A stretch of 64,000 nucleotides of DNA from NCBI RefSeq assembly GCF_900100335.1, contig NZ_FNFE01000009.1, forward strand, positions 124,001 to 188,000, given 5' to 3'. Position 1 is the stretch's first letter. Each line of letters opens with the position of its first letter. Shown here one piece after another: positions 1-64,000 of the stretch. Source of the DNA: Natronorubrum texcoconense (GTDB taxonomy: Archaea; Halobacteriota; Halobacteria; Halobacteriales; Natrialbaceae). The position numbers and the translations under genes were made by a program. Below the pieces are notes generated by a model. The model did not search any database. It saw only the letters and a list, made by a program, of their open reading frames with translations, and was not told the origin of the DNA.

Positions 1-47
1 TCGAGGGCGAACAGTACGACGAAGCGGTGTACACGCTGGAACTGTAG
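1..47 (+). CDS. C-terminal end of an unidentified protein (partial)
   Basis: The window opens inside a plus-strand reading frame (third frame) that encodes EGEQYDEAVYTLEL and stops at a TAG at 45-47. Acidic composition fits a haloarchaeal protein. Too short to identify. It converges on the minus-strand toxin-type island that follows. Confidence 0.45.
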   Translation, partial: EGEQYDEAVYTLEL

Positions 48-331
48 TCGTCTCGTGGTGTAATTCCTGCTTGTGCACGCGGGCTCCGGTCGAGAGCAAC
101 GGGTTGGACCGTGATTTGCAACTCTACCGATTCGCCGATGTGCTCCTCGGTCGCCACAGTTACTGTCCCGTCAAACAGTTTCATTGTGGTATCGTTGAAT
201 TTGACGACTACGGTTTGCGTGTACACTGTCCCCTGGTATTGGGCGTTCGGGTGTATCTCTTCTATCGTTCTAGATATCACATATCGATGTTCGTTGGTTG
301 CCCTGGATATGCAGTCACGGTGAATCCATTA

Positions 332-931
332 TTACCGGTAATTACAGTCATGTCTTATCCGCTTGATTTCGCGCACGTAAGCGTATCCACCACCATCGAA
401 ATCCGGAATACGGTGGGCGTCACCGTGTTTGATAGTCCGGTAGACGACACCCGTAATCCCTTCCGATGACGATACGCCGAATTTTGCATATCGGGATCCA
501 CTAACCGTTACCTGCTGGCCACTCAACCGAACCTGGCTCAGAAGCCGTTCGCCGGCGTTCCGGAAAACAGTAGAAACCGTAGGAATCAACAGGTGCTGTT
601 TCCGAGAGTTTGTACTGATATGTTTCCCGGTTTCTAGATCGATGCGATCCGCCCCCTTCCAATCAGCTGCCCATAACGTCGTCCCTTCGCACCACACATC
701 GACGTAACAATTCGTATCACCCGCTGGTGCGCGGAGCGCTTCGGCTTTTCAACGGCGGGTTCCATCGGTGTTGAACTCCCAGATATTTTGGCTCGAGGTG
801 ACGTTCCCATCGGGATCAAGTAATACAACGACGGTATCTGCTACCTGAATCGTCGATTCAATCGCTGCCGGAAGACAGATCCGATTATCGTCGATGACGA
901 GCCTACGCCCGTCTTGTGTTACGGCAGTCAT
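332..931 (-). pseudogene. Broken immunity-like / orphan toxin-tail gene with an internal TGA
   Basis: Reading minus from the ATG at 931, a 60-residue segment ends ...NTDGTRR at a TGA (749-751). The same frame then continues as KAEALRAPAGD... to a TAA at 332. The TGA sits where a Trp (TGG) is natural (GTRR-W-KAEA), so a single G-to-A change explains the break. The first ~110 residues (LVIDDNRICLP, VVVLLDPDGNV, NIWEFNTDGT, LWAADWKGADRIDLETG) resemble small haloarchaeal proteins of immunity type; this is pattern recognition, not a search. The tail (AGERLLSQVRLSGQQ... then GDAHRIPDFDGGGYAYVREIKR) resembles the pre-toxin linker of the large protein encoded at 1696-5966, as orphan toxin cassettes do. 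The GTG at 697 could restart translation of the second part. Sequence here looks lower in GC than the rest of the window. Function is inferred; the nonsense codon is directly seen. Confidence 0.55.
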
Positions 932-1010
932 TGTGGTGGTTCGCGTTGAGTGTAGCAGTTATCGGAGTCGATTCTCTCTCGAAATTTGGGCCATATTTCC
1001 GGTGACCGCT

Positions 1011-1703
1011 TCAGGTAACGGAGCGGGAATTTAGGTCGAAATACGACCGGAGCGTATCATCGGTTTCCTGGCGATTCTGAGACAGCGGCAATGGTGACTC
1101 CCAGAGGAAGACGCCACCGTCCGCACAGTCGTCGACTCGCCACGCCGGTGCGTGCAACAACCGTTCCCGGCCGATCCGGTCAGCCATGTTCGGTCCGAAT
1201 CCGTTCACCCAGTATATCTCCTCCAGACGACCCGCCTCGAATCCCTCAGCAGTGAGAGATGACTCGTCGAGGTACGTGTCTCCATAGACGTACCTCGGCG
1301 AGAGATAGTCGTACAACTCGACAACAAAGTCGTGAATAAGGGCTGGCTGCTCGTTTTGCCATGGCTTCACATACCACTCGTCAACCGAGAGTGAAAGATT
1401 CGGAACGGACGGACGATCAGCTGCCCAGCCGTGAATGTGAATTCCGACATTGAGATCGTCGTACCACAACCATATCGTGCCGCCGGTCGCTCCGGCGATG
1501 CTGTCGATTGCGTCATCGATTGAACAATCGTATCGAATTCCGTTTATCGCCTCGGTAGTATAGCCGAACTGAGTCGTATCCTCGCTGTCAGGTGGTGACC
1601 GCGAACATTGCAACTCATCGAAACAAAACTGGAGCAATCTCTCGATACCCCGAGATCGTAGCTCTTCCTCGAGCAGATACGGGATGGATAGGAGCTCACT
1701 CAT
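1011..1703 (-). CDS. Candidate immunity protein next to a secreted nuclease-type toxin
   Basis: A 230-residue acidic cytosolic protein with no signal peptide or membrane segment. Its ATG (1703-1701) lies inside the last codons of the upstream gene: the sequence ATGAGTGA gives an 8-bp overlap, so translation is likely coupled. I recognise no family. It is rich in aromatic residues (TIWLWYDDLNVGIHIHG, SLSVDEWYVKPW, EEIYWVNGFGPNMADR), as many immunity proteins are. The role is inferred from position: a small ORF tightly downstream of a large secreted protein with a C-terminal restriction-fold nuclease domain. It could equally be an unrelated accessory protein. Confidence 0.6.
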   Translation of the reverse strand: MSELLSIPYLLEEELRSRGIERLLQFCFDELQCSRSPPDSEDTTQFGYTTEAINGIRYDCSIDDAIDSIAGATGGTIWLWYDDLNVGIHIHGWAADRPSVPNLSLSVDEWYVKPWQNEQPALIHDFVVELYDYLSPRYVYGDTYLDESSLTAEGFEAGRLEEIYWVNGFGPNMADRIGRERLLHAPAWRVDDCADGGVFLWESPLPLSQNRQETDDTLRSYFDLNSRSVT

Positions 1704-3780
1704 TGTAGATTTCTATCTCAACGTCGTTGGCGTCGAGCATACCTTTGATGTCACCGTGGGGTTCTTCTCGGAACGTAACTTCGATCGTTCCTCCTTCAGC
1801 GTCTGTGTACTGCTGGTAATGACCGATCTGATTCTCCAAATCAGTGTATCTATCGCTCCCTGCCGCAGCTTGAGTGTAATCTCCACTCTTCGTTTCGATT
1901 ACTCGACCATCGGCAGTCTCGATATCAATCTCGCCACGCGAATGTGGATTTGACTTCCCGATGGCCTCGACGTTATCAGTGCCACGAGACACAGCAACCT
2001 CTGCTTCGAACGCTGCCCCCTTAATATTACTCTGGTCACCTCCAGCAAGCCGTAGTGCAAGTTCATCAACGCCCTGAATATCAGCATCTGGTCGGTTCAG
2101 CTCCTCGAGATCGTTGATCACCCGTTCGAGGTCAATCTCATCGCTGTGTCTGAACAGGTTCGAAACGAGATTCTCGTTGTTCACGTCGAGATCTAACTGA
2201 TAGGCACGAGCGACCGGATCAGGACCGCCGTCGGCCAGTACACGCCCCGCATCATCACCACTTCGCAGGGTAGCAGATCCCGTTTTGGCTTGGCTATCCC
2301 CATCGATCCGGCTGATTTCACCGCCATCAACATCGTTCCGGTCAAGGATTTTCGCCACTTGATACTGGCCACCGACGGTTCGCACCTCGCTCAGCACTCG
2401 TTCGCCAGCCTCTCGTGTCAGCCCGATCGAACCGTGGAGCCCCTGAGAGAGCTGCTGACGACTATATCTGACCGGCGCCGTCACGGTCTGACCGCCCTGT
2501 TTTGCGACCTGGGCAGCCCGCTGAACCTGGGGCGTGCTGATCCGGTTGACCGTCGACTGCACCGTGTCGGTGCTCTTGAGCGCCTTGCCGGCCTCGCCGG
2601 CCGGAACCGCCATCTCGACGACGAACCAGAAGAAGTAGCCCTGGTACCAGCCATCTCGGAAATCGTCGTAGTACCGGTCACCGGGCTCGTGGGGATTGTT
2701 GAACTGCTGTTGGTCTTCGATCGCTGCTGGCAGCGCCTCGATGATCTCGTCGAAATTCTCGACGGCCTCGGGGATCGCCCGCGCCGCTTCGACGATCACG
2801 TACGGATCGTCGTAGATCGCCAGGATTCCACCGAGGGTTTCACCGGCACCGGTCGTCGTTCCCTCGAGGAAGCCAAGTGATTCTTCGACCTGAGAACTGG
2901 AGAGCCCAGCAGCACGAAGCTCTTCGGACACCTGATTGAAGATGCCGCCGACCTCGATGGCTTCCGCCTCGGTCGTTCCTACCTCCTCGATGGTCTCGTG
3001 GCGGTCGTCGATCTGAATCGTCACGGAGGTCCCTTCGAAGAGATCGGCGAACGTCGAGAGCGTTCCCGTCTCGAACTCGAGACTACTGCTGTCGTGCGTT
3101 CCCGTGAGGGTGGTCGTATTCTTAACCGAACCGTCTTGGACGATCCGCGCCTCACCGAGTCCGGCCTGGTCTTCCGCGATAAAGCGTGCCTCGTACGTGC
3201 CGGTGGTGTCGAGTTCGGCGTCGACGTCGACACCGCCCCAACCGATCGAGACGGAGACGCTGGCGGATGGATCGTCGAAGTGGGCGTAGGTAACGGTCAC
3301 CTCCGGCGAACTGATATCGAACAGCGTCGGGTCCGCCGCGTCGGCGTCCGGAACGCCGTCACCGGTCGTGTCGGTCGCTTCCGGATCCGTTCCCAGTTCC
3401 TCGACCTCCTCGCGATCCGATAGCCCGTCACCGCTGGTGTCGTTGAGGAGCGGGTTCGCGTGAACGCGTGTCGTCTCGAAGAGTTCGTCTACGGCATCGA
3501 GATCGTTGAGGTCGTCGGCGTCCTCGAGTTCGCCGAGTACCTCCAGCGAGTCGGCCCGCGAGTCCGTGTAGGCGATCTCCCAGCCGTCCTCCTGTTGCTC
3601 GGCATCGGTCAGTCCGTCGCCGGTGGTATCGATCCGCGCAGGATGTGACTCGGCGTAGGTGACCTGTGCAGTCAGTTTCGTTTCGTTGTTTTCCTCGTGG
3701 ACGCGATAGTTGATATCGACCGTCTCGTTGTCACGAATGCCGTCGCCGCTGGTATCGAGGGCGATCGGATCCAGATCGAC
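1696..3780 (-). CDS. C-terminal part of vWA/TSP3 polymorphic toxin: nuclease-type toxin domain (frameshifted from 3672-5966)
   Basis: From 3780 this minus frame is open to the stop at 1696 and directly continues the vWA protein after a one-base shift. The first ~160 residues contain thrombospondin-type-3 calcium-binding motifs (DTSGDGIRDNE, DTTGDGLTDAE, DTSGDGLSDRE, DTTGDGVPDAD). Then come a beta-rich segment, a hydrophobic alpha-helical stretch (YQGYFFWFVVEMAVPAGEAGKAL) and the linker AGERVLSEVRTVGGQ. The last ~115 residues look like a PD-(D/E)xK nuclease: KGAAFEAEVAVSRG, then GEIDIETADGRVIETKSG with D and E-x-K, then NQIGHYQQYT. Such domains are usual C-terminal toxins in polymorphic toxins. 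If translated alone, the first downstream start could be GTG 3300. The next gene, a candidate immunity protein, overlaps it by 8 bp. Domain call is by motif; activity is inferred. Confidence 0.65.
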   Translation of the reverse strand, partial: VDLDPIALDTSGDGIRDNETVDINYRVHEENNETKLTAQVTYAESHPARIDTTGDGLTDAEQQEDGWEIAYTDSRADSLEVLGELEDADDLNDLDAVDELFETTRVHANPLLNDTSGDGLSDREEVEELGTDPEATDTTGDGVPDADAADPTLFDISSPEVTVTYAHFDDPSASVSVSIGWGGVDVDAELDTTGTYEARFIAEDQAGLGEARIVQDGSVKNTTTLTGTHDSSSLEFETGTLSTFADLFEGTSVTIQIDDRHETIEEVGTTEAEAIEVGGIFNQVSEELRAAGLSSSQVEESLGFLEGTTTGAGETLGGILAIYDDPYVIVEAARAIPEAVENFDEIIEALPAAIEDQQQFNNPHEPGDRYYDDFRDGWYQGYFFWFVVEMAVPAGEAGKALKSTDTVQSTVNRISTPQVQRAAQVAKQGGQTVTAPVRYSRQQLSQGLHGSIGLTREAGERVLSEVRTVGGQYQVAKILDRNDVDGGEISRIDGDSQAKTGSATLRSGDDAGRVLADGGPDPVARAYQLDLDVNNENLVSNLFRHSDEIDLERVINDLEELNRPDADIQGVDELALRLAGGDQSNIKGAAFEAEVAVSRGTDNVEAIGKSNPHSRGEIDIETADGRVIETKSGDYTQAAAGSDRYTDLENQIGHYQQYTDAEGGTIEVTFREEPHGDIKGMLDANDVEIEIYNE

Positions 3781-5966
3781 GGTTCACCGACGACGCCGGG
3801 TTCGCCGGTCGGCATCGAGAGGTCCATCTCGGCGACGAGATCCGGAATGCCGTCGCCGTTCGTGTCGGTCAGGCCGACGCCGGTTTCGTTCTCGGCAACG
3901 CGTTCGAAGGTGTCCGGCAGGTCCTCGGAGTTTTCGACGTGATAGAAGTCACCGTTCGCCTCGCCGGCGATCGCGCGGAGTTCGTCCTCGTCGATACCGC
4001 TCCCGAGTCCGATCGTACTGATGTCGATGCCCGTTTCGGCGGCCTCGCTCGCGATACCGACCGGATCGGAGCCGCGGTTTGTCCCGCCATCAGCGAGCAG
4101 GATGATCGTCTTCGAGCGGTTGTCCCAGTTGTTGGCCTCGAGTTCGTCGATTCCGTCTTGCAGGCCGGCACCGGTGTTGGTCCCACCGCCGACGGAGAGT
4201 GACTCGATGCTGCTGTTTAGTTTGTCGTGATCGGTGGTCAGTTGCTCGACCAGCCTGGACGAGGACTCGAATTCTACGAGCGCGCCGCGTTCGTCGTCCT
4301 CAAACGCGCCGACGAACCGCTGGGCGGCTTCCCGGGCGTAGTGGATCCGGTCGCCGCTCATCGAACCGCTGACGTCGATCACGAACGCGAAGTCCGCTTT
4401 CTCGATACTGTCCCCATTACCGACGTCACCGTCGGTTTCGTTCCCATCGAGCGTGATCGTGTCGCTCGTCTGGTCCTCCCAGTCGTCGATCCAGAACACC
4501 GAAAAAAAGGAGAAGTGGTCGACATCGGCGGTCGCGATGCCGGCGTCACGATCGATTTCGGTCTCTACGGCCGTCCAGGGCTCCTCGCTGTGGGGATCCC
4601 ACGTCACGACGGAGAGGTTTCCGTCCCGCTCGAGGTCGGCACCGTCGATCGGAATTTCGACGGTCGCCTCGTCGAACTCCTGCTGGCTCTCGATGCGAAC
4701 CATCGGTCCGGCGCGGTACGCGTCGTCGGTTGCCGGCGTCTCGTCGATCACCGAGATGTCGGTCTCGTGAAGGCCGTCACCAGCCACCTCGGCGGCGACA
4801 CCGGCGGATTCGTTCGAGACCTCGACCTCCTGGTACTCGTCGGGGCCGGGTCGATCCCAGATGACGGCGTCTTCGTCGACTTGAATCTCCGCCGTCGCCT
4901 CGACCGTTCGATCGGCGTCGTGTGTCGCCGTTGCGGTCACCGTGGCGTTGACGTTCGCGGGATCCGCACCGATGTCGACGAATGTCACTCCGCTCGCGGT
5001 CGAACCAGCCGACTCGCCAGCGATCAACGAGAGGCCGTCGGCCTCGCCATCGCCGTCGATCGTGACCTCGACCTCGTCGTAGGCGTATGGACGGACGTCA
5101 TTGAGAGTCGCCCTGAGCGGAACGAGGATCGTGCCGTCGCGCTCGAAGGCCCGTTCCTGCGAAACCGAGAGGGTCGGCTCGGTGTTTTTCTCGACTCTAT
5201 CGAGCGCCCGCTCGCCGTGTTTCCAAGCGTTCTCGAGGTGGGTCAGCGCTTCCGCGCGATCGGCCGGCTCAGCGTCCGTTCCGCCGGTGTCGTCGGCTCG
5301 CTCGAGTGCGTCAATCGAATTCCCGAGCGCGCTCTCGGCCGACTGTCGCTGGCCGGGATTGCGGAACTCGTCTTCGTTTGCGGCGACGACGGTCTTGGCG
5401 TCGACCACGGTGAGTCGGGCGCTCCGATCGCTCGCCGTGTACAGTTCGCGACTGATCTCGTCGACGATCGCTTCGTCGTCCTCGTCGACGGCGTCTGAAA
5501 GGTCTGCGAGCGATCGCTGGGCCTCGGCGAACTGCTCGAACGATTCTCGTGAGTCGGCGTACTCGAACTGCCGATACTCCTGCAGCGAGGCGTTGATCGC
5601 GGCGACGGTCTCGTTTGCGGCCGTCGACGCAGCCTCGTCCTCGAGATCGAGGTCTCCGAGCCGTTCGGTCGCGTTCACTACTGCCTCGATCGACGTGTTC
5701 GACTCGAGTTCTGTCACCGTCACGTTCGCGTCGCCCCGATCGTGTCCAGGCGGTCCGTCACCGTTCCCAGGCGGGCCACCGCCGTTTTGTCCCGGTGGTC
5801 CGTCACCGTGACCTGGTGGACCGTCGGCCTGGCCGAGTAATCCGTTTGATCGGTCGTTCACCGTGGTCGCACTCGGACCAGTCGCGAGTGCAGGCATGGC
5901 GATCATCGAGGTCGCCATGAGTACGGCGAAGCATATTGCAACCAATTCCTGTCTGGTGTCCCCCAT
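3672..5966 (-). CDS. Secreted von Willebrand A domain protein, N-terminal part of a polymorphic-toxin-like gene (frameshifted)
   Basis: Residues 1-30 form a Sec signal peptide (hydrophobic core AICFAVLMATSMIAMPALA). A Gly/Pro-rich linker with repeated GPPG follows (about 45-78), then an alpha-helical/coiled-coil acidic region and beta-sandwich segments. A vWA domain starts near residue 525 with the MIDAS motif DVSGSMSGD (first Asp ~531), the Thr of GGTNTGAG and the Asp of LLADGGT. The frame runs in register to TDTNGDGIPDLVAEMDLSMPTGEPGVVGEP, then changes to unrelated basic sequence (SIWIRSPSIPAA...) and stops at 3672. The correct continuation lies in the next frame from 3780. Together the two halves would make a secreted ~1420-residue protein. 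A TATA-like box sits 26-27 nt before the ATG. Confidence 0.75.
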   Translation of the reverse strand: MGDTRQELVAICFAVLMATSMIAMPALATGPSATTVNDRSNGLLGQADGPPGHGDGPPGQNGGGPPGNGDGPPGHDRGDANVTVTELESNTSIEAVVNATERLGDLDLEDEAASTAANETVAAINASLQEYRQFEYADSRESFEQFAEAQRSLADLSDAVDEDDEAIVDEISRELYTASDRSARLTVVDAKTVVAANEDEFRNPGQRQSAESALGNSIDALERADDTGGTDAEPADRAEALTHLENAWKHGERALDRVEKNTEPTLSVSQERAFERDGTILVPLRATLNDVRPYAYDEVEVTIDGDGEADGLSLIAGESAGSTASGVTFVDIGADPANVNATVTATATHDADRTVEATAEIQVDEDAVIWDRPGPDEYQEVEVSNESAGVAAEVAGDGLHETDISVIDETPATDDAYRAGPMVRIESQQEFDEATVEIPIDGADLERDGNLSVVTWDPHSEEPWTAVETEIDRDAGIATADVDHFSFFSVFWIDDWEDQTSDTITLDGNETDGDVGNGDSIEKADFAFVIDVSGSMSGDRIHYAREAAQRFVGAFEDDERGALVEFESSSRLVEQLTTDHDKLNSSIESLSVGGGTNTGAGLQDGIDELEANNWDNRSKTIILLADGGTNRGSDPVGIASEAAETGIDISTIGLGSGIDEDELRAIAGEANGDFYHVENSEDLPDTFERVAENETGVGLTDTNGDGIPDLVAEMDLSMPTGEPGVVGEPSIWIRSPSIPAATAFVTTRRSISTIASTRKTTKRN
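3777..3786 (-). other. One-base frameshift inside the vWA/TSP3 toxin gene
   Basis: Minus-strand reading is GGT GAA CCG TCG ATC (GEPSI), but the conserved continuation is GTC GAT CTG GAT CCG (VDLDP), starting at the last base of CCG. Loss of one C from an original GAA CCC GTC run would give exactly this. The frame entered afterwards stays open for over 2 kb and carries three further TSP3-type motifs, so the two halves clearly belonged to one gene. A real mutation, an assembly error or (less likely) a programmed -1 shift are possible; no canonical slippery heptamer is visible. Confidence 0.8.
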
Positions 5967-5987
5967 GCCCCACGATTCAATGATCGG

Positions 5988-5997
5988 TATTTAAATA
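5988..5997 (-). promoter_or_regulatory. TATA-like box of the vWA toxin gene (leaderless spacing)
   Basis: TATTTAAATA lies with its centre 26-27 nt upstream of the ATG at 5966, the spacing of haloarchaeal promoters whose transcript starts at the start codon. The whole 5967-6187 interval is AT-rich, unlike its surroundings. Confidence 0.6.
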
Positions 5998-6187
5998 TTC
6001 ATATAAAAGATAAAAATACAATTTTGATATCTATCCAATAAGAATAGATATTAAGAACGCATTCCAAAACCACCATTAAAGATATACATAATCCACACCA
6101 GTAATTTCAGATTGTTACAATAAGCTAGAACCGGGACCGGTCCGCGCGCACTCGTCCCGGACTCGAGACCGTCTCAAACCGCCCCAC

Positions 6188-8242
6188 TCAGAACTCTTCG
6201 GACGGCGGCGCGATTCCCTCGTCGCCGCCCTCGAGTTCGAACTCTTCCCGAACCTCCCGGATCCGGTCTCGGATATCAGCCGCCAACTCGAACTCGAGGT
6301 TGCCCGCGGCCTCTTCCATCCGATCCTCGAGTTCTTCGACGTAGCGGGCGGCCTCGTTTTCGTCCGCGAGGTCCTTGCCGGAGACGCTCGAGGTGTCGGT
6401 CTTGCTCCCCGGCAAGTTCGCCTCGCTGACGTCTTTTTCGATGGTCGTCGGCTCGAGGTCGTGTTCATCGTTGTACTCGCGCTGAATCTCGCGGCGGCGT
6501 TGGGTCTCCTCGATGGCTGATTCCATCGCGTTCGATGGCTCGTCGGCGTAGAGGACGACTTCGCCGTTGACGTTTCGAGCCGCCCGGCCCATCGTCTGGA
6601 CGAGCGTGGTTTCGCTTCGGAGGAATCCCTCCTGGTCGGCGTCGAGGATCGCCACGAGGCTCACCTCGGGGATGTCCAGCCCCTCCCGAAGGAGGTTGAT
6701 CCCGACGAGCACGTCGATCTCGCCTAATCGAAGGGAGCGGATGATCTCGTGGCGCTCCAGGGTGTCCGTCTCGTCGTGCATGTACGCGACGTCGACGCCG
6801 GACTCCTCGAGATACTCGGTCAGATCCTCGGCCATCCGCTTCGTGAGCGTCGTCACGAGGGTTCGCTCGTCGCGCTCGATCCGGTCGTCGATGCGGTCCA
6901 TGAGGTCGTCGACCTGTCCGGTGGCGTCCGCGACTTCGATTGCGGGATCGACGAGATGGGTTGGCCGAACGATCTGTTCGACGATCTGTTCGCTCTCCTC
7001 GCGCTCGTAGTCGCCCGGCGTCGCCGAGACGTACAGCGTCTGGTCGGTCTTCTCCTGGAACTCCTCGAACGTGAGGGGGCGATTGTCGTACGCCGTGGGG
7101 AGCCGAAAGCCGTTCTCGACCAGCGAGTCTTTCCGGGACTTGTCGCCGGCGTACTGGCCGCGGACCTGCGGCAGCGTGACGTGGGATTCGTCGACCACGG
7201 TCAGGAAGTCGTCCGGGAAGTAGTCGAGCAGGGTGTAGGGGGCCTCCCCCGACTCCCGATCCGAGAGGTACAGCGAGTAGTTCTCGATGCCCGAACAGTA
7301 GCCCGTCTCCTGCATCATCTCGAGGTCGAACGTGGTTCGCTCGTCGATGCGCTGGGCCGAGATCATGTCGCCCGCGCGTTCGAAGTACGAGATCCGTCTA
7401 TCGAGGTCGTCCCGGATCTCGTCCATCGCGTTCTCGAGTTTCGTCTCGGGAATGGAGTAGTGCTCCGCGGGGTGGATCAGGACGGCCTGCTGGTCGCCCT
7501 GGGTCTTGCCCTCGAGGGGGTCGACCTTGACCATCCGATCGATCTCGTCGCCCCAGAGTTCGACGCGAACGGCGTAGCGGCCGTACATCGGGTAGATCTC
7601 GACGGTGTCGCCCCGAACGCGGAAGGTGCCCTGCGTGAAGTCGACGTCGTTGCGCTCGTAGTTCAGGTCGACCAGCCGCTTGAGCAACTCGTCGCGGCCG
7701 ACCTCCTCGCCGACCTCGAGTCGCAGCGACATGTCGATGTAGTTTCGCGGGTCACCGAGGCCGTAAATCGCGGAGACCGAGGCGACGACGATCACGTCCT
7801 CGCGCGTCAGGAGCGATCGGGTCGCGGAGTGGCGCAGGCGGTCGATCTCGTCGTTGATCGAGGCGTCCTTGTCGATGTAGGTGTCGCTCTGCTCGACGTA
7901 GGCCTCGGGCTGGTAGTAGTCGTAGTAGGAGACGAAGTACTCGACGGCGTTTTCGGGGAAGAGATTTCGAAACTCCTCGTACAGTTGGGCAGCCAGCGTC
8001 TTGTTGTGGGCGATGACGAGCGTCGGCTTCTGGACCTCCTCCATCACCCACGAAACGGTGTTCGTCTTCCCCGATCCGGTCACCCCGAGCAGGGTCTGTT
8101 TGTCCATCCCCGACTTGAAGCCCGCGGCTAACTGCTCGATCGCCTCGGGCTGGTCGCCCGCGGGGTCGAACGGCGCGTCGACCTCGAACGGTCGGTCCAC
8201 GTCGGGACGGTCCGGCTGGAGGGGGCCTCGAGTCTCACTCAT
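6188..8242 (-). CDS. uvrB: Excinuclease ABC subunit B
   Basis: Damage-recognition helicase of UvrABC nucleotide excision repair. It takes DNA from UvrA, verifies the lesion and recruits UvrC. 684 residues, the usual length. Visible elements: Walker A GVTGSGKT near residue 55, the beta-hairpin region [11 protein letters not shown], the helicase motif [12 protein letters not shown], motif VI region QTMGRAARN, and a C-terminal UVR motif ([22 protein letters not shown]) for UvrA/UvrC contact. The start at 8242 is supported by a TATA-like GTAAAG centred ~27 nt upstream (8267-8272). Single gene; the next gene upstream is divergent. Bacterial-type NER genes are normal in haloarchaea. Confidence 0.97.
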
Positions 8243-8366
8243 TGTCGGAGTCAGGGGTTCGAGGCACTTTACGCGCTCGCATGTGGCTCACGATCCGTCT
8301 CCGCGAAACCCGCACGTGGCCAATGCTCGCCCAATCGTTATGCGTCGTCTCGTGGTGGCCGGACGT

Positions 8367-8633
8367 ATGACAGAACAACTCCAGCAGGCGCGCGACGATC
8401 TCGAGGAAGCGGCCAAATCCGCAGACGACGACGTCCGCGACGACATCCGTGAAACGGCCGAGGCCTTCGCCGACTACACGATGAGCGATACGGCACCCGA
8501 CCACGCCATCCTCGACGAGCGACTCAACACGCTTCGACAGGTCAGCCAGCAGGCCGATGGGAACACCAAGGACAAAGTCGAGTCGGCCATCGAGACGACC
8601 GAGGACTACCGCGAGACGATCGATCAGGCCTGA
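8367..8633 (+). CDS. Small helical acidic protein (DUF7553-like)
   Basis: 88 residues, starting MTEQLQQARDDLEEAAKSADDD, almost entirely amphipathic helix with many Asp/Glu. The pattern matches a small haloarchaeal family of unknown function (DUF7553-type, from memory). The frame is open far upstream, but ATG 8367 is chosen because sequence before it is basic, non-conserved and antisense to the uvrB 5' region. Divergent from uvrB, 124 bp apart. Confidence 0.75.
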   Translation: MTEQLQQARDDLEEAAKSADDDVRDDIRETAEAFADYTMSDTAPDHAILDERLNTLRQVSQQADGNTKDKVESAIETTEDYRETIDQA

Positions 8634-8762
8634 TCTGCGGCGACGACCCGCCGACAGCCGACTCGAGCGTGTTCGATGCCGGACGACTCGAGGCGCGAAG
8701 ACCCCCTCAGCCCGGCGTATCACCGCACGACCCTTTTGCATCGCTCCGTAGAGGATCCGTCC

Positions 8763-8966
8763 ATGAGTCACGCAGCCGGTTCGTCGTGGGAGTACACGGT
8801 CATCGAACCGCCGCGCGGGCCGACGATGGAGGAGGCCGTCGACCCCTCGAAGGAGTTGAACGAGTTGGGCGCCGACGGCTGGGAACTGGTGTCGACCATC
8901 GAGTACACTGGCGGCGGGACGAAGTACCTCGTCTTCAAACGACCCGGGAGCGCTACCGATGAGTGA
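8763..8966 (+). CDS. DUF4177-like small protein
   Basis: 67 residues with the typical core WEYTVIEPPRG...LNELGADGWELVSTIEY...YLVFKR, as in DUF4177 proteins (YTV...LN..G..GWELV). Function unknown. The stop overlaps the start of the next gene by 8 bp (ATGAGTGA), so the two are probably co-translated; the partner is a membrane protein. Confidence 0.85.
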   Translation: MSHAAGSSWEYTVIEPPRGPTMEEAVDPSKELNELGADGWELVSTIEYTGGGTKYLVFKRPGSATDE

Positions 8967-9969
8967 CGAGGTCGGTACGCAGGACACCATGCGCGAGCGG
9001 GCCGACGAGAGTCGGCTCAAGCTCTGGTTGCTGCTCGGCGCGAACCGGACGATCGTGACCGTCGTGCTCTCGGTCGTCTTCTTCGCCCTCTTCGTCGGCG
9101 TCGGCTCGCAGCTCGAGCCCCCGCTTTCCGTACTGCTCGAAGAGCGCGGCGTGATCGAGACGCTGTTTTCGGCGATGATCGGGGCGCTCATCACCGGCGT
9201 CACGCTGGTCGTCACGATCAGCCAGCTCATCATCTCGGAGGAGAACGGCCCGCTCGGGGAGCAACACCGCCGCATGAGTGAGACGATGGACTTCCGGGAT
9301 CACGTCACCGATCTCGTCGGGAAGCCGTCGCCGGCGGATCCGTCGGCGCTGTTGCGAAACCTGATCAACGCTACCGAGTCGCGAGCGGAGGGGTTTCAGT
9401 CGTCGATCGACGGCGTCGACGATCCGGAGCTGGCCGACGAGGTCGACGAGTTCACCGAGAGCCTGGTCGGCAACGCCGACACCGTTCGCGATCAGCTCGA
9501 CGGCGCGCAGTTCGGCACCTTCGAGGTCCTGAACGCGGCGCTCGACTACAACTACTCCTGGAAGATCTTTCAGCTCGAGCGCTTGGAGGACGACTACGAA
9601 GACGCGCTGGACGACAACCATCGGGACGCCATCGACGAACTCCGGACGGCACTCGTGATGTTCGGACCGGCCCGCGAGCACGTCAAGACGCTGTACTTCC
9701 AGTGGGAGCTGATCGACCTCTCGCGGCTCATCCTCTACGCGGCGATTCCGGCGCTGCTGGTCGCCGGATCGGTGTTCACGTTCGTCGACGCGTCCACGGC
9801 TCCGGGCACGACCGCCGGTGTCGAGAACGTGCTGTGGATCGTCGCGGTCGGCTTTACGATCACGCTCGTCCCGTTTTTCCTCCTCACCGCGTACGTGTTG
9901 CGGATCGCGACCGCCGCGAAGCGAACGCTCGCGATCGGGCCGCTGATCCTCCGCAGTTCCCAGCGCTGA
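8959..9969 (+). CDS. Membrane protein of unknown function with four predicted TM segments
   Basis: 336 residues. Two hydrophobic segments lie near the N-terminus (TIVTVVLSVVFFALFVGVG; FSAMIGALITGVTLVVTISQ) and two near the C-terminus (LILYAAIPALLVAGSVFTFV; VLWIVAVGFTITLVPFFLLTAYVL). They flank a ~150-residue acidic helical region. The signature ISQLIISEENGPLGEQHRRM after TM2 looks conserved-type but I cannot assign a family. Translationally coupled to the DUF4177-like gene. Could be a channel or a membrane regulator. Confidence 0.85.
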   Translation: MSDEVGTQDTMRERADESRLKLWLLLGANRTIVTVVLSVVFFALFVGVGSQLEPPLSVLLEERGVIETLFSAMIGALITGVTLVVTISQLIISEENGPLGEQHRRMSETMDFRDHVTDLVGKPSPADPSALLRNLINATESRAEGFQSSIDGVDDPELADEVDEFTESLVGNADTVRDQLDGAQFGTFEVLNAALDYNYSWKIFQLERLEDDYEDALDDNHRDAIDELRTALVMFGPAREHVKTLYFQWELIDLSRLILYAAIPALLVAGSVFTFVDASTAPGTTAGVENVLWIVAVGFTITLVPFFLLTAYVLRIATAAKRTLAIGPLILRSSQR

Positions 9970-10205
9970 TTTGAGAGCAGTGATCTGCGCCCGTCCGACT
10001 GCACAGCTTCGTCTCGTTTTCCGCAACTGAACCGACGGAAGCGACAGTATCAGCTCCGCGCGCCCGGCCCCGGCTCCGGAACCGCCGCTTCGAACTCGAG
10101 TTCTTCGAGTCGCTCGACGACGCCTCGGACCACACATGTTCGATCGGCGCAGCCGAGAATACGCACCCGAAACATAGATTTACCGACGGCAGACATACAC
10201 CACGA

Positions 10206-10238
10206 ATGACTGATAGCCGTCTTCCGGAGCGCGAATGA
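10206..10238 (+). other. Possible 10-codon upstream ORF coupled to the permease start
   Basis: ATG at 10206 encodes MTDSRLPERE and stops at TGA 10236-10238, overlapping the ATG at 10235 (ATGATG) of the permease. The arrangement suits translational coupling but may be chance. Confidence 0.25.
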
Positions 10239-12265
10239 TGATCGGTGCGGACGTTCCCGCAGGTGCGCTGGTGGTGTTCGGACTCATCGCCGTCGCGCTC
10301 GTGTTGTTCGTCTCGGAACTCATACCGAACGACGTGACGGCGATCGGGATCATCGTCGCGCTGGCCGTCCTCGAGCCGTTGACCGGCGTCGGCCACCGGG
10401 AGGCGATCTCGGGCTTTGCTAACACGGCGACGGTCACGATCGTCGCGATGTACATGCTCAGTGCGGGCATCCAGCGGACGGGCCTCGTCCAGCGACTTGG
10501 CCTCTCGCTCGCGGCGTTTACGAACGGGGACGAAACGCGCGCGCTGGCGGCGACGGTCGCGACGACGGGGCCGATCGCGGGATTCATCAATAACACGCCG
10601 GTGGTCGCGATCTTCATCCCGATGATCTCGGACCTCGCCGAGAAGACCGGCGTCTCTCCGTCGAAGCTGCTGTTACCACTCTCGTACGCGGCGATCCTCG
10701 GCGGCACCTTGACGCTCGTCGGCACGTCGACGAACCTGCTCGCCAGCGAGTTCGCCGTCGACCTGCTCGGTCGGGGGCCCATCGGCATGTTCGAATTCAC
10801 TCTCCTCGGCGTCGTGATTCTGGCCGTCGGCCTCTGCTACCTCATGACCGTCGGCCGGTGGCTGACGCCCGCACGGATCCCGGTCGACGCGGACCTCGTC
10901 GAGGAGTTCGACCTCGAGGACCACCTCGCTCACGTCCGCGTCGGTGCGGATTCGGAACCGGTCGGGCTCACGGTCGACGAACTCGAGGAGCGAACCGAAG
11001 CCGACGTTCGCATCCTGCAGGTCCGTCGGAACGGGGGCCGTGACGTGCGACCCGAGAAGAACGAGCACGTGCTCCAGTACGATGACGACGACGCGACGCC
11101 GAAGGACGACACCGCGCGCCTCGGCGAAACGGCGCGCGACCGGCAGCACCGACACAACGAGAGCGTCGAACTGCGAGCCGAAACTGACGCCACCGTCGAG
11201 CGACCCCACCGGAACGAGGAGGCGTTCGTCCCGATCGAAACGGACCGACGAATCCGGAAAGGCGACGTGCTCGCGGTCCACGGCACGCTGCAGGCGGTCA
11301 ACCGTTTCGTCGGGAACCAGGGCGTCCACCAACTCCCCCGAAAGCCGGTCACCGAAGAGACGTTCGACGAGTCCGGGGACGAGGGAGTGCTCGCCAAAGC
11401 GATCGTTCCGCCGGAGTCGTCGTTCGTCGGGAAGACGATCTCCGAGACGCGTCTCCGCGAGTTCTATCGGACGACCGTGCTGGCGATCCGTCGCGACGGC
11501 GAGTTGCTCCGGACCGATCTCGGCGAGGTCCAACTCCGGGCCGGCGACCTCCTCCTGGTCCAGACGGTTCCCGGAACGATCGAACACACGACCGAAACCG
11601 GCGATCTCGTCGTCGTCGACGATGACGCCGTCGACCGCCTGCTCGAGGACGGGATCGACGACGTCGCGCCGCTGTCGCCGAAGACGCCGATCGCGCTCGG
11701 AATCATGGCCGGCGTGGTCGCCACCGCCGCGCTCGGTCTCGTTTCCATCGCTATCGCTGCGTTCGCCGGCGTCTTCCTCATGATCGTCACCGGCTGTCTG
11801 TCGACCACCGACGCGTACGACGCCGTCTCGTGGAACATCGTGTTCTTGCTCGCGGGCGTGATTCCCCTCGGCGCCGCCCTCGAAGCGACCGGCGGCTCCC
11901 AGATCATCGCCACCGCGCTGGTTTCGACTGCCGCATTCCTCCCGCTCGTCGCGGTCCTGTTACTGTTTTCCATCGTGACGGGACTCCTCGCGAACGTCAT
12001 CACTCCCGTCGCGACGGTCGTACTGATGCTCCCCGTGGCGGTCGACGCGGCCGGGAGCCTCGGCGCAGCGCCGTTCTCGTTTCTCCTGGTGGTGATGTTC
12101 GCCTCCGCGACCTCGTTCATGACGCCGGTCGGCTATCAGACGAATCTGATGGTCTACGGCCCGGGCGGGTACAAATTCACCGACTTCCTCAAAGTCGGCG
12201 GACCGCTACAGCTCCTGCTGGCGGTCGTGACGACGATCGGTATCGTTCTCATCTGGGGCGTTTAG
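10235..12265 (+). CDS. SLC13/DASS-family permease with two TrkA-C (RCK_C) domains
   Basis: 676 residues. The N-terminal half has about six membrane segments, including the ion-transporter region FINNTPVVAIFIPMI and GGTLTLVGTSTNLL typical of divalent-anion:Na+ symporters. A cytosolic middle (about 210-440) carries two TrkA-C-like modules (RIRKGDVLAVHGTLQAVNRF; LREFYRTTVLAIRR...LRAGDLLLVQTVPGT). More membrane segments follow, with FMTPVGYQTNLMVYGPGGY near the end. This architecture is common in annotated SLC13 permeases for sulfate or carboxylates; the substrate is not visible. The ATG at 10238 is an alternative start. Confidence 0.9.
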   Translation: MMIGADVPAGALVVFGLIAVALVLFVSELIPNDVTAIGIIVALAVLEPLTGVGHREAISGFANTATVTIVAMYMLSAGIQRTGLVQRLGLSLAAFTNGDETRALAATVATTGPIAGFINNTPVVAIFIPMISDLAEKTGVSPSKLLLPLSYAAILGGTLTLVGTSTNLLASEFAVDLLGRGPIGMFEFTLLGVVILAVGLCYLMTVGRWLTPARIPVDADLVEEFDLEDHLAHVRVGADSEPVGLTVDELEERTEADVRILQVRRNGGRDVRPEKNEHVLQYDDDDATPKDDTARLGETARDRQHRHNESVELRAETDATVERPHRNEEAFVPIETDRRIRKGDVLAVHGTLQAVNRFVGNQGVHQLPRKPVTEETFDESGDEGVLAKAIVPPESSFVGKTISETRLREFYRTTVLAIRRDGELLRTDLGEVQLRAGDLLLVQTVPGTIEHTTETGDLVVVDDDAVDRLLEDGIDDVAPLSPKTPIALGIMAGVVATAALGLVSIAIAAFAGVFLMIVTGCLSTTDAYDAVSWNIVFLLAGVIPLGAALEATGGSQIIATALVSTAAFLPLVAVLLLFSIVTGLLANVITPVATVVLMLPVAVDAAGSLGAAPFSFLLVVMFASATSFMTPVGYQTNLMVYGPGGYKFTDFLKVGGPLQLLLAVVTTIGIVLIWGV

Positions 12266-12278
12266 AAACGGTGTCGGC

Positions 12279-13409
12279 TCACTCGAGGCGATCCAGCACC
12301 GCCTCTTTCTCGTAGGATAGCGAGAGCGACCGCGAACGCCCGCGGCCGTCGACGTCGGCGTAGTCGGCGTCGATCAGCCCCAACTGATCGAGTTTGTTGA
12401 CGATCTCGGAGTAGCGCGTGTAGCCGAGGTCGGTCCGGTCGCGGAACGCCTCGTAGACGTCGCCGGCCTGATCGCCGTCGTTGTGGGCGATCACCTCGAG
12501 CAAGGCCTGTTCGGTGTCCGTCAGTCCGGAGAGGCTTCGGGAGAGGTTGATGTACTTCGATTTCTCGTAGGCGTCTTCGACGTCCTCCATCTCGACGGTA
12601 CGACTGGCGCGCATCTCGGCGTTCAGCCCGGCCCGTCGGAGCAGGTCGATGCCGACCCGGAGATCGCCGCTGTCGGCGGTGAGATCGGCGACGTGCTCTA
12701 ACGTCTCTCGGGAGATGACGCCGTCGTGGAAGCCGCGTGTAACGCGTTCGGAGAGGATGTCGACGATCTCCGGCTGGTCGTACACCTGGAAGTAGACGTC
12801 TTCGGGCCGAAAGACGCTCTGGACTCGCGAGTCGAGTTCGTCGATGACGTCCAGTGCGGGATCGGAGGAGACGACGACGACGCCGATTTTCGCGCCCGGA
12901 TACTCCTCGTGAGCGCGGAGCAGCGAGTACAGCGTGTCGGAGGCCTCGTTCTCGTAGAAGAGGTAGTTGACGTCGTCCAAGGCGACGACGAGCACCTTGT
13001 CCTCCTCGACGAGTTTCTCGGCGATCTGACCGAACAGCTTCTTGAAGGAGATGCCCGAGGAGGGCGGTTCGTAGTCGAACGTCCCCTCGAACAGCCTCGA
13101 GAACACCGAGTAGCGCGTCGCGTTGACCTGACAGTTGACGCGAATCGTCCGGACGTCGCTGGTCTGGGCGCCGACCTCGTCGAACAGTTTCTGAATGGAC
13201 GTGGTCTTGCCAGTTCCGGGCGGTCCGCGGACCACGACGTTCAGCGGCCGCGACCCTCGAACTGCCGGACGCAACGCGTACGTCAGGCTCTGGGTCTGGC
13301 CCTCGCGGTGCTTGAACGTCTCGGGAACGTAGTCGATTTCGAAGACGTGTTCGTTCTTGAACACGGACTCGTCCCACGACAACATCCCCCCGTCGGGGTC
13401 ATCCACCAT
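12279..13409 (-). CDS. Orc1/Cdc6 family replication initiation protein
   Basis: 376 residues from ATG 13409. AAA+ ATPase with Walker A GPPGTGKT, Walker B VVALDDVNYLF and sensor-1 region VVVVSSDPALDVI, then GDLRVGIDLLRRAG (sensor 2 and lid). The C-terminal winged helix (TDTEQALLEVIAHND... YTRYSEIVNKLDQLGLI) binds origin DNA. The frame is open farther upstream, but those codons are basic and Cys-rich, unlike the family; MVDDPDGGMLSWDES is a natural start. Haloarchaea carry several such paralogues. I see no obvious ORB repeats in the adjacent 500 bp, so this copy may not sit at an active origin. Confidence 0.93.
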   Translation of the reverse strand: MVDDPDGGMLSWDESVFKNEHVFEIDYVPETFKHREGQTQSLTYALRPAVRGSRPLNVVVRGPPGTGKTTSIQKLFDEVGAQTSDVRTIRVNCQVNATRYSVFSRLFEGTFDYEPPSSGISFKKLFGQIAEKLVEEDKVLVVALDDVNYLFYENEASDTLYSLLRAHEEYPGAKIGVVVVSSDPALDVIDELDSRVQSVFRPEDVYFQVYDQPEIVDILSERVTRGFHDGVISRETLEHVADLTADSGDLRVGIDLLRRAGLNAEMRASRTVEMEDVEDAYEKSKYINLSRSLSGLTDTEQALLEVIAHNDGDQAGDVYEAFRDRTDLGYTRYSEIVNKLDQLGLIDADYADVDGRGRSRSLSLSYEKEAVLDRLE

Positions 13410-13704
13410 CACTTTCACCACGCTCTCGTAGCTACTTAGTTCTTCGCAGCGAACCGAAAGCGGCGCGTCAGGGGGCACTGGACGTGTGTGGCGTACTGTC
13501 GAATTACCCGTTCGTGGCGAGCTATCGCACCGCAAACTCGAGAGACACTCGTCTACAAATAAACCGGTAAATAACAGGTGTTCTCTAGATCTAGCGAAAA
13601 TACTTAACAACCACTGGCGTAATGGCACTGTTAGCGGGATAATGTTCAAGCTCGTCCCTCTTCGAGGAACGATCCACACTCTCCAAACCGTTATCCCGCG
13701 CCTA
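13410..13704. other. AT-rich gap between orc1/cdc6 and the IS left end
   Basis: No convincing gene. The central part (about 13555-13640) is AT-rich. I looked for origin-recognition repeats (G-rich ORB-like inverted motifs) and saw none. It probably holds the orc1/cdc6 promoter and the pre-insertion flank of the IS element. Confidence 0.4.
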
Positions 13705-13799
13705 TGTGACCGAGACAGCCCTTCTCGGGGCTGTACCGATTCGAACGTTCATAGCCTGCCGTTTCGGCATTTTTGAGGTGGAGCCTCCGGCCTCAAGGA

Positions 13800-13823
13800 G
13801 CGAACGGGCCTGCGGCCCGTGAG
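13800..13823 (+). repeat. 24-nt inverted repeat, left copy
   Basis: Begins GCGAACGGGCCTGCGG and is itself a palindrome (ACGGGCC-TGC-GGCCCGT). It is an exact reverse complement of 15199-15222, so the two copies flank tnpB in opposite orientation. Probably a subterminal recognition structure of the IS. Confidence 0.8.
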
Positions 13824-13910
13824 TAGAAACCGACATGGTACGTCACAACCGACATACTGCGACCGCCCAACGCCCGAATGTTTAATAACCATCAGAACCC
13901 CATCTGAAAT

Positions 13911-15167
13911 ATGGGGGTTCGGCGTACCGCGCCCGTCAAGCTCGTCGTTCCCGACGAGCGACGCGACGACCTCCACGAATCCGCCCGGCAGTTCCTTCAT
14001 TGCGCCAACCGTGCCGCCGAGTTCTGTTGGTCCGACGAATCCTACACCGAGTGCGTCACGGTCAACACGACCGCACGAGACGCTCTTTACGACGAACTCC
14101 GCGAGGAAACCGACCTCACCGCGAACCTCGTTCAAGAAGCCATCCGACGTGCTGTCCACGCCGTTAACGGATGCGTCGAACGGTGGAAACAAGGAAAACG
14201 AGTGAGCCGGCCGGAGTTCACGTCGTGGAGTATGCTTTACGACAAACGGAGCGCCACATTCTACCGGAACAAAGTCTCACTCTCGACTGTCAACGGGCGT
14301 GTCGAGTGCGACTTTGAACTTCCCTCGGACAGCCCCACACCATATGAGCGGTACGTGCTGTCCGAGGAGTTTGAGTTCCGAGCGAGTACGCTCCAGTACG
14401 ACGCAGTGAACGACGAGTTCTACTTCCACATCACCACTCGGAAGTACGACTCCGATGGAGACGGTAAGTCGTCTGAGGTTTCGGAAGATGCCGAGCACCA
14501 AACGGTCCTCGGTATCGACCTCGGCGTTAACAGTCTCGCCGTCTCCTCGACCGGCACGTTCTGGCAGGGAGACGACTACGACCACTGGTGCCGCGAGTTC
14601 GAGAAGCGACGTGGAGAGATGCAACAACGCGGCACGCAGGCCGCACACAACGTCTTGCTTCGACTCGGGAAGCGTGAAGAAGCATGGCGGAAACAGTACA
14701 TTCACACCGTCGCCAACGAACTCGTCACGGAAGCCGTTGAACATGACTGCGACGTTATCGTGTTCGAGGAGTTGACCGACATTCGAGAGCGTCTTCCGCA
14801 GGCGAAGTGGCACCACATATGGGCGTTTCGACGCCTCTACGAGTACGTCTCCTACAAGGCACCTGAGAAGGGCATCTCCGTGGAACAAGTCGAGCCGAAC
14901 TACACGTCCCAACGCTGTTCTCGGACGGACTGCGGGTTCACGCACGATGACAACCGCCACGGAGAGCACTTCTGTTGCCAGAAGTGCGGATACGAAGTGA
15001 ACGCGGACTACAACGCCGCGAAGAACATCGGGACGCGGTATGCTCGGAAGCGAATACACAGACTCCGTTCCTCGCCTACGTCGGGGGGCGGAGACGCACC
15101 AGTAGACGTGCGTATAAATGGTGGGATGTTGAATGGGAAGAGTCACCAGCAATTGGCTGGTGACTGA
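13911..15167 (+). CDS. tnpB: RNA-guided endonuclease TnpB (IS1341-type transposon protein)
   Basis: 418 residues, full length. Starts MGVRRTAPVKLVVPDE with the N-terminal helical/OB part. The RuvC-like catalytic acidic residues are all present: Asp203 in GIDLGVN, Glu286 in VFEELTDIRERL, Asp366 in NADYNAAKNIG. The zinc finger is intact (CSRTDCGF...CCQKCGYE). TnpB proteins of this superfamily are known RNA-guided DNA nucleases, the ancestors of Cas12, guided by an RNA from the element's right end. They promote retention of the element rather than catalyse transposition. All active-site residues are present, so the protein is probably functional. The 3' end of the coding sequence is itself part of a hairpin (15142-15164). 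Confidence 0.95.
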   Translation: MGVRRTAPVKLVVPDERRDDLHESARQFLHCANRAAEFCWSDESYTECVTVNTTARDALYDELREETDLTANLVQEAIRRAVHAVNGCVERWKQGKRVSRPEFTSWSMLYDKRSATFYRNKVSLSTVNGRVECDFELPSDSPTPYERYVLSEEFEFRASTLQYDAVNDEFYFHITTRKYDSDGDGKSSEVSEDAEHQTVLGIDLGVNSLAVSSTGTFWQGDDYDHWCREFEKRRGEMQQRGTQAAHNVLLRLGKREEAWRKQYIHTVANELVTEAVEHDCDVIVFEELTDIRERLPQAKWHHIWAFRRLYEYVSYKAPEKGISVEQVEPNYTSQRCSRTDCGFTHDDNRHGEHFCCQKCGYEVNADYNAAKNIGTRYARKRIHRLRSSPTSGGGDAPVDVRINGGMLNGKSHQQLAGD

Positions 15168-15297
15168 TTGCCGGGAGTCCACATCAAAGTCCCATCTGCT
15201 CACGGGCCGCAGGCCCGTTCGCATGGTCCGTGGGACGGAAGTCCCACGCTACCCTCAAGGACCGAGGCGCGTAGCGCCGAGGGAGTAGGGTGGGGTA
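15105..15297 (+). ncRNA. Candidate TnpB omega/guide RNA scaffold at the IS right end
   Basis: Four perfect hairpins in a row: GTCACCAGC-AATTG-GCTGGTGAC (15142-15164, overlapping the last tnpB codons), ACGGGCC-GCA-GGCCCGT (15202-15218), CGTGGGAC-GGAA-GTCCCACG (15229-15248) and GGCGC-GTA-GCGCC (15266-15278) inside an outer ACCCTC/GAGGG pairing. This matches known TnpB guide RNAs, which overlap the 3' end of tnpB and end at the right boundary with the guide in the flank. Sense-overlapping transcripts are described for haloarchaeal tnpB genes. The guide would be the bases right after ~15297, i.e. the 3' end of the DUF1059 gene. Limits are inferred. Confidence 0.6.
15199..15222 (-). repeat. 24-nt inverted repeat, right copy
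   Basis: Plus strand begins CTCACGGGCCGCAGGC. Exact reverse complement of 13800-13823, and part of the candidate guide-RNA scaffold. Confidence 0.8.
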
Positions 15298-15299
15298 GT

Positions 15300-15467
15300 T
15301 TACGTCAGTTCGATCCGTTCCATGCCGCGCTCGAGATCCGCCGAATCGATCCGGCCGCCGTGGGTCATCCGGACGTGCGCTCGGACCAGCCGTTCCACCT
15401 CGTCGCCGCTGCTCGAACGGATCATAAACTGGCAGCTCCCCTCCGAACAGTCGAATTGATAGGGCAT
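15300..15467 (-). CDS. DUF1059-like small protein
   Basis: 55 residues: MPYQFDCSEGSCQFMIRSSSGDEV..LVRAHVRMTHG. The C-x5-C pair, and the His residues in AHVRMTHG, are typical of DUF1059 small proteins and could bind metal. Function unknown. Start at ATG 15467 because the upstream extension is basic and unlike the family. The IS right end lies directly after its stop codon, but the gene itself appears intact. Confidence 0.85.
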   Translation of the reverse strand: MPYQFDCSEGSCQFMIRSSSGDEVERLVRAHVRMTHGGRIDSADLERGMERIELT

Positions 15468-15565
15468 AGCATAGCATCGGCCGCGGACGGTGGTAGGTAT
15501 TACACTTGCATAGTACAGATCCCCTGGTGCGATTTGCGGTCCGCACCTGCGAGTGTTTGCTCCCC

Positions 15566-16990
15566 TCAGAGCCAGCCCGTCTCGACGCGTTCGACGAGCC
15601 TCGAGTCGGCGCGTCGCCACGCGTCCGCCGCTCGATCGAAGACGGCCGCCGCGCGGTCGTTCGCGGCCTCGAGAATGGCGTCCTCGTCGGCCGTGACGAC
15701 GTCGCCGCCGTCGAGGACGACGTCACCCTCTACGATCACCGAGTCAACGACGCCGGCGTTCGCGCCGTAGACGAGGTTCGGTACCGCGGTGTGCAGGGGC
15801 CGCGAGACAGTCGGTGCCGTCGAGGGGTGGTCGAGATCGAAGACGACGAGATCGGCTCGTTTGCCCGCCTCGAGCGAGCCGACTCGATCGTCGACACCGA
15901 GCGCGCGGGCTCCCTCGATCGTCGCGACGCGAAGGGCCGCCCAGGCCGGAAACGCCGTCGGATCCCTGCGCTCGGTCTTCGCGAGCAGCGCCGTCGTCCG
16001 AAGCTCTCGGAGGAAATCGTGGCCGCCCGGCCCCGGCGCTTGATCGGTGCCGACGCCGGCGATTCCGTCGTGTTCGCGGTACTCGACGATCGGCGGCGTG
16101 ACGCCGTCGATGGCCGCGATCGAACTCGGGTTCGCGACCATCCTGACCCCCGCCGCGGCGAGTCGCTCGCGTTCGTCGGCCGTCGCGCCGTGCAGGTGGG
16201 CCGCCAACAGCCGCTCGGAGACGAGTCCGAGCTCCTCGAGCACCCCGACGGTCGTCTCGCCCGCGCCGTAGCGCGCCTCGATCTGGCGGCGTTCGCGCTC
16301 GCCCTGTGCGACGTGCATGTGGATTCCGCGATCCCGTTTCGCGGCCCGGTCGCGGATCTCCACGAGGAGCGCCGACGGAACCATATCCAGCGCTTGCGGG
16401 CCGTACAGACACGAAACCCGCTCGTGATCGGCGTAGGCGTCGAACAGCGCCTCGTTGCGCTCGAGCGCGTTCCGTCCTCGTTCCTCCTCGAGCGGATACG
16501 GCTCGTCCGGGCCGAGATCGCTCGCATCGTCGCCGACCGCGTTGATCGTCTCGGCGGCGACGACGCGGACGCCCAGCGGCTCGTGGGCGTTCTCGACGAG
16601 TTCGCCGACGTTCGTCGCGTACTCCCCGACGGTCGTCACCCCCGATCGGAGGGCCTCGAGGACCCCCAGCCGAGCGCCGGCGACCCGGTCCTCGGCGATC
16701 ATCGCGTCCGAAAGCGGCCCGAGCGAGCGGTTCATCCACTCGATCTCGGGGACGTCCTGGGCGCCGCCGCGGAGGAGGGTGAGGTCGGTGTGTGCGTGGC
16801 AGTTCACCAGTCCCGGCATCGTCACTCGGCCCGAGCCGTCGATCGTTCGATCGGCGTCGCCGTCGAACTCGCTCGAGGGGCCGACGAAGGCGATCTCGCC
16901 GCCGTCGACGGCGACCGTCGCGTCCTCGAGTACGCCGAGTCGCTCGTCCGCCATCGTGAACGCGAGCGTGTTCGTGATCGCGAGGTCCAT
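15566..16990 (-). CDS. Amidohydrolase, adenosine/SAH-deaminase-like
   Basis: 474 residues, cytosolic metal-dependent hydrolase of the amidohydrolase superfamily. Metal ligands: HAHTD of VNCHAHTDLTLLRGG (about residue 65), HMHVAQGERER, LAAHLHGATADE and GTDQAPGPGGHDFL. C-terminal DRVGSLEAGKRADLVVFDLDHP is typical of the cytosine/SAH/5'-deoxyadenosine deaminase group (MtaD/DadD, TRZ/ATZ). The exact substrate is uncertain. Start ATG 16990 (MDLAITNTLAFTMADERLG). Next to the mutS-like gene on the same strand, 88 bp apart. Confidence 0.88.
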   Translation of the reverse strand: MDLAITNTLAFTMADERLGVLEDATVAVDGGEIAFVGPSSEFDGDADRTIDGSGRVTMPGLVNCHAHTDLTLLRGGAQDVPEIEWMNRSLGPLSDAMIAEDRVAGARLGVLEALRSGVTTVGEYATNVGELVENAHEPLGVRVVAAETINAVGDDASDLGPDEPYPLEEERGRNALERNEALFDAYADHERVSCLYGPQALDMVPSALLVEIRDRAAKRDRGIHMHVAQGERERRQIEARYGAGETTVGVLEELGLVSERLLAAHLHGATADERERLAAAGVRMVANPSSIAAIDGVTPPIVEYREHDGIAGVGTDQAPGPGGHDFLRELRTTALLAKTERRDPTAFPAWAALRVATIEGARALGVDDRVGSLEAGKRADLVVFDLDHPSTAPTVSRPLHTAVPNLVYGANAGVVDSVIVEGDVVLDGGDVVTADEDAILEAANDRAAAVFDRAADAWRRADSRLVERVETGWL

Positions 16991-17078
16991 GATTCGGTCC
17001 ACGAGCGGGGGTTCCAAAAGGGGTCTCGAGTCGGCAATCGCCGCCCGTCTCAGAGACGCCGTTGCCGACTCCGCCGAC

Positions 17079-19133
17079 TCAGTCGAACTTCTCGAGCAGC
17101 CGGTCGTAGAAGACGGGTTCGGGGTCGCCGGCCGACGGCTCTCCGCCGTTGGCCGCCACCGGTTCGCCGGCTTCGTTCGCCAGCTTCTCGACGATCAGCT
17201 CCGGCGTCGACCGCGCGAGGTGGTCTTTGACCGGGGACCGGTTCACCTCGAGTTCGCCGTCCACCAGTCCGACGGCCTCGATCCCGTCGATCGTCACCGC
17301 GAAATCGGCCATCTCGCGGATTTCGCCGGCCAGGTGGGAGACGAAGACGGCGGTCGCGCCGTTGTCGGAGAGCGCCTCCAGGATGCCCGCGATGATCTTC
17401 GCGGACGCGCCGGGTTCGGTGATACTCTCGAGTTCGTCGACCAGCACGAGCGAGCCCTCGCCGCCCGTTGCGAGGTCGGCGAACTCTCGCACCGTCGACT
17501 CGAACGCGCCCGCGTCGAGCGTCCCCTGGGTCTTCGCGTGGTAGTGGAGGTCGTCGAACCGCCGCAGCCGCACTCGTTCGGCGGGAACGGGCAGGCCCAT
17601 GTGGGCCAGCACGACGACGCTCGCGACCAGGTCCAGCGTCGACGTCTTCCCGCCGCTGTTGACGCCGGAGAGCAAGGCCACGCCAGACACCTCGTAGTCG
17701 ACGGGGTCGATGGCCTCGAGCGGCTCGTCGAGCAGCGGTGATCGGCCGCCCTCGATGGCGAAACCGACTGCGTCGTCGGAATCGCTGCGGGAAGCGTCTT
17801 CGGCAACGAACTCGGGCATCGTACACTCGAACTCGCGCGAGAATCGGGCGATCGCCAGCTCGACGTCCAGCTCGAGGGCGTCCCGAACCAGCTGTCGGGC
17901 ATCTTCGCGCTGGTCGGCGAGATCGGCCGCGAGGTCGCGCTTGAGTCGACCGGCGCGTCGTTCCTTCGCCGCCGTCAGCTCCTCGCGGAGTCTCGAGACG
18001 ACGGCCTCGTCGCGCTCGACCGGAAACGTCGGCTCGTCGCTGAACGCTCGGCGGGCGATCTCAGCCTCGCCTTGATCGAGATCGATCGCGTCGACGAGGT
18101 GGTCTCGAGCCGCCTCGACGGCTGCGGCGTACTCGTCCGCCAACTCTCGCGAAAGCAGGGAGTCGACGCCCGCGCCGCGCTCGACCAGCGAGAGGAGGTC
18201 CGCCCCCTCGATCGTCACGTCCTGTTCGCGGATTGCCTGTCTGAGGTGGTCGTTGGCCACGCTCTCGGCCGCGCTCGCCGCCGCGTCGAGATCGTCGACC
18301 GCCGTCGTCAGTCGGTCGAGTTCGTCGTCGCCCGCGACGGTGCCGTCCTCGTCGAGCCGCGAGAGGCCGTCCTCGAGTGCTTCGAGGTCACAGGCCGGCT
18401 CGAGGCCGGCTGCCTGATGAACCTCGACGGCGGCCTGCAGTCGGTCGCGATTGCGCGCGAAGAAGGCCAGCGGCCGCTCGGGGACGACCTCCGCGGGGTT
18501 CTCGAGCGCGTCCGGCCGAACCTGCACGTCGCCCTCGACGGTGACGCCGGCGAAGGACTCGTCGAGCGCGAACACCGTCGAGTAGCCTCGCGCGAGTTCG
18601 GCCAGCCCCTGTGCGTCCTCGACGACCTCGACGGAGAGCTCCGGGATCGCCTCTCGCGCTTCCGAGTAGCGCTCGGCGTCGGTGGTCGCCAGACAGCGCT
18701 CACGGACCCGGACGTCGCCGGGCTGTCGGAGCGGCTCCACGCCGTCGAGGGCCTCGAGCACGTCGTCGTCGAAGTCGCGCTCGACGGCGTCGCTCGCGAA
18801 CGCCTGTACCTCCTCGATACGGGATCGGCGGGGACTGGGGTAGATCGTCTCGAGTCGCTGGGCGGCGTAGTCGGTGACGGTTCGCGCCTGGAGCAACGCG
18901 AGGACGTTCCGGTAGACCTCGCGCGCGCGATCGGTCGCGAGGAAGCCGCCGGGATCGTCGTGTTCCTGCCGGATCGCGCCGCGCGCGATTCGCGCGGCCC
19001 GACCCTGGGTGATCCCCGGCGCGGTCGCGATCGTCGCGACGTCGCCGCTTCGCAGCGCGCGCTCGGGTTCCTCGAGCGCGTCGAGCGCCCGAGCCGTCTT
19101 TTCGCCCACGCCCGGGATCGACTCGAGGTCCAT
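17079..19133 (-). CDS. MutS2-like DNA-repair/recombination ATPase with N-terminal HhH
   Basis: 684 residues. The N-terminus is a helix-hairpin-helix (MDLESIPGVGEKTARALDALEE), then a second HhH-like APGITQGRAARIARGA. A long helical MutS core/lever region follows. The ATPase domain has Walker A SGVNSGGKTSTLD (about residue 480), Walker B GSLVLVDELESITEPGASAK and FVSHLAGEI. It lacks the mismatch-binding domain of MutS1 and has no C-terminal Smr domain visible. MutS2-type proteins act on recombination intermediates or stalled ribosomes in bacteria; the haloarchaeal role is unknown. Confidence 0.9.
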   Translation of the reverse strand: MDLESIPGVGEKTARALDALEEPERALRSGDVATIATAPGITQGRAARIARGAIRQEHDDPGGFLATDRAREVYRNVLALLQARTVTDYAAQRLETIYPSPRRSRIEEVQAFASDAVERDFDDDVLEALDGVEPLRQPGDVRVRERCLATTDAERYSEAREAIPELSVEVVEDAQGLAELARGYSTVFALDESFAGVTVEGDVQVRPDALENPAEVVPERPLAFFARNRDRLQAAVEVHQAAGLEPACDLEALEDGLSRLDEDGTVAGDDELDRLTTAVDDLDAAASAAESVANDHLRQAIREQDVTIEGADLLSLVERGAGVDSLLSRELADEYAAAVEAARDHLVDAIDLDQGEAEIARRAFSDEPTFPVERDEAVVSRLREELTAAKERRAGRLKRDLAADLADQREDARQLVRDALELDVELAIARFSREFECTMPEFVAEDASRSDSDDAVGFAIEGGRSPLLDEPLEAIDPVDYEVSGVALLSGVNSGGKTSTLDLVASVVVLAHMGLPVPAERVRLRRFDDLHYHAKTQGTLDAGAFESTVREFADLATGGEGSLVLVDELESITEPGASAKIIAGILEALSDNGATAVFVSHLAGEIREMADFAVTIDGIEAVGLVDGELEVNRSPVKDHLARSTPELIVEKLANEAGEPVAANGGEPSAGDPEPVFYDRLLEKFD

Positions 19134-19442
19134 AGCTTCGTGAGCAGCGTATCAAACCGGAGCGAGAAAAAGTTCCCGCCCGGTGGTCGAGACTCGGCAG
19201 AGTCGCGTGGCGCACCATACCTGGCACTCGACGTCGTCTGTGGGAGTTGCTACCAGGAGGAACAACCGAAACGATTTCTCGTGGCCGCTACAGCGGCTGA
19301 TGGTGTCGTTGCACTTTTATACGGCCGGGTGGCGACCGACTACGTATGCAGACGAACCGGCGACCCGATCGAACAGGCTCGGATCGGTGGCGACCAGCGG
19401 AGTCGCTGCGGAACGCGAGTCCGGGACGCTACGAGTGAACCT

Positions 19443-20402
19443 ATGGAATACGACCGAACCGATCTCTCCCTCGACCGCCTCGAACTGCTCCGGATCTACG
19501 GCTACGGGCTCTGTATGGGTGCGGCGGACGCACTCCCCGGTGTCTCCGGCGGCACCGTCGCGCTCCTCCTCGGGTTCTACGGACGACTGATCGCCGCCGT
19601 CACCGCACTCACGCCTCGTCGAGCCGCCGCCGTCCTCAGGGGATACCGGTCCGACCGACGGCCTCGAGCGCGGGAGGCCCTCGTCGAGATGGATCTCCAG
19701 TTCCTGATCCCGCTGGGTATCGGGATGGTTACTTCGGTCGTGCTCATCGCCGGGACCGTCTCGTCACTCGCGGACTCCCATCCGGTCGCCCTCTTCGGCT
19801 TTTTCACCGGGCTGATCGCTGCCTCGGCGATCGCCCTCGGCCGGAGCCTCGAGTGGTCGTCGTCGAAACACGTCGGCGTCGCGATCGCGGGCGTGACGCT
19901 CGCCTTGCTGGTCGCCGCCGACGTCGTCCAGTTGCCCGGCGGGGGCCGCGCCGTGATCTTCGTCGCCGGCGCGATCGCGATTAGCGCGATGATCCTGCCA
20001 GGGATCTCCGGCTCGCTGATCCTGATCCTGCTCGGGCAGTACGTCTTCCTCTCCTCGGAACTGAGCGCGTTCGTTCGCGCGCTCGGTGAGCTCGTCACCG
20101 GGGGGTCGATCGGGGCCGCCGTCGGTCCGGGGACGACCGTCGCACTGTTCGTCGCCGGTGGCCTCGTCGGCCTCGTGACGATCGCTCGCGTCGTCCGCGC
20201 GGCGCTGGCCCGTCAGCGCGAACTGACGCTCGTCTTCCTGGTGAGTCTCATCGCCGGCTCGGTGCCGGCTCCGTTACACAACATCGGCGAGACGCACGCC
20301 TGGACGACGGAGACGATCGCGCTGACCTTCGGCTGGGCGGCTCTCGGTGCGATCGCACTGTTCGCACTCGAGTACCTCGTCGGCGGCTTCGATCCGGAGT
20401 GA
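19443..20402 (+). CDS. DUF368 family polyprenyl-phosphate transporter (PopT-like)
   Basis: 319 residues, about eight to nine membrane segments. Typical DUF368 motifs are present twice: GAADALPGVSGGTVALLLGFYGRLI near the N-terminus and AISAMILPGISGSLILILLGQY in the second half, an inverted-repeat-like arrangement. Bacterial DUF368 proteins (PopT) were shown to recycle undecaprenyl phosphate across the membrane. A haloarchaeal copy might handle dolichol phosphate for S-layer glycosylation; that is inference. The frame extends far upstream antisense to the MutS-like gene; ATG 19443 fits the family. Confidence 0.9.
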   Translation: MEYDRTDLSLDRLELLRIYGYGLCMGAADALPGVSGGTVALLLGFYGRLIAAVTALTPRRAAAVLRGYRSDRRPRAREALVEMDLQFLIPLGIGMVTSVVLIAGTVSSLADSHPVALFGFFTGLIAASAIALGRSLEWSSSKHVGVAIAGVTLALLVAADVVQLPGGGRAVIFVAGAIAISAMILPGISGSLILILLGQYVFLSSELSAFVRALGELVTGGSIGAAVGPGTTVALFVAGGLVGLVTIARVVRAALARQRELTLVFLVSLIAGSVPAPLHNIGETHAWTTETIALTFGWAALGAIALFALEYLVGGFDPE

Positions 20403-20481
20403 TCGGGCGACTGAACTCACCGATCGACACGCTTGCGCGCTCCGGGGCGCTCGTTATCCAGTCGGATCCCCAAGGACAGGT

Positions 20482-20703
20482 ATGGTACTCAAGAAACTCC
20501 TCGGCTCGACAGCGACGCGGTCACTGACGGTCGTCTCGGTGCTTTCGGAGGCGAAGAAGGCGTTCAGCGATGGTCGGCGAACTCGCGCGCTCTTGTTGCT
20601 CGGCGTCGCCGTCCTCGCCTGGAAGTGGATGGTCGTCGGCCTGGCCGCACAGGGTCTCCTCAAACTGCTTCGCAGCGGGCACTCGGGCTCGAGTCCGACG
20701 TAG
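20482..20703 (+). CDS. Small hypothetical protein with one membrane segment
   Basis: 73 residues, MVLKKLLGSTATRSLTVVSV... with one hydrophobic helix (RALLLLGVAVLAWKWMVVGLAAQGLLKLL). Codon use matches neighbours, and haloarchaeal proteins of this size and shape are common. No family recognised. Seventy-nine bases after the DUF368 gene, same strand, so possibly co-transcribed. Confidence 0.6.
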   Translation: MVLKKLLGSTATRSLTVVSVLSEAKKAFSDGRRTRALLLLGVAVLAWKWMVVGLAAQGLLKLLRSGHSGSSPT

Positions 20704-20950
20704 CCGGTCGGGTGGCTGGTGTGAGCGACTGACCAATCCAGCGGACGAGAGCGATCGCGCGCCGGGCTTTGTCCGGCAGGATCGATCCGTAATCGGTGTA
20801 CCGAACGTCTATTATTCATCCGTCTCCGGCGATGCTGCCCCCGTCTCGCTCCGGTAATATCCCCTGTCTCGCCCGTAATCCGTTCCTGACGTGACAGCTC
20901 CGTGGGAAACGGTCCTCCGAACATAAACCCACGCAGTGCTACTCTCGGTC

Positions 20951-21283
20951 ATGGTGAACGTAGGTACCGTGTTCAAGTTACTCGAGGACAAGCGCCGACG
21001 GTACGCGCTGTACTACCTCGATCAGCGAGACGGGCCGGTGGCCATCAGGGAACTCGTCGAGCGGATCGACGAGTGGGAGGACGATCCAACGCGGCCGGAT
21101 CGGTCGGCGGACGCGTTCGAAAACATCGCTCTCGAGCTGACGCACACGCACCTTCCGCGGGCCGCCGAGGTCGAATTCATCCAGTACGATCGAGAGCAGG
21201 GGACCGTCCAGATTCAGGGTGCACCCCCGAAGTTCGACACGTTCGTGAACATCGCGCGGCTCATCGAGGAACCGGAGGAGTGA
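20951..21283 (+). CDS. DUF7344-like winged-helix protein
   Basis: 110 residues. Pattern: VFKLLEDKRRRYALYYLDQRDGPVAIRELVERIDEWE (helix, recognition-type wHTH), then ENIALELTHTHLPRAAEVEFIQYDREQGTVQI. This L.h.HLP.L...G.v.yd...G.V pattern is shared by many haloarchaeal small transcription regulators (DUF7344 type). Probably binds DNA; targets unknown. An in-frame ATG at 20936 is also possible. Confidence 0.85.
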   Translation: MVNVGTVFKLLEDKRRRYALYYLDQRDGPVAIRELVERIDEWEDDPTRPDRSADAFENIALELTHTHLPRAAEVEFIQYDREQGTVQIQGAPPKFDTFVNIARLIEEPEE

Positions 21284-21407
21284 CCCGGTTCTGAAACGCG
21301 TCCAGTCTCGAACGTCCAACTCGAAGGCCCGGTTCTCGCCTCGAACGGGTCCCCGGATACACCGATCGACCGACACTGCTATTTTCGACTCGACCCAACG
21401 CCCACCA

Positions 21408-22082
21408 ATGGAATCGCCGACGATCGTCGTCGTTCGAAGCGAGGTCGACCCCGACGCCGAGTACCACTGCGACGCGCTCGCGGGATTCGTCTCGAGCGCT
21501 GCCCCCAGCACCCGAGAGATCGATTACCCTGCTGGCGAGCGTCCGGACCTCGAGCGCGCGGACGGCGTCGTCCTCACGGGGAGTACGGCCGGGGTCTACG
21601 AGGTCGACGAACGGCCGTGGATCGCCGACCAGCAGCGGCTCGTCCGCGAACTGATCGACCGCGAGATTCCGACGCTCGGGGTCTGTTTCGGCCACCAGAT
21701 CGCCAACGCGGCGCTCGGCGGGACCGTCGAACACGTCGGAACGACCGCGCGGCCGGTCGACGCCGACCTCGCCGACGACCCGCTCTTCGACGACGTCTCG
21801 TCCGTCGTCCCCGTCACGCACGGCGACGTCGTTACCGAGGTCGGTGACGAGATGGAGGTCATTGCTTCGGCCGACTACTACCACGCGTTCGCGACGCGCC
21901 ACCGGACGGCCCCGCTGTGGACCGTCCAGTTCCACCCCGAGTTCACCGCTGACCTGCGCGACCGACTCGCGGCCGATTTCGACTGGAAGGAGGACGACCA
22001 CGGTTTCGAGGACGTGAACGCGACTCGTGTCATCGAGAACTTCGCGTCGATGGTCGCGGACTCGAGCGACTCAGACGAGTAA
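21408..22082 (+). CDS. Type 1 glutamine amidotransferase (GMP-synthase-like)
   Basis: 224 residues. Class I GATase fold with the nucleophile Cys in LGVCFGHQIAN, the oxyanion region LTGSTAGVYEVDE, and the catalytic His/Glu in WTVQFHPEF. It stands alone without a synthetase domain or partner gene, so the acceptor substrate is unknown. A TATA-like CTATTTTCG lies ~26 nt before the ATG, suggesting a leaderless message. Confidence 0.9.
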   Translation: MESPTIVVVRSEVDPDAEYHCDALAGFVSSAAPSTREIDYPAGERPDLERADGVVLTGSTAGVYEVDERPWIADQQRLVRELIDREIPTLGVCFGHQIANAALGGTVEHVGTTARPVDADLADDPLFDDVSSVVPVTHGDVVTEVGDEMEVIASADYYHAFATRHRTAPLWTVQFHPEFTADLRDRLAADFDWKEDDHGFEDVNATRVIENFASMVADSSDSDE

Positions 22083-22114
22083 TCACGCGTCGATCGTCGA
22101 AGACTCGAGCGTCG

Positions 22115-23638
22115 CTACGAGCCCGATTCTTCACCCGCGAGCGCCGACTCGAGCGTTGCCGCCGCGTCGAGAACCGTCGCGTCGTCGAACCGCGAGCCGA
22201 CGAACATCAGCCCGACGGGAAGCCCGTCGACCTCGCCGACGGGAACGCTGATCGCGGGATGGCCGGTCCGGTTGAACGCGGTCGTGTTGGCGGGAACTTT
22301 CTCCGCTCGCAGCCGATCGTACTGATCCAACTCGGGCTCGTGTTCGGGCGCGGTCCGCAGCGTCGTCGGCATCGCCAGCAAGTCGCGGTCCTCCAGGAGC
22401 GCGTCGTAGCGCTCGGTGAGTTCGACGACGAGGTTCATCCCGTCGGCGTAGTACCGCGAGTGGTACGTCTCGTTCGCGTAGGCGCCGACGAGCAGGGAGA
22501 GTTTGAGCGGGGCCGGGAAGTCGTCGGCCTGTACCCGCCGCGCCGAGCCGAAGAACTCGATCCAGGAGGTGTTGTACCAGCCCTTCCAGCCGTGGCCGAG
22601 CCCCTCCCCGATCATCGCGTCGAGCAGGCCCTCCGCCGTACAGACGGTGTGGATGTCTTCGGCGTCGCGGTGCATCGGTTCGGAGACGTCCTCGAGGCTC
22701 GCGCCCCGCTCCTCGAGCGTCTCGAGGGCGCCGTGGACTCGCTCGAGGACGCCCTCGTCCGCGTCGGGATGGTCGAACCCCTCCCGGAGCAGCCCGATCG
22801 AGAGGTCGGTCGCGTCGCCGTCGAGCTTCTCGTGGTAGGGCTCGACCGGGACGGGGCTCGCGGCTCGCAGGTCGCGTTCGTTGCTGCCCGCGATCACCGA
22901 GAGCATTCGCGCGGCGGTCTCGACGTCCGACGCCATCGGCCCGGGATGATCGATCGCGTGTGCGAGTCCGATACAGCCCGTGTAGGGAACCAGTCCGTAG
23001 GTCGGCTTGTGACCCACCACACCACAGAGTGCGGCCGGAATCCGGACGCTCCCGCCCTGATCCGAACCGATCGCGGCGTCAGCCTCGCCCGTCGCGACGA
23101 CGACGGCGCTCCCGCCGCTCGAGCCCCCCGCGAGGTGGTCGTCGTCGTGGGGGTTCGTGATCGTCCCGAAGGCGCTGTGGCCCGTCGTCGTCATGGCGAA
23201 GTCGTCCATGTTCGCCTTGCCGGTGATGTCCGCGCCGGCCTCCAGTAGCCGGGTAACGATGGTCGCGTCGACGTCTGGGACGTAGCCCTCGACGACCTGC
23301 GAGCCGCAGGTCAGCTCGACGCCGGCGACGCAGACGTTGTCCTTGACAGCGATCTCCATCCCGTCCAGTTCGCCGCCGTCGTCGCCGGCCACGTAACAGC
23401 GGCTCACCCACGCGTTGTGTGGATTATCTTCGTCGGGAACGCGAACGCCGGCACTGCGCTCGCGGCGTTCGCTTCCGCCGAGACGCGAGACGGGGTCGTA
23501 CGAGCGAACCGTCTCGTAGGCTTCGGCTCGTTGCTCGGCCATCTCGGCGAAGAACTCGAGTTCCTCGTCGGTGAGATCGAGAAACAGCGAGTCACCGAGC
23601 GCGCGGAGGTCGTCTTCCGTCGGCGGTCGAATCGGCAT
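22115..23638 (-). CDS. Amidase (amidase-signature family)
   Basis: 507 residues, cytosolic. Ser-cisSer-Lys triad visible: Lys in GMEIAVKDNVCVAGV, cis-Ser region GGSSGGSAVVVATGEADAAIGSDQGGSVRIPA (nucleophilic Ser in the last motif). Resembles AtzF/GatA-like amidases. The context has no tRNA-amidotransferase partner, so a catabolic amide or nitrile-derived substrate is likelier than GatA. An N-terminal extension up to 23803 is open but basic; ATG 23638 (MPIRPPTEDD) is preferred. Confidence 0.92.
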   Translation of the reverse strand: MPIRPPTEDDLRALGDSLFLDLTDEELEFFAEMAEQRAEAYETVRSYDPVSRLGGSERRERSAGVRVPDEDNPHNAWVSRCYVAGDDGGELDGMEIAVKDNVCVAGVELTCGSQVVEGYVPDVDATIVTRLLEAGADITGKANMDDFAMTTTGHSAFGTITNPHDDDHLAGGSSGGSAVVVATGEADAAIGSDQGGSVRIPAALCGVVGHKPTYGLVPYTGCIGLAHAIDHPGPMASDVETAARMLSVIAGSNERDLRAASPVPVEPYHEKLDGDATDLSIGLLREGFDHPDADEGVLERVHGALETLEERGASLEDVSEPMHRDAEDIHTVCTAEGLLDAMIGEGLGHGWKGWYNTSWIEFFGSARRVQADDFPAPLKLSLLVGAYANETYHSRYYADGMNLVVELTERYDALLEDRDLLAMPTTLRTAPEHEPELDQYDRLRAEKVPANTTAFNRTGHPAISVPVGEVDGLPVGLMFVGSRFDDATVLDAAATLESALAGEESGS

Positions 23639-23836
23639 ACTGTGGCCGACACCGCGGGTGCTAAAGGGCGTAATCCTCCGCTCGGAGACTGTCGAACGCT
23701 CGTGAAAATCGATCAGCGCCGCTGGATCGAATCCGGGGTGGTAGCCACCAGTCTCATACGGTTTGCTGTACCGATTTTCCGGTTGGACCGTCGGACGGGT
23801 CACGGCCCCACCGGAACTGACGTACAGCAGACAGTA

Positions 23837-25165
23837 TCAGTCGTCGCTCGTCGCGTTCGCGGCGCTCGAGGTCGCGGCCGGGTTCTCGGAGACGAACCAG
23901 CCGTCTTCGGTCGCGTTCTCGGCGATTTCCGGCTGGAACACCCAGGCGGTCAGCGCCAGAATCGGGATCATGGTGAGCGCGACGACGGCGTACCCCATAT
24001 GCAGGTTCGGGAGGAACGGCGCGGCGAACAGCAGCGGGTAGACCGAGCCGCCGACGGTCCCGATACCGCCGACGATGCCGGCGACGGAGCCCGAGTTGTT
24101 CGGGAACATCGCGGGCACCTGCGCGAAGATCGCTCCCTCGGAGAACGCACAGCCGACGCCGACGAGGAAGCCCGCGGCCACGGCGATGTAGATGTTGCCG
24201 GTCAGCCCGGCGGCGGTCATCCCGAACAGCGCGAGGACGACGAAGGCCATCGTCGCGAACGTCCACTGTTCGCGGTAGCGGCCCTCGAACCAGGGGAGGA
24301 TGTCTTTCTCGTTTCGGGCCATCACGTCGCTGATGTAGCCACCGAGCGGGCGAAGCAATCCGGCCGCGATCGAGAACGTCGCCGCGAACGTCGCCGCGAT
24401 GACGAGGTCGCCCTGTCCGAAGCCTTCGCGGTAGTAGGTGCCCAGCCAGCCGTTCATCGCGACCTCGAGACCGAAGGTCATGATGTACGCCGCCGAGAGC
24501 ACGACCGCGCCGTGGCGAGTGGCGATGTAGATCCACTGCTGGAGGCTGACGCCTTGCTTGGCCGCCTGGCGTCGCTCCTCGGTCTTCGCGGCGTCACCGA
24601 CCACGAAGTAGATGATTCCGAGCACGATGGCGATGACGCCGGTGTAGAAGAACGCGGCGCGCCAGTTCGACGCGAACAGCGCGTCGGAGTAGCCGTCGCC
24701 GAAGATCCGCGGGAGCGTGAAGTACGCGCCGAGGCCCGCACCGGCGTTCCCGACGCCGGCGAAGATCCCCTCCGCGAGGCCGAGGTTCTCCTCTTCGAAC
24801 CACTGGGCGACGTGCTGGATGCCGATGACGAAGGTGATCCCCGCCAGCGAGGCGATCACGCGCGAGATGGTGAAGATCTCGTAGTTCGGCGCGAACGCGC
24901 TGATGATCGAGAAGATCCCGACGATCACCAGCGTGATGCCGGCGGTAACCGGCGCGCCGAACTTGTCCGTGAGCGGACCGATGACGATCCGGCCGAGCGG
25001 GACGGCGATGACGGCCGCACTCGAGACGAGTCCCAGTTGGGCCACCGAGAGTCCGTACTCGTCGGCGATCTCGCCCGTGAACGGGGCGAACGAGAACCAG
25101 ATCACGAACCCGAGGTTGAACATCGCCGTCGCGAGCAGCAGGTTGATCCACTTGCGGTCGATCAT
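23837..25165 (-). CDS. NarK-type nitrate/nitrite MFS transporter
   Basis: 442 residues, twelve membrane segments of the major facilitator superfamily. Motif A-like [16 protein letters not shown] after TM2 and the nitrate-signature-like [19 protein letters not shown] point to the NarK/NRT2 nitrate porter family. The second-half signature is [19 protein letters not shown]. No nitrate reductase or nitrite reductase is nearby, so substrate assignment rests on sequence only. A ~400 bp gap lies upstream. Confidence 0.88.
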
Positions 25166-25579
25166 ACGTCTCCCTCGCGTTCTGTTCCGTCACTCGAGCG
25201 AGCGAGCGACCGACCGGGCGCGCCGGTGGTCGCCGTCTCTCGCGTTGGGACGACGGCCCGCTCGCCGTCTCCGGATCGTTTACCCGTCCAGACACTCTCC
25301 AGAGGAGGTCCGCAAACGTCTTTTCTCTCCTTGATTTTGTGACCGATTGACCTCATATTACGACCAACTCTGGATGCTCGAATCCATATAAACGTATTTC
25401 TTAGTCGGACCTAACAATAATACGCAGTGGGCATTACATTAGACCCTTCTGCTGACCCTTAAGGACGTGACAGATGTCGCTATTGCCGGGAGAAACAACC
25501 GAATTTTTTCTACGTGCGCAGAAAATTAGACATTCGACACTCGAGGGGTGGCGAACGAGAAAACACGATCGTCGGCACG
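25166..25579. other. Noncoding gap between narK-like gene and MC1 gene
   Basis: No convincing gene. The 25360-25430 part is AT-rich and contains CATATAAACGTATTTCTTAG, a possible promoter for a long-leader transcript into the narK-like gene. Short frames here overlap the MC1 gene or lack family features. Confidence 0.4.
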
Positions 25580-25903
25580 TCACTCCTCGAGGTGTTCGAT
25601 CCCTTCCTTCGAGACGTTCGCTTCCGTGATCTCGTTGGGCATCCAGTCGGGCTTGTCGTCGGGGGCCGTCTCCTCCCACGCCCAGCCTTCGTAGATGTGT
25701 ACTTTGCTCGTCCCTTTCTCTCGTAGTCTGAGCTCTACACGTTCCGCGTCGTCTTCACTCGAGCCGGGCTCGAGTCGTCGGGCCGCCTTGAGGGCCGCCT
25801 GACGGGGAGTGTTCCCCGAGAAGACGCTCGACTCGTCGCCGCCCGACTCGCGCAGTGCAAAGTTTCGTTTACCGTCTTCACGTACCATGGTTTTCGACTC
25901 CAT
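25580..25903 (-). CDS. Non-histone chromosomal protein MC1
   Basis: 107 residues. Matches the MC1 family along its length: KRNFALRESGGDESSVFSGNTPRQAALKAARR, then LRLREKGTSKVHIYEGWAWEE, then KPDWMPNEITEANVSKEGIEHLE. MC1 is a small monomeric archaeal protein that bends DNA and compacts the chromosome. A TTTATG box (25931-25936) is about 30 nt before ATG 25903, favouring this start; ATG 25888 (MVREDGKRN) is the alternative. Haloarchaeal MC1s are more acidic than methanogen ones, as here. Confidence 0.95.
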   Translation of the reverse strand: MESKTMVREDGKRNFALRESGGDESSVFSGNTPRQAALKAARRLEPGSSEDDAERVELRLREKGTSKVHIYEGWAWEETAPDDKPDWMPNEITEANVSKEGIEHLEE

Positions 25904-26129
25904 GCTACTTCAGCACACGATCCGACATAAAGATATCCCCGAAAACCGACCGACTGCGCCGGTATCTTTAAGTGTATGGCCTACGCCATTTTCCCGCAAT
26001 ATCTGCAGCCGTCGTCACAGCAGCGGCGGCGGCCCGAATTCGCCCATCCCATGCGTGACACGGTCACTCGTCGAGGCGTCGAAAACACTTAAGTATATCC
26101 TACGGCGAAGTTCGTCATAGAATCCCGCG

Positions 26130-26327
26130 ATGGTACGGAAAAAGAAGCTGAGTCCAAGCGGCGCGAAAGACGAAGACGGCAACTATCACAACGTCCACCT
26201 CAATCTCCACGAGGACGAACTCGAGGTCGCGGGCATGGATATCGGTGATGAAGTCTTCGTTCGAGTTCGTGACGGGAAGATCATCATCCAGAAAGCGGAC
26301 GAAGAGGACGTCGAACACGAATTCTAA
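26130..26327 (+). CDS. Small AbrB-like / SpoVT-type protein
   Basis: 65 residues: MVRKKKLSPSGAKDEDGNYHNVHLNLHEDELEVAGMDIGDEVFVRVRDGKIIIQKADEE. The second half (AGMDIGDEVFVRVRDGKIIIQ) has the swapped-hairpin AbrB shape, and the N-terminus is basic. Probably a DNA-binding dimer. A TATA-like TTAAGTATAT at 26089-26098 gives a short leader. A nested hairpin begins 6 bases after its stop codon. Confidence 0.75.
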   Translation: MVRKKKLSPSGAKDEDGNYHNVHLNLHEDELEVAGMDIGDEVFVRVRDGKIIIQKADEEDVEHEF

Positions 26328-26332
26328 CAACC

Positions 26333-26408
26333 GAGCTTTTACTCTGCAGTCTGTTGCGCTGGCGGCAGCGTAGCTGCCACACAGCGCAATGTCCTTCGGT
26401 AAAAGCTC
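26333..26408 (+). other. Nested long hairpin after the AbrB-like gene (terminator or structured element)
   Basis: Three nested perfect stems: GAGCTTTTAC/GTAAAAGCTC (26333-26342 with 26399-26408), TTGCGCTG/CAGCGCAA (26354-26361 with 26382-26389) and GGCAGC-GTA-GCTGCC (26364-26378). It starts 6 nt after the stop. It may terminate or stabilise the mRNA, or be a small mobile palindromic repeat. Confidence 0.6.
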
Positions 26409-26558
26409 GATCAAAAGCACTCCTCCTTCCGTTCCGTGACGCTTCGCTTACTCCACATCAGTCGTCGGCCCGCTCGCTCACTTCGTTCGCTCGCGGTACA
26501 TTACGTCGGATTACCGCCGTGGATCGCCTCTGAAGTTGAGACGAAAACCCGACCTCGA

Positions 26559-28433
26559 TTACCGCAGCGCCTCGAGATCGAACTCGAACGCCGCAACCGG
26601 CACCTCGAGGTCGTACTCGATCAGCGCCTTCGGATGGATCTCGCCGACGATTCCGACGTCTTCGCCGTCGATCACGACCGACGCGGTTCGACCCGAAATG
26701 AAGGCCGGGTGCTCCGTCGGTGGGGTCTCGAGGTCGACGTCGAAGTTACGCGCGAGCGCTTGCAGCCGCGCCTTGGCGTCCTCGTAGCCCGCGTCGTGGT
26801 TCGCGAGGACGGCCCCGACGTGGCGGCTCTCGCCGACGCCGGTGTTCTCGCTGTCGTCGAGCGCCGCGCGGAAGCCGATCTCCGAGAGGTGCTGCGGGTA
26901 CGAGCGGTGGGTGTTTCGCTCGAGGACCATCATGAGCGAGGGGAGCAGCCACGTCCGCAGGATGGTGTAGTCCTCGCTGTAGGGCTCCTTGATCGTCGCC
27001 GGCTCGCCCGCGCCGTAGGCGTCCGACCCCGGCGCTATCTCGAGGCGTTCGTAGTTCTCTTCCTCGTTGCTCATGTGGAAGTTCAGCAGGTCCTCGAAGC
27101 CGAGTCCGACGAGCTGGGTGCGCACGGCGCGCTCGAGACGCGAGCGCTCGTGGCGACCGCCGACGGTCCCCACGTCGGGGTAGGTCGGCTCGAGGTCGTT
27201 GAAGCCGTAGGCGCGCCCGAGGTCGTCGATGACGTCTAACGGATGGAGGACGTCGACGCGGTAGGGCGGGATGGTCACGTCGTAGACGAGGGCGCCCGAC
27301 GACGCGGTGCCGTCGGTTGTCTGGGACGTCTCCGAGCCCTCCGCGGCGCCTCGTTCCTCGAGTCCATCCCGATCCTCCAGCGGCGTGATGGTGCTCTCGT
27401 CGTCTGTCTCTCCGTCCTCGCTTTTCGTGGCCTCGAGTCCCGACCGCTCGGCCAGATCGATCACTTCGTCGGGATCGAGATCGATTCCGAGGATGGTTTC
27501 GATGCGGCTGTGAGCGACCGTCTTCGTCTTCGTCGAGAGATCCGGTCGAACGAGTTCGTGATCCGGATACGCTATCGTCACGTCCTCGATCGTCGCGCCG
27601 CGCGCCGAGAGCGCGTAGCAGACGATGTTCAGCATCTTGTCGATCGTCCACTGGTCGGTGCCTGTCATCTCGACGAACAGATCTCTCGACTCGGTCGAGA
27701 CTTCGGTTCGGCGACCGTTGATCACTGGCGGGAACGAGAACAGCCCGATATCGTCGTAGATCGCGGGATACCGGTCGTAGCCGCTGACGAGGTCGGCGTA
27801 CGTTTGGCCGGTCTGGTGGGTCTCGAGGACCGTTGCGGGAGTCATCTCCTCATCCGAGTCGAGCGGGACGAACCGATCTCCGTCGGGTTCGACGCCGACG
27901 TACTGGATGGTCGAGGCTCCCTCGGTGGCGGAACCCGCTCGCGGCTCGTCGCCGCTCGCATTTTCCGATGCGCGTAGCGCATCGCCTCCTTTCAACATCG
28001 TCAGATCGTGGATCCCGATCGCGCCCTTCGCGCGCTTGCGTCCCATCGTCGCGTGGAGCTTCTCCTGTAGCTGGATGAGCGAGTCGAGGGCGTCTTCGTC
28101 TAAGTTCACGTCGCGGATCACCGCGCCCGTGACGTACGGTCGCTCGTCCGGCACCGACTCGTCGACCTCGATGGTCCACTCCGCCGAGTTCGGCGAGGGG
28201 ACGTGGACGCCGCGGGCGTCGCCGTACTGGTAGCGCATCGAGCGCGCAACGCCCTCGACGGAGAGGCGGTCGAGTCGGTCAGGTGCGAACTCGAGTTCGA
28301 ACTCCCCGTCCTCGGTCAGCCCCTCGAACTCGAGGCCGAGACCGAACAGGTCGTCTTTCAGTTCGTCGTCGCTCTTCTCCTCGCGACCGGTTAACTCTCG
28401 CAGTTCGTCGGGGTCGATATCGACGGTGGGCAT
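26559..28433 (-). CDS. pheT: Phenylalanine-tRNA ligase beta subunit
   Basis: 624 residues, archaeal-type beta subunit of the heterotetrameric PheRS. Start MPTVDIDPDELRELTG; B3/B4 region with KGAIGIHDLTMLKG; B5 region VYDVTIPPYRVDVLHPLDVIDDLGRAYGF; catalytic-like module SRLERAVRTQLVGLGFEDLLNFHMSNEE; ends with EIHPKALIEYDLEVPVAAFEFDL. The ATG shares one base with the pheS stop (TGATG), so the pair is co-translated. Two Ser/Glu/Asp-rich linkers are unusual: one near residues 145-175 (GGDALRASENASGDEPRAGS, encoded by a palindrome) and one near 330-370. Confidence 0.96.
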   Translation of the reverse strand: MPTVDIDPDELRELTGREEKSDDELKDDLFGLGLEFEGLTEDGEFELEFAPDRLDRLSVEGVARSMRYQYGDARGVHVPSPNSAEWTIEVDESVPDERPYVTGAVIRDVNLDEDALDSLIQLQEKLHATMGRKRAKGAIGIHDLTMLKGGDALRASENASGDEPRAGSATEGASTIQYVGVEPDGDRFVPLDSDEEMTPATVLETHQTGQTYADLVSGYDRYPAIYDDIGLFSFPPVINGRRTEVSTESRDLFVEMTGTDQWTIDKMLNIVCYALSARGATIEDVTIAYPDHELVRPDLSTKTKTVAHSRIETILGIDLDPDEVIDLAERSGLEATKSEDGETDDESTITPLEDRDGLEERGAAEGSETSQTTDGTASSGALVYDVTIPPYRVDVLHPLDVIDDLGRAYGFNDLEPTYPDVGTVGGRHERSRLERAVRTQLVGLGFEDLLNFHMSNEEENYERLEIAPGSDAYGAGEPATIKEPYSEDYTILRTWLLPSLMMVLERNTHRSYPQHLSEIGFRAALDDSENTGVGESRHVGAVLANHDAGYEDAKARLQALARNFDVDLETPPTEHPAFISGRTASVVIDGEDVGIVGEIHPKALIEYDLEVPVAAFEFDLEALR

Positions 28434-29959
28434 CAGTAGGTCACCTCCGCGTTCCGCAGGAACTCGAGGTCGGCGAGCGTGCCGTGGAGGTCGCGGATGT
28501 CCTCCGCGCCGGTGGTCAGCATGGCGAGTCGCTCCAGCGCGAGCCCCCACGCCATCACGTCGCACTCTACCCCGAGGGGGTCCAGCATCTCCTCGCGGAA
28601 GATGCCGGAGTTGCCGATCTCGATCAGTTCGCCCGTCGTGGGGTGGGTGCCGAACAGTTCGAAGCTGGGCTCCGTGTAGGGGTTGTAGTGGGGTTTGAAC
28701 TGGATGTCCTCGATCCCGAACTGGGCGTAGAACTCCTCGAAGGTGCCCATGAGGTCCCGAACCGAGAGATCCTCGGCCATCACCCAGCCCTCGATCTGGT
28801 AGAACTCCAGCAGGTGGGTGGCGTCGAGCGTGTCGTTTCGATAGGCTTTCTCGACGCTGAAGTAGCGCGCTGGCGGCTCGATCTCGCCGATCTCTTCGCC
28901 CGAAAGGTATCGGGTCGACAGCGAGGTGGTGTGGCCCCGAAGCGCGAGCGCGCGGGCGAAGTCCTCGTCCCACGGCGAGTGATACCCCTCGCTGTCCTCG
29001 CCGATACCCTCTCGGTGGGCGCGTTCGACGCGCTCGACGAGGTCCTCGGGCAACTCGTCGATGTGACTCGGCTGTTCCAGGGCGAACCGGTCCCAGTGCG
29101 TTCGCGCAGGGTGGTCCTGGGGCATGAACAGACAGTCGTTGATCCAGAAGTCCGCGTCGGCGTGCGGGCCGTCCATCTCCTGGAAGCCCATGCCGACGAG
29201 GACGTCCTTGACGCGCTCGGACATCTGCCGGAGGACGTGGACGTTTCCGCCCTCGAACGTCTCGGCGTCGGCCTCGACGTTGTACTCGGCGAACTCGACG
29301 TCCTCCCACTCCCCGCTGGTCAGGAGTTCCGGCGTGACCTGACCGACCGTCTCGGCGGTCTCGAGGCCGGCCATCAGTTCGGTGACGGCGCGCTCGGTCA
29401 GCGTCACCTCGCGGACGGTCGACTCGGTGCGCTCGAGCAGGCCGCGCCGCTCGAGTTCCTCGAGGGTGTCCGCGTCGACGTCGACGCTCTCGACGGCTGC
29501 GTCGTCGGCTCCCGAGAGCGTCTCGAGCGCGTTCGCTTCCGCGTCCGCGCTCGGGTCAGCGTCCGGGTCGGCCGTGATCTCGCCGCTGTCGATGACGCCG
29601 TACCCCTTGCGGGCGTAGTTCGAGAGCGCGATGTCGACCTGCGGTCCCTCGAGCCCGGAGGCGCCGATGACTCGTCCCATCTGGACGGGGTCGCTATCGC
29701 CGCCGGCCTCGAGCGCGGCCTCGTAGAGTCGAACCTCGGGAAGTTGCTCGTCCGCGTATTCGACGCCCTCGTCGGTGAGCGCGATCGTTTCGTCGACACG
29801 TTCCGCGACGGCGACCAGCCCCACCTCCTCGAGTTCGAACACCGCGCCGGTGACGGTCTCGGGAGGGAGGTCGGTCGCCGCAGCGAGGGCGTCGACGGAC
29901 TCCGCCTCGTCTGCGCTCGCGGCCTCTAAGACCGCGACCTGTTGTGCTGGAAGTTGCAT
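28433..29959 (-). CDS. pheS: Phenylalanine-tRNA ligase alpha subunit
   Basis: 508 residues. The N-terminal winged-helix repeats (MQLPAQQVAVLEAASADEAE, DLPPETVTGAVFELEEVGLV) bind tRNA. The class II core carries motif 2 FSVEKAYRNDTLDATHLLEFYQIEGWV and motif 3 DPLGVECDVMAWGLALERLAML; PHADADFWINDCLFMPQDHPAR precedes motif 2. Catalyses charging of tRNA-Phe together with PheT. First gene of a pheST operon. Confidence 0.97.
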   Translation of the reverse strand: MQLPAQQVAVLEAASADEAESVDALAAATDLPPETVTGAVFELEEVGLVAVAERVDETIALTDEGVEYADEQLPEVRLYEAALEAGGDSDPVQMGRVIGASGLEGPQVDIALSNYARKGYGVIDSGEITADPDADPSADAEANALETLSGADDAAVESVDVDADTLEELERRGLLERTESTVREVTLTERAVTELMAGLETAETVGQVTPELLTSGEWEDVEFAEYNVEADAETFEGGNVHVLRQMSERVKDVLVGMGFQEMDGPHADADFWINDCLFMPQDHPARTHWDRFALEQPSHIDELPEDLVERVERAHREGIGEDSEGYHSPWDEDFARALALRGHTTSLSTRYLSGEEIGEIEPPARYFSVEKAYRNDTLDATHLLEFYQIEGWVMAEDLSVRDLMGTFEEFYAQFGIEDIQFKPHYNPYTEPSFELFGTHPTTGELIEIGNSGIFREEMLDPLGVECDVMAWGLALERLAMLTTGAEDIRDLHGTLADLEFLRNAEVTY

Positions 29960-30489
29960 TCGCTTGTTCGTATGGCTGCGTGTCGGTCAGTTAGCGGTTC
30001 CGATACTGCCCGCCCGGCCGACCCCCGACCGGACCACGTCGAACGGTCGGTTTCGCGGCGAGGACACGGTGTGTGTGCTCGCGGCTCCACCGGCCAGGAG
30101 TCACCGGGCAAAGAAGAAGCCGAATCCCCGATTGCAACGCAACGGTCGGTCACCGATACCGGCACGAACGTGGGATTCGGGTGCCATACGTCCTGTCTCT
30201 CGACGGCGGGCGAAAAACGTTGCGCTCGCTGCGGTTCTCGTGCTGCGGACCGGACCGATGACCATCCGTCGCCGATCCACACCCGAACAAAATTCATTCA
30301 CCAGATTCGCTGAAACATACTTTCTTGTCATTTTATACATCCTATTCGCAGTCGCAGTTGACAGTTCAATCGTCCACTCTCGGCTGTTAATGTAACCATT
30401 GTGCAATCCATACGCATATCTGTTAGCATAGACGACACATTCAGTACGGAGCCGCCACCGGACGGCCGCTCTCGAATACTACCGCAACT
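29960..30489. other. 530-bp intergenic region between pheS and the UbiA-type gene
   Basis: No gene I can support. Short overlapping frames on both strands lack family features and have Arg/Ser-rich, non-acidic translations typical of chance frames. Composition changes from GC-rich (to ~30270) to AT-rich (30280-30430: CATTTTATACATCC, GTTAATGTAACC), suggesting promoters for the downstream gene. Confidence 0.4.
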
Positions 30490-31431
30490 ATGGCACGAAA
30501 AAATCACACGCTCTCAGACGAGAGTCACACGACAGTAGCGCGACGCAGTTCGCTGCTCGCTCGACTTCCCTCGAGTATCGGCCGGTTCTGGAACGCACTG
30601 GTGTACAGTTCGACGTATCTGGCGCTGATCGCGATGGCCGAGGTGGTCATCGTCTCGGTTCTCCTCTCGCTGTCACTGACCCCGGCGGTGATCGTCGTCG
30701 GACTGGTCGTCTTCGCCGTCTACACCAACGACCGCCTCGCGGACGTCGACACCGACGCGGTGTCGAACCCCGGACAGGCGGGGTTCGTCAGACGATATCG
30801 GGACGCCCTCTACGTGCTGGCATCGATCGCGTACGGACTCGCCGTCGCGCTCTCCGTTCTCGGTGGACCAGTCGCGCTCGCGATAACGCTGCTTCCGGGG
30901 GTGTTCTGGGTGTGTTACGCCACGGACTGGATTCCCGACTCTGGCATGCGCGTCCGTCGGTTGAAAGACGTCTTCCTCGTCAACACGATCGTGGTCGCAC
31001 TCGCGTGGGCCGTGACGCTGACGTTCCTTCCGCTCGCGTTCGCCGACGGTGCCGTCACGATGTCGGCGCTGTTCGTCTTCGCGTACTTCTTTCTCCGGGT
31101 GTTCACGAACACGGAGATTCCGAACGTCCGTGACGTCGAAGGCGATCGGGCGATCGGCGTCCTGACGATTCCGGTCGTCTTCGGCGTCGACCGGACGCGC
31201 AGGATCCTCGCCGGGATCGATTGCTGTACGGCCGGACTCGTCGCGTTCGCAGTCTACGCCGGCTACATCCCATCCGTGCTGGCAGTCCCGCTGCTCGCCG
31301 GAATCGCCTACTCCCTGGGAATCACGTCGTTGGTCGGCCGGTACGAGAACGAGCGACTGTTGGCGAAGGCTGCCGAGTGCGAGTACCTCGTCGTCTTCGT
31401 CGTCCTTGCGTTCGTCGTACTGCTGATCTGA
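30490..31431 (+). CDS. UbiA family prenyltransferase (lycopene elongase-like)
   Basis: 313 residues, about eight to nine membrane segments. First Asp-rich motif YTNDRLADVDTDAVSNP, second motif RDVEGDRAIGVLTIPVVFG, both binding Mg-diphosphate in UbiA enzymes. Family members move a prenyl group onto an acceptor: quinone head group, archaeol precursor, or lycopene (the C50 carotenoid step in haloarchaea). Length and the NDRLADVDTD motif suggest the carotenoid or quinone branch, but I cannot choose. No carotenoid genes lie nearby. Confidence 0.85.
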   Translation: MARKNHTLSDESHTTVARRSSLLARLPSSIGRFWNALVYSSTYLALIAMAEVVIVSVLLSLSLTPAVIVVGLVVFAVYTNDRLADVDTDAVSNPGQAGFVRRYRDALYVLASIAYGLAVALSVLGGPVALAITLLPGVFWVCYATDWIPDSGMRVRRLKDVFLVNTIVVALAWAVTLTFLPLAFADGAVTMSALFVFAYFFLRVFTNTEIPNVRDVEGDRAIGVLTIPVVFGVDRTRRILAGIDCCTAGLVAFAVYAGYIPSVLAVPLLAGIAYSLGITSLVGRYENERLLAKAAECEYLVVFVVLAFVVLLI

Positions 31432-31514
31432 CTCAACTGACGAGCTGCGAACATCTTTCGATAGCACGATTTTTCCGCACGTTTAATAGCTAACGGGACC
31501 TCTCTCCTGCATCG

Positions 31515-33221
31515 GTGTTCTCTCTTACATTTCTGTCGGGAATATTACTTGCAACCGTGGCGATCGGAACAGCGGCGGCACTCCTCGCCTGGCGAGAACG
31601 ACCCGAGCCGGGCGCCGTCCCGCTCGTCGTGATGCTCACCGGACAGTGCATCTGGTCGGCGCTCCTCGTTTTCGATCTGGAGGCATCGACGCTCGGCGGG
31701 AAAGTCTTCTGGGCGAATCTCAGGTGGATCGGCGTCGTCGCCATTCCGGTCGGCTGGCTGCTCTTCTCGCTGGAGTACACCGGCCGGGATCGGTACGTCC
31801 AGCCACGCTACGTCGCGCTCGTCTCGATCGTTCCGGTCCTCACCGTAATCTTTGCATTGACCGACAGTAGCCTGCTCTACACCGACTCGAGACTCGTCTA
31901 CGAAGGCGATATGCTGTTGCTCAGCCGGACTCCCGGCCCCTGGTTCTGGGTGATCGCCGCCTACACCTACCTGCTCGGACTGCTCGGAGCCGTTCCACTC
32001 TTGGAGCTGATTCGGAACGATTCGCTGCCGTTCAGAGGGCAAAGCGCCGCACTGCTGATCGGGATCGTGGCGCCGTGGGCGAGCAACCTCCTCTTTCTCC
32101 TGGGGGCGATTCCGATCCCGGGTCTCGACCCTACACCGGTCGCGTTTTCGATCTCCGGGGTCGCCTGCCTCGGCGCACTCACGCGGTTTCAGCTCTTCGG
32201 GACGAGTCCGTCGCCGAACCCGCGTGCACGCCGACTGCTCTTCGAGCGGATGCCGGACGGTGCCATCGTCGTCGACGGACACGACTACGTCGTCGACATC
32301 AACGAAACCGGTGCGGCGATTCTGGGAACGGTACCTCGTGCTGTGCTGGGGAGTCCGCTTCGAGAAGCCGTTCCCGACGATTTCCACGTCTCGTCGGACG
32401 GCTCGGTCTCGGTGCAAGGCCCGTTCCGAAGCAGAGACGACGAGCGACTGTACGACGTGACGGCGACGCGTATCACCGACGTCCAGGATCGAACGATCGG
32501 CCACGTCATCACGTTTCACGATATCAGCGAGCACGTGCGACAGCAACAGCGCCACGAGGTCCTGAACCGCGTCTTCAGACACAACATCCGGACGGAGACG
32601 AACGTCATCAGCAGCTACGCGGAACTGCTCGCAGACGGCGCGAATCAGGACGTCGCCGACGAAATCACGGCGAGTGCGCGACGTATCGAATCGCTGGCGA
32701 CCAAAGCCCGCGAAATCATCGACGTCTTCGAACAGGGACGCGAATCGATCGAGCCCGTCTCACTCGAGGTGCTCCTCCGCGATGTGAGCACGGCCGTCCG
32801 TACCGAGTACCCGAACGCTCGCATCGAACGCGACTCGAATCTCGAGGGGATCTACGTCGCCAACGTTCTCGAGCCCGTGTTCGCGAACCTCGTCGAAAAC
32901 GGCATCGAACACAACACCGGCTCGGGCCCGTTCGTTCGAATCGAGGTCGAGGCGGACGACGACCGGGTGCGGATCCGTATCGCGGATAACGGCCCCGGAA
33001 TCGACGCCTACGAGCGATCGTCGGTCGAACGCGGGACCGAGACGCCGCTCGACCACGGGAGCGGTCTCGGCCTCTGGTTGGCCAAGTGGGGCGTCGAAAT
33101 CGCGGGCGGCTCGGTGACCTTCGGGACGAACGAGCCGACCGGGTCGGTCGTGACTATCGAGGTCCCACTGTTGTGCCCGTCCGGCGAATCAGGCGACGAG
33201 TCGAACGAGGCCGCGCCCTGA
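31515..33221 (+). CDS. 7TM-type membrane histidine kinase with PAS domain
   Basis: 568 residues, GTG start. Residues 1-215 carry about seven membrane helices of the His_kin_7TM type. A PAS domain (about 235-340) begins RMPDGAIVVDGHDYVVDINETG. The phospho-acceptor region is LNRVFRHNIRTETNVISSYAELL with His356. The ATPase domain has the N box VFANLVENGIEHN, G1 IADNGPGI and G2 HGSGLGLWLAKWG. A typical haloarchaeal sensor kinase. The signal is unknown, and no response regulator lies next to it. Confidence 0.92.
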   Translation: MFSLTFLSGILLATVAIGTAAALLAWRERPEPGAVPLVVMLTGQCIWSALLVFDLEASTLGGKVFWANLRWIGVVAIPVGWLLFSLEYTGRDRYVQPRYVALVSIVPVLTVIFALTDSSLLYTDSRLVYEGDMLLLSRTPGPWFWVIAAYTYLLGLLGAVPLLELIRNDSLPFRGQSAALLIGIVAPWASNLLFLLGAIPIPGLDPTPVAFSISGVACLGALTRFQLFGTSPSPNPRARRLLFERMPDGAIVVDGHDYVVDINETGAAILGTVPRAVLGSPLREAVPDDFHVSSDGSVSVQGPFRSRDDERLYDVTATRITDVQDRTIGHVITFHDISEHVRQQQRHEVLNRVFRHNIRTETNVISSYAELLADGANQDVADEITASARRIESLATKAREIIDVFEQGRESIEPVSLEVLLRDVSTAVRTEYPNARIERDSNLEGIYVANVLEPVFANLVENGIEHNTGSGPFVRIEVEADDDRVRIRIADNGPGIDAYERSSVERGTETPLDHGSGLGLWLAKWGVEIAGGSVTFGTNEPTGSVVTIEVPLLCPSGESGDESNEAAP

Positions 33222-33234
33222 GAGCGACGGGAGA

Positions 33235-34704
33235 CTACCCGTTCGAGACGCGCGTCGTCTCGAGCGAGCCCGAATCGACCCACTCGAACCCCGCTTGCTC
33301 GCCGGCCGCTTTCGCCGTCGTCACCGCGTCGGGATCGAACGACTCCGCGAACTCGATGCGGGTCTCCTCGGGTTCGGCCGCGGGCAGCTCGGGGAGGAAC
33401 TCGTCGTCCTCGAGCAGTCCCTCGACGCTGACGGCGCCGCCGGCGCCGAGGGCGACCCCGAGCGCGCTGTAGCGGTCGTGTGCCGTCTCGAACTCGTCGT
33501 CGGTCCCGAAAGAGTCGTTGCCGACTCGAGCGGTCTTCGAGGAGCCCGAGAGCGTGCCGAACCCGTCGTCCGACGACTCATCGCCTTCGTCGGCTCGCTC
33601 GCGTTTGTCGCGTTTGTCGCGTCCGTCGCGTCGTTCGGCCGTTCGCTCTCGCTGGTCTTCGAGCATCGCGTCGGCCACGTCCTTCGGCGAGGGTTCGGGG
33701 CTCGAGTCGTCGTCGCTCACCCTCGAGACCGTCGGCGAGCCGCCTCGGATCTCGAAGCCGTCGGTTTCGATCGACGGGGATTGTGTCGACGGCGCTCCTG
33801 CCGTCTCGTCCCCCTCGTTCGCTGCCGTCTCATTCCCCTTCGATTCGGCTTCCTCGATGAGCGACGCGACCGAGGACTGGGTGTCGTCCGTCTCCCGTGG
33901 GGCGACGTCGCTCCCGCCGTCGAGGAGTGACGGTCGCCGTTTCGCTCGCTCGAGCGCCCACACCGGCCACGGACCCGATTCGTACGCGCCGTTCGGATCG
34001 TCGACCCCGACGTCTCCGTCGTCATCACCTCCTCCGAGATCGTCGTCTGCGGGAACGTACGCCTCGAGGTCGTGTTCGGGCAACAGCGGCCGATCGAACG
34101 CCGAAATTTGCTGACCGTACCGCTCCCGAAGGCGCTCTAGCTCCTTCGTTTCGATAACTGCGGCCCGCCAGCGGTCGACGCCGGCCGACAACAGGACGAC
34201 CGTCGCGCCGGTCCCGGCGAGCAATCGGTCGTCGACCGCGCGCAAGACGGCGGGCAGGTTGTCGTCCGCCAGCGGCGTCTGCGGGTAGGTGACCGTCGCC
34301 TCACGAGTGCGTTCCTTCGGATCCGTGGCGGCGAGTTCCAGCCGGTCGCGTCCTGTTTCGGCCGGTCCCGTCCGCGTCCACTCGAGCGACCAGCCGATCG
34401 ACGCGAAGACGGCCTCGAGTTCGCGCCCTAGCGCTCGCTGGGCGTAGCGCGCCGAGCACGCGATGCCACGGTCGCCGTGGCAGATCAGCTGTCGAACCGT
34501 CGCTGTTCGGTCGCGTTCGTCGGCGAGCACGTCCGCGATGATCTGCTCGAGCGAGGTGTCGCCGCCCGCACGGCCGGGCGGAGCCGTCGTGTGGTACTCC
34601 CGGCGCTGGGCGCGCACGTCGGCGGGCGTGACGCCGAAGGAGCCGAGAATATCGGCACAGCGCACGACGTCTCGGCTCGGGGCGCCGGCTCGGCCGGTCT
34701 CCAT
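33235..34704 (-). CDS. Haloarchaeal protein of unknown function, acidic disordered middle
   Basis: 489 residues. An ordered N-terminal ~220 residues begin METGRAGAPSRDVVRCADILGSFGVTPADV; ICHGDRGIACSARYAQRALGREL and VTYPQTPLADDNLPAVLRAVDDRLLAGTGATVVLLSAG look conserved. Then a long Asp/Glu/Ser-rich disordered region, and a C-terminal piece ending WVDSGSLETTRVSNG. No family or catalytic motif recognised. Convergent with the kinase gene and next to trpS on the same strand. Confidence 0.75.
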   Translation of the reverse strand: METGRAGAPSRDVVRCADILGSFGVTPADVRAQRREYHTTAPPGRAGGDTSLEQIIADVLADERDRTATVRQLICHGDRGIACSARYAQRALGRELEAVFASIGWSLEWTRTGPAETGRDRLELAATDPKERTREATVTYPQTPLADDNLPAVLRAVDDRLLAGTGATVVLLSAGVDRWRAAVIETKELERLRERYGQQISAFDRPLLPEHDLEAYVPADDDLGGGDDDGDVGVDDPNGAYESGPWPVWALERAKRRPSLLDGGSDVAPRETDDTQSSVASLIEEAESKGNETAANEGDETAGAPSTQSPSIETDGFEIRGGSPTVSRVSDDDSSPEPSPKDVADAMLEDQRERTAERRDGRDKRDKRERADEGDESSDDGFGTLSGSSKTARVGNDSFGTDDEFETAHDRYSALGVALGAGGAVSVEGLLEDDEFLPELPAAEPEETRIEFAESFDPDAVTTAKAAGEQAGFEWVDSGSLETTRVSNG

Positions 34705-34776
34705 CGACCCGGGCTACATCGTGACTACTGATATGCTTTCTCTCTAGATTCTGTGACAAAAAACGAACGAGATTGA

Positions 34777-36402
34777 TTATCGTCGACGCGGCGACTCGAG
34801 TTCGATGTCGGCGTCCTCGAGCAACGCCTCGACCTCCGCGCGTTTTTCCTGGTGGTCCGCGAGGAACTCCTTCATGAGTTGGGCGGCCTGTTCCTTGCAG
34901 TCGCCACAGAGCCGTTCGCCGCCGACGCACTCGTCGTAGACGCGCTTGGCGAACTCGTCGTCGTCGCCGGCGAGCAGGTAGGCGTACAGCTCGTAGACGG
35001 GACACTCGTCCGCCTTCCCGCCCTTCTCGCGCTGCTCTTCGGCCGTCTCGCGGCCGCCGGTGGTCGCCGACTTCACCTTGTCGTAGCCGTCTTCGGGGTC
35101 GTCGAGCAGGGAGATGTGGCTCGCGGGCACGGACGAGGACATTTTCCCGCCCGTCAGGCCGGTCATGAACCGGTGGTAGATCGACGACGGCGGCTGGAAG
35201 CCGTAGCCGCCGTTCTCGACTTCGACCTGCCTGGCGAGCTCTTCGGCTTCGGCGCGGTCGATCTCGAAGGCGTCGACGTGGCTCTCGTAGACCCGTTTCT
35301 CGCCCTCGATGGCGTCGATGAGCGCGTTGAAGGCGTCGTCGGTTGCCCGTCGATCGAAGAAGCGAGTGCGCGGACGGACCGGTTCCATTCCTGCTTCGTT
35401 CAGTTTCGTCAGCACCGAACTCAGCGTGTCGGCGTCCGCGTCGATCTCCGACAGCGGCGTCTCCTCGAGCGCCTCGGCGACGTGGACGCAGCGAAGGTCG
35501 TCGTCGTCGAAGTCGGCGGGATCGAGTCGCTCGTAGAACTCGGCGACGAGGTCGCGTTCCTCCGGCTCGAGTTCGAAGCTGGCGTACGCTTCGCTCACCT
35601 TGAAAAAGCGCATTCGCTCGGCGAGATCCCGCGCCAGTCGGACGTGTGGGTCCTGGTCCGGGCCGACGGGGATGACCGTGGGTTTTGGCTCCTCGAGTTG
35701 CGGGTAGAGGATGTCGGCCATCTGGGTGACCACGCTCTGCATGTGGGAGACGTCGGTCTCGCCGTCGAAGCCGTAGATCGCCTGGAACTCCGAGAAGTTG
35801 GCCTCCGCGCCGAGCTCGAACGCGAGGTCCTGCACCTCGCGGTTCGTCGACTGGCGGTAGAGCGTTCCGTCCTCGGGATCGAAGCCGAGCGCGAGCAGGG
35901 AGAGCAGGTAGCTCCGGGCGTGCTCGTCGATCTCCTCCCAGCTCATCCCGCGGGCCGAGTTGGCCTCTAAGTCGGCGATCAGGGCGTAGGCGTCGGCTCC
36001 CTGCTGTTGGTGCCAGATGATCTCGTCGAAGACGAGCTTGTGGCCGATGTGGGGGTCGCCGGTCGGCATGAACCCGGAGAGAACGGCCGCTGGCTCGTCG
36101 TTCTGCAAGGCCTCTGCGACCGGTCGGTAATCCCGATGACCGAAGATCACGCCGCGGCGCATCAGGTAGTGCGGATGGGGCACTTCGTCCAGAATCTCGT
36201 CGAACTCCTCGATACCGAACTCCTCGAAGAGTTTCCGGTAGTCGGAGACGGAAGAGGATCCCCAGGGGTCGAGGGCAACATCGTCGGCACCGGCAGCGCC
36301 ACCGTCGGCTCGAAGCGCCGACTGCGGTTCTGCGGTCTCGTCACCTCCATCGGTCAACGGTTCCCCTGACTCGGACTCCTCGAGTGGGTCGTCTCCGGTC
36401 AT
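34777..36402 (-). CDS. trpS: Tryptophan-tRNA ligase
   Basis: 541 residues. Class I synthetase: HIGH motif in MPTGDPHIGHKLVFDEIIWH, the KMSKS motif as TGGKMSSSVPASH. The C-terminus has a Cys-rich ECVGGERLCGDCKEQAAQLMKEFLADHQEKR typical of archaeal TrpRS. An acidic N-terminal ~50 residues (MTGDDPLEESESGEPLTDGG...) is not conserved. The frame is open farther upstream but reads as basic filler antisense to the next gene; ATG 36402 is chosen. Confidence 0.96.
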   Translation of the reverse strand: MTGDDPLEESESGEPLTDGGDETAEPQSALRADGGAAGADDVALDPWGSSSVSDYRKLFEEFGIEEFDEILDEVPHPHYLMRRGVIFGHRDYRPVAEALQNDEPAAVLSGFMPTGDPHIGHKLVFDEIIWHQQQGADAYALIADLEANSARGMSWEEIDEHARSYLLSLLALGFDPEDGTLYRQSTNREVQDLAFELGAEANFSEFQAIYGFDGETDVSHMQSVVTQMADILYPQLEEPKPTVIPVGPDQDPHVRLARDLAERMRFFKVSEAYASFELEPEERDLVAEFYERLDPADFDDDDLRCVHVAEALEETPLSEIDADADTLSSVLTKLNEAGMEPVRPRTRFFDRRATDDAFNALIDAIEGEKRVYESHVDAFEIDRAEAEELARQVEVENGGYGFQPPSSIYHRFMTGLTGGKMSSSVPASHISLLDDPEDGYDKVKSATTGGRETAEEQREKGGKADECPVYELYAYLLAGDDDEFAKRVYDECVGGERLCGDCKEQAAQLMKEFLADHQEKRAEVEALLEDADIELESPRRR

Positions 36403-36512
36403 TACTGGTTCCTTTCGCGCGCCACCGCGCAAAAGCCTTCGGCTTCGCCGCGCTGGACCGTCACGAGAGGCGACGGCAACCGGTCGTGCTACGGAACGCG
36501 TCTCCGGCAGCG

Positions 36513-37883
36513 CTAGTACTTCGTTTCCGCACCCGTCGCCGCGTAGATCTCGTCCATGATCGAGTTCCGTTCGGCCTGCCACGCGTCGAAGCCGTCCGGC
36601 GATGACGGATACGTCTCGTAGTGAGCGAGCAGCCGATCGGCGAGCCCCTTCGTATCGTAGAGCTTCTTCAGCGTCCCCCAGTGGCCGACCGTCTCGTACA
36701 GCACTTTCAGCTTCAGCCCGAGGCCGACGCTCGACGACCCCGAGTACAGCGCGTTCGAGAGCTGTTCGCCGGGCAGCGCCGCCAGCAACGACAGCAGGTC
36801 GTCGAGATCGTACGCCGTCGCGAAGACGTTGTAGACGTCGAGCGCGGCGTACCGGCCGCCGTAGTGATCCATCACGCGCTCGTTGTACCGCCAGAGGGTC
36901 TCCTCGCTCGCGTCCTCCTTTTCGAGCGCCTGTATCGCCTGTTCGCCGGCGTACTGGCCGGCGTACGCCGCCCCGCCGATCCCGCCGCCGCTGATCGGGT
37001 TGACGTGGGCGGCCGCGTCCCCGATGGCCATGTAGCCGGGTGCCGTCGCCGAGTCGTACGGTCGACGCGTCGGCAGCGCTGCGCCGAGCTTGTCCTTCAC
37101 CGTCGCTCCCCGTAGCTCCGGGCGCTGGCTGATGTCCTCCCGGAGGTCGCTGACCAACTGCATCGGCTCCTCGTTCATCTGAAAGCCGAGGCCGACGTTG
37201 ATCTCCGTCGGCGTCCGCGGGAAGTACCATAGATACCCCGCGGAGCGTTTCGTCGGTTTGACCACGAGGGCGTCGTCCCACTCGACCGGCTCTTCGACCT
37301 CGATGATCTCGCGGTAGGCCGAGGAGAACTGCGAGTACCGCACGTTCGTATCGAACGTCGTCCCGTCGAAATCGATCGTGTCCTGGAGAATCGACAGCGC
37401 GCCGGCGCCGTCCAGCGTGACCGTCGCCTTGTAGGACCGGCGTTCGTCCGCCCGCTTCGCCTCGAAGCCCGTTACGCGGCCGTCGTCGTCCTGGGTGACG
37501 CGCTGTACGACGGTGTCGTAGTGGAAGTCGACGCCCGCGCGTTCGGCCGAGCCGATGAGCTGTCGCCCGAACTCCCAGCGGTCGATAACCGCGAGCTCAC
37601 CCGGGACCGGAATGTCCAGTACGGCGTCCTCCTGTGGAATCTCGAAGCGACCGTGGTCGACGGCCGTATTCGTAAACGCGTCGGCGATCTCGGATTTCGG
37701 AATCGCCTTCGGGAACTCGTCGGCTCCCTTCAGTGCGTCGCCACAGGCGATGTGTCCGGCCTCCTCGGCGTCCTTTCGCTCCACGATGACGACGTCGTAT
37801 CCAGCCTTCGAAATCGTCGATGCCGCGTAACAGCCGGCGGTGCCAGCACCGACGATCGCGACGTCGTACTCGAACGAGGTCAT
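36513..37883 (-). CDS. Geranylgeranyl-reductase-type FAD-dependent oxidoreductase
   Basis: 456 residues. N-terminal Rossmann FAD motif DVAIVGAGTAGCYAASTIS, then the second FAD motif GYMAIGDAAAHVNPISGGGIGGAAYAGQYA. GGR-family proteins reduce isoprenoid double bonds in archaeal lipid or quinone side chains; others in the family act on chlorophyll or carotenoid precursors. Start at ATG 37883 (MTSFEYDVAIVG); the upstream basic extension is not family-like. Confidence 0.9.
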   Translation of the reverse strand: MTSFEYDVAIVGAGTAGCYAASTISKAGYDVVIVERKDAEEAGHIACGDALKGADEFPKAIPKSEIADAFTNTAVDHGRFEIPQEDAVLDIPVPGELAVIDRWEFGRQLIGSAERAGVDFHYDTVVQRVTQDDDGRVTGFEAKRADERRSYKATVTLDGAGALSILQDTIDFDGTTFDTNVRYSQFSSAYREIIEVEEPVEWDDALVVKPTKRSAGYLWYFPRTPTEINVGLGFQMNEEPMQLVSDLREDISQRPELRGATVKDKLGAALPTRRPYDSATAPGYMAIGDAAAHVNPISGGGIGGAAYAGQYAGEQAIQALEKEDASEETLWRYNERVMDHYGGRYAALDVYNVFATAYDLDDLLSLLAALPGEQLSNALYSGSSSVGLGLKLKVLYETVGHWGTLKKLYDTKGLADRLLAHYETYPSSPDGFDAWQAERNSIMDEIYAATGAETKY

Positions 37884-37990
37884 GGTACTCCCTTCGGTTC
37901 CGCGGGGAAAAATACTCATACTTCGGTGCTTCGCGTGACGCCGCCGTCGAAACATAGAGTAAAGCGCCCAGCCGACGAACAGCGTCGCGA

Positions 37991-38389
37991 ATGCAGATCA
38001 GCATCTTCGGTCGGGACCGAGAGATAGCCGCCTCGAGGATCGACGCGGGGCCGGAGGCGATCCGCGAGCAGGTCCGCGAGTACGAGACCGGCGAGCGGAC
38101 CGAATTCGACCTCGAGATCGAGTATCCGGACGATTTCACGGGACAGGTCATGCGGGCGATGACGGAGATTCCGGCCGGCGAAACGCGAACGTACGGCGAT
38201 ATCGCGCGGGAGCTCGAGAGCGCGCCGATCGCGGTCGGGCAGGCCTGCGGCCGAAACCAAATTCCGATCATCGTCCCCTGCCACCGGATCGTCGGCGTCG
38301 ACTCGCTCACCGGGTACGGCGGCGGGCTAGACCTGAAACGCGAGTTGCTCGAGCACGAAGGGGCGGTGCTTCCGGGCGAGTCGGCGTAG
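37991..38389 (+). CDS. ogt: Methylated-DNA-protein cysteine methyltransferase
   Basis: 132 residues, single-domain alkyltransferase. Active site IIVPCHRIVG with the acceptor Cys97; preceding helix MTEIPAGETRTYGDIARELE and QACGRNQ of the DNA-binding helix-turn-helix. Removes alkyl groups from O6-alkylguanine, acting once. The short N-terminal domain is normal for this clade. Confidence 0.95.
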   Translation: MQISIFGRDREIAASRIDAGPEAIREQVREYETGERTEFDLEIEYPDDFTGQVMRAMTEIPAGETRTYGDIARELESAPIAVGQACGRNQIPIIVPCHRIVGVDSLTGYGGGLDLKRELLEHEGAVLPGESA

Positions 38390-38428
38390 ACCGGGCGACT
38401 ACGAGCGCAAGGTCATCGATACGGGAAC

Positions 38429-38749
38429 TCAACCGGGGCGCGCCTCTGCAGACGATTCGTCCCTGTCGACGAGCGCGATCGAGCACTCGGCGACGGTCGG
38501 GGCAGCGTCTCGGGACCTCGACACGGTGACTTGCAGACCGACGCGAGTGCCGGGAATCTCGAGGATTTGAGCGCGCCGGAGTCGGCGGACGAGCAGAACC
38601 CCGGCTATCACCACCGCGAGGGTGGTGACGGCGGCTGTCGGGTAGTCGACGGCGACCAGCACGGCGACGAGACCGGCGACCACGAGGAAGCCGGCGGCGA
38701 TCGAGCGGGCGGTGACGGGTTCGGGGTGCGACGGGTGGTGTCTCCACAT
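38429..38749 (-). CDS. Hypothetical protein with two membrane segments
   Basis: 107 residues from ATG 38749 (MWRHHPSHPEPVTARS). Two hydrophobic segments (AAGFLVVAGLVAVLVAV; AAVTTLAVVIAGVLLV) precede an ~45-residue soluble tail. No family recognised. An upstream ATG at 38776 is possible. Confidence 0.6.
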   Translation of the reverse strand: MWRHHPSHPEPVTARSIAAGFLVVAGLVAVLVAVDYPTAAVTTLAVVIAGVLLVRRLRRAQILEIPGTRVGLQVTVSRSRDAAPTVAECSIALVDRDESSAEARPG

Positions 38750-38910
38750 ACTGTTACAGAGGGAGCCGTTCGGCATAATTGTAATCTGAAAAACATTTCA
38801 GTAAGGCGGCTTACCGAACTCGATTTCAGTCGTCGGTGACACGGGTTCGCCTCGAGGCTGGCGCTCCCGCTCGAGTCTTCGTAACTGGCTCGAGTAGCCG
38901 CTGAACCGTT

Positions 38911-39867
38911 ATGTCAGTCGCGACCGACGGATCGAGCATGCCCGGCTTTCCGATCCTCACCGACGGAGACGTCTACGCCCAGTTCGACTACGAAACCGTC
39001 GTCGACGCGATGTCCGACGCGTTCGCCGAACGCGCGGCGGGAACGCTCGAGGCGCCGCCGCGCTGGTCCGTCGACGCCGGCGCGGGCGACCTGGTGTTCA
39101 CCGCTGGCGCCGCGACCGGATCGACGAACGCCGCGGGATTTCGCGTCTACGAGACCTACCCCGAATCGGGCGCGGCCCACACGGAACTCGTCGCGGTCTT
39201 CGACGCGACGACGGGCGCGTTCGAGGGGCTGCTCGTCGGCCACGCCGTCGGCGGCCTCCGAACGGGCGGGATCGGCGGCGTCGCGGTCGACTGCCTCGCA
39301 CGCGAAGACAGCGAGACGCTCGGCGTGCTCGGCAGCGGCTTTCAGGCTCGAGCGCAGGTCGGCGCGGCCTGTGCGGTTCGGGATTTCGATCAGGTGTTGG
39401 TCTACAGCCCGACGGAAGCGAGCCGAAACGCGTTCGCTGAGACGGTCGACGACGAGGTCGAACCGGCCGCCCGCGCGGTGGACGATCCGGAGTCGGTCGT
39501 CCGCGAGGCCGACGCACTCGTCTGTGCGACCGACAGTGTGGAGCCCGTCTTCGACCCCGACTGGCTCGAGTCGGGAACCCACGTCACCACGATCGGACCG
39601 AAGTTCCGGGACGCCCACGAACTGCCGCTCGAGGTGGTCGACCGAGCCGACGCCGTCGCGACCGATTCCCGGCCACAGGTCGACGCCGACGACCGTCCCC
39701 ATCTCGTTTCGAGCGAGTACGACGGCCGGCTCCTCGAACTCGCCGAAGTGCTCGAGGAGCCGACTCTCGGACGGACGGCCGCGGCCGACGTGACGCTGTT
39801 CTGCTCGGTCGGGCTGGCCGGCACGGAGGTCGTGCTCGGATCGCGATTCCTCGAGGCGTTCGCGTGA
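38911..39867 (+). CDS. Ornithine cyclodeaminase / mu-crystallin family protein
   Basis: 318 residues. Rossmann motif TLGVLGSGFQARAQVGAAC and conserved YETYPESGAAHTELVAVFDATTGAFEGLLVGHAVGGLRTGGIGGVAVD with the Arg/Lys substrate pocket. Members include ornithine cyclodeaminase, alanine dehydrogenase and ketimine reductase; the substrate here is not clear. ATG 38938 (MPGFPILTD) is an alternative start 9 codons in. Confidence 0.9.
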   Translation: MSVATDGSSMPGFPILTDGDVYAQFDYETVVDAMSDAFAERAAGTLEAPPRWSVDAGAGDLVFTAGAATGSTNAAGFRVYETYPESGAAHTELVAVFDATTGAFEGLLVGHAVGGLRTGGIGGVAVDCLAREDSETLGVLGSGFQARAQVGAACAVRDFDQVLVYSPTEASRNAFAETVDDEVEPAARAVDDPESVVREADALVCATDSVEPVFDPDWLESGTHVTTIGPKFRDAHELPLEVVDRADAVATDSRPQVDADDRPHLVSSEYDGRLLELAEVLEEPTLGRTAAADVTLFCSVGLAGTEVVLGSRFLEAFA

Positions 39868-39943
39868 CCACCGCCAGTCGCGCAACGCGCTCGACATCGT
39901 CGGAGGCTCGAGGCAGATGCTGTCGAACACCTCGTATCAGTAA

Positions 39944-39953
39944 TTATTTATAA
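39944..39953 (+). promoter_or_regulatory. TATA-like box, leaderless spacing
   Basis: TTATTTATAA is centred 27 nt before the ATG at 39976, within an otherwise GC-rich stretch. Confidence 0.65.
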
Positions 39954-39975
39954 CTTCCTCGGGTACCGGACGCGT

Positions 39976-40176
39976 ATGGCCGAGGAGATCAGTCCGGCGC
40001 TGGAAGCCTATCTTCGCTCGATTCGGACGATTTTGGCCGCGGTAGTGCTCGCAATTCTGGCCGTGCCGTTTCTCGCGAATCAGGACGAAATTGGGCTCTA
40101 CCTCGCTGGCGCATCGATACTGGTTCTTGCGTATTCTCTCGTGAGTGGTCCCTACCCCGAGTTTCGAGACCTGTAG
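39976..40176 (+). CDS. Small membrane protein, unknown function
   Basis: 66 residues, two membrane helices (TILAAVVLAILAVPFLA; EIGLYLAGASILVLAYSLV) with an acidic N-terminus MAEEISPALEAYLRS. A good TATA-like box 27 nt before the ATG supports expression. Family not recognised. Confidence 0.7.
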   Translation: MAEEISPALEAYLRSIRTILAAVVLAILAVPFLANQDEIGLYLAGASILVLAYSLVSGPYPEFRDL

Positions 40177-40463
40177 TGCAGTTCGCCGTCGTTCGTCGAC
40201 CGTCGATCATCGGAGACACTGGTGGCCGATTCGGCTTCGCAGCGGCCCATCGTCCGAACACTGGTAACCGACTGTTGCGAAGCGAGACGCCGTTCGGGAC
40301 GGCACGCGCGTCGACTGCGGCCCAGACGCGCGCCGTTCGGTTGGCTGTACCGAGCGACTAGCCCCGACCTCGTCTCCGCCTTCTCGACACCCCCACCCAT
40401 AATATCTCACTACGTCCCGAAACGTCCGGCGCCACTTTACTTCGCGTCACCCGCCTACCCGGC

Positions 40464-42233
40464 ATGGACACGAACGTCCGCCGCCGCGAGTTTCTCGCGG
40501 GTACCGGCGGGATCGGTGCCGTAAGCGTTGCCGGGTGTACCGGGTTCTCGGTCGAGGAGTCCGACGAAGCGCAGAACGGAGCCGGATCCGTCGCGGTCGT
40601 CTCACAGCACGAACTCGCGACCGAGGCCGGACTCGAGGTTCTCGAGGACGGGGGAACAGCCGCCGATGCGGCCGTCGCCGTCGCCTGCGCTCTGAGCGTC
40701 GTCGAGCCCTGGTTCTCCTCCGCGCTCGGCGGCGGTACCTGGGCGCTCTACTACGACGCCGAGGACGAGGAGATCACCAGTCTGGACGGCGTGGGACCCG
40801 TCGGATCGGAGGCCTCGCCGGAAGAGTACGAAGAACGTGCGGAGAGAGCCGGGATGCACCAGGCCGTCGTTCCCGGCGCCTGGGACGGTTGGATGCTGTG
40901 GCTCGAGGAATACGGCGAACTTGACCTCGATGCGGTGCTCGAACCCGCTATCGAGACCGCTCGAGAGGGGTATCCCGCCAGTCCGGAACTGCGGAGTTGG
41001 CTCGAGAACGAGGCCGACGAGATCGACGACCGTCCCGACGCCGCCGAGATCTACCACTCCGACGGCGACCTCCTGGAGGAAGGTGACACGGTCTATCAGG
41101 AGGAGATGGCGGATACGTTCGGGGCGCTCGCCGACGCCGCCGACGAACAGGGAGACGAGGACCGCAGCGACGCGATACAGGCGGCTCGAGACTACTTCTA
41201 CCGCGGTCCGATCGCCGAGGAAATCGTCGAGTTTAGCGACGAACACGACGGCTACCTCACGCTGTCGGACTTCGAGGCGTTCGAAGCCGAGATCGTCGAC
41301 CCCCTCTCGATCGAGTACGACGATGACGTCGACGTCTACCAGAACCCGCCCAACAGTCAGGGAATCACGCAGCTACTGGCGCTGAACACCCTGAAAGAGT
41401 ACGACTTCGACGACCTCGACTCGACCGACGCCGACGCCGTCCACCTGCAGGCCGAGGCGATCAAACTCGCGTTCGCGGACCGCTACCACCACGTGGGCGA
41501 TCCCGAGCGAGTCGACGTCCCCGTCGAGGAGTTGCTTGACGACGAGTACGCCGCGGACCAGGCCGAGCGGATCGAGATGGACAGTGCGGTGGAGTGGCCG
41601 TTCGACTCGGGACTCGAGGAGGACCCGGTTTCGTCCGTCGGAAACGCCGATCACACCACCACGTTCCACGTCGTCGACGGCGACGGCAACGCGGCCGCGG
41701 TAACGACCAGTCTGGGCGCGCAGTTCCTCGTCGTCGGCGACACTGGCATCCACATCAACAACCGAATGCGAATGCTCTCCGTCGAGGACGACGACCCGAA
41801 TCAGCTCACGCCCGGGTACAAGGTCCGACACACCTCGAACCCCTACATGGCCGTCCGCGACGGCCAGCCCTACATCTTGGGCGGCAACACCGGCGTGGAC
41901 ACCCAGCCGCAGGGCCAGACCCAGCAGTTCCTCCACGTCCACGAGTTCGGCCACGACGCCCAGGCGGCCATCGACCACCCCCGGTTCGTGAGCACGGCGT
42001 TCCCGTCGACTGACGTTCCCTGGGAGGCCGAGAACACGCTCGAGATGGAGGCGGAGTACCCCGAGGACGTCCGCGAGGAGCTCGCAGATCGCGGTCACGA
42101 CGTCGTCGACGCCCCGTCGGTCGGCTCCGCGACGATGATCGTGCTCGAGGAGGATGGGGAGTCACTCGAGACCGGAGCCGAACCCAGAATCTCGACTGCC
42201 GAGGGTGAGGTTACGGAGCCGGAGACGGATTGA
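40464..42233 (+). CDS. ggt: Gamma-glutamyltransferase, Tat-exported lipoprotein
   Basis: 589 residues. The N-terminus is a Tat signal with RRREFLAGT and a lipobox ending AVSVAGC (Cys about residue 26), so the enzyme should be exported folded and lipid-anchored outside the cell. The GGT fold begins SVAVVSQHELATEAGLEVLE. The autoprocessing Thr of the GGT family aligns with Thr398 in DHTTTFHVVDGDGN; C-terminal DHPRFVSTAFPSTDVPW region is typical. The enzyme transfers or hydrolyses gamma-glutamyl groups (glutathione, gamma-glutamylcysteine, the haloarchaeal thiol). Confidence 0.93.
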   Translation: MDTNVRRREFLAGTGGIGAVSVAGCTGFSVEESDEAQNGAGSVAVVSQHELATEAGLEVLEDGGTAADAAVAVACALSVVEPWFSSALGGGTWALYYDAEDEEITSLDGVGPVGSEASPEEYEERAERAGMHQAVVPGAWDGWMLWLEEYGELDLDAVLEPAIETAREGYPASPELRSWLENEADEIDDRPDAAEIYHSDGDLLEEGDTVYQEEMADTFGALADAADEQGDEDRSDAIQAARDYFYRGPIAEEIVEFSDEHDGYLTLSDFEAFEAEIVDPLSIEYDDDVDVYQNPPNSQGITQLLALNTLKEYDFDDLDSTDADAVHLQAEAIKLAFADRYHHVGDPERVDVPVEELLDDEYAADQAERIEMDSAVEWPFDSGLEEDPVSSVGNADHTTTFHVVDGDGNAAAVTTSLGAQFLVVGDTGIHINNRMRMLSVEDDDPNQLTPGYKVRHTSNPYMAVRDGQPYILGGNTGVDTQPQGQTQQFLHVHEFGHDAQAAIDHPRFVSTAFPSTDVPWEAENTLEMEAEYPEDVREELADRGHDVVDAPSVGSATMIVLEEDGESLETGAEPRISTAEGEVTEPETD

Positions 42234-42261
42234 ACCGACGTTTGTTCTGTACCGATCAGAC

Positions 42262-42467
42262 CACGTGCGGTGGCACGCGCTGAGCCGCGACGAGCGAAGC
42301 GAAGGGGGAGCGAAGCGACCCGTGAGCCAGGTGAGGCGCGGCTCGAACTCGTGTGAGGGATGAGTGAAGGAGCGCCAGCGACTGAATGAATCGGTTGGGG
42401 AGGACGTGGAAATCACTGCTGCCAGGGTGAGCAGAACACTCGTCTCGTCGGAGTGCGAAAAATAGTT
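42262..42467. repeat. Dispersed noncoding repeat, copy A
   Basis: Shares with 49403-49678: the start CACGTGCGG / CACGTACGG followed by CGCGCTGAGCCGCG and CGAGCG; a 23-nt exact block (42387-42409, core GAATCGGTTGGGGAGGACG); the core CTG..GCCAGGG; and a tail ACACTC..GTCTC..CGG..TGC.AAAA. No coding potential. It lies between ggt and the FtsZ-like gene. Also contains GGAGCGAAGCGACCCGTGAGC, nearly the same as inside the 54.4 kb element. Confidence 0.75.
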
Positions 42468-42497
42468 TCTTCGCCCGACGCCGTGTTCGTACTGGAG

Positions 42498-43637
42498 TTA
42501 CGTCGAGCGGGCCGCAGCTGCTCGCAACTCCTCGAGTCGATCGGACTCCACGTCAGCCAGCACCACGCCCGCGAACACCGTCTCGCCGTCGGGCCGCGGC
42601 GCGTCCCCGCCCAGAATTCCCGAGCCGCCGATGGCAGACTCGAGCGTCCGCCGGCCCTCGGCGATCGCCTGTCGGTTGAGCCACGCGGGCGGGCCGCCGA
42701 CGATCAGGAGTCCGCGCGCCGCGGTTTCGGGCTCGCACTCGAGCGTCAACTTCCCCCTTATTCCCTTTCGGACGACAGTCTCGACGGCGCTGACGGCCTC
42801 TCTGGCTTCGACCTCCCGCTCCGTCGGCAGCAGTCCGAGTCCGAACTTCGAACTCGTGGTCTCGACCGTTTGTTCGGCGTAGCCGAGCGTGACGATGGCC
42901 GACTCGTTGCCGACGATCCGTTCGATGTCGCTCGCGTCGATGACGGTTTGGGCGACGGGACCATCCGACTCGCCGCCGCCGGCGAAGACGGCCGCGACTC
43001 GCGTCGCAAGCGCTCGATTCGACCGATCGCGTGCATCGGCGAGCTCCTCGCCGGGTCGGAGCCACGTCTCGTTGTCGAACGGAACGATCGCGCTCGCCAC
43101 CCCCTCGAGTCGCTCGAGCGTCCGAACCGCGTTCGTTGCCGCGTCGGGTCGCGGCGGCGTATTCTCCCCGGCCGAGGCCTTCCTCGAGCCACCGCCGAGG
43201 CCGGACGGCTCGCCGGCGTTCGGATCGAACTCCCGGTCAGCCGGCAACGTCGCGAGGACGTACACCGACTCGTCGTAGGTTCGTTGCAGCGCCGCGACGA
43301 GCGCGGGGACCGTTCCGCCGCCGGTCACGCCACCGAGACCGACCGCGACGAGGAACGCGTCGGCCTCGGTGGGGCTACCGCGCTCGAGTACCTCGAGCAG
43401 TTCCGCGGCGTGTTCCTGTCCGGTCTCCGTCGCGGCCTCGAGCCCGTCGTCGAACGCCGATTCCGCGCCGTAGCGATAGCGGTGTGACTCGGGGAGCACC
43501 GTCCGCTGTAGGTCGGCTTCGTCGGTATCGAACGCGAAGACGTCCGTGAGAAACGAGCCTCCAGCCGGCTCCGCCGCCCGAATCGCGTCGGCGATCCGAC
43601 AGCCCGCGCCGCCGACGCCGATCACCTCGAGTTGCAT
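42498..43637 (-). CDS. Divergent FtsZ/CetZ-type tubulin-like GTPase
   Basis: 379 residues. The N-terminus MQLEVIGVGGAGCRIADAI matches the first GTP-binding strand of FtsZ/CetZ (G.GG.G..), and VAVGLGGVTGGGTVPALVAAL occupies the tubulin signature position (GGGTG[ST]G), here imperfect. LLIVGGPPAWLNRQ resembles the FtsZ C-domain. It is shorter and more divergent than canonical FtsZ1/2 or CetZ and carries inserted acidic loops. It may be a paralogue with altered polymerisation. GTP use is inferred. Start at ATG 43637. Confidence 0.8.
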   Translation of the reverse strand: MQLEVIGVGGAGCRIADAIRAAEPAGGSFLTDVFAFDTDEADLQRTVLPESHRYRYGAESAFDDGLEAATETGQEHAAELLEVLERGSPTEADAFLVAVGLGGVTGGGTVPALVAALQRTYDESVYVLATLPADREFDPNAGEPSGLGGGSRKASAGENTPPRPDAATNAVRTLERLEGVASAIVPFDNETWLRPGEELADARDRSNRALATRVAAVFAGGGESDGPVAQTVIDASDIERIVGNESAIVTLGYAEQTVETTSSKFGLGLLPTEREVEAREAVSAVETVVRKGIRGKLTLECEPETAARGLLIVGGPPAWLNRQAIAEGRRTLESAIGGSGILGGDAPRPDGETVFAGVVLADVESDRLEELRAAAARST

Positions 43638-43691
43638 ACGGCTACCCTCTCGCGTCGGGGTTTTTATGGTTGCGCTCGCGCGGGGCCCGGA

Positions 43692-44756
43692 TCAGGGCGT
43701 CAACCGCTCGACCGACCACCAGTCGATCCCGCCGGCCCCGTCGACCAGCGCGAACACCATGGTCTTGCGGACGCCGTGGGCGAGGCGCACGTCGAGCGCG
43801 AGGTCCCGGGGTTCGAAGACGTGGTCGTCGGGGTGGACCCGGAGCAGCAGCTCGGAGTGACCCAGGTTCTCGACGGACTCCACGTCGGCGTAGGTTCGGA
43901 AGTCCGCGCCGAACTTGTAGCCCGTCTTCGGGACGACGTCCCGCTCGCGCAGTTCGGTGTAGACCGCAAGTCGTCGGGCGAACCGCTCGCCTTCGACCTC
44001 GTGGCCCCGGTCGCGAACCGTCTCCGGATCGAGATCGATCGCCCCGCGTTCGGCGAGGAAGGCCGCCTCGAGCAGCGACAACTGCAGCGTCGGCTCGTCG
44101 TACTCTCTGCCCTCGAGCGGCTGGCCGTAGAAGGTGGTCTCGTAGAGGGACAACGGAGGCTCCCAGACGACGACCCGATCGGCCAGCAGGTCGGCCTCGC
44201 AGCCGTCGGGCAACGCGGCGTCGGGGGTCGACGATCCCGACGGATCGCGGGACGATACGTCGAAGTACGTGATCTCGCTCTCCTCGTCGACCACCGCGAG
44301 AACGGCGTCCTCGAGGTCGCTCGCGGGCACGTCGGTCCGCTCGCCGATCACCCGCAGCGCGTACTCGGTCTCGCCGTCTCGTGGCCCCTTCCCGCGGGGG
44401 AAGACCGCGAAATCGACCGCTCCCTCGGGCGGGTCGGGAACCCACGGCTCCGCGGCCGGCGAGAGGTAGAAGCCACGAGAACGGAGGTCGGCGTAGACCA
44501 GAAACCGGACGCCGAACTTCTCGCCGGGTTCGCGGGCCGCGAAAGCGCGGAAGTCGAGACGGTCGCCGCTCGCGTCGTCGACGACCGCCTCGAGGTCCCC
44601 GCGATACAGGAGGTGCGCCGCCTCGATCGGTGCGAGGGCGATCTCGTTGCCCTCGAGCGGGTAGCCGTAGCCCCGCGAGTCGTGATAGCGCTGCCGCGCG
44701 TCGCTCCCCACGCGGACGACGCCCGCATCCTCGTCGAACCGCCCCTCGAGTGTCAT
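43692..44756 (-). CDS. endA: tRNA-splicing endonuclease EndA
   Basis: 354 residues, the double-unit form of euryarchaeal EndA: an N-terminal degenerate half (LEGNEIALAPIEAAHLLYRGDLEAV, VRFLVYADLRSRGFYLSP) and a catalytic half (LQLSLLEAAFLAERGAI, GYKFGADFRTY). Catalytic triad visible: Tyr in GADFRTY, His in LGHSELLLRV, Lys in HGVRKTMVFAL. Cuts introns from pre-tRNA (and pre-rRNA) at bulge-helix-bulge motifs. Confidence 0.96.
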   Translation of the reverse strand: MTLEGRFDEDAGVVRVGSDARQRYHDSRGYGYPLEGNEIALAPIEAAHLLYRGDLEAVVDDASGDRLDFRAFAAREPGEKFGVRFLVYADLRSRGFYLSPAAEPWVPDPPEGAVDFAVFPRGKGPRDGETEYALRVIGERTDVPASDLEDAVLAVVDEESEITYFDVSSRDPSGSSTPDAALPDGCEADLLADRVVVWEPPLSLYETTFYGQPLEGREYDEPTLQLSLLEAAFLAERGAIDLDPETVRDRGHEVEGERFARRLAVYTELRERDVVPKTGYKFGADFRTYADVESVENLGHSELLLRVHPDDHVFEPRDLALDVRLAHGVRKTMVFALVDGAGGIDWWSVERLTP

Positions 44757-45107
44757 AGTCGGGGTTTCGCCGGCCGGGACTAAGGGGCTGCGGATCGATT
44801 CCTAGTCGGTGACGGATGGCGAGCATCGGCGGACGATACTCGAGCAGCGGCGACTGATTCGACCGTCTCGAAAGCCCCTGGCACGCTGAACTCGCGCGCC
44901 GACCCTGCGCTCCGCATCTCACTTCGTTCGATTGCGGTGCTTGGGCTGTCGGGCTTCGCCCAGCACAACGGAAGAGCAAGCTCTTCCGAGCATCGCGGAC
45001 GCAAAGCGTCCGCTCAACGCCAGCCCCTTTCAGTCCCACCCACCGCAGCGGCTGGTCGGGTCGCTGTAGCGCGGTGGATGGGGTTCGCTCTGGAGCGCGT
45101 TGTTAGA
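44757..45107. other. 351-bp gap with a cluster of perfect hairpins
   Basis: No gene. Consecutive hairpins: GGGC-TTC-GCCC (about 44951), GGAAGAGC-AA-GCTCTTCC (44970-44987) and GCGGACGC-AAA-GCGTCCGC (44995-45013), followed by GCCCCTTTCAGTCCCACC. Hairpins are tightly packed over ~65 bp, unlike ordinary spacers; a structured RNA or repeat is possible. Confidence 0.5.
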
Positions 45108-45884
45108 TTAGTCCCTTGCCGTCGATTCGGCCTCGAGCGGCTCTCCGAGCACCTCTTTACACGTCGCGTCGAGACACCGGGTCCCGCTCCGGGTTTCGAA
45201 CGTCGGCAGCCCACAGCCGCACTCGCCGTCGACGACGCCCGCGGGGACGGCGAAGCCGGTGTCGCAGTCTGGGTAGTGCTCGCAGCCGGCGATGAGTCCG
45301 CCGCGTCGGAGGATTCGAAGGTCGCCATCGCAGTTCGACTCCGGACAGGCCCACTCGCGGTCGAACGCTTCTCGGACGGCGTCGTCGAGGGACTCGCACG
45401 AGCGGTCGAGACAGACGTTGAACGCCAGCCCGCGCTCGACGCGCATCCGCGGGAGGCCACAGTCGCAGTCGCACTGCTCCTCGCGAATCGTCGCGTCTCG
45501 AGGCACTCCGTACCGATCCCCGCAGCCGACGCAGTGGACGCCGTTCGAGCGCACAAGCGCGCCGTCGCAGTCGGGACAGCGCCCGACGGGCGTCCCGGCC
45601 GCCGAGGCCGGATAGTGCGCGAAGCCGTCCTGGTCGTGGGCGGCGATCCGCAGCGTCTGGGTGTCCTTCTTCGCCACGAGCGTGAAGTCGTTCGCGCGGT
45701 CGCTCGAGACGCTGTCGGCCCGCGTCAGCCAGGCCACGGGCTGGTAGCCGTCGCTGTCGTGGACTAAGACGGTGTTGTCGGGTTTGACGATGGTCGTCAC
45801 CCGGCCGCGGTACTCCTCGCGGTCGGCGTCTTCGGCGATGACGGTACAGTCGCCAGCGAGCACGCGAATCGCGTCGTCGATCAT
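45108..45884 (-). CDS. DUF91-like domain with topoisomerase-type zinc ribbons
   Basis: 258 residues from ATG 45884. The first ~100 residues (MIDDAIRVLAGDCTVIAEDADREEYRGRVTTIVKPDNTVLVHD.. GYQPVAWLTRAD) resemble the N-terminal domain of NucS/DUF91 DNA endonucleases. Then come three or four C4 zinc ribbons: CPDCDGAL..CVGCGDRYG, CDCDCGLP, CPESNCDGDL..GCEHYPDCDTGF, CGCGLPTF, similar to topoisomerase I C-terminal zinc fingers. No NucS catalytic domain is present, so DNA binding without cutting is likely. Confidence 0.8.
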   Translation of the reverse strand: MIDDAIRVLAGDCTVIAEDADREEYRGRVTTIVKPDNTVLVHDSDGYQPVAWLTRADSVSSDRANDFTLVAKKDTQTLRIAAHDQDGFAHYPASAAGTPVGRCPDCDGALVRSNGVHCVGCGDRYGVPRDATIREEQCDCDCGLPRMRVERGLAFNVCLDRSCESLDDAVREAFDREWACPESNCDGDLRILRRGGLIAGCEHYPDCDTGFAVPAGVVDGECGCGLPTFETRSGTRCLDATCKEVLGEPLEAESTARD

Positions 45885-45927
45885 GGACGGTCTGGCCGCG
45901 GGTTGGTATATAAAATCGAGGACGCGA

Positions 45928-46515
45928 TTAGCGATTCTCAACCGCGGCCTCCTCGAGCGCCGTCTCGACGCCGCTGATCATCGTGTTCGCCGTCGTCCCG
46001 CCCTCGTCGCGCCAGTGGACCTCACCGGTGCCGTCGATGGCGATCGTCGTGGGTCGGAGCGCGACCTCGTAGTGGTCGTCGAGCGCACCGTCTTCGTCGT
46101 TACCGATCGTCCAGTCGCCGTCCTGTTCGGCCCACCAGTCGGCCAGTTCCGTTGCCGAGGGCTGGGCGCCGGCGCTCCCGTCGATGACGGAGAGCACGTG
46201 GACCGTTCCGTCGGGGCCGACGTCGACCGCCTCCTCGAGGCGGTCTCTGGCCTCCTCGACGCGCGGGAGGAGCGCCTTGCTGGTCGGACAGTTGAGTCGG
46301 GTGAAGTTGACCAGTTGGACCTGTCCGTCGGTGGGAACGCTGACCGTTCCGGCGTCGCTGCCGGGTCCGTCGACGGTCGTGACGTCGAACGGGGGTTCCG
46401 TTCGATCGGGTCCAGTCTCGCCCTCGCCGGTGGTCGATCCGCTCTCGCTCTCGTCGAGACAGCCGCTCAGCACCGCCAGTGGCGTCGCCGCTGCGATGAA
46501 GGACCGTCGGTTCAT
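45928..46515 (-). CDS. Thioredoxin-fold lipoprotein (TlpA/SCO-like)
   Basis: 195 residues. Tat-type N-terminus MNRRSFIAAATP with lipobox LAVLSGC, then a Thr/Glu linker. Thioredoxin-like domain: VQLVNFTRLNCPTSKALLPRVEE, LRPTTIAIDGTGEVHWRDEGG. The active site is CPTS (monothiol) rather than CxxC. Possibly a cell-surface redox or metal-delivery protein; monothiol form makes disulfide reductase activity doubtful. Confidence 0.85.
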   Translation of the reverse strand: MNRRSFIAAATPLAVLSGCLDESESGSTTGEGETGPDRTEPPFDVTTVDGPGSDAGTVSVPTDGQVQLVNFTRLNCPTSKALLPRVEEARDRLEEAVDVGPDGTVHVLSVIDGSAGAQPSATELADWWAEQDGDWTIGNDEDGALDDHYEVALRPTTIAIDGTGEVHWRDEGGTTANTMISGVETALEEAAVENR

Positions 46516-46641
46516 CTGATTGGGGTGCCGGATCGTCGGCTGTCGAGGGGACGACGCGGAGTCGGGTGTGTGTTACCCCTGCGTACTGGGCCGTCCGATC
46601 CATCACGCACCACTTTTGGTACCCTCACTTGAACGTCACCT

Positions 46642-47364
46642 ATGGACGTTTTCGACGACGAGGACGCGGCGCTCGAGTCCCAAATCGAGCGCCTCGAGGG
46701 CGAGGTTGCGACGCTCGAACGGACGATCCGGGCGACCGACGAGGACGTCGACGCCGAACTTCGGTCCCGGTTCGAGGCCGTCGCGGGCGAACTGCAGGCC
46801 GTGCTCGCCGAGTCGAACGGCGGTCACGGAACGATAAACACGCGGACCGGGGGGACGATCACGCCGCTCGCGGCCGATCCGGCGGACGTCTCGCTCGCGG
46901 ATATCGCCCACGCGCTCTCGAATCTCACTCGCTTTACGGGCCACGGGGCGGAGTTCTACAGCGTGGCTCGGCACGCGGTTCACGTCAGCTACGAGGTCGA
47001 AGCCCGGGGCGGCGGTCCCGCCGCCGTCCGCTGGGGACTGCTCCACGACGCCACGGAGGCCTACATCGCCGACGTCCCCGCGCCGGTCAAGCGGAGTCTA
47101 CCGGGCTACACCCACGCGGAAGCCGAACTCGCGGCGGTGGTCCGGGAGGCGTTCGATCTCGACCTCTCGAGTGCGGACGAACGGCTGGTCGATTCCGCAG
47201 ACGGCGACGTCGGCAGGTACGAACTGGCCGTCCACTTCCCCGACAGTCGATACGAGAAACCGGCCCTCGAGTGCAACCCTGCCGATCTGGAGCAGCAGTT
47301 AGGGACCGACAGCGGCGACGACGAATTGTTCCGCCGACGCGCTCGCGAACTGGGCTACGAGTGA
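46642..47364 (+). CDS. HD-domain phosphohydrolase (YfbR-like)
   Basis: 240 residues. A coiled-coil-like N-terminus (~55 residues) then an HD domain: FTGHGAEFYSVARHAVHVSYEVE, GLLHDATEAYIADVPAPVKRSL, typical of YfbR-type 5'-nucleotidases or phage HD proteins. Start ATG 46642. First of three same-strand genes for nucleotide or end-processing-type enzymes. Confidence 0.88.
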   Translation: MDVFDDEDAALESQIERLEGEVATLERTIRATDEDVDAELRSRFEAVAGELQAVLAESNGGHGTINTRTGGTITPLAADPADVSLADIAHALSNLTRFTGHGAEFYSVARHAVHVSYEVEARGGGPAAVRWGLLHDATEAYIADVPAPVKRSLPGYTHAEAELAAVVREAFDLDLSSADERLVDSADGDVGRYELAVHFPDSRYEKPALECNPADLEQQLGTDSGDDELFRRRARELGYE

Positions 47365-47507
47365 GTCGGTCGCTCGGGTGGGTTCGACTGGTGGCTGACT
47401 CGAGTCGGCTCGGCTGGAAGTCGACTCGAGGGCGGCCAGAACGCGGCCTTCGAGACGCGTTCGACAAACCGTTCGGATTTAGTACCCTTCCCGACAGAGT
47501 GTGCAGC

Positions 47508-48035
47508 GTGGCTCGTCCAACGCTCCTCGTCTACTGCGGGCTGCCCGGCGTCGGCAAGTCGATGGCCTCCGGCTACACCGCCGATCGACTCCCGGCGACG
47601 CGGTACCGCAGCGACGAAATTCGGAAGGCTCTGTTTCCCGACCCGACCTACTCGTCCGCCGAGAGCGACGCGACCTACGCCGAACTGCTCGAGCGCGCCC
47701 GCGAGGACCTCGAGACGGGCTCGGACGTCGTCCTCGACGCGACGTTTCGCACGACCGCCCGACGCGAGCAAGCGGCGGTTGCCGCTCGCGAGGCCGACGC
47801 GGACGTCCGATTCGTCCGCGTGACCTGCGAGCTCGAGGTCGTCGAGGACCGACTCGCCGAGCGGACGAACTCGATTAGCGACGCCGAGTTCGAACAGCAC
47901 CTGCTGCTGCGCGACTCGTTCGAATCGATCGACCGCGACCACGTCGTCGTCGACAACTCGGGGACGATCGAGGAGACCCGCGCACAGCTCGATCGACTGG
48001 TGTTGTCCGCGCCGCGCGAACAGTCGACTCGGTGA
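47508..48035 (+). CDS. P-loop kinase (AAA_33 / zeta-toxin or polynucleotide-kinase-like)
   Basis: 175 residues. Walker A CGLPGVGKSMASGYTADRL, base-binding/Asp motif YRSDEIRKALFPD, DVVLDATFRTTARRE, C-terminal helices. The group includes T4 Pnk-type kinases and zeta toxins; target unknown. GTG 47508 is chosen because a TTTAGTAC box lies 27 nt upstream; GTG 47499 is also possible. It is 143 bp after the HD gene. Confidence 0.85.
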   Translation: MARPTLLVYCGLPGVGKSMASGYTADRLPATRYRSDEIRKALFPDPTYSSAESDATYAELLERAREDLETGSDVVLDATFRTTARREQAAVAAREADADVRFVRVTCELEVVEDRLAERTNSISDAEFEQHLLLRDSFESIDRDHVVVDNSGTIEETRAQLDRLVLSAPREQSTR

Positions 48036-48181
48036 GTACGCGTGCGCGAGTGGAATAGCACGGACACCCACTCGGCAGCACGAGTATGCAACCGGAATCG
48101 AGCACTCGCACAGCACACCGTCACGCGGTCGGAACCGCGGCGGCTAAGACGCTACCCTCTCGAGAGGTTACATATCTTCAG

Positions 48182-49357
48182 ATGACGACGATCAAGGACA
48201 GCGTTCACGACTATATCGAACTCGACCCCACCGCCGAGGCGCTGCTCGATACCGCCGAAATGCAGCGGCTGCGCTCCGTACGGCAGTTGAGCACCGTCCA
48301 GCTCGTCTATCCCTCCGCGAACCACACGCGTTTCGAACACAGCCTCGGCGTCTACCACCTCGCCTCGCGAGCCGTCGACCAGTTGGACCTCGAGCCCGAC
48401 CTCGGGGATCGCCTGCGCGCGGCCGCGCTGGTCCACGACGTCGGCCACGGGCCGTTCGGCCACCAGACCGAAGCCGCCATCGAGCGCCACCTCGGCCGTC
48501 ACCACGACGAGATCGAGTGGCTGCTAACCGACAGCGACCTCGGCGACGTCCTCGAGGCGCGAGGACTCGATCCCGAAGCCGTCGCAGCGACCGTCGACGG
48601 CCGCGGCCCGCTCGGGGAACTCGTCTCCGGTCCGCTGGACGTCGACCGGCTGGACTACCTCGTTCGGGACGCCCACCACACCGGCGTCCCGTACGGCACC
48701 ATCGACCACGCGCGCCTGCTCTACTCGCTGCGGATCGTCGACGGCGAACTCGCGCTCGAGGCCGGTGACGTCGCGACCGCCGAGAGCGCGCTGATCGCCC
48801 GGACGCTGATGAACGCGACCGTCTACCGCCACCACGTCTCGCGGATCGCGGGCGCGATGCTCGACCGTGCGAGCGAACGACTCCTCGCCGACGGCGCCGT
48901 CGATGCCGACCGGTTCACGCGGCTGACCGACGCCGAACTGCTCGCCACGCTCGAGGGCCACGCGCCGACGGCCGACGTCGCGACTCGTCTGCGCGAACGG
49001 CGCCTCTACAAGCGGGCGGTCTGGCTCCCCCGCGGCGACGTCCCCGATCGGTTCGCCGGCCTCGAGTACGATCGCACGCGCGACCTCGAGCGCGAAATCG
49101 CCGCCGTCGCAAATGTGGACCCCGCAGCCGTCGTCGTCGACAGCCCCGCCGAACCCAGTTCGCCCGAATCGCGTGCCCGAATCGTCGTCGACGGCGACCT
49201 GCGGCGACTCGAGGAGCGGTCGTCGCTGGTCGCCGGGCTGGACGCCTGCGCGCGAGAAATTTGGCGACTGGGGATCTACGCGCGGCCGGATGCGGTCGAA
49301 TCGGTCCGGGAGGCGGCGGGGGACGTGCTCGAGGTCGACGCCGACGTAGTTCCGTAG
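48182..49357 (+). CDS. HD-domain dNTPase-like protein (SAMHD1 type)
   Basis: 391 residues from ATG 48182. HD motifs of the dGTPase/SAMHD1 group: HTRFEHSLGVYHLASRAVDQL, AALVHDVGHGPFGHQTEAAIE, and the later SGPLDVDRLDYLVRDAHHTGVPYG, all three matching the deoxynucleotide triphosphohydrolase pattern. Could hydrolyse dNTPs or a nucleotide signal. Confidence 0.92.
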   Translation: MTTIKDSVHDYIELDPTAEALLDTAEMQRLRSVRQLSTVQLVYPSANHTRFEHSLGVYHLASRAVDQLDLEPDLGDRLRAAALVHDVGHGPFGHQTEAAIERHLGRHHDEIEWLLTDSDLGDVLEARGLDPEAVAATVDGRGPLGELVSGPLDVDRLDYLVRDAHHTGVPYGTIDHARLLYSLRIVDGELALEAGDVATAESALIARTLMNATVYRHHVSRIAGAMLDRASERLLADGAVDADRFTRLTDAELLATLEGHAPTADVATRLRERRLYKRAVWLPRGDVPDRFAGLEYDRTRDLEREIAAVANVDPAAVVVDSPAEPSSPESRARIVVDGDLRRLEERSSLVAGLDACAREIWRLGIYARPDAVESVREAAGDVLEVDADVVP

Positions 49358-49402
49358 TTTCGGATCGGTCGTCGGCTGAGCGTCGCTGCAGTCCGATCGA
49401 AT

Positions 49403-49678
49403 CACGTACGGTGCGCGCGCTGAGCCGCGGCGAGCGGACAGTGAGCCGCGACTTGTAGCCGTGCGAGGTCGTCGCGAGTGAAACGAGCGACTGCGTGGAA
49501 GACGCTTTGCGTCTTCCTCTGGATGAGCGAACACCCGAAGGGTGTGAGTGAATCGGTTGGGGAGGACGTGGTCAACCCCCTGTCGCCAGGGACAGAGCGC
49601 TCCTCGTCTCTCTGGTCTCAATCACGAGTGTATCGACGCTCGACGGGACACTCCTCGTCTCTCCGACTGCAAAAGGGG
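49403..49678. repeat. Dispersed noncoding repeat, copy B
   Basis: Matches copy A at 42262-42467 through CGCGCTGAGCCGCG, an exact 23-nt block (49549-49571) and the shared CTG..GCCAGGG core and tail. It is longer than A. It carries its own perfect hairpins GAAGACGC-TTT-GCGTCTTC (49498-49516) and ACACCC-GAA-GGGTGT (49531-49545). Fills most of the 446-bp gap before the next gene. Confidence 0.75.
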
Positions 49679-49803
49679 AGCACAGGGATCACTATCGTCG
49701 AAATCCGTAGCAGAAGCCGCTCGTTCTCGAGCGACACTATCACCGAGACGGGGCTCAGTAACTCGATCAAAAAGTTATAGCCATTCGGACATGATGTGGT
49801 GGT

Positions 49804-50028
49804 ATGCCGTCGTTGGACGGTTTCAAAACGTGGTTCGAGTACGACATCCTCATCACGGCGTTCGCCGTCGTCCTGGTCGTCGTCCTCGTCGGGCTGGAAC
49901 GATTCGTCGGGGTCGCGAGGCGGCTGCCACTCGAGCATCCGGCGTTCGCGCTCGCCGTCACGGGTGTCGGTTTCGGGGTGATCCTCATCCTGCTCTGGGT
50001 CGCAAGCCGGCTGAACACGCAGCCGTAA
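49804..50028 (+). CDS. Small membrane protein, unknown function
   Basis: 74 residues, two hydrophobic segments (LITAFAVVLVVVLVGL; FALAVTGVGFGVILILLWVA) after a short N-terminal MPSLDGFKTWFEYD. TATA-like AAAAGTTATAG about 28 nt before the ATG supports transcription. No family recognised. Confidence 0.7.
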   Translation: MPSLDGFKTWFEYDILITAFAVVLVVVLVGLERFVGVARRLPLEHPAFALAVTGVGFGVILILLWVASRLNTQP

Positions 50029-50083
50029 TCGATACCCAGGACCCGTTTCGAGTCGATGGCTCGTGTCGACGGCGCACCGCTGG

Positions 50084-50392
50084 TCACTCGCCCGAACCGG
50101 GCGTCTCGGTGGCGTCCATCCGTCGTTCGTACTTCTCGAGCGCTTCCTCGAGCGCCGCCTCGGCGTCGACCTCGAGCGAGTCCGCGAGCGCGAGCGTCGC
50201 AAAGAGCACGTCGCCGATCTCGTCGGTTTCGAGGGTTAGTTCCTCGGGTTCGGTACCGTACTCCGTCGACGTGTTCGCGTCCTTCGCGAGCTCGCCGACC
50301 TCCGAGACGAGATCGAGCAGGCGGAACTCGGGCGGCGTCTCGAGGTCGTATTCGTCCACGAACGCGGCGACAGCGGCCTGCTGGTCGTTCAT
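50084..50392 (-). CDS. MazG nucleotide pyrophosphohydrolase domain protein
   Basis: 102 residues from ATG 50392. MazG motif: LLDLVSEVGELAKDANT...DEIGDVLFATLALADSL, with the EVGEL and EIGD acidic metal ligands. Such proteins hydrolyse (d)NTPs to (d)NMP + PPi as house-cleaning enzymes. The long frame extending upstream antisense to the next gene is not used. Confidence 0.92.
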   Translation of the reverse strand: MNDQQAAVAAFVDEYDLETPPEFRLLDLVSEVGELAKDANTSTEYGTEPEELTLETDEIGDVLFATLALADSLEVDAEAALEEALEKYERRMDATETPGSGE

Positions 50393-50503
50393 ACGGCTAC
50401 GTGAGTTCCCAACATCAAGAACCGACCGAAACGCGATTGGTCCAACCGAGAACCGGTCGGGGAAGAACAACGACCAAGTAGGGATCGGCCGTACTCGGGT
50501 GCC

Positions 50504-51355
50504 ATGACGAGCGTCCACGAACTCGAGCGAACTGCGATCGAGGCCTGTACGGTCGGCGGTGCGTACCTGCGCGACGCCTACCGTGCTGAGGATACGGACG
50601 TCGACGCGGGTGCCCACGACGTAAAATCCAGCGCGGACACGGGTGCAGAGCGACGGATTCTCGAGGCGATCCGCGCCGCGTTCCCCGACCACGCCATCGT
50701 CGCCGAGGAATCGGGCCGCCACGAGGGGACGGGCGAGTACACGTGGCTCGTGGATCCGCTGGACGGGACGAACAACTTCGAGTCGGGACTGCCGTCGTTC
50801 GCGACGGCGGTGACGGTGCTCGAGGGCGTCGAATCCGGCTCGTCGACTTCCGACGCAGAACCCGTTCTCGGCGTCGTCTACGTCCCGCTGCTCGACGATC
50901 TCTACGTCGCCACTCGAGGCGGGGACGTCCGATACAACGGGCAGCCGGTCGACGCGCACAGCGACGCCAGCCCCGAGACGGCCACCGTCGTTTCGGTCAT
51001 CGGCCACGACGTGAAACGCCGGCCCGAGCAGGCGGCCGTCTCCGCGTCGATCAACCGGGCGCTCGAGGACCGCTGCAAGCGCCGCCTCGAGAGCTGGTCG
51101 CCGACGGTCCACTGGGGGCTGCTCGCTCGCGGGCGACTGGACGGTATCGTCTGCTATCGGCCGGACGCGGAGGAACAGCTGTTGGGTGAGCTGTTCGCGG
51201 CCGAGAGCGGACTGCTCGCGGCGAGTGGCGGTGGTGATCGCGCGGGATGCGACGACGGGAACAGCGAGGACCGCGGCGAGTGGTTCGTCGCCGCCGGAAA
51301 CGAGCCGGTGTTCGATGCGCTCCGCGAGGTCGTCGACGAGACCGTCCGGCGGTGA
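50504..51355 (+). CDS. Inositol monophosphatase / FBPase-like phosphatase
   Basis: 283 residues. Motif LVDPLDGTNNFESGLPSFATAV, DHAIVAEESG with first metal site, and GGDVRYNGQPVDAH. The family spans inositol monophosphatase, archaeal fructose bisphosphatase and PAP phosphatase; the substrate is not certain. The usual late motif (WDxxAG) is replaced by an altered region (GIVCYRPDAEEQLLGE), so activity may differ. Divergent from mazG, 111 bp apart. Confidence 0.88.
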   Translation: MTSVHELERTAIEACTVGGAYLRDAYRAEDTDVDAGAHDVKSSADTGAERRILEAIRAAFPDHAIVAEESGRHEGTGEYTWLVDPLDGTNNFESGLPSFATAVTVLEGVESGSSTSDAEPVLGVVYVPLLDDLYVATRGGDVRYNGQPVDAHSDASPETATVVSVIGHDVKRRPEQAAVSASINRALEDRCKRRLESWSPTVHWGLLARGRLDGIVCYRPDAEEQLLGELFAAESGLLAASGGGDRAGCDDGNSEDRGEWFVAAGNEPVFDALREVVDETVRR

Positions 51356-51429
51356 GCGTCGGCAGCGTGGTCACCCGTCTTTCCCATTCTGGCACAATAC
51401 GTTTTACCTCCCCAGTCCTCCGTCCGGGT

Positions 51430-52023
51430 ATGGCCGAAACCACCGCCGAAATCGTGCTGTTCGAGGGCTTCGACGAACTGGACGCGATCGGTCCCTACGA
51501 AGTGCTCGAGAACGCCGCCCAGGCCGGCGCCGACCTCGAGACGAGTCTGGTGACCCTCGAGGAGACGGACATGGTGACCGCGAGTCACGACCTGCGAGTC
51601 GAGTCCCAGGGAACGCTGGGACAGCCCGATATCCTGATCGTCCCCGGCGGCGGCTGGACGACGGCGAACGAGGGCGTCCGCGCGGTCGTCGACGACGGAG
51701 CGCTGGGCGACGCGGTCGACGAACGGTTCACCGAGGGCTCGACCGTCGCCTCGGTCTGTACCGGCGCGATGGTGCTCGCCGAAGCGGGGCTGCTCGAGGG
51801 CCGGCCCGCGGCGACCCATCCGGTCGCGGAGGACGACCTCGAGGCGTCCGCGGCGAACGTGGTCGACGAGCGGATCGTCGACGACGGCGACGTGCTGACC
51901 GCGGGCGGCGTCACGTCGGGGCTGGATCTCGCGCTGTGGATCGTCGAGCGCGAGTTCGGCGAGGAGATCGCGAGCGAGGTGAGCGAGTTGATGGAGTACG
52001 AGCGCGGCGAAGTGTTCGGCTGA
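51430..52023 (+). CDS. DJ-1/PfpI family protein
   Basis: 197 residues. GATase-like fold with IVLFEGFDELDAIGPYEVLE at the N-terminus and the nucleophile Cys in TVASVCTGAMVLAEAGLLEG, then ATHPVAEDDLE. Family members include deglycases, proteases and isonitrile hydratase; the FEGFDELDAIGPYEVL pattern is closest to the isonitrile-hydratase/AraC-N-terminal type. Start at ATG 51430 with a GTTTTAC box 26 nt upstream. Confidence 0.9.
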   Translation: MAETTAEIVLFEGFDELDAIGPYEVLENAAQAGADLETSLVTLEETDMVTASHDLRVESQGTLGQPDILIVPGGGWTTANEGVRAVVDDGALGDAVDERFTEGSTVASVCTGAMVLAEAGLLEGRPAATHPVAEDDLEASAANVVDERIVDDGDVLTAGGVTSGLDLALWIVEREFGEEIASEVSELMEYERGEVFG

Positions 52024-52189
52024 GATCGCAGCCCCTCTGTCGTGGGTCGACGTCGAGAACACGCGACAGCAGTTCCGGATGCCATCCGACTCGATCCGCG
52101 GCGAGCCGGCTACGCGGCGGCTCTCGTCGTGACGACCTTCCTGTGGCGACTCCCGCTGTGATGACGCCCCTTTCTTGTCACACCTCCTG

Positions 52190-53311
52190 TTACCGAACCC
52201 GATCGAGCGTCACCGAGACGGTCGTTCCACGCGGATGGTTGTCGGTGATCTCGAGGTCGCCGTCGAGGAGATCCAGCACGGTCGTCACCAGATAGAGGCC
52301 GGTCCCCATCCCCGAGTCGGCGTCGAACCTGGCGTCGGGATCACTGAGGAGGTGCTTTTGGGAGTCGGAGATGCCGACCCCATCGTCCGCGACGACGACC
52401 GTCGTTCGATCGACCGTCGTCTCGAGTGCGACCGTGACCGACGCGGTGGACCGATCGGTGTGGACGGCGGCGTTCGAGAGCAGTTGCGCGAACACGGAGC
52501 CGAGCGTCGGTGAGGCGGAGACGACGACGGGTTCGTCCGGCAGCGCCGTTCGATCGACGGCGACGGCGTCGCCGAACTCCTGGCGAAGCCGGTCCAGTTC
52601 CGTCTCGAGGACGGCGACGAGGTCGCAGGGTTCGCGTTCGACGTCGATATCGGCGGCGAGGACGTCCATGAGTTCGGCGGCCGTATCCGTGAGCTCGAGG
52701 GTGTGCGTTGCAGCCTCGAGCAGCGCCTCGAGAGCCGGTTCGTCTCGGGGATCGACGCCCGATCGGAGCTGATCCCCCCAGCCGACGACCATACTCAGGT
52801 CGTTGCGGATGTCGGTTCTGACGAGTCGATTCAGCAGTGCGAGTCGGTGGTTCCTGTCGAGAAGCTGGCGCTGGGTTCGCGCTCGCTCGATCGCGTACCC
52901 GATCGTTCGAAGGAGCAGTTCGGCCGTGATCGAGCCCTTGACGAGGTAATCCTGTGCGCCACACCGGATCGCGTCGACGCCGAGTTCTCCCTCGTCGTGT
53001 CCCGTCAGCACGACGATCGGGACCGACGGGGCACGGTCGACGAGCCGATCGATCGTCTCGAGCCCGGCGCTGTCCGGGAGGGTGAGATCGAGCAAGACGA
53101 CGTCCGGTGGCTCGGACTCCACTCGTTCGATGGCGGCCGAGAGCCGATCGACGTGCTCGACCGAGTCGATGCTGACCGCGGCGTCACGGCCGCTCCGCTC
53201 GAGTGCGGTCTGGTGCTCCGTGATCAGCCGGTCGACGAACCGAGCGTCGTCGGGATTGTCCTCGACGAGCAGGAGGTCGACCGCACGCAACGAGTCCATT
53301 TCGCACACCAT
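52190..53311 (-). CDS. Receiver-plus-histidine-kinase-like protein lacking the phospho-acceptor His
   Basis: 373 residues. Receiver domain VDLLLVEDNPDDARFVDRL, phospho-Asp in DVVLLDLTLPDSAG, Lys in QDYLVKGSI. Then a coil and dimerisation helix LNRLVRTDIRNDLSMVVGWGDQL. Here the His usual in haloarchaeal H boxes (R-H-D/N-IRN) is Thr (codon 52814-52816). The ATPase domain is intact (LLSNAAVHTD, VADDGVGISDSQ, GMGTGLYLVTTVL). It may act on another protein or dimerise with an intact kinase. ATG 53299 is an alternative start. Divergent from the next gene. Confidence 0.88.
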   Translation of the reverse strand: MVCEMDSLRAVDLLLVEDNPDDARFVDRLITEHQTALERSGRDAAVSIDSVEHVDRLSAAIERVESEPPDVVLLDLTLPDSAGLETIDRLVDRAPSVPIVVLTGHDEGELGVDAIRCGAQDYLVKGSITAELLLRTIGYAIERARTQRQLLDRNHRLALLNRLVRTDIRNDLSMVVGWGDQLRSGVDPRDEPALEALLEAATHTLELTDTAAELMDVLAADIDVEREPCDLVAVLETELDRLRQEFGDAVAVDRTALPDEPVVVSASPTLGSVFAQLLSNAAVHTDRSTASVTVALETTVDRTTVVVADDGVGISDSQKHLLSDPDARFDADSGMGTGLYLVTTVLDLLDGDLEITDNHPRGTTVSVTLDRVR

Positions 53312-53510
53312 GGGATGCGACCATGCTATCAGTTCCGGTGTCGTTCGAACGCCTGGTACGTTCCGCGGCACCCGAGTGACTCGAGCGACCCGATCGGAGA
53401 CCCCGTGCAGTCGAGCGACGCGAAACGCTTCCTCTCGTTGATCGCTTCGCCTCCCGGGCGAATGCGCCACGAGACCGAATAGCTAAGCCCCTGCCGTCGG
53501 ACTCTCTCAC

Positions 53511-54332
53511 ATGACTCGTCGCGAACTGGACGTTCCACGGGCGACTCATACGGCGCTCGACGCGTTCGCGCTGCTCTCGAAGAAGTGGCACCCGGTCGTC
53601 GTTGCCGTGCTCCATCACCACGGCTCGCTCGGATTCAACGGCCTCCTCGAGGCGATCCCGGACCTCTCGGGGAAGGTATTGACCGACACGCTCGAGGCGT
53701 TGCAGGACGCCGGGCTCGTCGACCGAACGGTCGTCAGCGAGTCGCCGCTCAGAGTCGAGTACGAACTCACCGAGGCGGGAGCGGACCTCGAGCCGATCTT
53801 CGATGATTTGGGTGCGTGGGGGGACCGACACCTCGGGGCCGCGACGCCAACGATCCTGCTCGCCGACGCCGATCGGCGAATCACCGACCTGTACGGACAG
53901 TGGTTGGCCGATCGCTACACCGTCGCTCGAGCGCACACCGCCGATGACGTCGATCGCTACCTGCGGGAGTCGATCGACGTCGTGGTCTACGACGAGGGGC
54001 TTCCGGGAGTCAGCGCAGCCGACGTCCCTCCCGCCGCTGGGGAGGGGTGCCGGACGATCCTGCTCGTCGGTGACCGACCCGAACTCGATCTGCTCGAGAT
54101 CGAGTGCGACGACGTGCGACGCAAGCCGATCGTCCGCGAGACGCTGCTCGAGGCGATCGACGACCAACTGCGCCGACGGGGCGAGTCGGCCGACGACCGC
54201 GAACGCGGCTCGCTGGTCGCCAAGCGGTCGCTTCTCGAGTCGGTGTACTCGCAGGACCGTCTCACACGGCAGGCGGCGTACCGCGACCTCGAGTCGCAAC
54301 TCGAGGCGCTTTCGGACGGACTCGAGAAGTGA
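53511..54332 (+). CDS. HxlR winged helix fused to receiver and HalX-like tail
   Basis: 273 residues. Residues 1-105 form an HxlR-type winged helix (LDAFALLSKKWHPVVVAVLHHHGSLGFNGLLEAI, SGKVLTDTLEALQDAGLVDR, YELTEAGADLEPI). Residues 112-230 resemble a response-regulator receiver (TILLADADRRITDLYGQWLADRYTVARAHTADDVDRYL, Asp in VVYDEGLPG, KPIVRETLLEAI). A C-terminal helix (LVAKRSLLESVYSQDRLTRQAAYRDLESQLEALSDGLEK) matches the HalX coiled tail. Fusion of a DNA-binding domain in front of a receiver-HalX is unusual. Divergent from the receiver/kinase gene, suggesting functional pairing. Confidence 0.85.
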   Translation: MTRRELDVPRATHTALDAFALLSKKWHPVVVAVLHHHGSLGFNGLLEAIPDLSGKVLTDTLEALQDAGLVDRTVVSESPLRVEYELTEAGADLEPIFDDLGAWGDRHLGAATPTILLADADRRITDLYGQWLADRYTVARAHTADDVDRYLRESIDVVVYDEGLPGVSAADVPPAAGEGCRTILLVGDRPELDLLEIECDDVRRKPIVRETLLEAIDDQLRRRGESADDRERGSLVAKRSLLESVYSQDRLTRQAAYRDLESQLEALSDGLEK

Positions 54333-54744
54333 CCGTCGTCGTCACGAGCTGATTCTGCCATTCGCTCGGCGAGGAGTTCGTATGGTCGATCTGCCGTCGA
54401 ACTATAGTAGCCACTGGAAGTCAGTGCACACCCGATCGCACGACGGCCGCGCGGTTCGGAGCGTATGCGGTTCGAAACGAACGGAGTGAGTGAGAACCGC
54501 ACAAAGCGAACGGGGAGCGTAAGCGACCCGTGAGCAAACGGAGTGAGTGAGAACCGCGGATAGTGCGATCGGTGTGTAAACAGTTCCAGGTGTTACTATA
54601 CTGCGTTCGCTTTTTGCGGTCAGCGGATGAGCAAGACGGGTTGGGGTGCGAGAACGGTTACTCTGCAGTAACCTTCGCGCATACGTTCGGCTCAGATAAC
54701 CGTTAAGCGGCGATGCAGTGAGTCAACTGTACGAGCAATTTCCG
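54333..54744. other. Intergenic region holding a MITE-like element
   Basis: Most of the 412 bp is the inverted-repeat element described at 54403-54600. The remainder (54601-54744) holds the promoter region of the DUF4870-like gene; I see no gene. Confidence 0.5.
54403..54600. repeat. MITE-like element with ~38-bp imperfect inverted repeats
   Basis: Left arm 54403-54441 (TATAGTAGCCACTGGAAGTC...) pairs with right arm 54563-54600 (GTGCGATCGGTGTGTAAACA...) read as reverse complement, with few mismatches. The centre has a 21-bp direct repeat twice (54480-54500 and 54537-54557, core GGAGTGAGTGAGAACCGC) and GGAGCGTAAGCGACCCGTGAGC, close to a block in repeat copy A. No coding potential. Confidence 0.7.
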
Positions 54745-55167
54745 ATGAAATCGACCGAAACCGAACTGGCGGCTGGCCGAACCGACACTGACCGCGTGGA
54801 GACCGAACCGATCGTCGGCGGACTCGACGAAAACGTTGCCGGGGCGCTGACGTACCTCTTTGCGCCGTTTACCGGGCTCGTACTGTACCTCCTCGAGGAA
54901 AACAACAAGTTCGTCCGGTTTCACGCCCTCCAGAGCATGATCGTTTTCGGCGGACTGTTTGCGGCCGTCGTTGCGCTGATGATCTTCCAGACGATACTCG
55001 TCCAGATATCGTTCGTCGGCTGGATATTCGCGATCGTGGTGAGTCTGGTCTCGCTGCTCCTCGCGCCGGTCATCTTCGTTCTCTGGCTCTTCCTCATCGT
55101 CAAGGCCTACAAGGGAGACCGCTACGGCCTGCCGATCGTCGGTGGCGTCGCCGAGGAGTACGTCTGA
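54745..55167 (+). CDS. DUF4870-like membrane protein
   Basis: 140 residues from ATG 54745 (MKSTETELA). Core pattern VAGALTYLFAPFTGLVLYLLEENNKFVRFHALQSMIVFG is typical of DUF4870/Tic20-like proteins: a hydrophobic hairpin with VRFHALQS. About three to four membrane segments, and C-terminal KAYKGDRYGLPIVG. Function unknown. GTG 54718 gives a nine-residue longer version. Confidence 0.85.
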   Translation: MKSTETELAAGRTDTDRVETEPIVGGLDENVAGALTYLFAPFTGLVLYLLEENNKFVRFHALQSMIVFGGLFAAVVALMIFQTILVQISFVGWIFAIVVSLVSLLLAPVIFVLWLFLIVKAYKGDRYGLPIVGGVAEEYV

Positions 55168-55491
55168 ATAACTGCCGAGATCGCCACTTTCAATCGTCGG
55201 ATGCTTCTTTGAATGCTGGGAGTCGCGACCGGTTCGGTGAGCGTGGTATCACATCGCCGAGCGAGTAAATCTACGCCACAACCGGACGGACCGACTCGAG
55301 GCACTTGTGGACGGGCTCGATGAGTGACTGTCGCCGTCGGTTAGTGGGCGGATCGCTGGACGGATCGACGACCGTTGATCGCTGTAGTGGTGCCCGTATC
55401 CGTTCTGTATCGCGGCAATTACCTGACGGTAACCTATGCTACAACCCTCGGGTATGCGCGAGTATTTGGGGAGTCAGTGGCCATAACGTTC
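55168..55491. other. 324-bp gap before the giant surface-protein gene
   Basis: No gene supported. The region likely holds the promoter of the surface-protein gene; no strong TATA box is obvious at the leaderless spacing. Confidence 0.35.
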
Positions 55492-58400
55492 ATGAAGTCC
55501 GAACATTCGAAACCGAATGTATCCGTTCGGTTCCTCGCAGTTTTCTTTTCGGTGTTACTAATCACGTCGGTCGTCGCTCCGGTTGCAGCGGTGGGTAGCT
55601 CCGACGTGGCGTCGGCGGATTCGACGAACGATGCGGAATTTGCCTCGGTGAGTGGCGACTCGATACAGCAAGCGTTGACGACCGACGATGGGTTGGGATC
55701 CTCAGACGGGGACGAAGAACCGGTTGACGACTCGAGTGACTCCACAGCGGGGCCGACGATATCCGCCACCGATGCGTCGTGTGACTTGATCGTCGAATCC
55801 GGAGGGTCTATTCAGTCGGCGATCTCCGACGCAAACTCGGGCGACACGATCTGTGTCGACGGTGGAACATACGAGGAAGCCGTCACGATTACCAGTGGGA
55901 TTTCGCTCGTCGCTGCAGACCCGGATAACCCACCGATTCTCGATGGCTCGGATGGACTCAGTACCGGGATTACGATCGAGGATCAGCAGGACGTTCTCGT
56001 TCGTGGCATCGTCATCCAGAACTACGATGACGATGGGATCCGTATTCACGAAGCCGCTTCAGTGACGGTCGAACAATCTGAGATTATTGACTCGGGCGAT
56101 ACCGGTATCTACGCGTCCAATTCGACAGATGTGACGATCGAGAACCTGAACGTCGACGGGTGGGAGACGGGAATCGAACTGGGCGAGGACGCTTCCGACG
56201 TGACGATCAGAGACTCCGAGTTCTCCGGGTTCGAAACCGGCGTATCGATCGAGGAAGGAGGGAGTTTCGGAGACATCGAGATCAGCGGAAACGAGTTCTC
56301 CGACGGTACCGCGGGCGCGAGCGCGATCTGGATCGACATCTCGCCCGACGAATCCGTCGACTTCGGGGCACTCGAAGTTTCGGACAACGCGATCGCAGTC
56401 GAGGAGTGGGGCCTCCTGATCAGTGGCTCCGGCGTCGGGTACGAGTCGGTCACGATCTCTGATAACGAGATCGCCGGGGGCGATGGCGTTTCCTGGTACG
56501 GCAGGTACACTGTGGAAGGGACGGTAACAGTCGCCGACAACGAGGTGTCGGACTCTGAGCACGGTATCGAAGTCTACACGTTCGACTCGACGTTCGGGAC
56601 GGTTAATTTCGACGAAAATACCGTAATGGCGAGCGGAGCTTCGTCTGGGTCGTCTGGAATTTTCTTCGGAGCTTACCCAGACGACAGTACCACGACCGTT
56701 GAACAGCTCTCGATGAGAGACAACGTCGTCGACTATGACGAATACGGTCTCAGCGTCAACTTGTGGGATACCGAAACTGGCGACATCGATATCTCCAGAA
56801 ACGTCGTTGACGCCCGGGGCCCTGGCGTGTTGCTCGGTCTCTACTCTATCCCGGAGAGCGCAGATACGATCTCGATCACCGACAACGCAATCACTGTCGA
56901 GGGCACTGCCCTCGAAATATCTACCTCCGAGATGGATGAACCCGGCGAGTTCGACGTATCCTCGAACCAGCTTACTGACAGCGAGTACGGAATCTTCATC
57001 AGCGAGAACACGCCGGTCGAGACGCTCACCGTCGGTCACAACGACATCACCGGAAACAGCGAGTTCGGTCTCTCGTACGACGGCGATGGCACCGTCGACG
57101 CAGTCGACAACTGGTGGGGAGCTGAAAACGGTCCCAGCGGCGACGTAGAAGACCCGGAGACGGGTGAGACGGCCGACGGTGATGGCGACGCCGTCAGCGA
57201 GACCGTCCTGTTCGATCCGTGGCTCGAGTCGCCGCAGTTCGAACCCGAACCGGACGAGGCGTTCTTCGAAATTCTCGAGGTGACGACGAACTCGCCCGTC
57301 GAGGCCGGCGAGACGCTCGAGGTCGACGTGACGGTGCTCAACGCCGGCGAGGAGTCGGCCACACAGACGATCGAACTCGAGGACACCGACGGCACTGTCG
57401 TCGATTCCGCCGAGCGGTCGATCGACGGCGGCAAGATGGACCAACTCACGCTCGATTGGGAGACGAGCGAGGACGACGGCGGACAGGGCGAACTCACGGT
57501 TCGAACCGACGACGACTCGACGAGCGAAGGGGTCACCGTTCTCTCCGACGACCCCATCGACGTCGATGCCTGTACAGTCATCGACACGCCGGGCGCGTAC
57601 GTGCTCACCGACGATCTGGTGGGCAGCGAAACCTGTCTCGAGATCGTCGCAGACGACGTCGTGCTCAACGGCATGGGGCACACAGTCGACGGTGTCGACG
57701 TCGACGAGGATGCCACCCAGTACGGTCTCGTCGTCGAGGAAGCGGACAACGTCGTCGTGCGGGACCTGACGGTCAGTAACTGGGACGTCGGTCTGCTTTT
57801 CAACGACGCAAACGACGGCGAACTCTCTACTGTCGTCACCGAGTACAACAACGCGGGGTTCAACCTCAATTCTGCCAACGACAACGAAATTTCAGAGCTG
57901 ACGACCCGCCACAACGCAAACCGCGGGCTTCACGTCGGGTGGGGATCCGGACATAGCCACGGAAACACGTTCACTGACGTTCACGCCTACGGAAACGAGG
58001 ATCAACAGAGTGCACTTTTCCCTGGTACCGTCTACGTTGGGTTAGGGATGAACAACGAGTTCATCGGGCTCAACGTTTCCGAAAATCAGGCCGGCCTGAC
58101 GACGATCGCGTCGGGGAACAGCTTCACCGACGTCATCGCCGACGACAACTCGAGATACGGACTGAACCTCGAGAGCAACTTCGGGAACGACTTCGAGAAC
58201 GTGAGCGTATCCGGCAACGGCTTGCACGGTATCCGAATCAGCCAGAGTGACTCGAACACGTTACACAACGTCACCGCGAGTGGGAACGACGGGACCGCAG
58301 TCTACCTCGTTGGCGACTTACGCGGCGGTTCGGCCGTCCGGGGGACCGTCATCGAGTCGCTAACCGCAACGGACAACGCTGGCAGTGGGTTGCAACTAAG

Positions 58401-61400
58401 TAATGCAGACGACAACGAGTTTGTCGACCTGACGTTCGACAACAACACCGACAGCTCGTTGAACCTCGCCAGCCGCTCGGACGGAAACAGCTTCGGCGAC
58501 GTCACCGTCGCCAACAGCTCTTGGCACGGTGTCGCCATCAGCTCCGACAGCCACGACAACGAGGCGACGAACCTGACGGTCACGAACAGCACGCAGGCGG
58601 CCGTTGCCTTCATCGGTGACGCGACGGGGAACACGGTGTCGAATGCAACCGTCACGGATAGCGGCTACGGCGTCCAGTCGTTCGACGGCGCGACCGAGAA
58701 CATCGTCTCCAAGCTCGATTTAGACGGCGTGACGCTCTCGTTCGAGGGGAAGAACGTCCAGCTCCGTTCGGCATCCGAGCCGACAGAATTGCCGAACGAG
58801 GCGGCTCCGATCGGTGCGTACTTGGACATCTCGGCAGGCGGTCAGGACCCACTCGTCGAAACGCTCCAAATCCACTACGACGACGTCGGCGACGTCGACG
58901 AGTCCTCACTCGAGCTGTGGCGGCTGAACGAGATGTGGAGCTCACCAGCGGACGAATCCTACGAGTCGGGCGTAAACACGGATGACGGCTACGTGTACGC
59001 CGAAAGCATCACCGAGTTCTCAACATTTGGAGTCTTTGGCGTGGAAGATGCTGATTCGTCTCCATCCCCTGGCCCGTCCCCCTCGCCAGACCCCGCCTCC
59101 TTTGACGTAACGATCCAAAACACGTCGACATCGGTGATCGCCGGTGATGAACTCGAGGTCACGGCTCTGATCGAGAACACCGGCGAAGAAGACGACGAAC
59201 AGACCATCGAGCTGGTCGCCGACGACGAGGTAGTCGATTCGGCCACGGTCTCACTGGACGCTGGCGACGAAGAGACGGTGATTTTCAGCTGGACGACGAA
59301 TCAGAGCCACGCGGGCGAATCGATCACGCTCGAGGTTCGAAGCGACGACGACGAGAATACTGTGACGGTTTCCATCGAGGATGGCGACCCGGACGAAAGC
59401 GATATTGTTGTCTACGGTGCGGATGTCGACACGGAGTCGGCGCTAGTCGACGAAACGATCACCGTTTCGGGTGATCTCTACAACTCTGGCGACATCGAGG
59501 GAACCGAGACGGTGGCACTCGAGGTTGACGGCGAGGTCGTCGGCGAGTCGACGGTCACCGTTGCGCCGGGTATCGATCGCGGCGGTGTCGAACTGAGTTG
59601 GACGCCGACGCTTGAGGATCTCCCGGATGACGAAGAGAGCACGGACGTGACGCTCACGCTCGACGGCTTCTTCGTCGGGACGGTGACGGTCGATCACGAC
59701 TATTCGGACATTCAGGTTGTCGCGGCCTCGACGTCCGACGTCGAACTCGTTGAGGGTGAGGAAACCCACGTCGTCGGGAGCATCTATCAGGCTGGTACCG
59801 CCGAGGGTACCGAGGAGATCGAACTCACGGCGACCAACCAGGAGACCGACGAAACTGATGTAATCGGGAGCCAGGAAGCGACCCTCTCGCCGGGGTTCTA
59901 CCACCTCGGGGCGATCAACATCAGCTACGTCCCCGACGAAGCGGGCACCTACGACCTCGAGCTCGGCGACCGTCCCGCCGGGACGGTCGAAGTCGAACCG
60001 GCCGAATCGGACATCCAGGTGATCGCGGCAGCGATCTCCGAGGCCGAAATCGTTGCGGGCGAGGAACTGCACGTAATCGGGAGCCTCTACCAGGCCGGCA
60101 ACGTCGAAGGGTCACAGAACATCTCGCTGACAGCGGTCCACAACGAAACCGGCGAAACGACGACTCTTACCACCATCGAGGAGTCAGTCGCGCCGAACGT
60201 CTACTGGCTCGGCGCGATCAACGAGACGTTCACGCTCGAGGAGGCCGGGACCTACGAGATCTATCTCGACGATCAGAACGCTGGCACGCTCGAGGTCGAG
60301 CCGGCGTACTCGGACATTCAGGTGATCGCCGCGTCGGCCTCGGCGACCGAGGTCGTCGAGGGCGAGGAACTACACGTCATCGGGAGCGTCTACCAGAGCG
60401 GCACCATCGCGGACGAAGAGGAGGTCGAACTGACCGCGACGCACCTCGAGTCGAACGAGACGACGACCATCGCCACGCAAACCACCCCTGAACTCTGGCC
60501 GAACGTCTACTACCTCGGCGCGCTGAACATCTCGTTCTCGTTCGACGACGCGGGGACGTACGAACTCGAATTGGGCGACCGTCCCGCCGGGACGGTCGAA
60601 GTCGAACCTGCCGAGTCGGACATCCAGGTGATCGCGGCGTCGATTTCCGAGGCCGAAATCGTTGCGGGCGAGGAACTGCACGTAATCGGGAGCCTCTACC
60701 AGGCCGGCAACGTGGCCGGACCACAGGACATCTCGCTGACCGCGGTCAACCAGGTGTCGGGAGAGACGACGAACCTCTCTACGGTCGAACGCACGGTCTA
60801 CCCGAACGTCTACCATCTCGGCTCGATCAACGAGACGTTCACGCTCGAGGAGGGCGGCACCTACGATATCTACCTCGACGACCGCAACGCGGGGACGCTC
60901 GAGGTCGAGCCGGCGTACTCGGACATCCAGGTGATCGCCGCATCGGCCTCGGCGACCGAAGTCATCGAGGACGAAGAGCTGTACGTAATCGGCAGCCTCT
61001 ACCAGAGCGGGACCATCGCGGGCGAGGAGGAGATCGAGCTGACCGCGACGAACATCGATACTGGCGAGACGACGACTATTGCCACGCAGGACACCCCTGA
61101 AATCTGGCCGAACGTCTACTACCTGGGCGCCATCAATATCTCGTTCTCGTTTGACGACGCGGGGACGTACGAACTCGAGCTCGGCGACCGTCCCGCCGGG
61201 ACCGTCGAGGTTGAACCTGCGGTCTCCGACATTCAGGTGATCGCGGCCTCGCCGGACGGATACAACCTCACCGTCGGTGAGGACGTCAACGTCATCGGGA
61301 GCGTCTACCAGGCCGGGAACATCGTGGGCGAGGAGGAGATCGAGCTCACCGCAACCCACAACGAGACGGGTGAGTCGGTGACTGTCGGCACACAGACCGT

Positions 61401-64000
61401 GACGGTCTCACCGAACGTCTACCATCTGGGCGCGCTCAACATCACGTTCGCACCCGACCAGGCAGGGACCTACGACCTCGAACTCGGCGAACGGGATGCC
61501 GGGTCCGTCTCCGTCGAGGAGTCGCTGTCAGACATTCAGGTCGTCGGGGCCTCGGTCGAGGACGTCGAACTGGTCGAGGGGGAACACACCCACGTGATCG
61601 GCAGCGTCTACCAGGCCGGTGAGGAGGGTGGCACCGAGACGATCGAACTGACGGCGACGCACAACGAGACGGGCGAGACCGAGGTCGTCGGCAGCCAGGA
61701 CGTCACGCTCGACCCCGGTTTCTACCACCTCGGCGCGATCAACATCACGTTCGAACCCGACGAACCCGGAACGTACGACCTCCAGCTCGGCGAGCAAAAT
61801 GCGGGCTGGGTCGAAGTGGAGCCGGCCGAATCGGACATTCAAGTGATCGCGGCGTCGATCTCCGAGGCCGAAATCGTCGCGGGCGAGGAGCTGTACGTGA
61901 TCGGCAGCCTCTACCAGGCCGGCACCATCGACGGCCCACAGGAGATCGAACTCAACGCGACCCATACTGGCACCGGTGAGACGACGACCCTCTCGACCGT
62001 CGAACACTCGGTGGCGCCGAACGTCTACCACCTGGGCGCGCTCAACGAGACGTTCACGCTCGAGGAGGCCGGGACCTACGAGATCGAGCTTGGCGACCGG
62101 AATGCGGGCACGCTCGAGGTCGAGCCAGCCTACTCGGACGTCCAGGTGATCGCCGCCTCGGCCTCGGCGACCGAAGTCATCGAGGGCGAGGAGCTGTACG
62201 TGATCGGGAGCGTCTACCAGAGCGGAACCATCGCGGGCGAGGAGGAGATCGAGTTGACCGCGACGCACGTCGAGTCGAACGAGACGACGACCATCGCCAC
62301 GCAAAACACCCCCACGCTCTGGCCGAACGTCTACTACCTCGGTGCGCTCAACATCTCGTTCACGCCCGACCAGGCGGGGACGTACGAACTCGAGCTGGGC
62401 GATCGCCCCGCGGGGACTGTCGAGGTCGAGCCGGCCGAATCGGATATCCAGGTGATCGCGGCGTCGATCTCCGAGGCCGAAATCGTCGCGGGCGAGGAGC
62501 TGTACGTGGTCGGCAGTATCTACCAGGCCGGAAACGTTGCCGGAACACAGGAGATTTCGCTGACGGCGGTCCACAATGAAACCGGCGAGACGACGAATCT
62601 CTCGACGGTCGAACGGTCGGCCCATCCGAACGTCTACTACCTCGGCAGCATCAACGAGACGTTCACGCTCACCGAACCCGGCACCTACGAGATCTACCTG
62701 GGCGACCGCAACTCGGGGACGCTCGAGGTCCTTCCGGCTGAGTCGGATATCCAGGTGATCGCCGCGTCGGCCTCCGAGACCGAGATTCCCCTCGGTGGCG
62801 ACGCGTACGTGATCGGGAGCGTCTACCAGGCCGGCACCATCGCGGGCGAGGAGGAGATCGAGCTGACTGCGACCCACCTCGAGTCGAACCAGACGACGAC
62901 CATCGGCACGCAAAACACCCCTGAGATCTGGCCGAACGTCTACTACCTCGGGGCGATCAACATCACGTTCGAGCCCGACCAGCTGGGGACGTACGACCTC
63001 ACGCTCGGTGACCGACCCGCCGGGTCGATCGACGTCTTCGAACCGACCGTCGAGCCCTCGATCACCGACGTTGCGGGTCACTCGAGCGGCTACGATCTCG
63101 AGATGGAGACGGATGCGGTCTACGCGAGCGAGGATACCACCGTTACGATCGACGTCGAATCCGATCTCGACCTCGATGAGGTGACGCTGCTGGTCTCCTC
63201 GCTGCAAACGACCTACTCGATCGCCGTAGACGCGGTCCACCACGACGGTGACACCTGGCACGCTGCGGTCCCCGTCGATTCGATACCCGACGACGGCGCG
63301 TACGCCCTCTCCGTGATCGCCGTCGACGAGCACGGACACGACGGGTTCGCCGCCGACGCCGACCCCCTCGTGATCGATCGCGAGGAGCCGGGGATGTCCG
63401 TCACGCTCGAGGACGTCGACAGCGACGACGCGACGGTCGTCGTCGAGAGCGACGAACCGCTCGCGGAAACGCCCGATATCACTGCTGAACTGATCGAATC
63501 CGACGGCTCGACGTCGGAGGCGAGCGTGACGATCGACGGCGACGACGGCACCGGGACGCAGTTCACGGGAACGCTCGAGTTCGACGAGTCGGGCAACTAC
63601 ACCGTCACCGTGGCCGGAACCGACCGTGCTGGTAACGTGGGCGAAAATACCGCGTCCGTCGTCGTCAACACCGGATTCACACTCGGAGACGGCGAGATCG
63701 TGATCGACGAGACGGGAACCACGGTCGCGTTCGACCTGGTCGACGACGCCGAGGACGCGATCAAGACCGAGGAGCTGTTCCTCGCGCTCTCGGAGAACTC
63801 GCTCAATACGAACCTCGACGGTGGCGAGCTCGGTGTTGGCTTCCTGACCGCCGAACTGGACAGCTTTATCGACTACCAGTTCGATCAGGGGGCGATCGAA
63901 AGTGCCACGATCGAGTTGGCGATCGACGAGGACGAACTCGCCGACGGTGTCGACGCCGAGGACGCGGTTCTCCACCACTACGACGAACCCGCGGGCGAGT
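55492..64000 (+). CDS. Giant secreted surface protein: beta-helix, CARDB-like domains and 11 tandem repeats (partial, runs off the window)
   Basis: One frame is open from ATG 55492 to the window end (at least 2836 residues). Signal peptide FLAVFFSVLLITSVVAPVAAV in residues 14-35. Region 1 (about 95-560): right-handed parallel beta-helix (IQSAISDANSGDTICVDGGTY, many G-I-x-I/D-N motifs). A CARDB-like Ig domain (about 585-680). Region 2 (about 685-1070): NosD-like beta-helix beginning DACTVIDTPGAYVLTDDL. Then LEVTALIENTGEEDDEQTIEL and VSGDLYNSGDIEGTETVAL CARDB-like domains. Residues 1405 to ~2518: eleven ~101-residue repeats. Then Ig-like domains rich in Asp/Glu. Probably a cell-surface adhesin or carbohydrate-binding/processing protein. 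The expected C-terminal anchor (PGF-CTERM or similar) lies beyond the window. Confidence 0.9.
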   Translation, partial: MKSEHSKPNVSVRFLAVFFSVLLITSVVAPVAAVGSSDVASADSTNDAEFASVSGDSIQQALTTDDGLGSSDGDEEPVDDSSDSTAGPTISATDASCDLIVESGGSIQSAISDANSGDTICVDGGTYEEAVTITSGISLVAADPDNPPILDGSDGLSTGITIEDQQDVLVRGIVIQNYDDDGIRIHEAASVTVEQSEIIDSGDTGIYASNSTDVTIENLNVDGWETGIELGEDASDVTIRDSEFSGFETGVSIEEGGSFGDIEISGNEFSDGTAGASAIWIDISPDESVDFGALEVSDNAIAVEEWGLLISGSGVGYESVTISDNEIAGGDGVSWYGRYTVEGTVTVADNEVSDSEHGIEVYTFDSTFGTVNFDENTVMASGASSGSSGIFFGAYPDDSTTTVEQLSMRDNVVDYDEYGLSVNLWDTETGDIDISRNVVDARGPGVLLGLYSIPESADTISITDNAITVEGTALEISTSEMDEPGEFDVSSNQLTDSEYGIFISENTPVETLTVGHNDITGNSEFGLSYDGDGTVDAVDNWWGAENGPSGDVEDPETGETADGDGDAVSETVLFDPWLESPQFEPEPDEAFFEILEVTTNSPVEAGETLEVDVTVLNAGEESATQTIELEDTDGTVVDSAERSIDGGKMDQLTLDWETSEDDGGQGELTVRTDDDSTSEGVTVLSDDPIDVDACTVIDTPGAYVLTDDLVGSETCLEIVADDVVLNGMGHTVDGVDVDEDATQYGLVVEEADNVVVRDLTVSNWDVGLLFNDANDGELSTVVTEYNNAGFNLNSANDNEISELTTRHNANRGLHVGWGSGHSHGNTFTDVHAYGNEDQQSALFPGTVYVGLGMNNEFIGLNVSENQAGLTTIASGNSFTDVIADDNSRYGLNLESNFGNDFENVSVSGNGLHGIRISQSDSNTLHNVTASGNDGTAVYLVGDLRGGSAVRGTVIESLTATDNAGSGLQLSNADDNEFVDLTFDNNTDSSLNLASRSDGNSFGDVTVANSSWHGVAISSDSHDNEATNLTVTNSTQAAVAFIGDATGNTVSNATVTDSGYGVQSFDGATENIVSKLDLDGVTLSFEGKNVQLRSASEPTELPNEAAPIGAYLDISAGGQDPLVETLQIHYDDVGDVDESSLELWRLNEMWSSPADESYESGVNTDDGYVYAESITEFSTFGVFGVEDADSSPSPGPSPSPDPASFDVTIQNTSTSVIAGDELEVTALIENTGEEDDEQTIELVADDEVVDSATVSLDAGDEETVIFSWTTNQSHAGESITLEVRSDDDENTVTVSIEDGDPDESDIVVYGADVDTESALVDETITVSGDLYNSGDIEGTETVALEVDGEVVGESTVTVAPGIDRGGVELSWTPTLEDLPDDEESTDVTLTLDGFFVGTVTVDHDYSDIQVVAASTSDVELVEGEETHVVGSIYQAGTAEGTEEIELTATNQETDETDVIGSQEATLSPGFYHLGAINISYVPDEAGTYDLELGDRPAGTVEVEPAESDIQVIAAAISEAEIVAGEELHVIGSLYQAGNVEGSQNISLTAVHNETGETTTLTTIEESVAPNVYWLGAINETFTLEEAGTYEIYLDDQNAGTLEVEPAYSDIQVIAASASATEVVEGEELHVIGSVYQSGTIADEEEVELTATHLESNETTTIATQTTPELWPNVYYLGALNISFSFDDAGTYELELGDRPAGTVEVEPAESDIQVIAASISEAEIVAGEELHVIGSLYQAGNVAGPQDISLTAVNQVSGETTNLSTVERTVYPNVYHLGSINETFTLEEGGTYDIYLDDRNAGTLEVEPAYSDIQVIAASASATEVIEDEELYVIGSLYQSGTIAGEEEIELTATNIDTGETTTIATQDTPEIWPNVYYLGAINISFSFDDAGTYELELGDRPAGTVEVEPAVSDIQVIAASPDGYNLTVGEDVNVIGSVYQAGNIVGEEEIELTATHNETGESVTVGTQTVTVSPNVYHLGALNITFAPDQAGTYDLELGERDAGSVSVEESLSDIQVVGASVEDVELVEGEHTHVIGSVYQAGEEGGTETIELTATHNETGETEVVGSQDVTLDPGFYHLGAINITFEPDEPGTYDLQLGEQNAGWVEVEPAESDIQVIAASISEAEIVAGEELYVIGSLYQAGTIDGPQEIELNATHTGTGETTTLSTVEHSVAPNVYHLGALNETFTLEEAGTYEIELGDRNAGTLEVEPAYSDVQVIAASASATEVIEGEELYVIGSVYQSGTIAGEEEIELTATHVESNETTTIATQNTPTLWPNVYYLGALNISFTPDQAGTYELELGDRPAGTVEVEPAESDIQVIAASISEAEIVAGEELYVVGSIYQAGNVAGTQEISLTAVHNETGETTNLSTVERSAHPNVYYLGSINETFTLTEPGTYEIYLGDRNSGTLEVLPAESDIQVIAASASETEIPLGGDAYVIGSVYQAGTIAGEEEIELTATHLESNQTTTIGTQNTPEIWPNVYYLGAINITFEPDQLGTYDLTLGDRPAGSIDVFEPTVEPSITDVAGHSSGYDLEMETDAVYASEDTTVTIDVESDLDLDEVTLLVSSLQTTYSIAVDAVHHDGDTWHAAVPVDSIPDDGAYALSVIAVDEHGHDGFAADADPLVIDREEPGMSVTLEDVDSDDATVVVESDEPLAETPDITAELIESDGSTSEASVTIDGDDGTGTQFTGTLEFDESGNYTVTVAGTDRAGNVGENTASVVVNTGFTLGDGEIVIDETGTTVAFDLVDDAEDAIKTEELFLALSENSLNTNLDGGELGVGFLTAELDSFIDYQFDQGAIESATIELAIDEDELADGVDAEDAVLHHYDEPAGE
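59704..63045 (+). repeat. Eleven tandem 303/306-bp repeats in the surface-protein gene
   Basis: Units start at SDIQV (or SDVQV) codons near 59704, 60007, 60310, 60616, 60919, 61225, 61528, 61831, 62134, 62440 and 62743, spaced 303 or 306 bp. Consensus pieces: SDIQVIAAS, EIVAGEEL, YQAGTIAG, PNVYYLGAIN, AGTYELELGDRPAGTVEVEP. Two alternating types (ISEAEIVAGEEL and SASATEVIEGEEL) form a 609-bp higher-order dimer, seen at 60007-60616 and 61831-62440. Confidence 0.9.

Follow-up and report, generated by a model that had tools for sequence, protein, structure and literature searches.

The Haloferax S-layer glycoprotein is an example of the PGF-CTERM / archaeosortase A substrates of haloarchaea. Periscope proteins (SasG, Rib and Sgo_0707) carry highly identical repeats, the number of which varies strongly even between similar strains (PMC8201768). 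In titin-type Ig arrays, neighbouring domains are diverged (PMC4660218).

The window analysed here, 64,000 nucleotides of Natronorubrum texcoconense, ends inside the gene for a giant protein that contains a tandem array of 11 units. Like the Periscope proteins, this protein would present surface-anchored tandem beta-rich domains carrying an N-terminal functional head. Unlike them, it had neighbouring units that were 57% alike, and the number of units across species was 11, 9, 8 or 7. Periscope proteins are the nearest functional class, yet opposite in the pattern of identity and number. As in titin-type Ig arrays, adjacent domains of the window protein differed more than spaced ones, whereas most of its homologues were homogenised.

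With the haloarchaeal archaeosortase A substrates the protein shared a putative signal peptide, a PGF-CTERM tail and the presence of archaeosortase A in the genome. It differs from them in being giant and modular, and it was not indicated to form the S-layer itself. The units resembled CARDB (PF07705) in their predicted Ig-like beta-sandwich and in a profile comparison with the CARDB domains of the same proteins (probability 94%), but they missed the Pfam CARDB model and had conserved motifs of their own (SDIQVIAAS, GSxYQxG and YxLGxxN).

The giant protein and its repeat units

The gene and the features of its product, all on the + strand, were located as follows.

55492..64000 in the window, +, gene for the predicted giant surface protein (3011 aa), an open frame from the ATG at 55492 to a stop at 64527 beyond the window
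55960..56316, +, highest-scoring of the six Beta_helix/NosD stretches that make up the right-handed beta-helix region at the N-terminus (PF13229 1.6e-36, PF05048 4.7e-30)
59110..59364, +, CARDB domain 5' of the array (PF07705 3.9e-08, residues 1207-1291)
59395..59700, +, unit 0, a diverged CARDB-like cap directly 5' of unit 1, weakly matched by the unit profile (E 3.2e-4)
59701..60003, +, unit 1 (101 aa)
60004..60306, +, unit 2, type B
60307..60612, +, unit 3, type C (102 aa)
60613..60915, +, unit 4, type B
60916..61221, +, unit 5, type C (102 aa)
61222..61524, +, unit 6, the central unit X, with the unusual junction VSVEES|LSDI at its end
61525..61827, +, unit 7, Y, of conserved position (7 of 11, 6 of 9, 5 of 8 or 7) by leave-one-out profile search and X+Y tree
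61828..62130, +, unit 8, type B
62131..62436, +, unit 9, type C (102 aa)
62437..62739, +, unit 10, type B
62740..63042, +, unit 11, C-like end unit
63043..64000 and on past the window, +, C-terminal Ig-like region (Big_3_4-like; PF13754 2.8e-05, below its cut-off)
64447-64524, beyond the window, +, PGF-CTERM sorting tail (TIGR04126 26.9 bits, cut-off 24.5)

The order of the domains was a signal-peptide-like start, beta-helix, CARDB, unit 0, the 11 units, the Ig-like region and PGF-CTERM. The N-terminus at the ATG was signal-peptide-like (MKSEHSKPNVSVRFLAVFFSVLLITSVVAPVAA), and the C-terminus displayed the PGF motif, hydrophobic helix and basic end of a PGF-CTERM (IPGFGLVAALVALLAIALFRTR). An archaeosortase A gene was present in the genome (TIGR04125 328.9 bits), and the PGF-CTERM tail recurred in nearly all homologues. 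No SLH domain (PF00395) was found in the genome. The signal-peptide-like start, the PGF-CTERM tail and the archaeosortase A gene supported the assignment as a surface protein made in the earlier note. The protein is probably secreted and PGF-CTERM-anchored, with processing and lipid anchoring predicted from its sequence. The heads varied among the homologues and included beta-helix, PQQ propeller, carboxypeptidase-regulatory-like and other domains.

The array consisted of 11 in-frame units of 101 or 102 aa at 59701-63042. The successive spacings were 303, 303, 306, 303, 306, 303, 303, 303, 306 and 303 bp, which confirmed the 11 repeats and the 303- or 306-bp spacing reported before. Tandem Repeats Finder gave a period of 303 bp, 10.2 copies, 68% matches and a score of 2080, far above chance. 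Unit 0 scored 20.5 bits against CARDB, slightly below the cut-off, and it was present in the homologues examined, as judged by eye from the sequences upstream of 36 arrays.

No Pfam family was matched by the units at a useful score, and units 7, 8 and 9 had no CARDB match. A sequence search of solved structures gave nothing useful. Two arrays, one of 11 and one of nine units, were modelled with AlphaFold (mean pLDDT 82 and 79). Each unit was predicted as a beta-sandwich of seven to eight strands, and the modelled units matched Ig/FnIII-type chains in structure. The pTM of 0.30 in both models meant that they gave the fold of the unit, not the mutual arrangement of the units. We interpreted each unit, from these predicted models, to be an Ig/FnIII-like beta-sandwich of about 100 residues and a distant relative of CARDB. 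A hinge between X and Y was considered and rejected; the linker there was weak in the 11-unit model, and this was absent from the 9-unit model.

Divergence and alternation of the units in the window

The repeats had been described as near-identical. This description was not borne out by the pairwise identities, which were 49–89% in protein and 60–88% in DNA. Adjacent units had a mean amino acid identity of 57%, compared with 67% for next-but-one units. The 609-bp dimer with two alternating types of unit was found in part of the array only. Identity within type was 77–81% for type B (u2, u4, u8 and u10) and 69–89% for type C (u3, u5, u9 and u11). These formed two B-C-B-C blocks (u2-u5 and u8-u11) rather than a single alternating run, and u1, u6 and u7 did not fit.

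Among the positions at which two units agreed in amino acid, they also agreed in codon at 73–75% when of the same type and at 63% when neighbours, compared with 50% expected from codon usage. The synonymous sites among the units are well diverged, and these levels of agreement indicated that the dimer was not a recent duplication. On the other hand, stretches of perfect identity, as long as 68 bp between u2 and u4, showed some exchange between units.

The alternation could be kept because overly similar neighbours misfold together, in which case the dimer would be the unit of duplication. The higher similarity of the next-but-one units was as expected from this, and divergence of neighbouring domains is known to limit misfolding (PMC4660218). 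However, most homologues had neighbouring units 70–80% alike and lacked the alternation. As a general explanation this is unlikely; a guard against misfolding may account for the alternation in the window protein alone.

Unit number, central pair and evolution of the arrays

Related loci were found in Natronorubrum and other Natrialbaceae, with some in Halorubrum, Halovenus, Natronomonas and Natronocalculus. Within the genus, six of 10 genomes had the units; the figures were 27 of 125 for the family and 27 of the 391 genomes sampled across the class. No relative was found in the viral contigs searched.

Complete arrays numbered 36, and 35 of them, from about 30 haloarchaeal genomes, were kept for counting. 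The one set aside, in Halorubrum sp. JWXQ-INN 858 (L042), was at first taken as eight units and was rejected for the N's inside it. A run of N's with a break of the frame lay within this array (L042:11500-11540), probably at an assembly gap. The array of N. sulfidifaciens (L059:11929-14772) was scored as nine units plus one partial unit. This partial extra unit, near the C-terminal end, was taken as a remnant of recombination within a unit.

The 35 arrays fell into four sizes: 11 units in 17, nine in 15, eight in two and seven in one. None had 10 units or more than 11. Natrarchaeobaculum sulfurireducens AArc-Mg and AArc1 (L077 and L078), the sole pair of strains compared, had seven units each, on complete plasmid records. 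The two strains had the same downstream kinase, but the annotated array gene was 8.1 kb in one strain and 10.7 kb in the other. The tree of the C-terminal region and that of X+Y each required the 11-unit state to change seven times or more on branches with good support, and 11- and 9-unit arrays occurred as neighbours on both.

According to the earlier note, these are near-identical repeats, probably expanded recently, and variation in length among strains could change how far the protein reaches out of the S-layer. This view corresponds to a stalk of the Periscope type, with a repeat number that is free between strains and sets the reach of the head. The tandem Ig-like repeats on a surface protein, the clear signs of recombination and the existence of such a known class (PMC8201768) agree with this. 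However, the neighbouring units in the window were diverged, also at their synonymous sites, just four unit numbers occurred across species, and the two strains of one species agreed. Uniform repeat number with low identity between neighbouring units, the outcome that the note itself had set against its proposal, was close to what was found. The proposal is already largely refuted across species, and we consider it very improbable. Across species, the number looks set by function, and variation in length as a means of setting reach was not supported.

The arm units, i.e. those on either side of the centre, were 76.8% alike within proteins and 59.9% between proteins. Equal position gave no gain in identity between proteins (60.9 versus 60.1%). 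This showed that the arm units are homogenised inside each protein by concerted evolution. The proposed expansion by unequal recombination was therefore sustained as regards recombination in general, but not as regards its being recent; the window gene was one of those with the least homogenised units. That the number stayed constant despite ongoing exchange suggested selection on the number.

Within each protein, the central and terminal units were the least similar ones, X among them. A profile of X alone was unreliable, as the search drifted to Y, and the centre was placed instead by a profile of Y and by a marker at the junctions. The Y profile, seeded with unit 7 of the window and used in leave-one-out fashion, landed on unit 7 in 16 of the 17 11-unit arrays; among the 15 9-unit arrays, it landed on unit 6 in 14. 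The marker, independent of this profile, was the fifth-last residue of the unit, which was acidic at nearly all junctions but not at X-Y, save in one array. It placed X-Y at 6|7 in 16 of the 17 11-unit arrays, at 5|6 in all 15 9-unit arrays, and at 4|5 in both 8-unit arrays and in the 7-unit array. From these positions, both arms change together.

The N-side arm, which ends in X, exceeded the C-side arm, which starts with Y, by one unit in 33 of the 35 arrays; both 8-unit arrays violated this rule. When one arm was shuffled among the proteins, with kinship ignored, the rule held in 15.6 arrays on average and in 27 at most (100,000 trials). Because such shuffles ignore relatedness, the argument is carried by the changes on the trees.

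Equal arms could also arise if gene conversion overwrote one half of the array with the other, with no need of selection. In the window, units i and i+6 exceeded the expected identity by 13.8 points, and u1 was similar to u7, as expected from such copying. However, no consistent register was detected in the other 11-unit arrays or in the 15 9-unit arrays (means of 0.8 and -0.3 points, first pair omitted). Copying of halves is highly doubtful as the source of the equal arms.

A further possibility is that the discrete numbers reflect history and have no function: 11- and 9-type arrays would have an early origin, and paralogues and species would have exchanged entire arrays or the central parts of them. 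Several genomes held two arrays. In two paralogues of one genome (L064 and L065), X+Y were nearly identical and the C-terminal regions far apart, which suggests conversion between them. Such movement of central segments between paralogues reduces the number of independent changes in unit number.

On the other hand, sister groups differed in number on both trees. Examples were L054 (11 units) with L073 and L075 (nine units), and L068 (11 units) near L070 (nine units). Such sister groups held each other's nearest or near-nearest arrays, which suggested change in place, and the X+Y tree grouped neither the 11-unit arrays nor the 9-unit arrays. We consider an explanation by history unlikely but not negligible, and favour selection on the number.

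Signalling genes beside the array and the proposed rod

The genes that flank the giant gene were as follows.

52190..53470, -, receiver + HATPase_c protein (PF00072 1.5e-18, PF02518 1.8e-14)
53511..54332, +, HxlR-type HTH regulator with a HalX-like tail (PF01638 3.8e-22)
54718..55167, +, small ORF, located between the regulator and the giant gene, with hydrophobic stretches; no family found
64548-66410 in window numbering, beyond the window (L001:12549-14411), convergent, 7TM histidine kinase (PF16927), about 20 bp past the giant gene

In 23 of the 37 loci, a 7TM histidine kinase lay within 3 kb of the array, and in 12 the distance was 500 bp at most; the kinase could be on either side and on either strand; about a third of the loci had no kinase nearby. 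Such kinases are few, with only five among the 57 HATPase_c matches of the window genome. The chance expectation was estimated at about 1% per locus, from five kinases with a reach of about 8 kb in 4.64 Mb. PF16927 was found in all 10 neighbour kinases tested, and the kinases adjacent to arrays belonged to at least three clades.

Homologues of the HxlR-type regulator were found near 18 of the 37 arrays, and those of the receiver-HATPase protein near 20, two of them weak. The genes for these two proteins stood back to back in the window (52190-54332), and the pair recurred near many arrays in changing order. A second 7TM histidine kinase was present at 31515-33221 of the window, where the list of open reading frames showed no giant surface gene nearby. 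No paper on the array family or its kinase link was found in the literature covered, which includes few subscription journals. From the gene neighbourhoods, we infer that the giant protein is linked to the neighbouring two-component genes.

The interpretation we prefer, to which we would give about an even chance, is that of an anchored two-segment rod of fixed length, its unit number held by selection and its function tied to the neighbouring signalling genes. The array would form the displayed rod of a giant surface protein anchored by way of archaeosortase. Of its two arms, the one on the N side runs up to X and the one on the C side begins at Y, and they meet at the special X-Y junction. 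Within a protein, the arm units are kept alike by recombination or gene conversion. The number of units (2k+1, i.e. 11, 9 or 7) and the central position of X were observed, and selection would hold them there. The rod would then serve as a spacer of fixed length between a changeable N-terminal head and the membrane anchor, and the protein may act together with the 7TM histidine kinase, the receiver-ATPase and the HxlR-type regulator, or be under their control.

Alternatively, the two arms might pair by folding back at X-Y, which would allow units to be gained or lost only in both arms simultaneously, and this folded structure might be the outer part of a signalling device read by the neighbouring 7TM kinase. 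Folding back would explain why both arms change together. Antiparallel pairing (units i and 12-i) was sought in the unit identities, and no convincing signal was detected. This arrangement appears quite doubtful.

The length of tandem-repeat surface proteins is usually regarded as free to vary. In the present arrays, the units are kept alike by recombination, but their number takes few values, the centre is fixed, and the steps occur in both arms. What sets the number of repeats is a question that can be tested directly in haloarchaea. The conserved signalling neighbours offer an initial clue to the function of a large and unstudied family of archaeal surface proteins.
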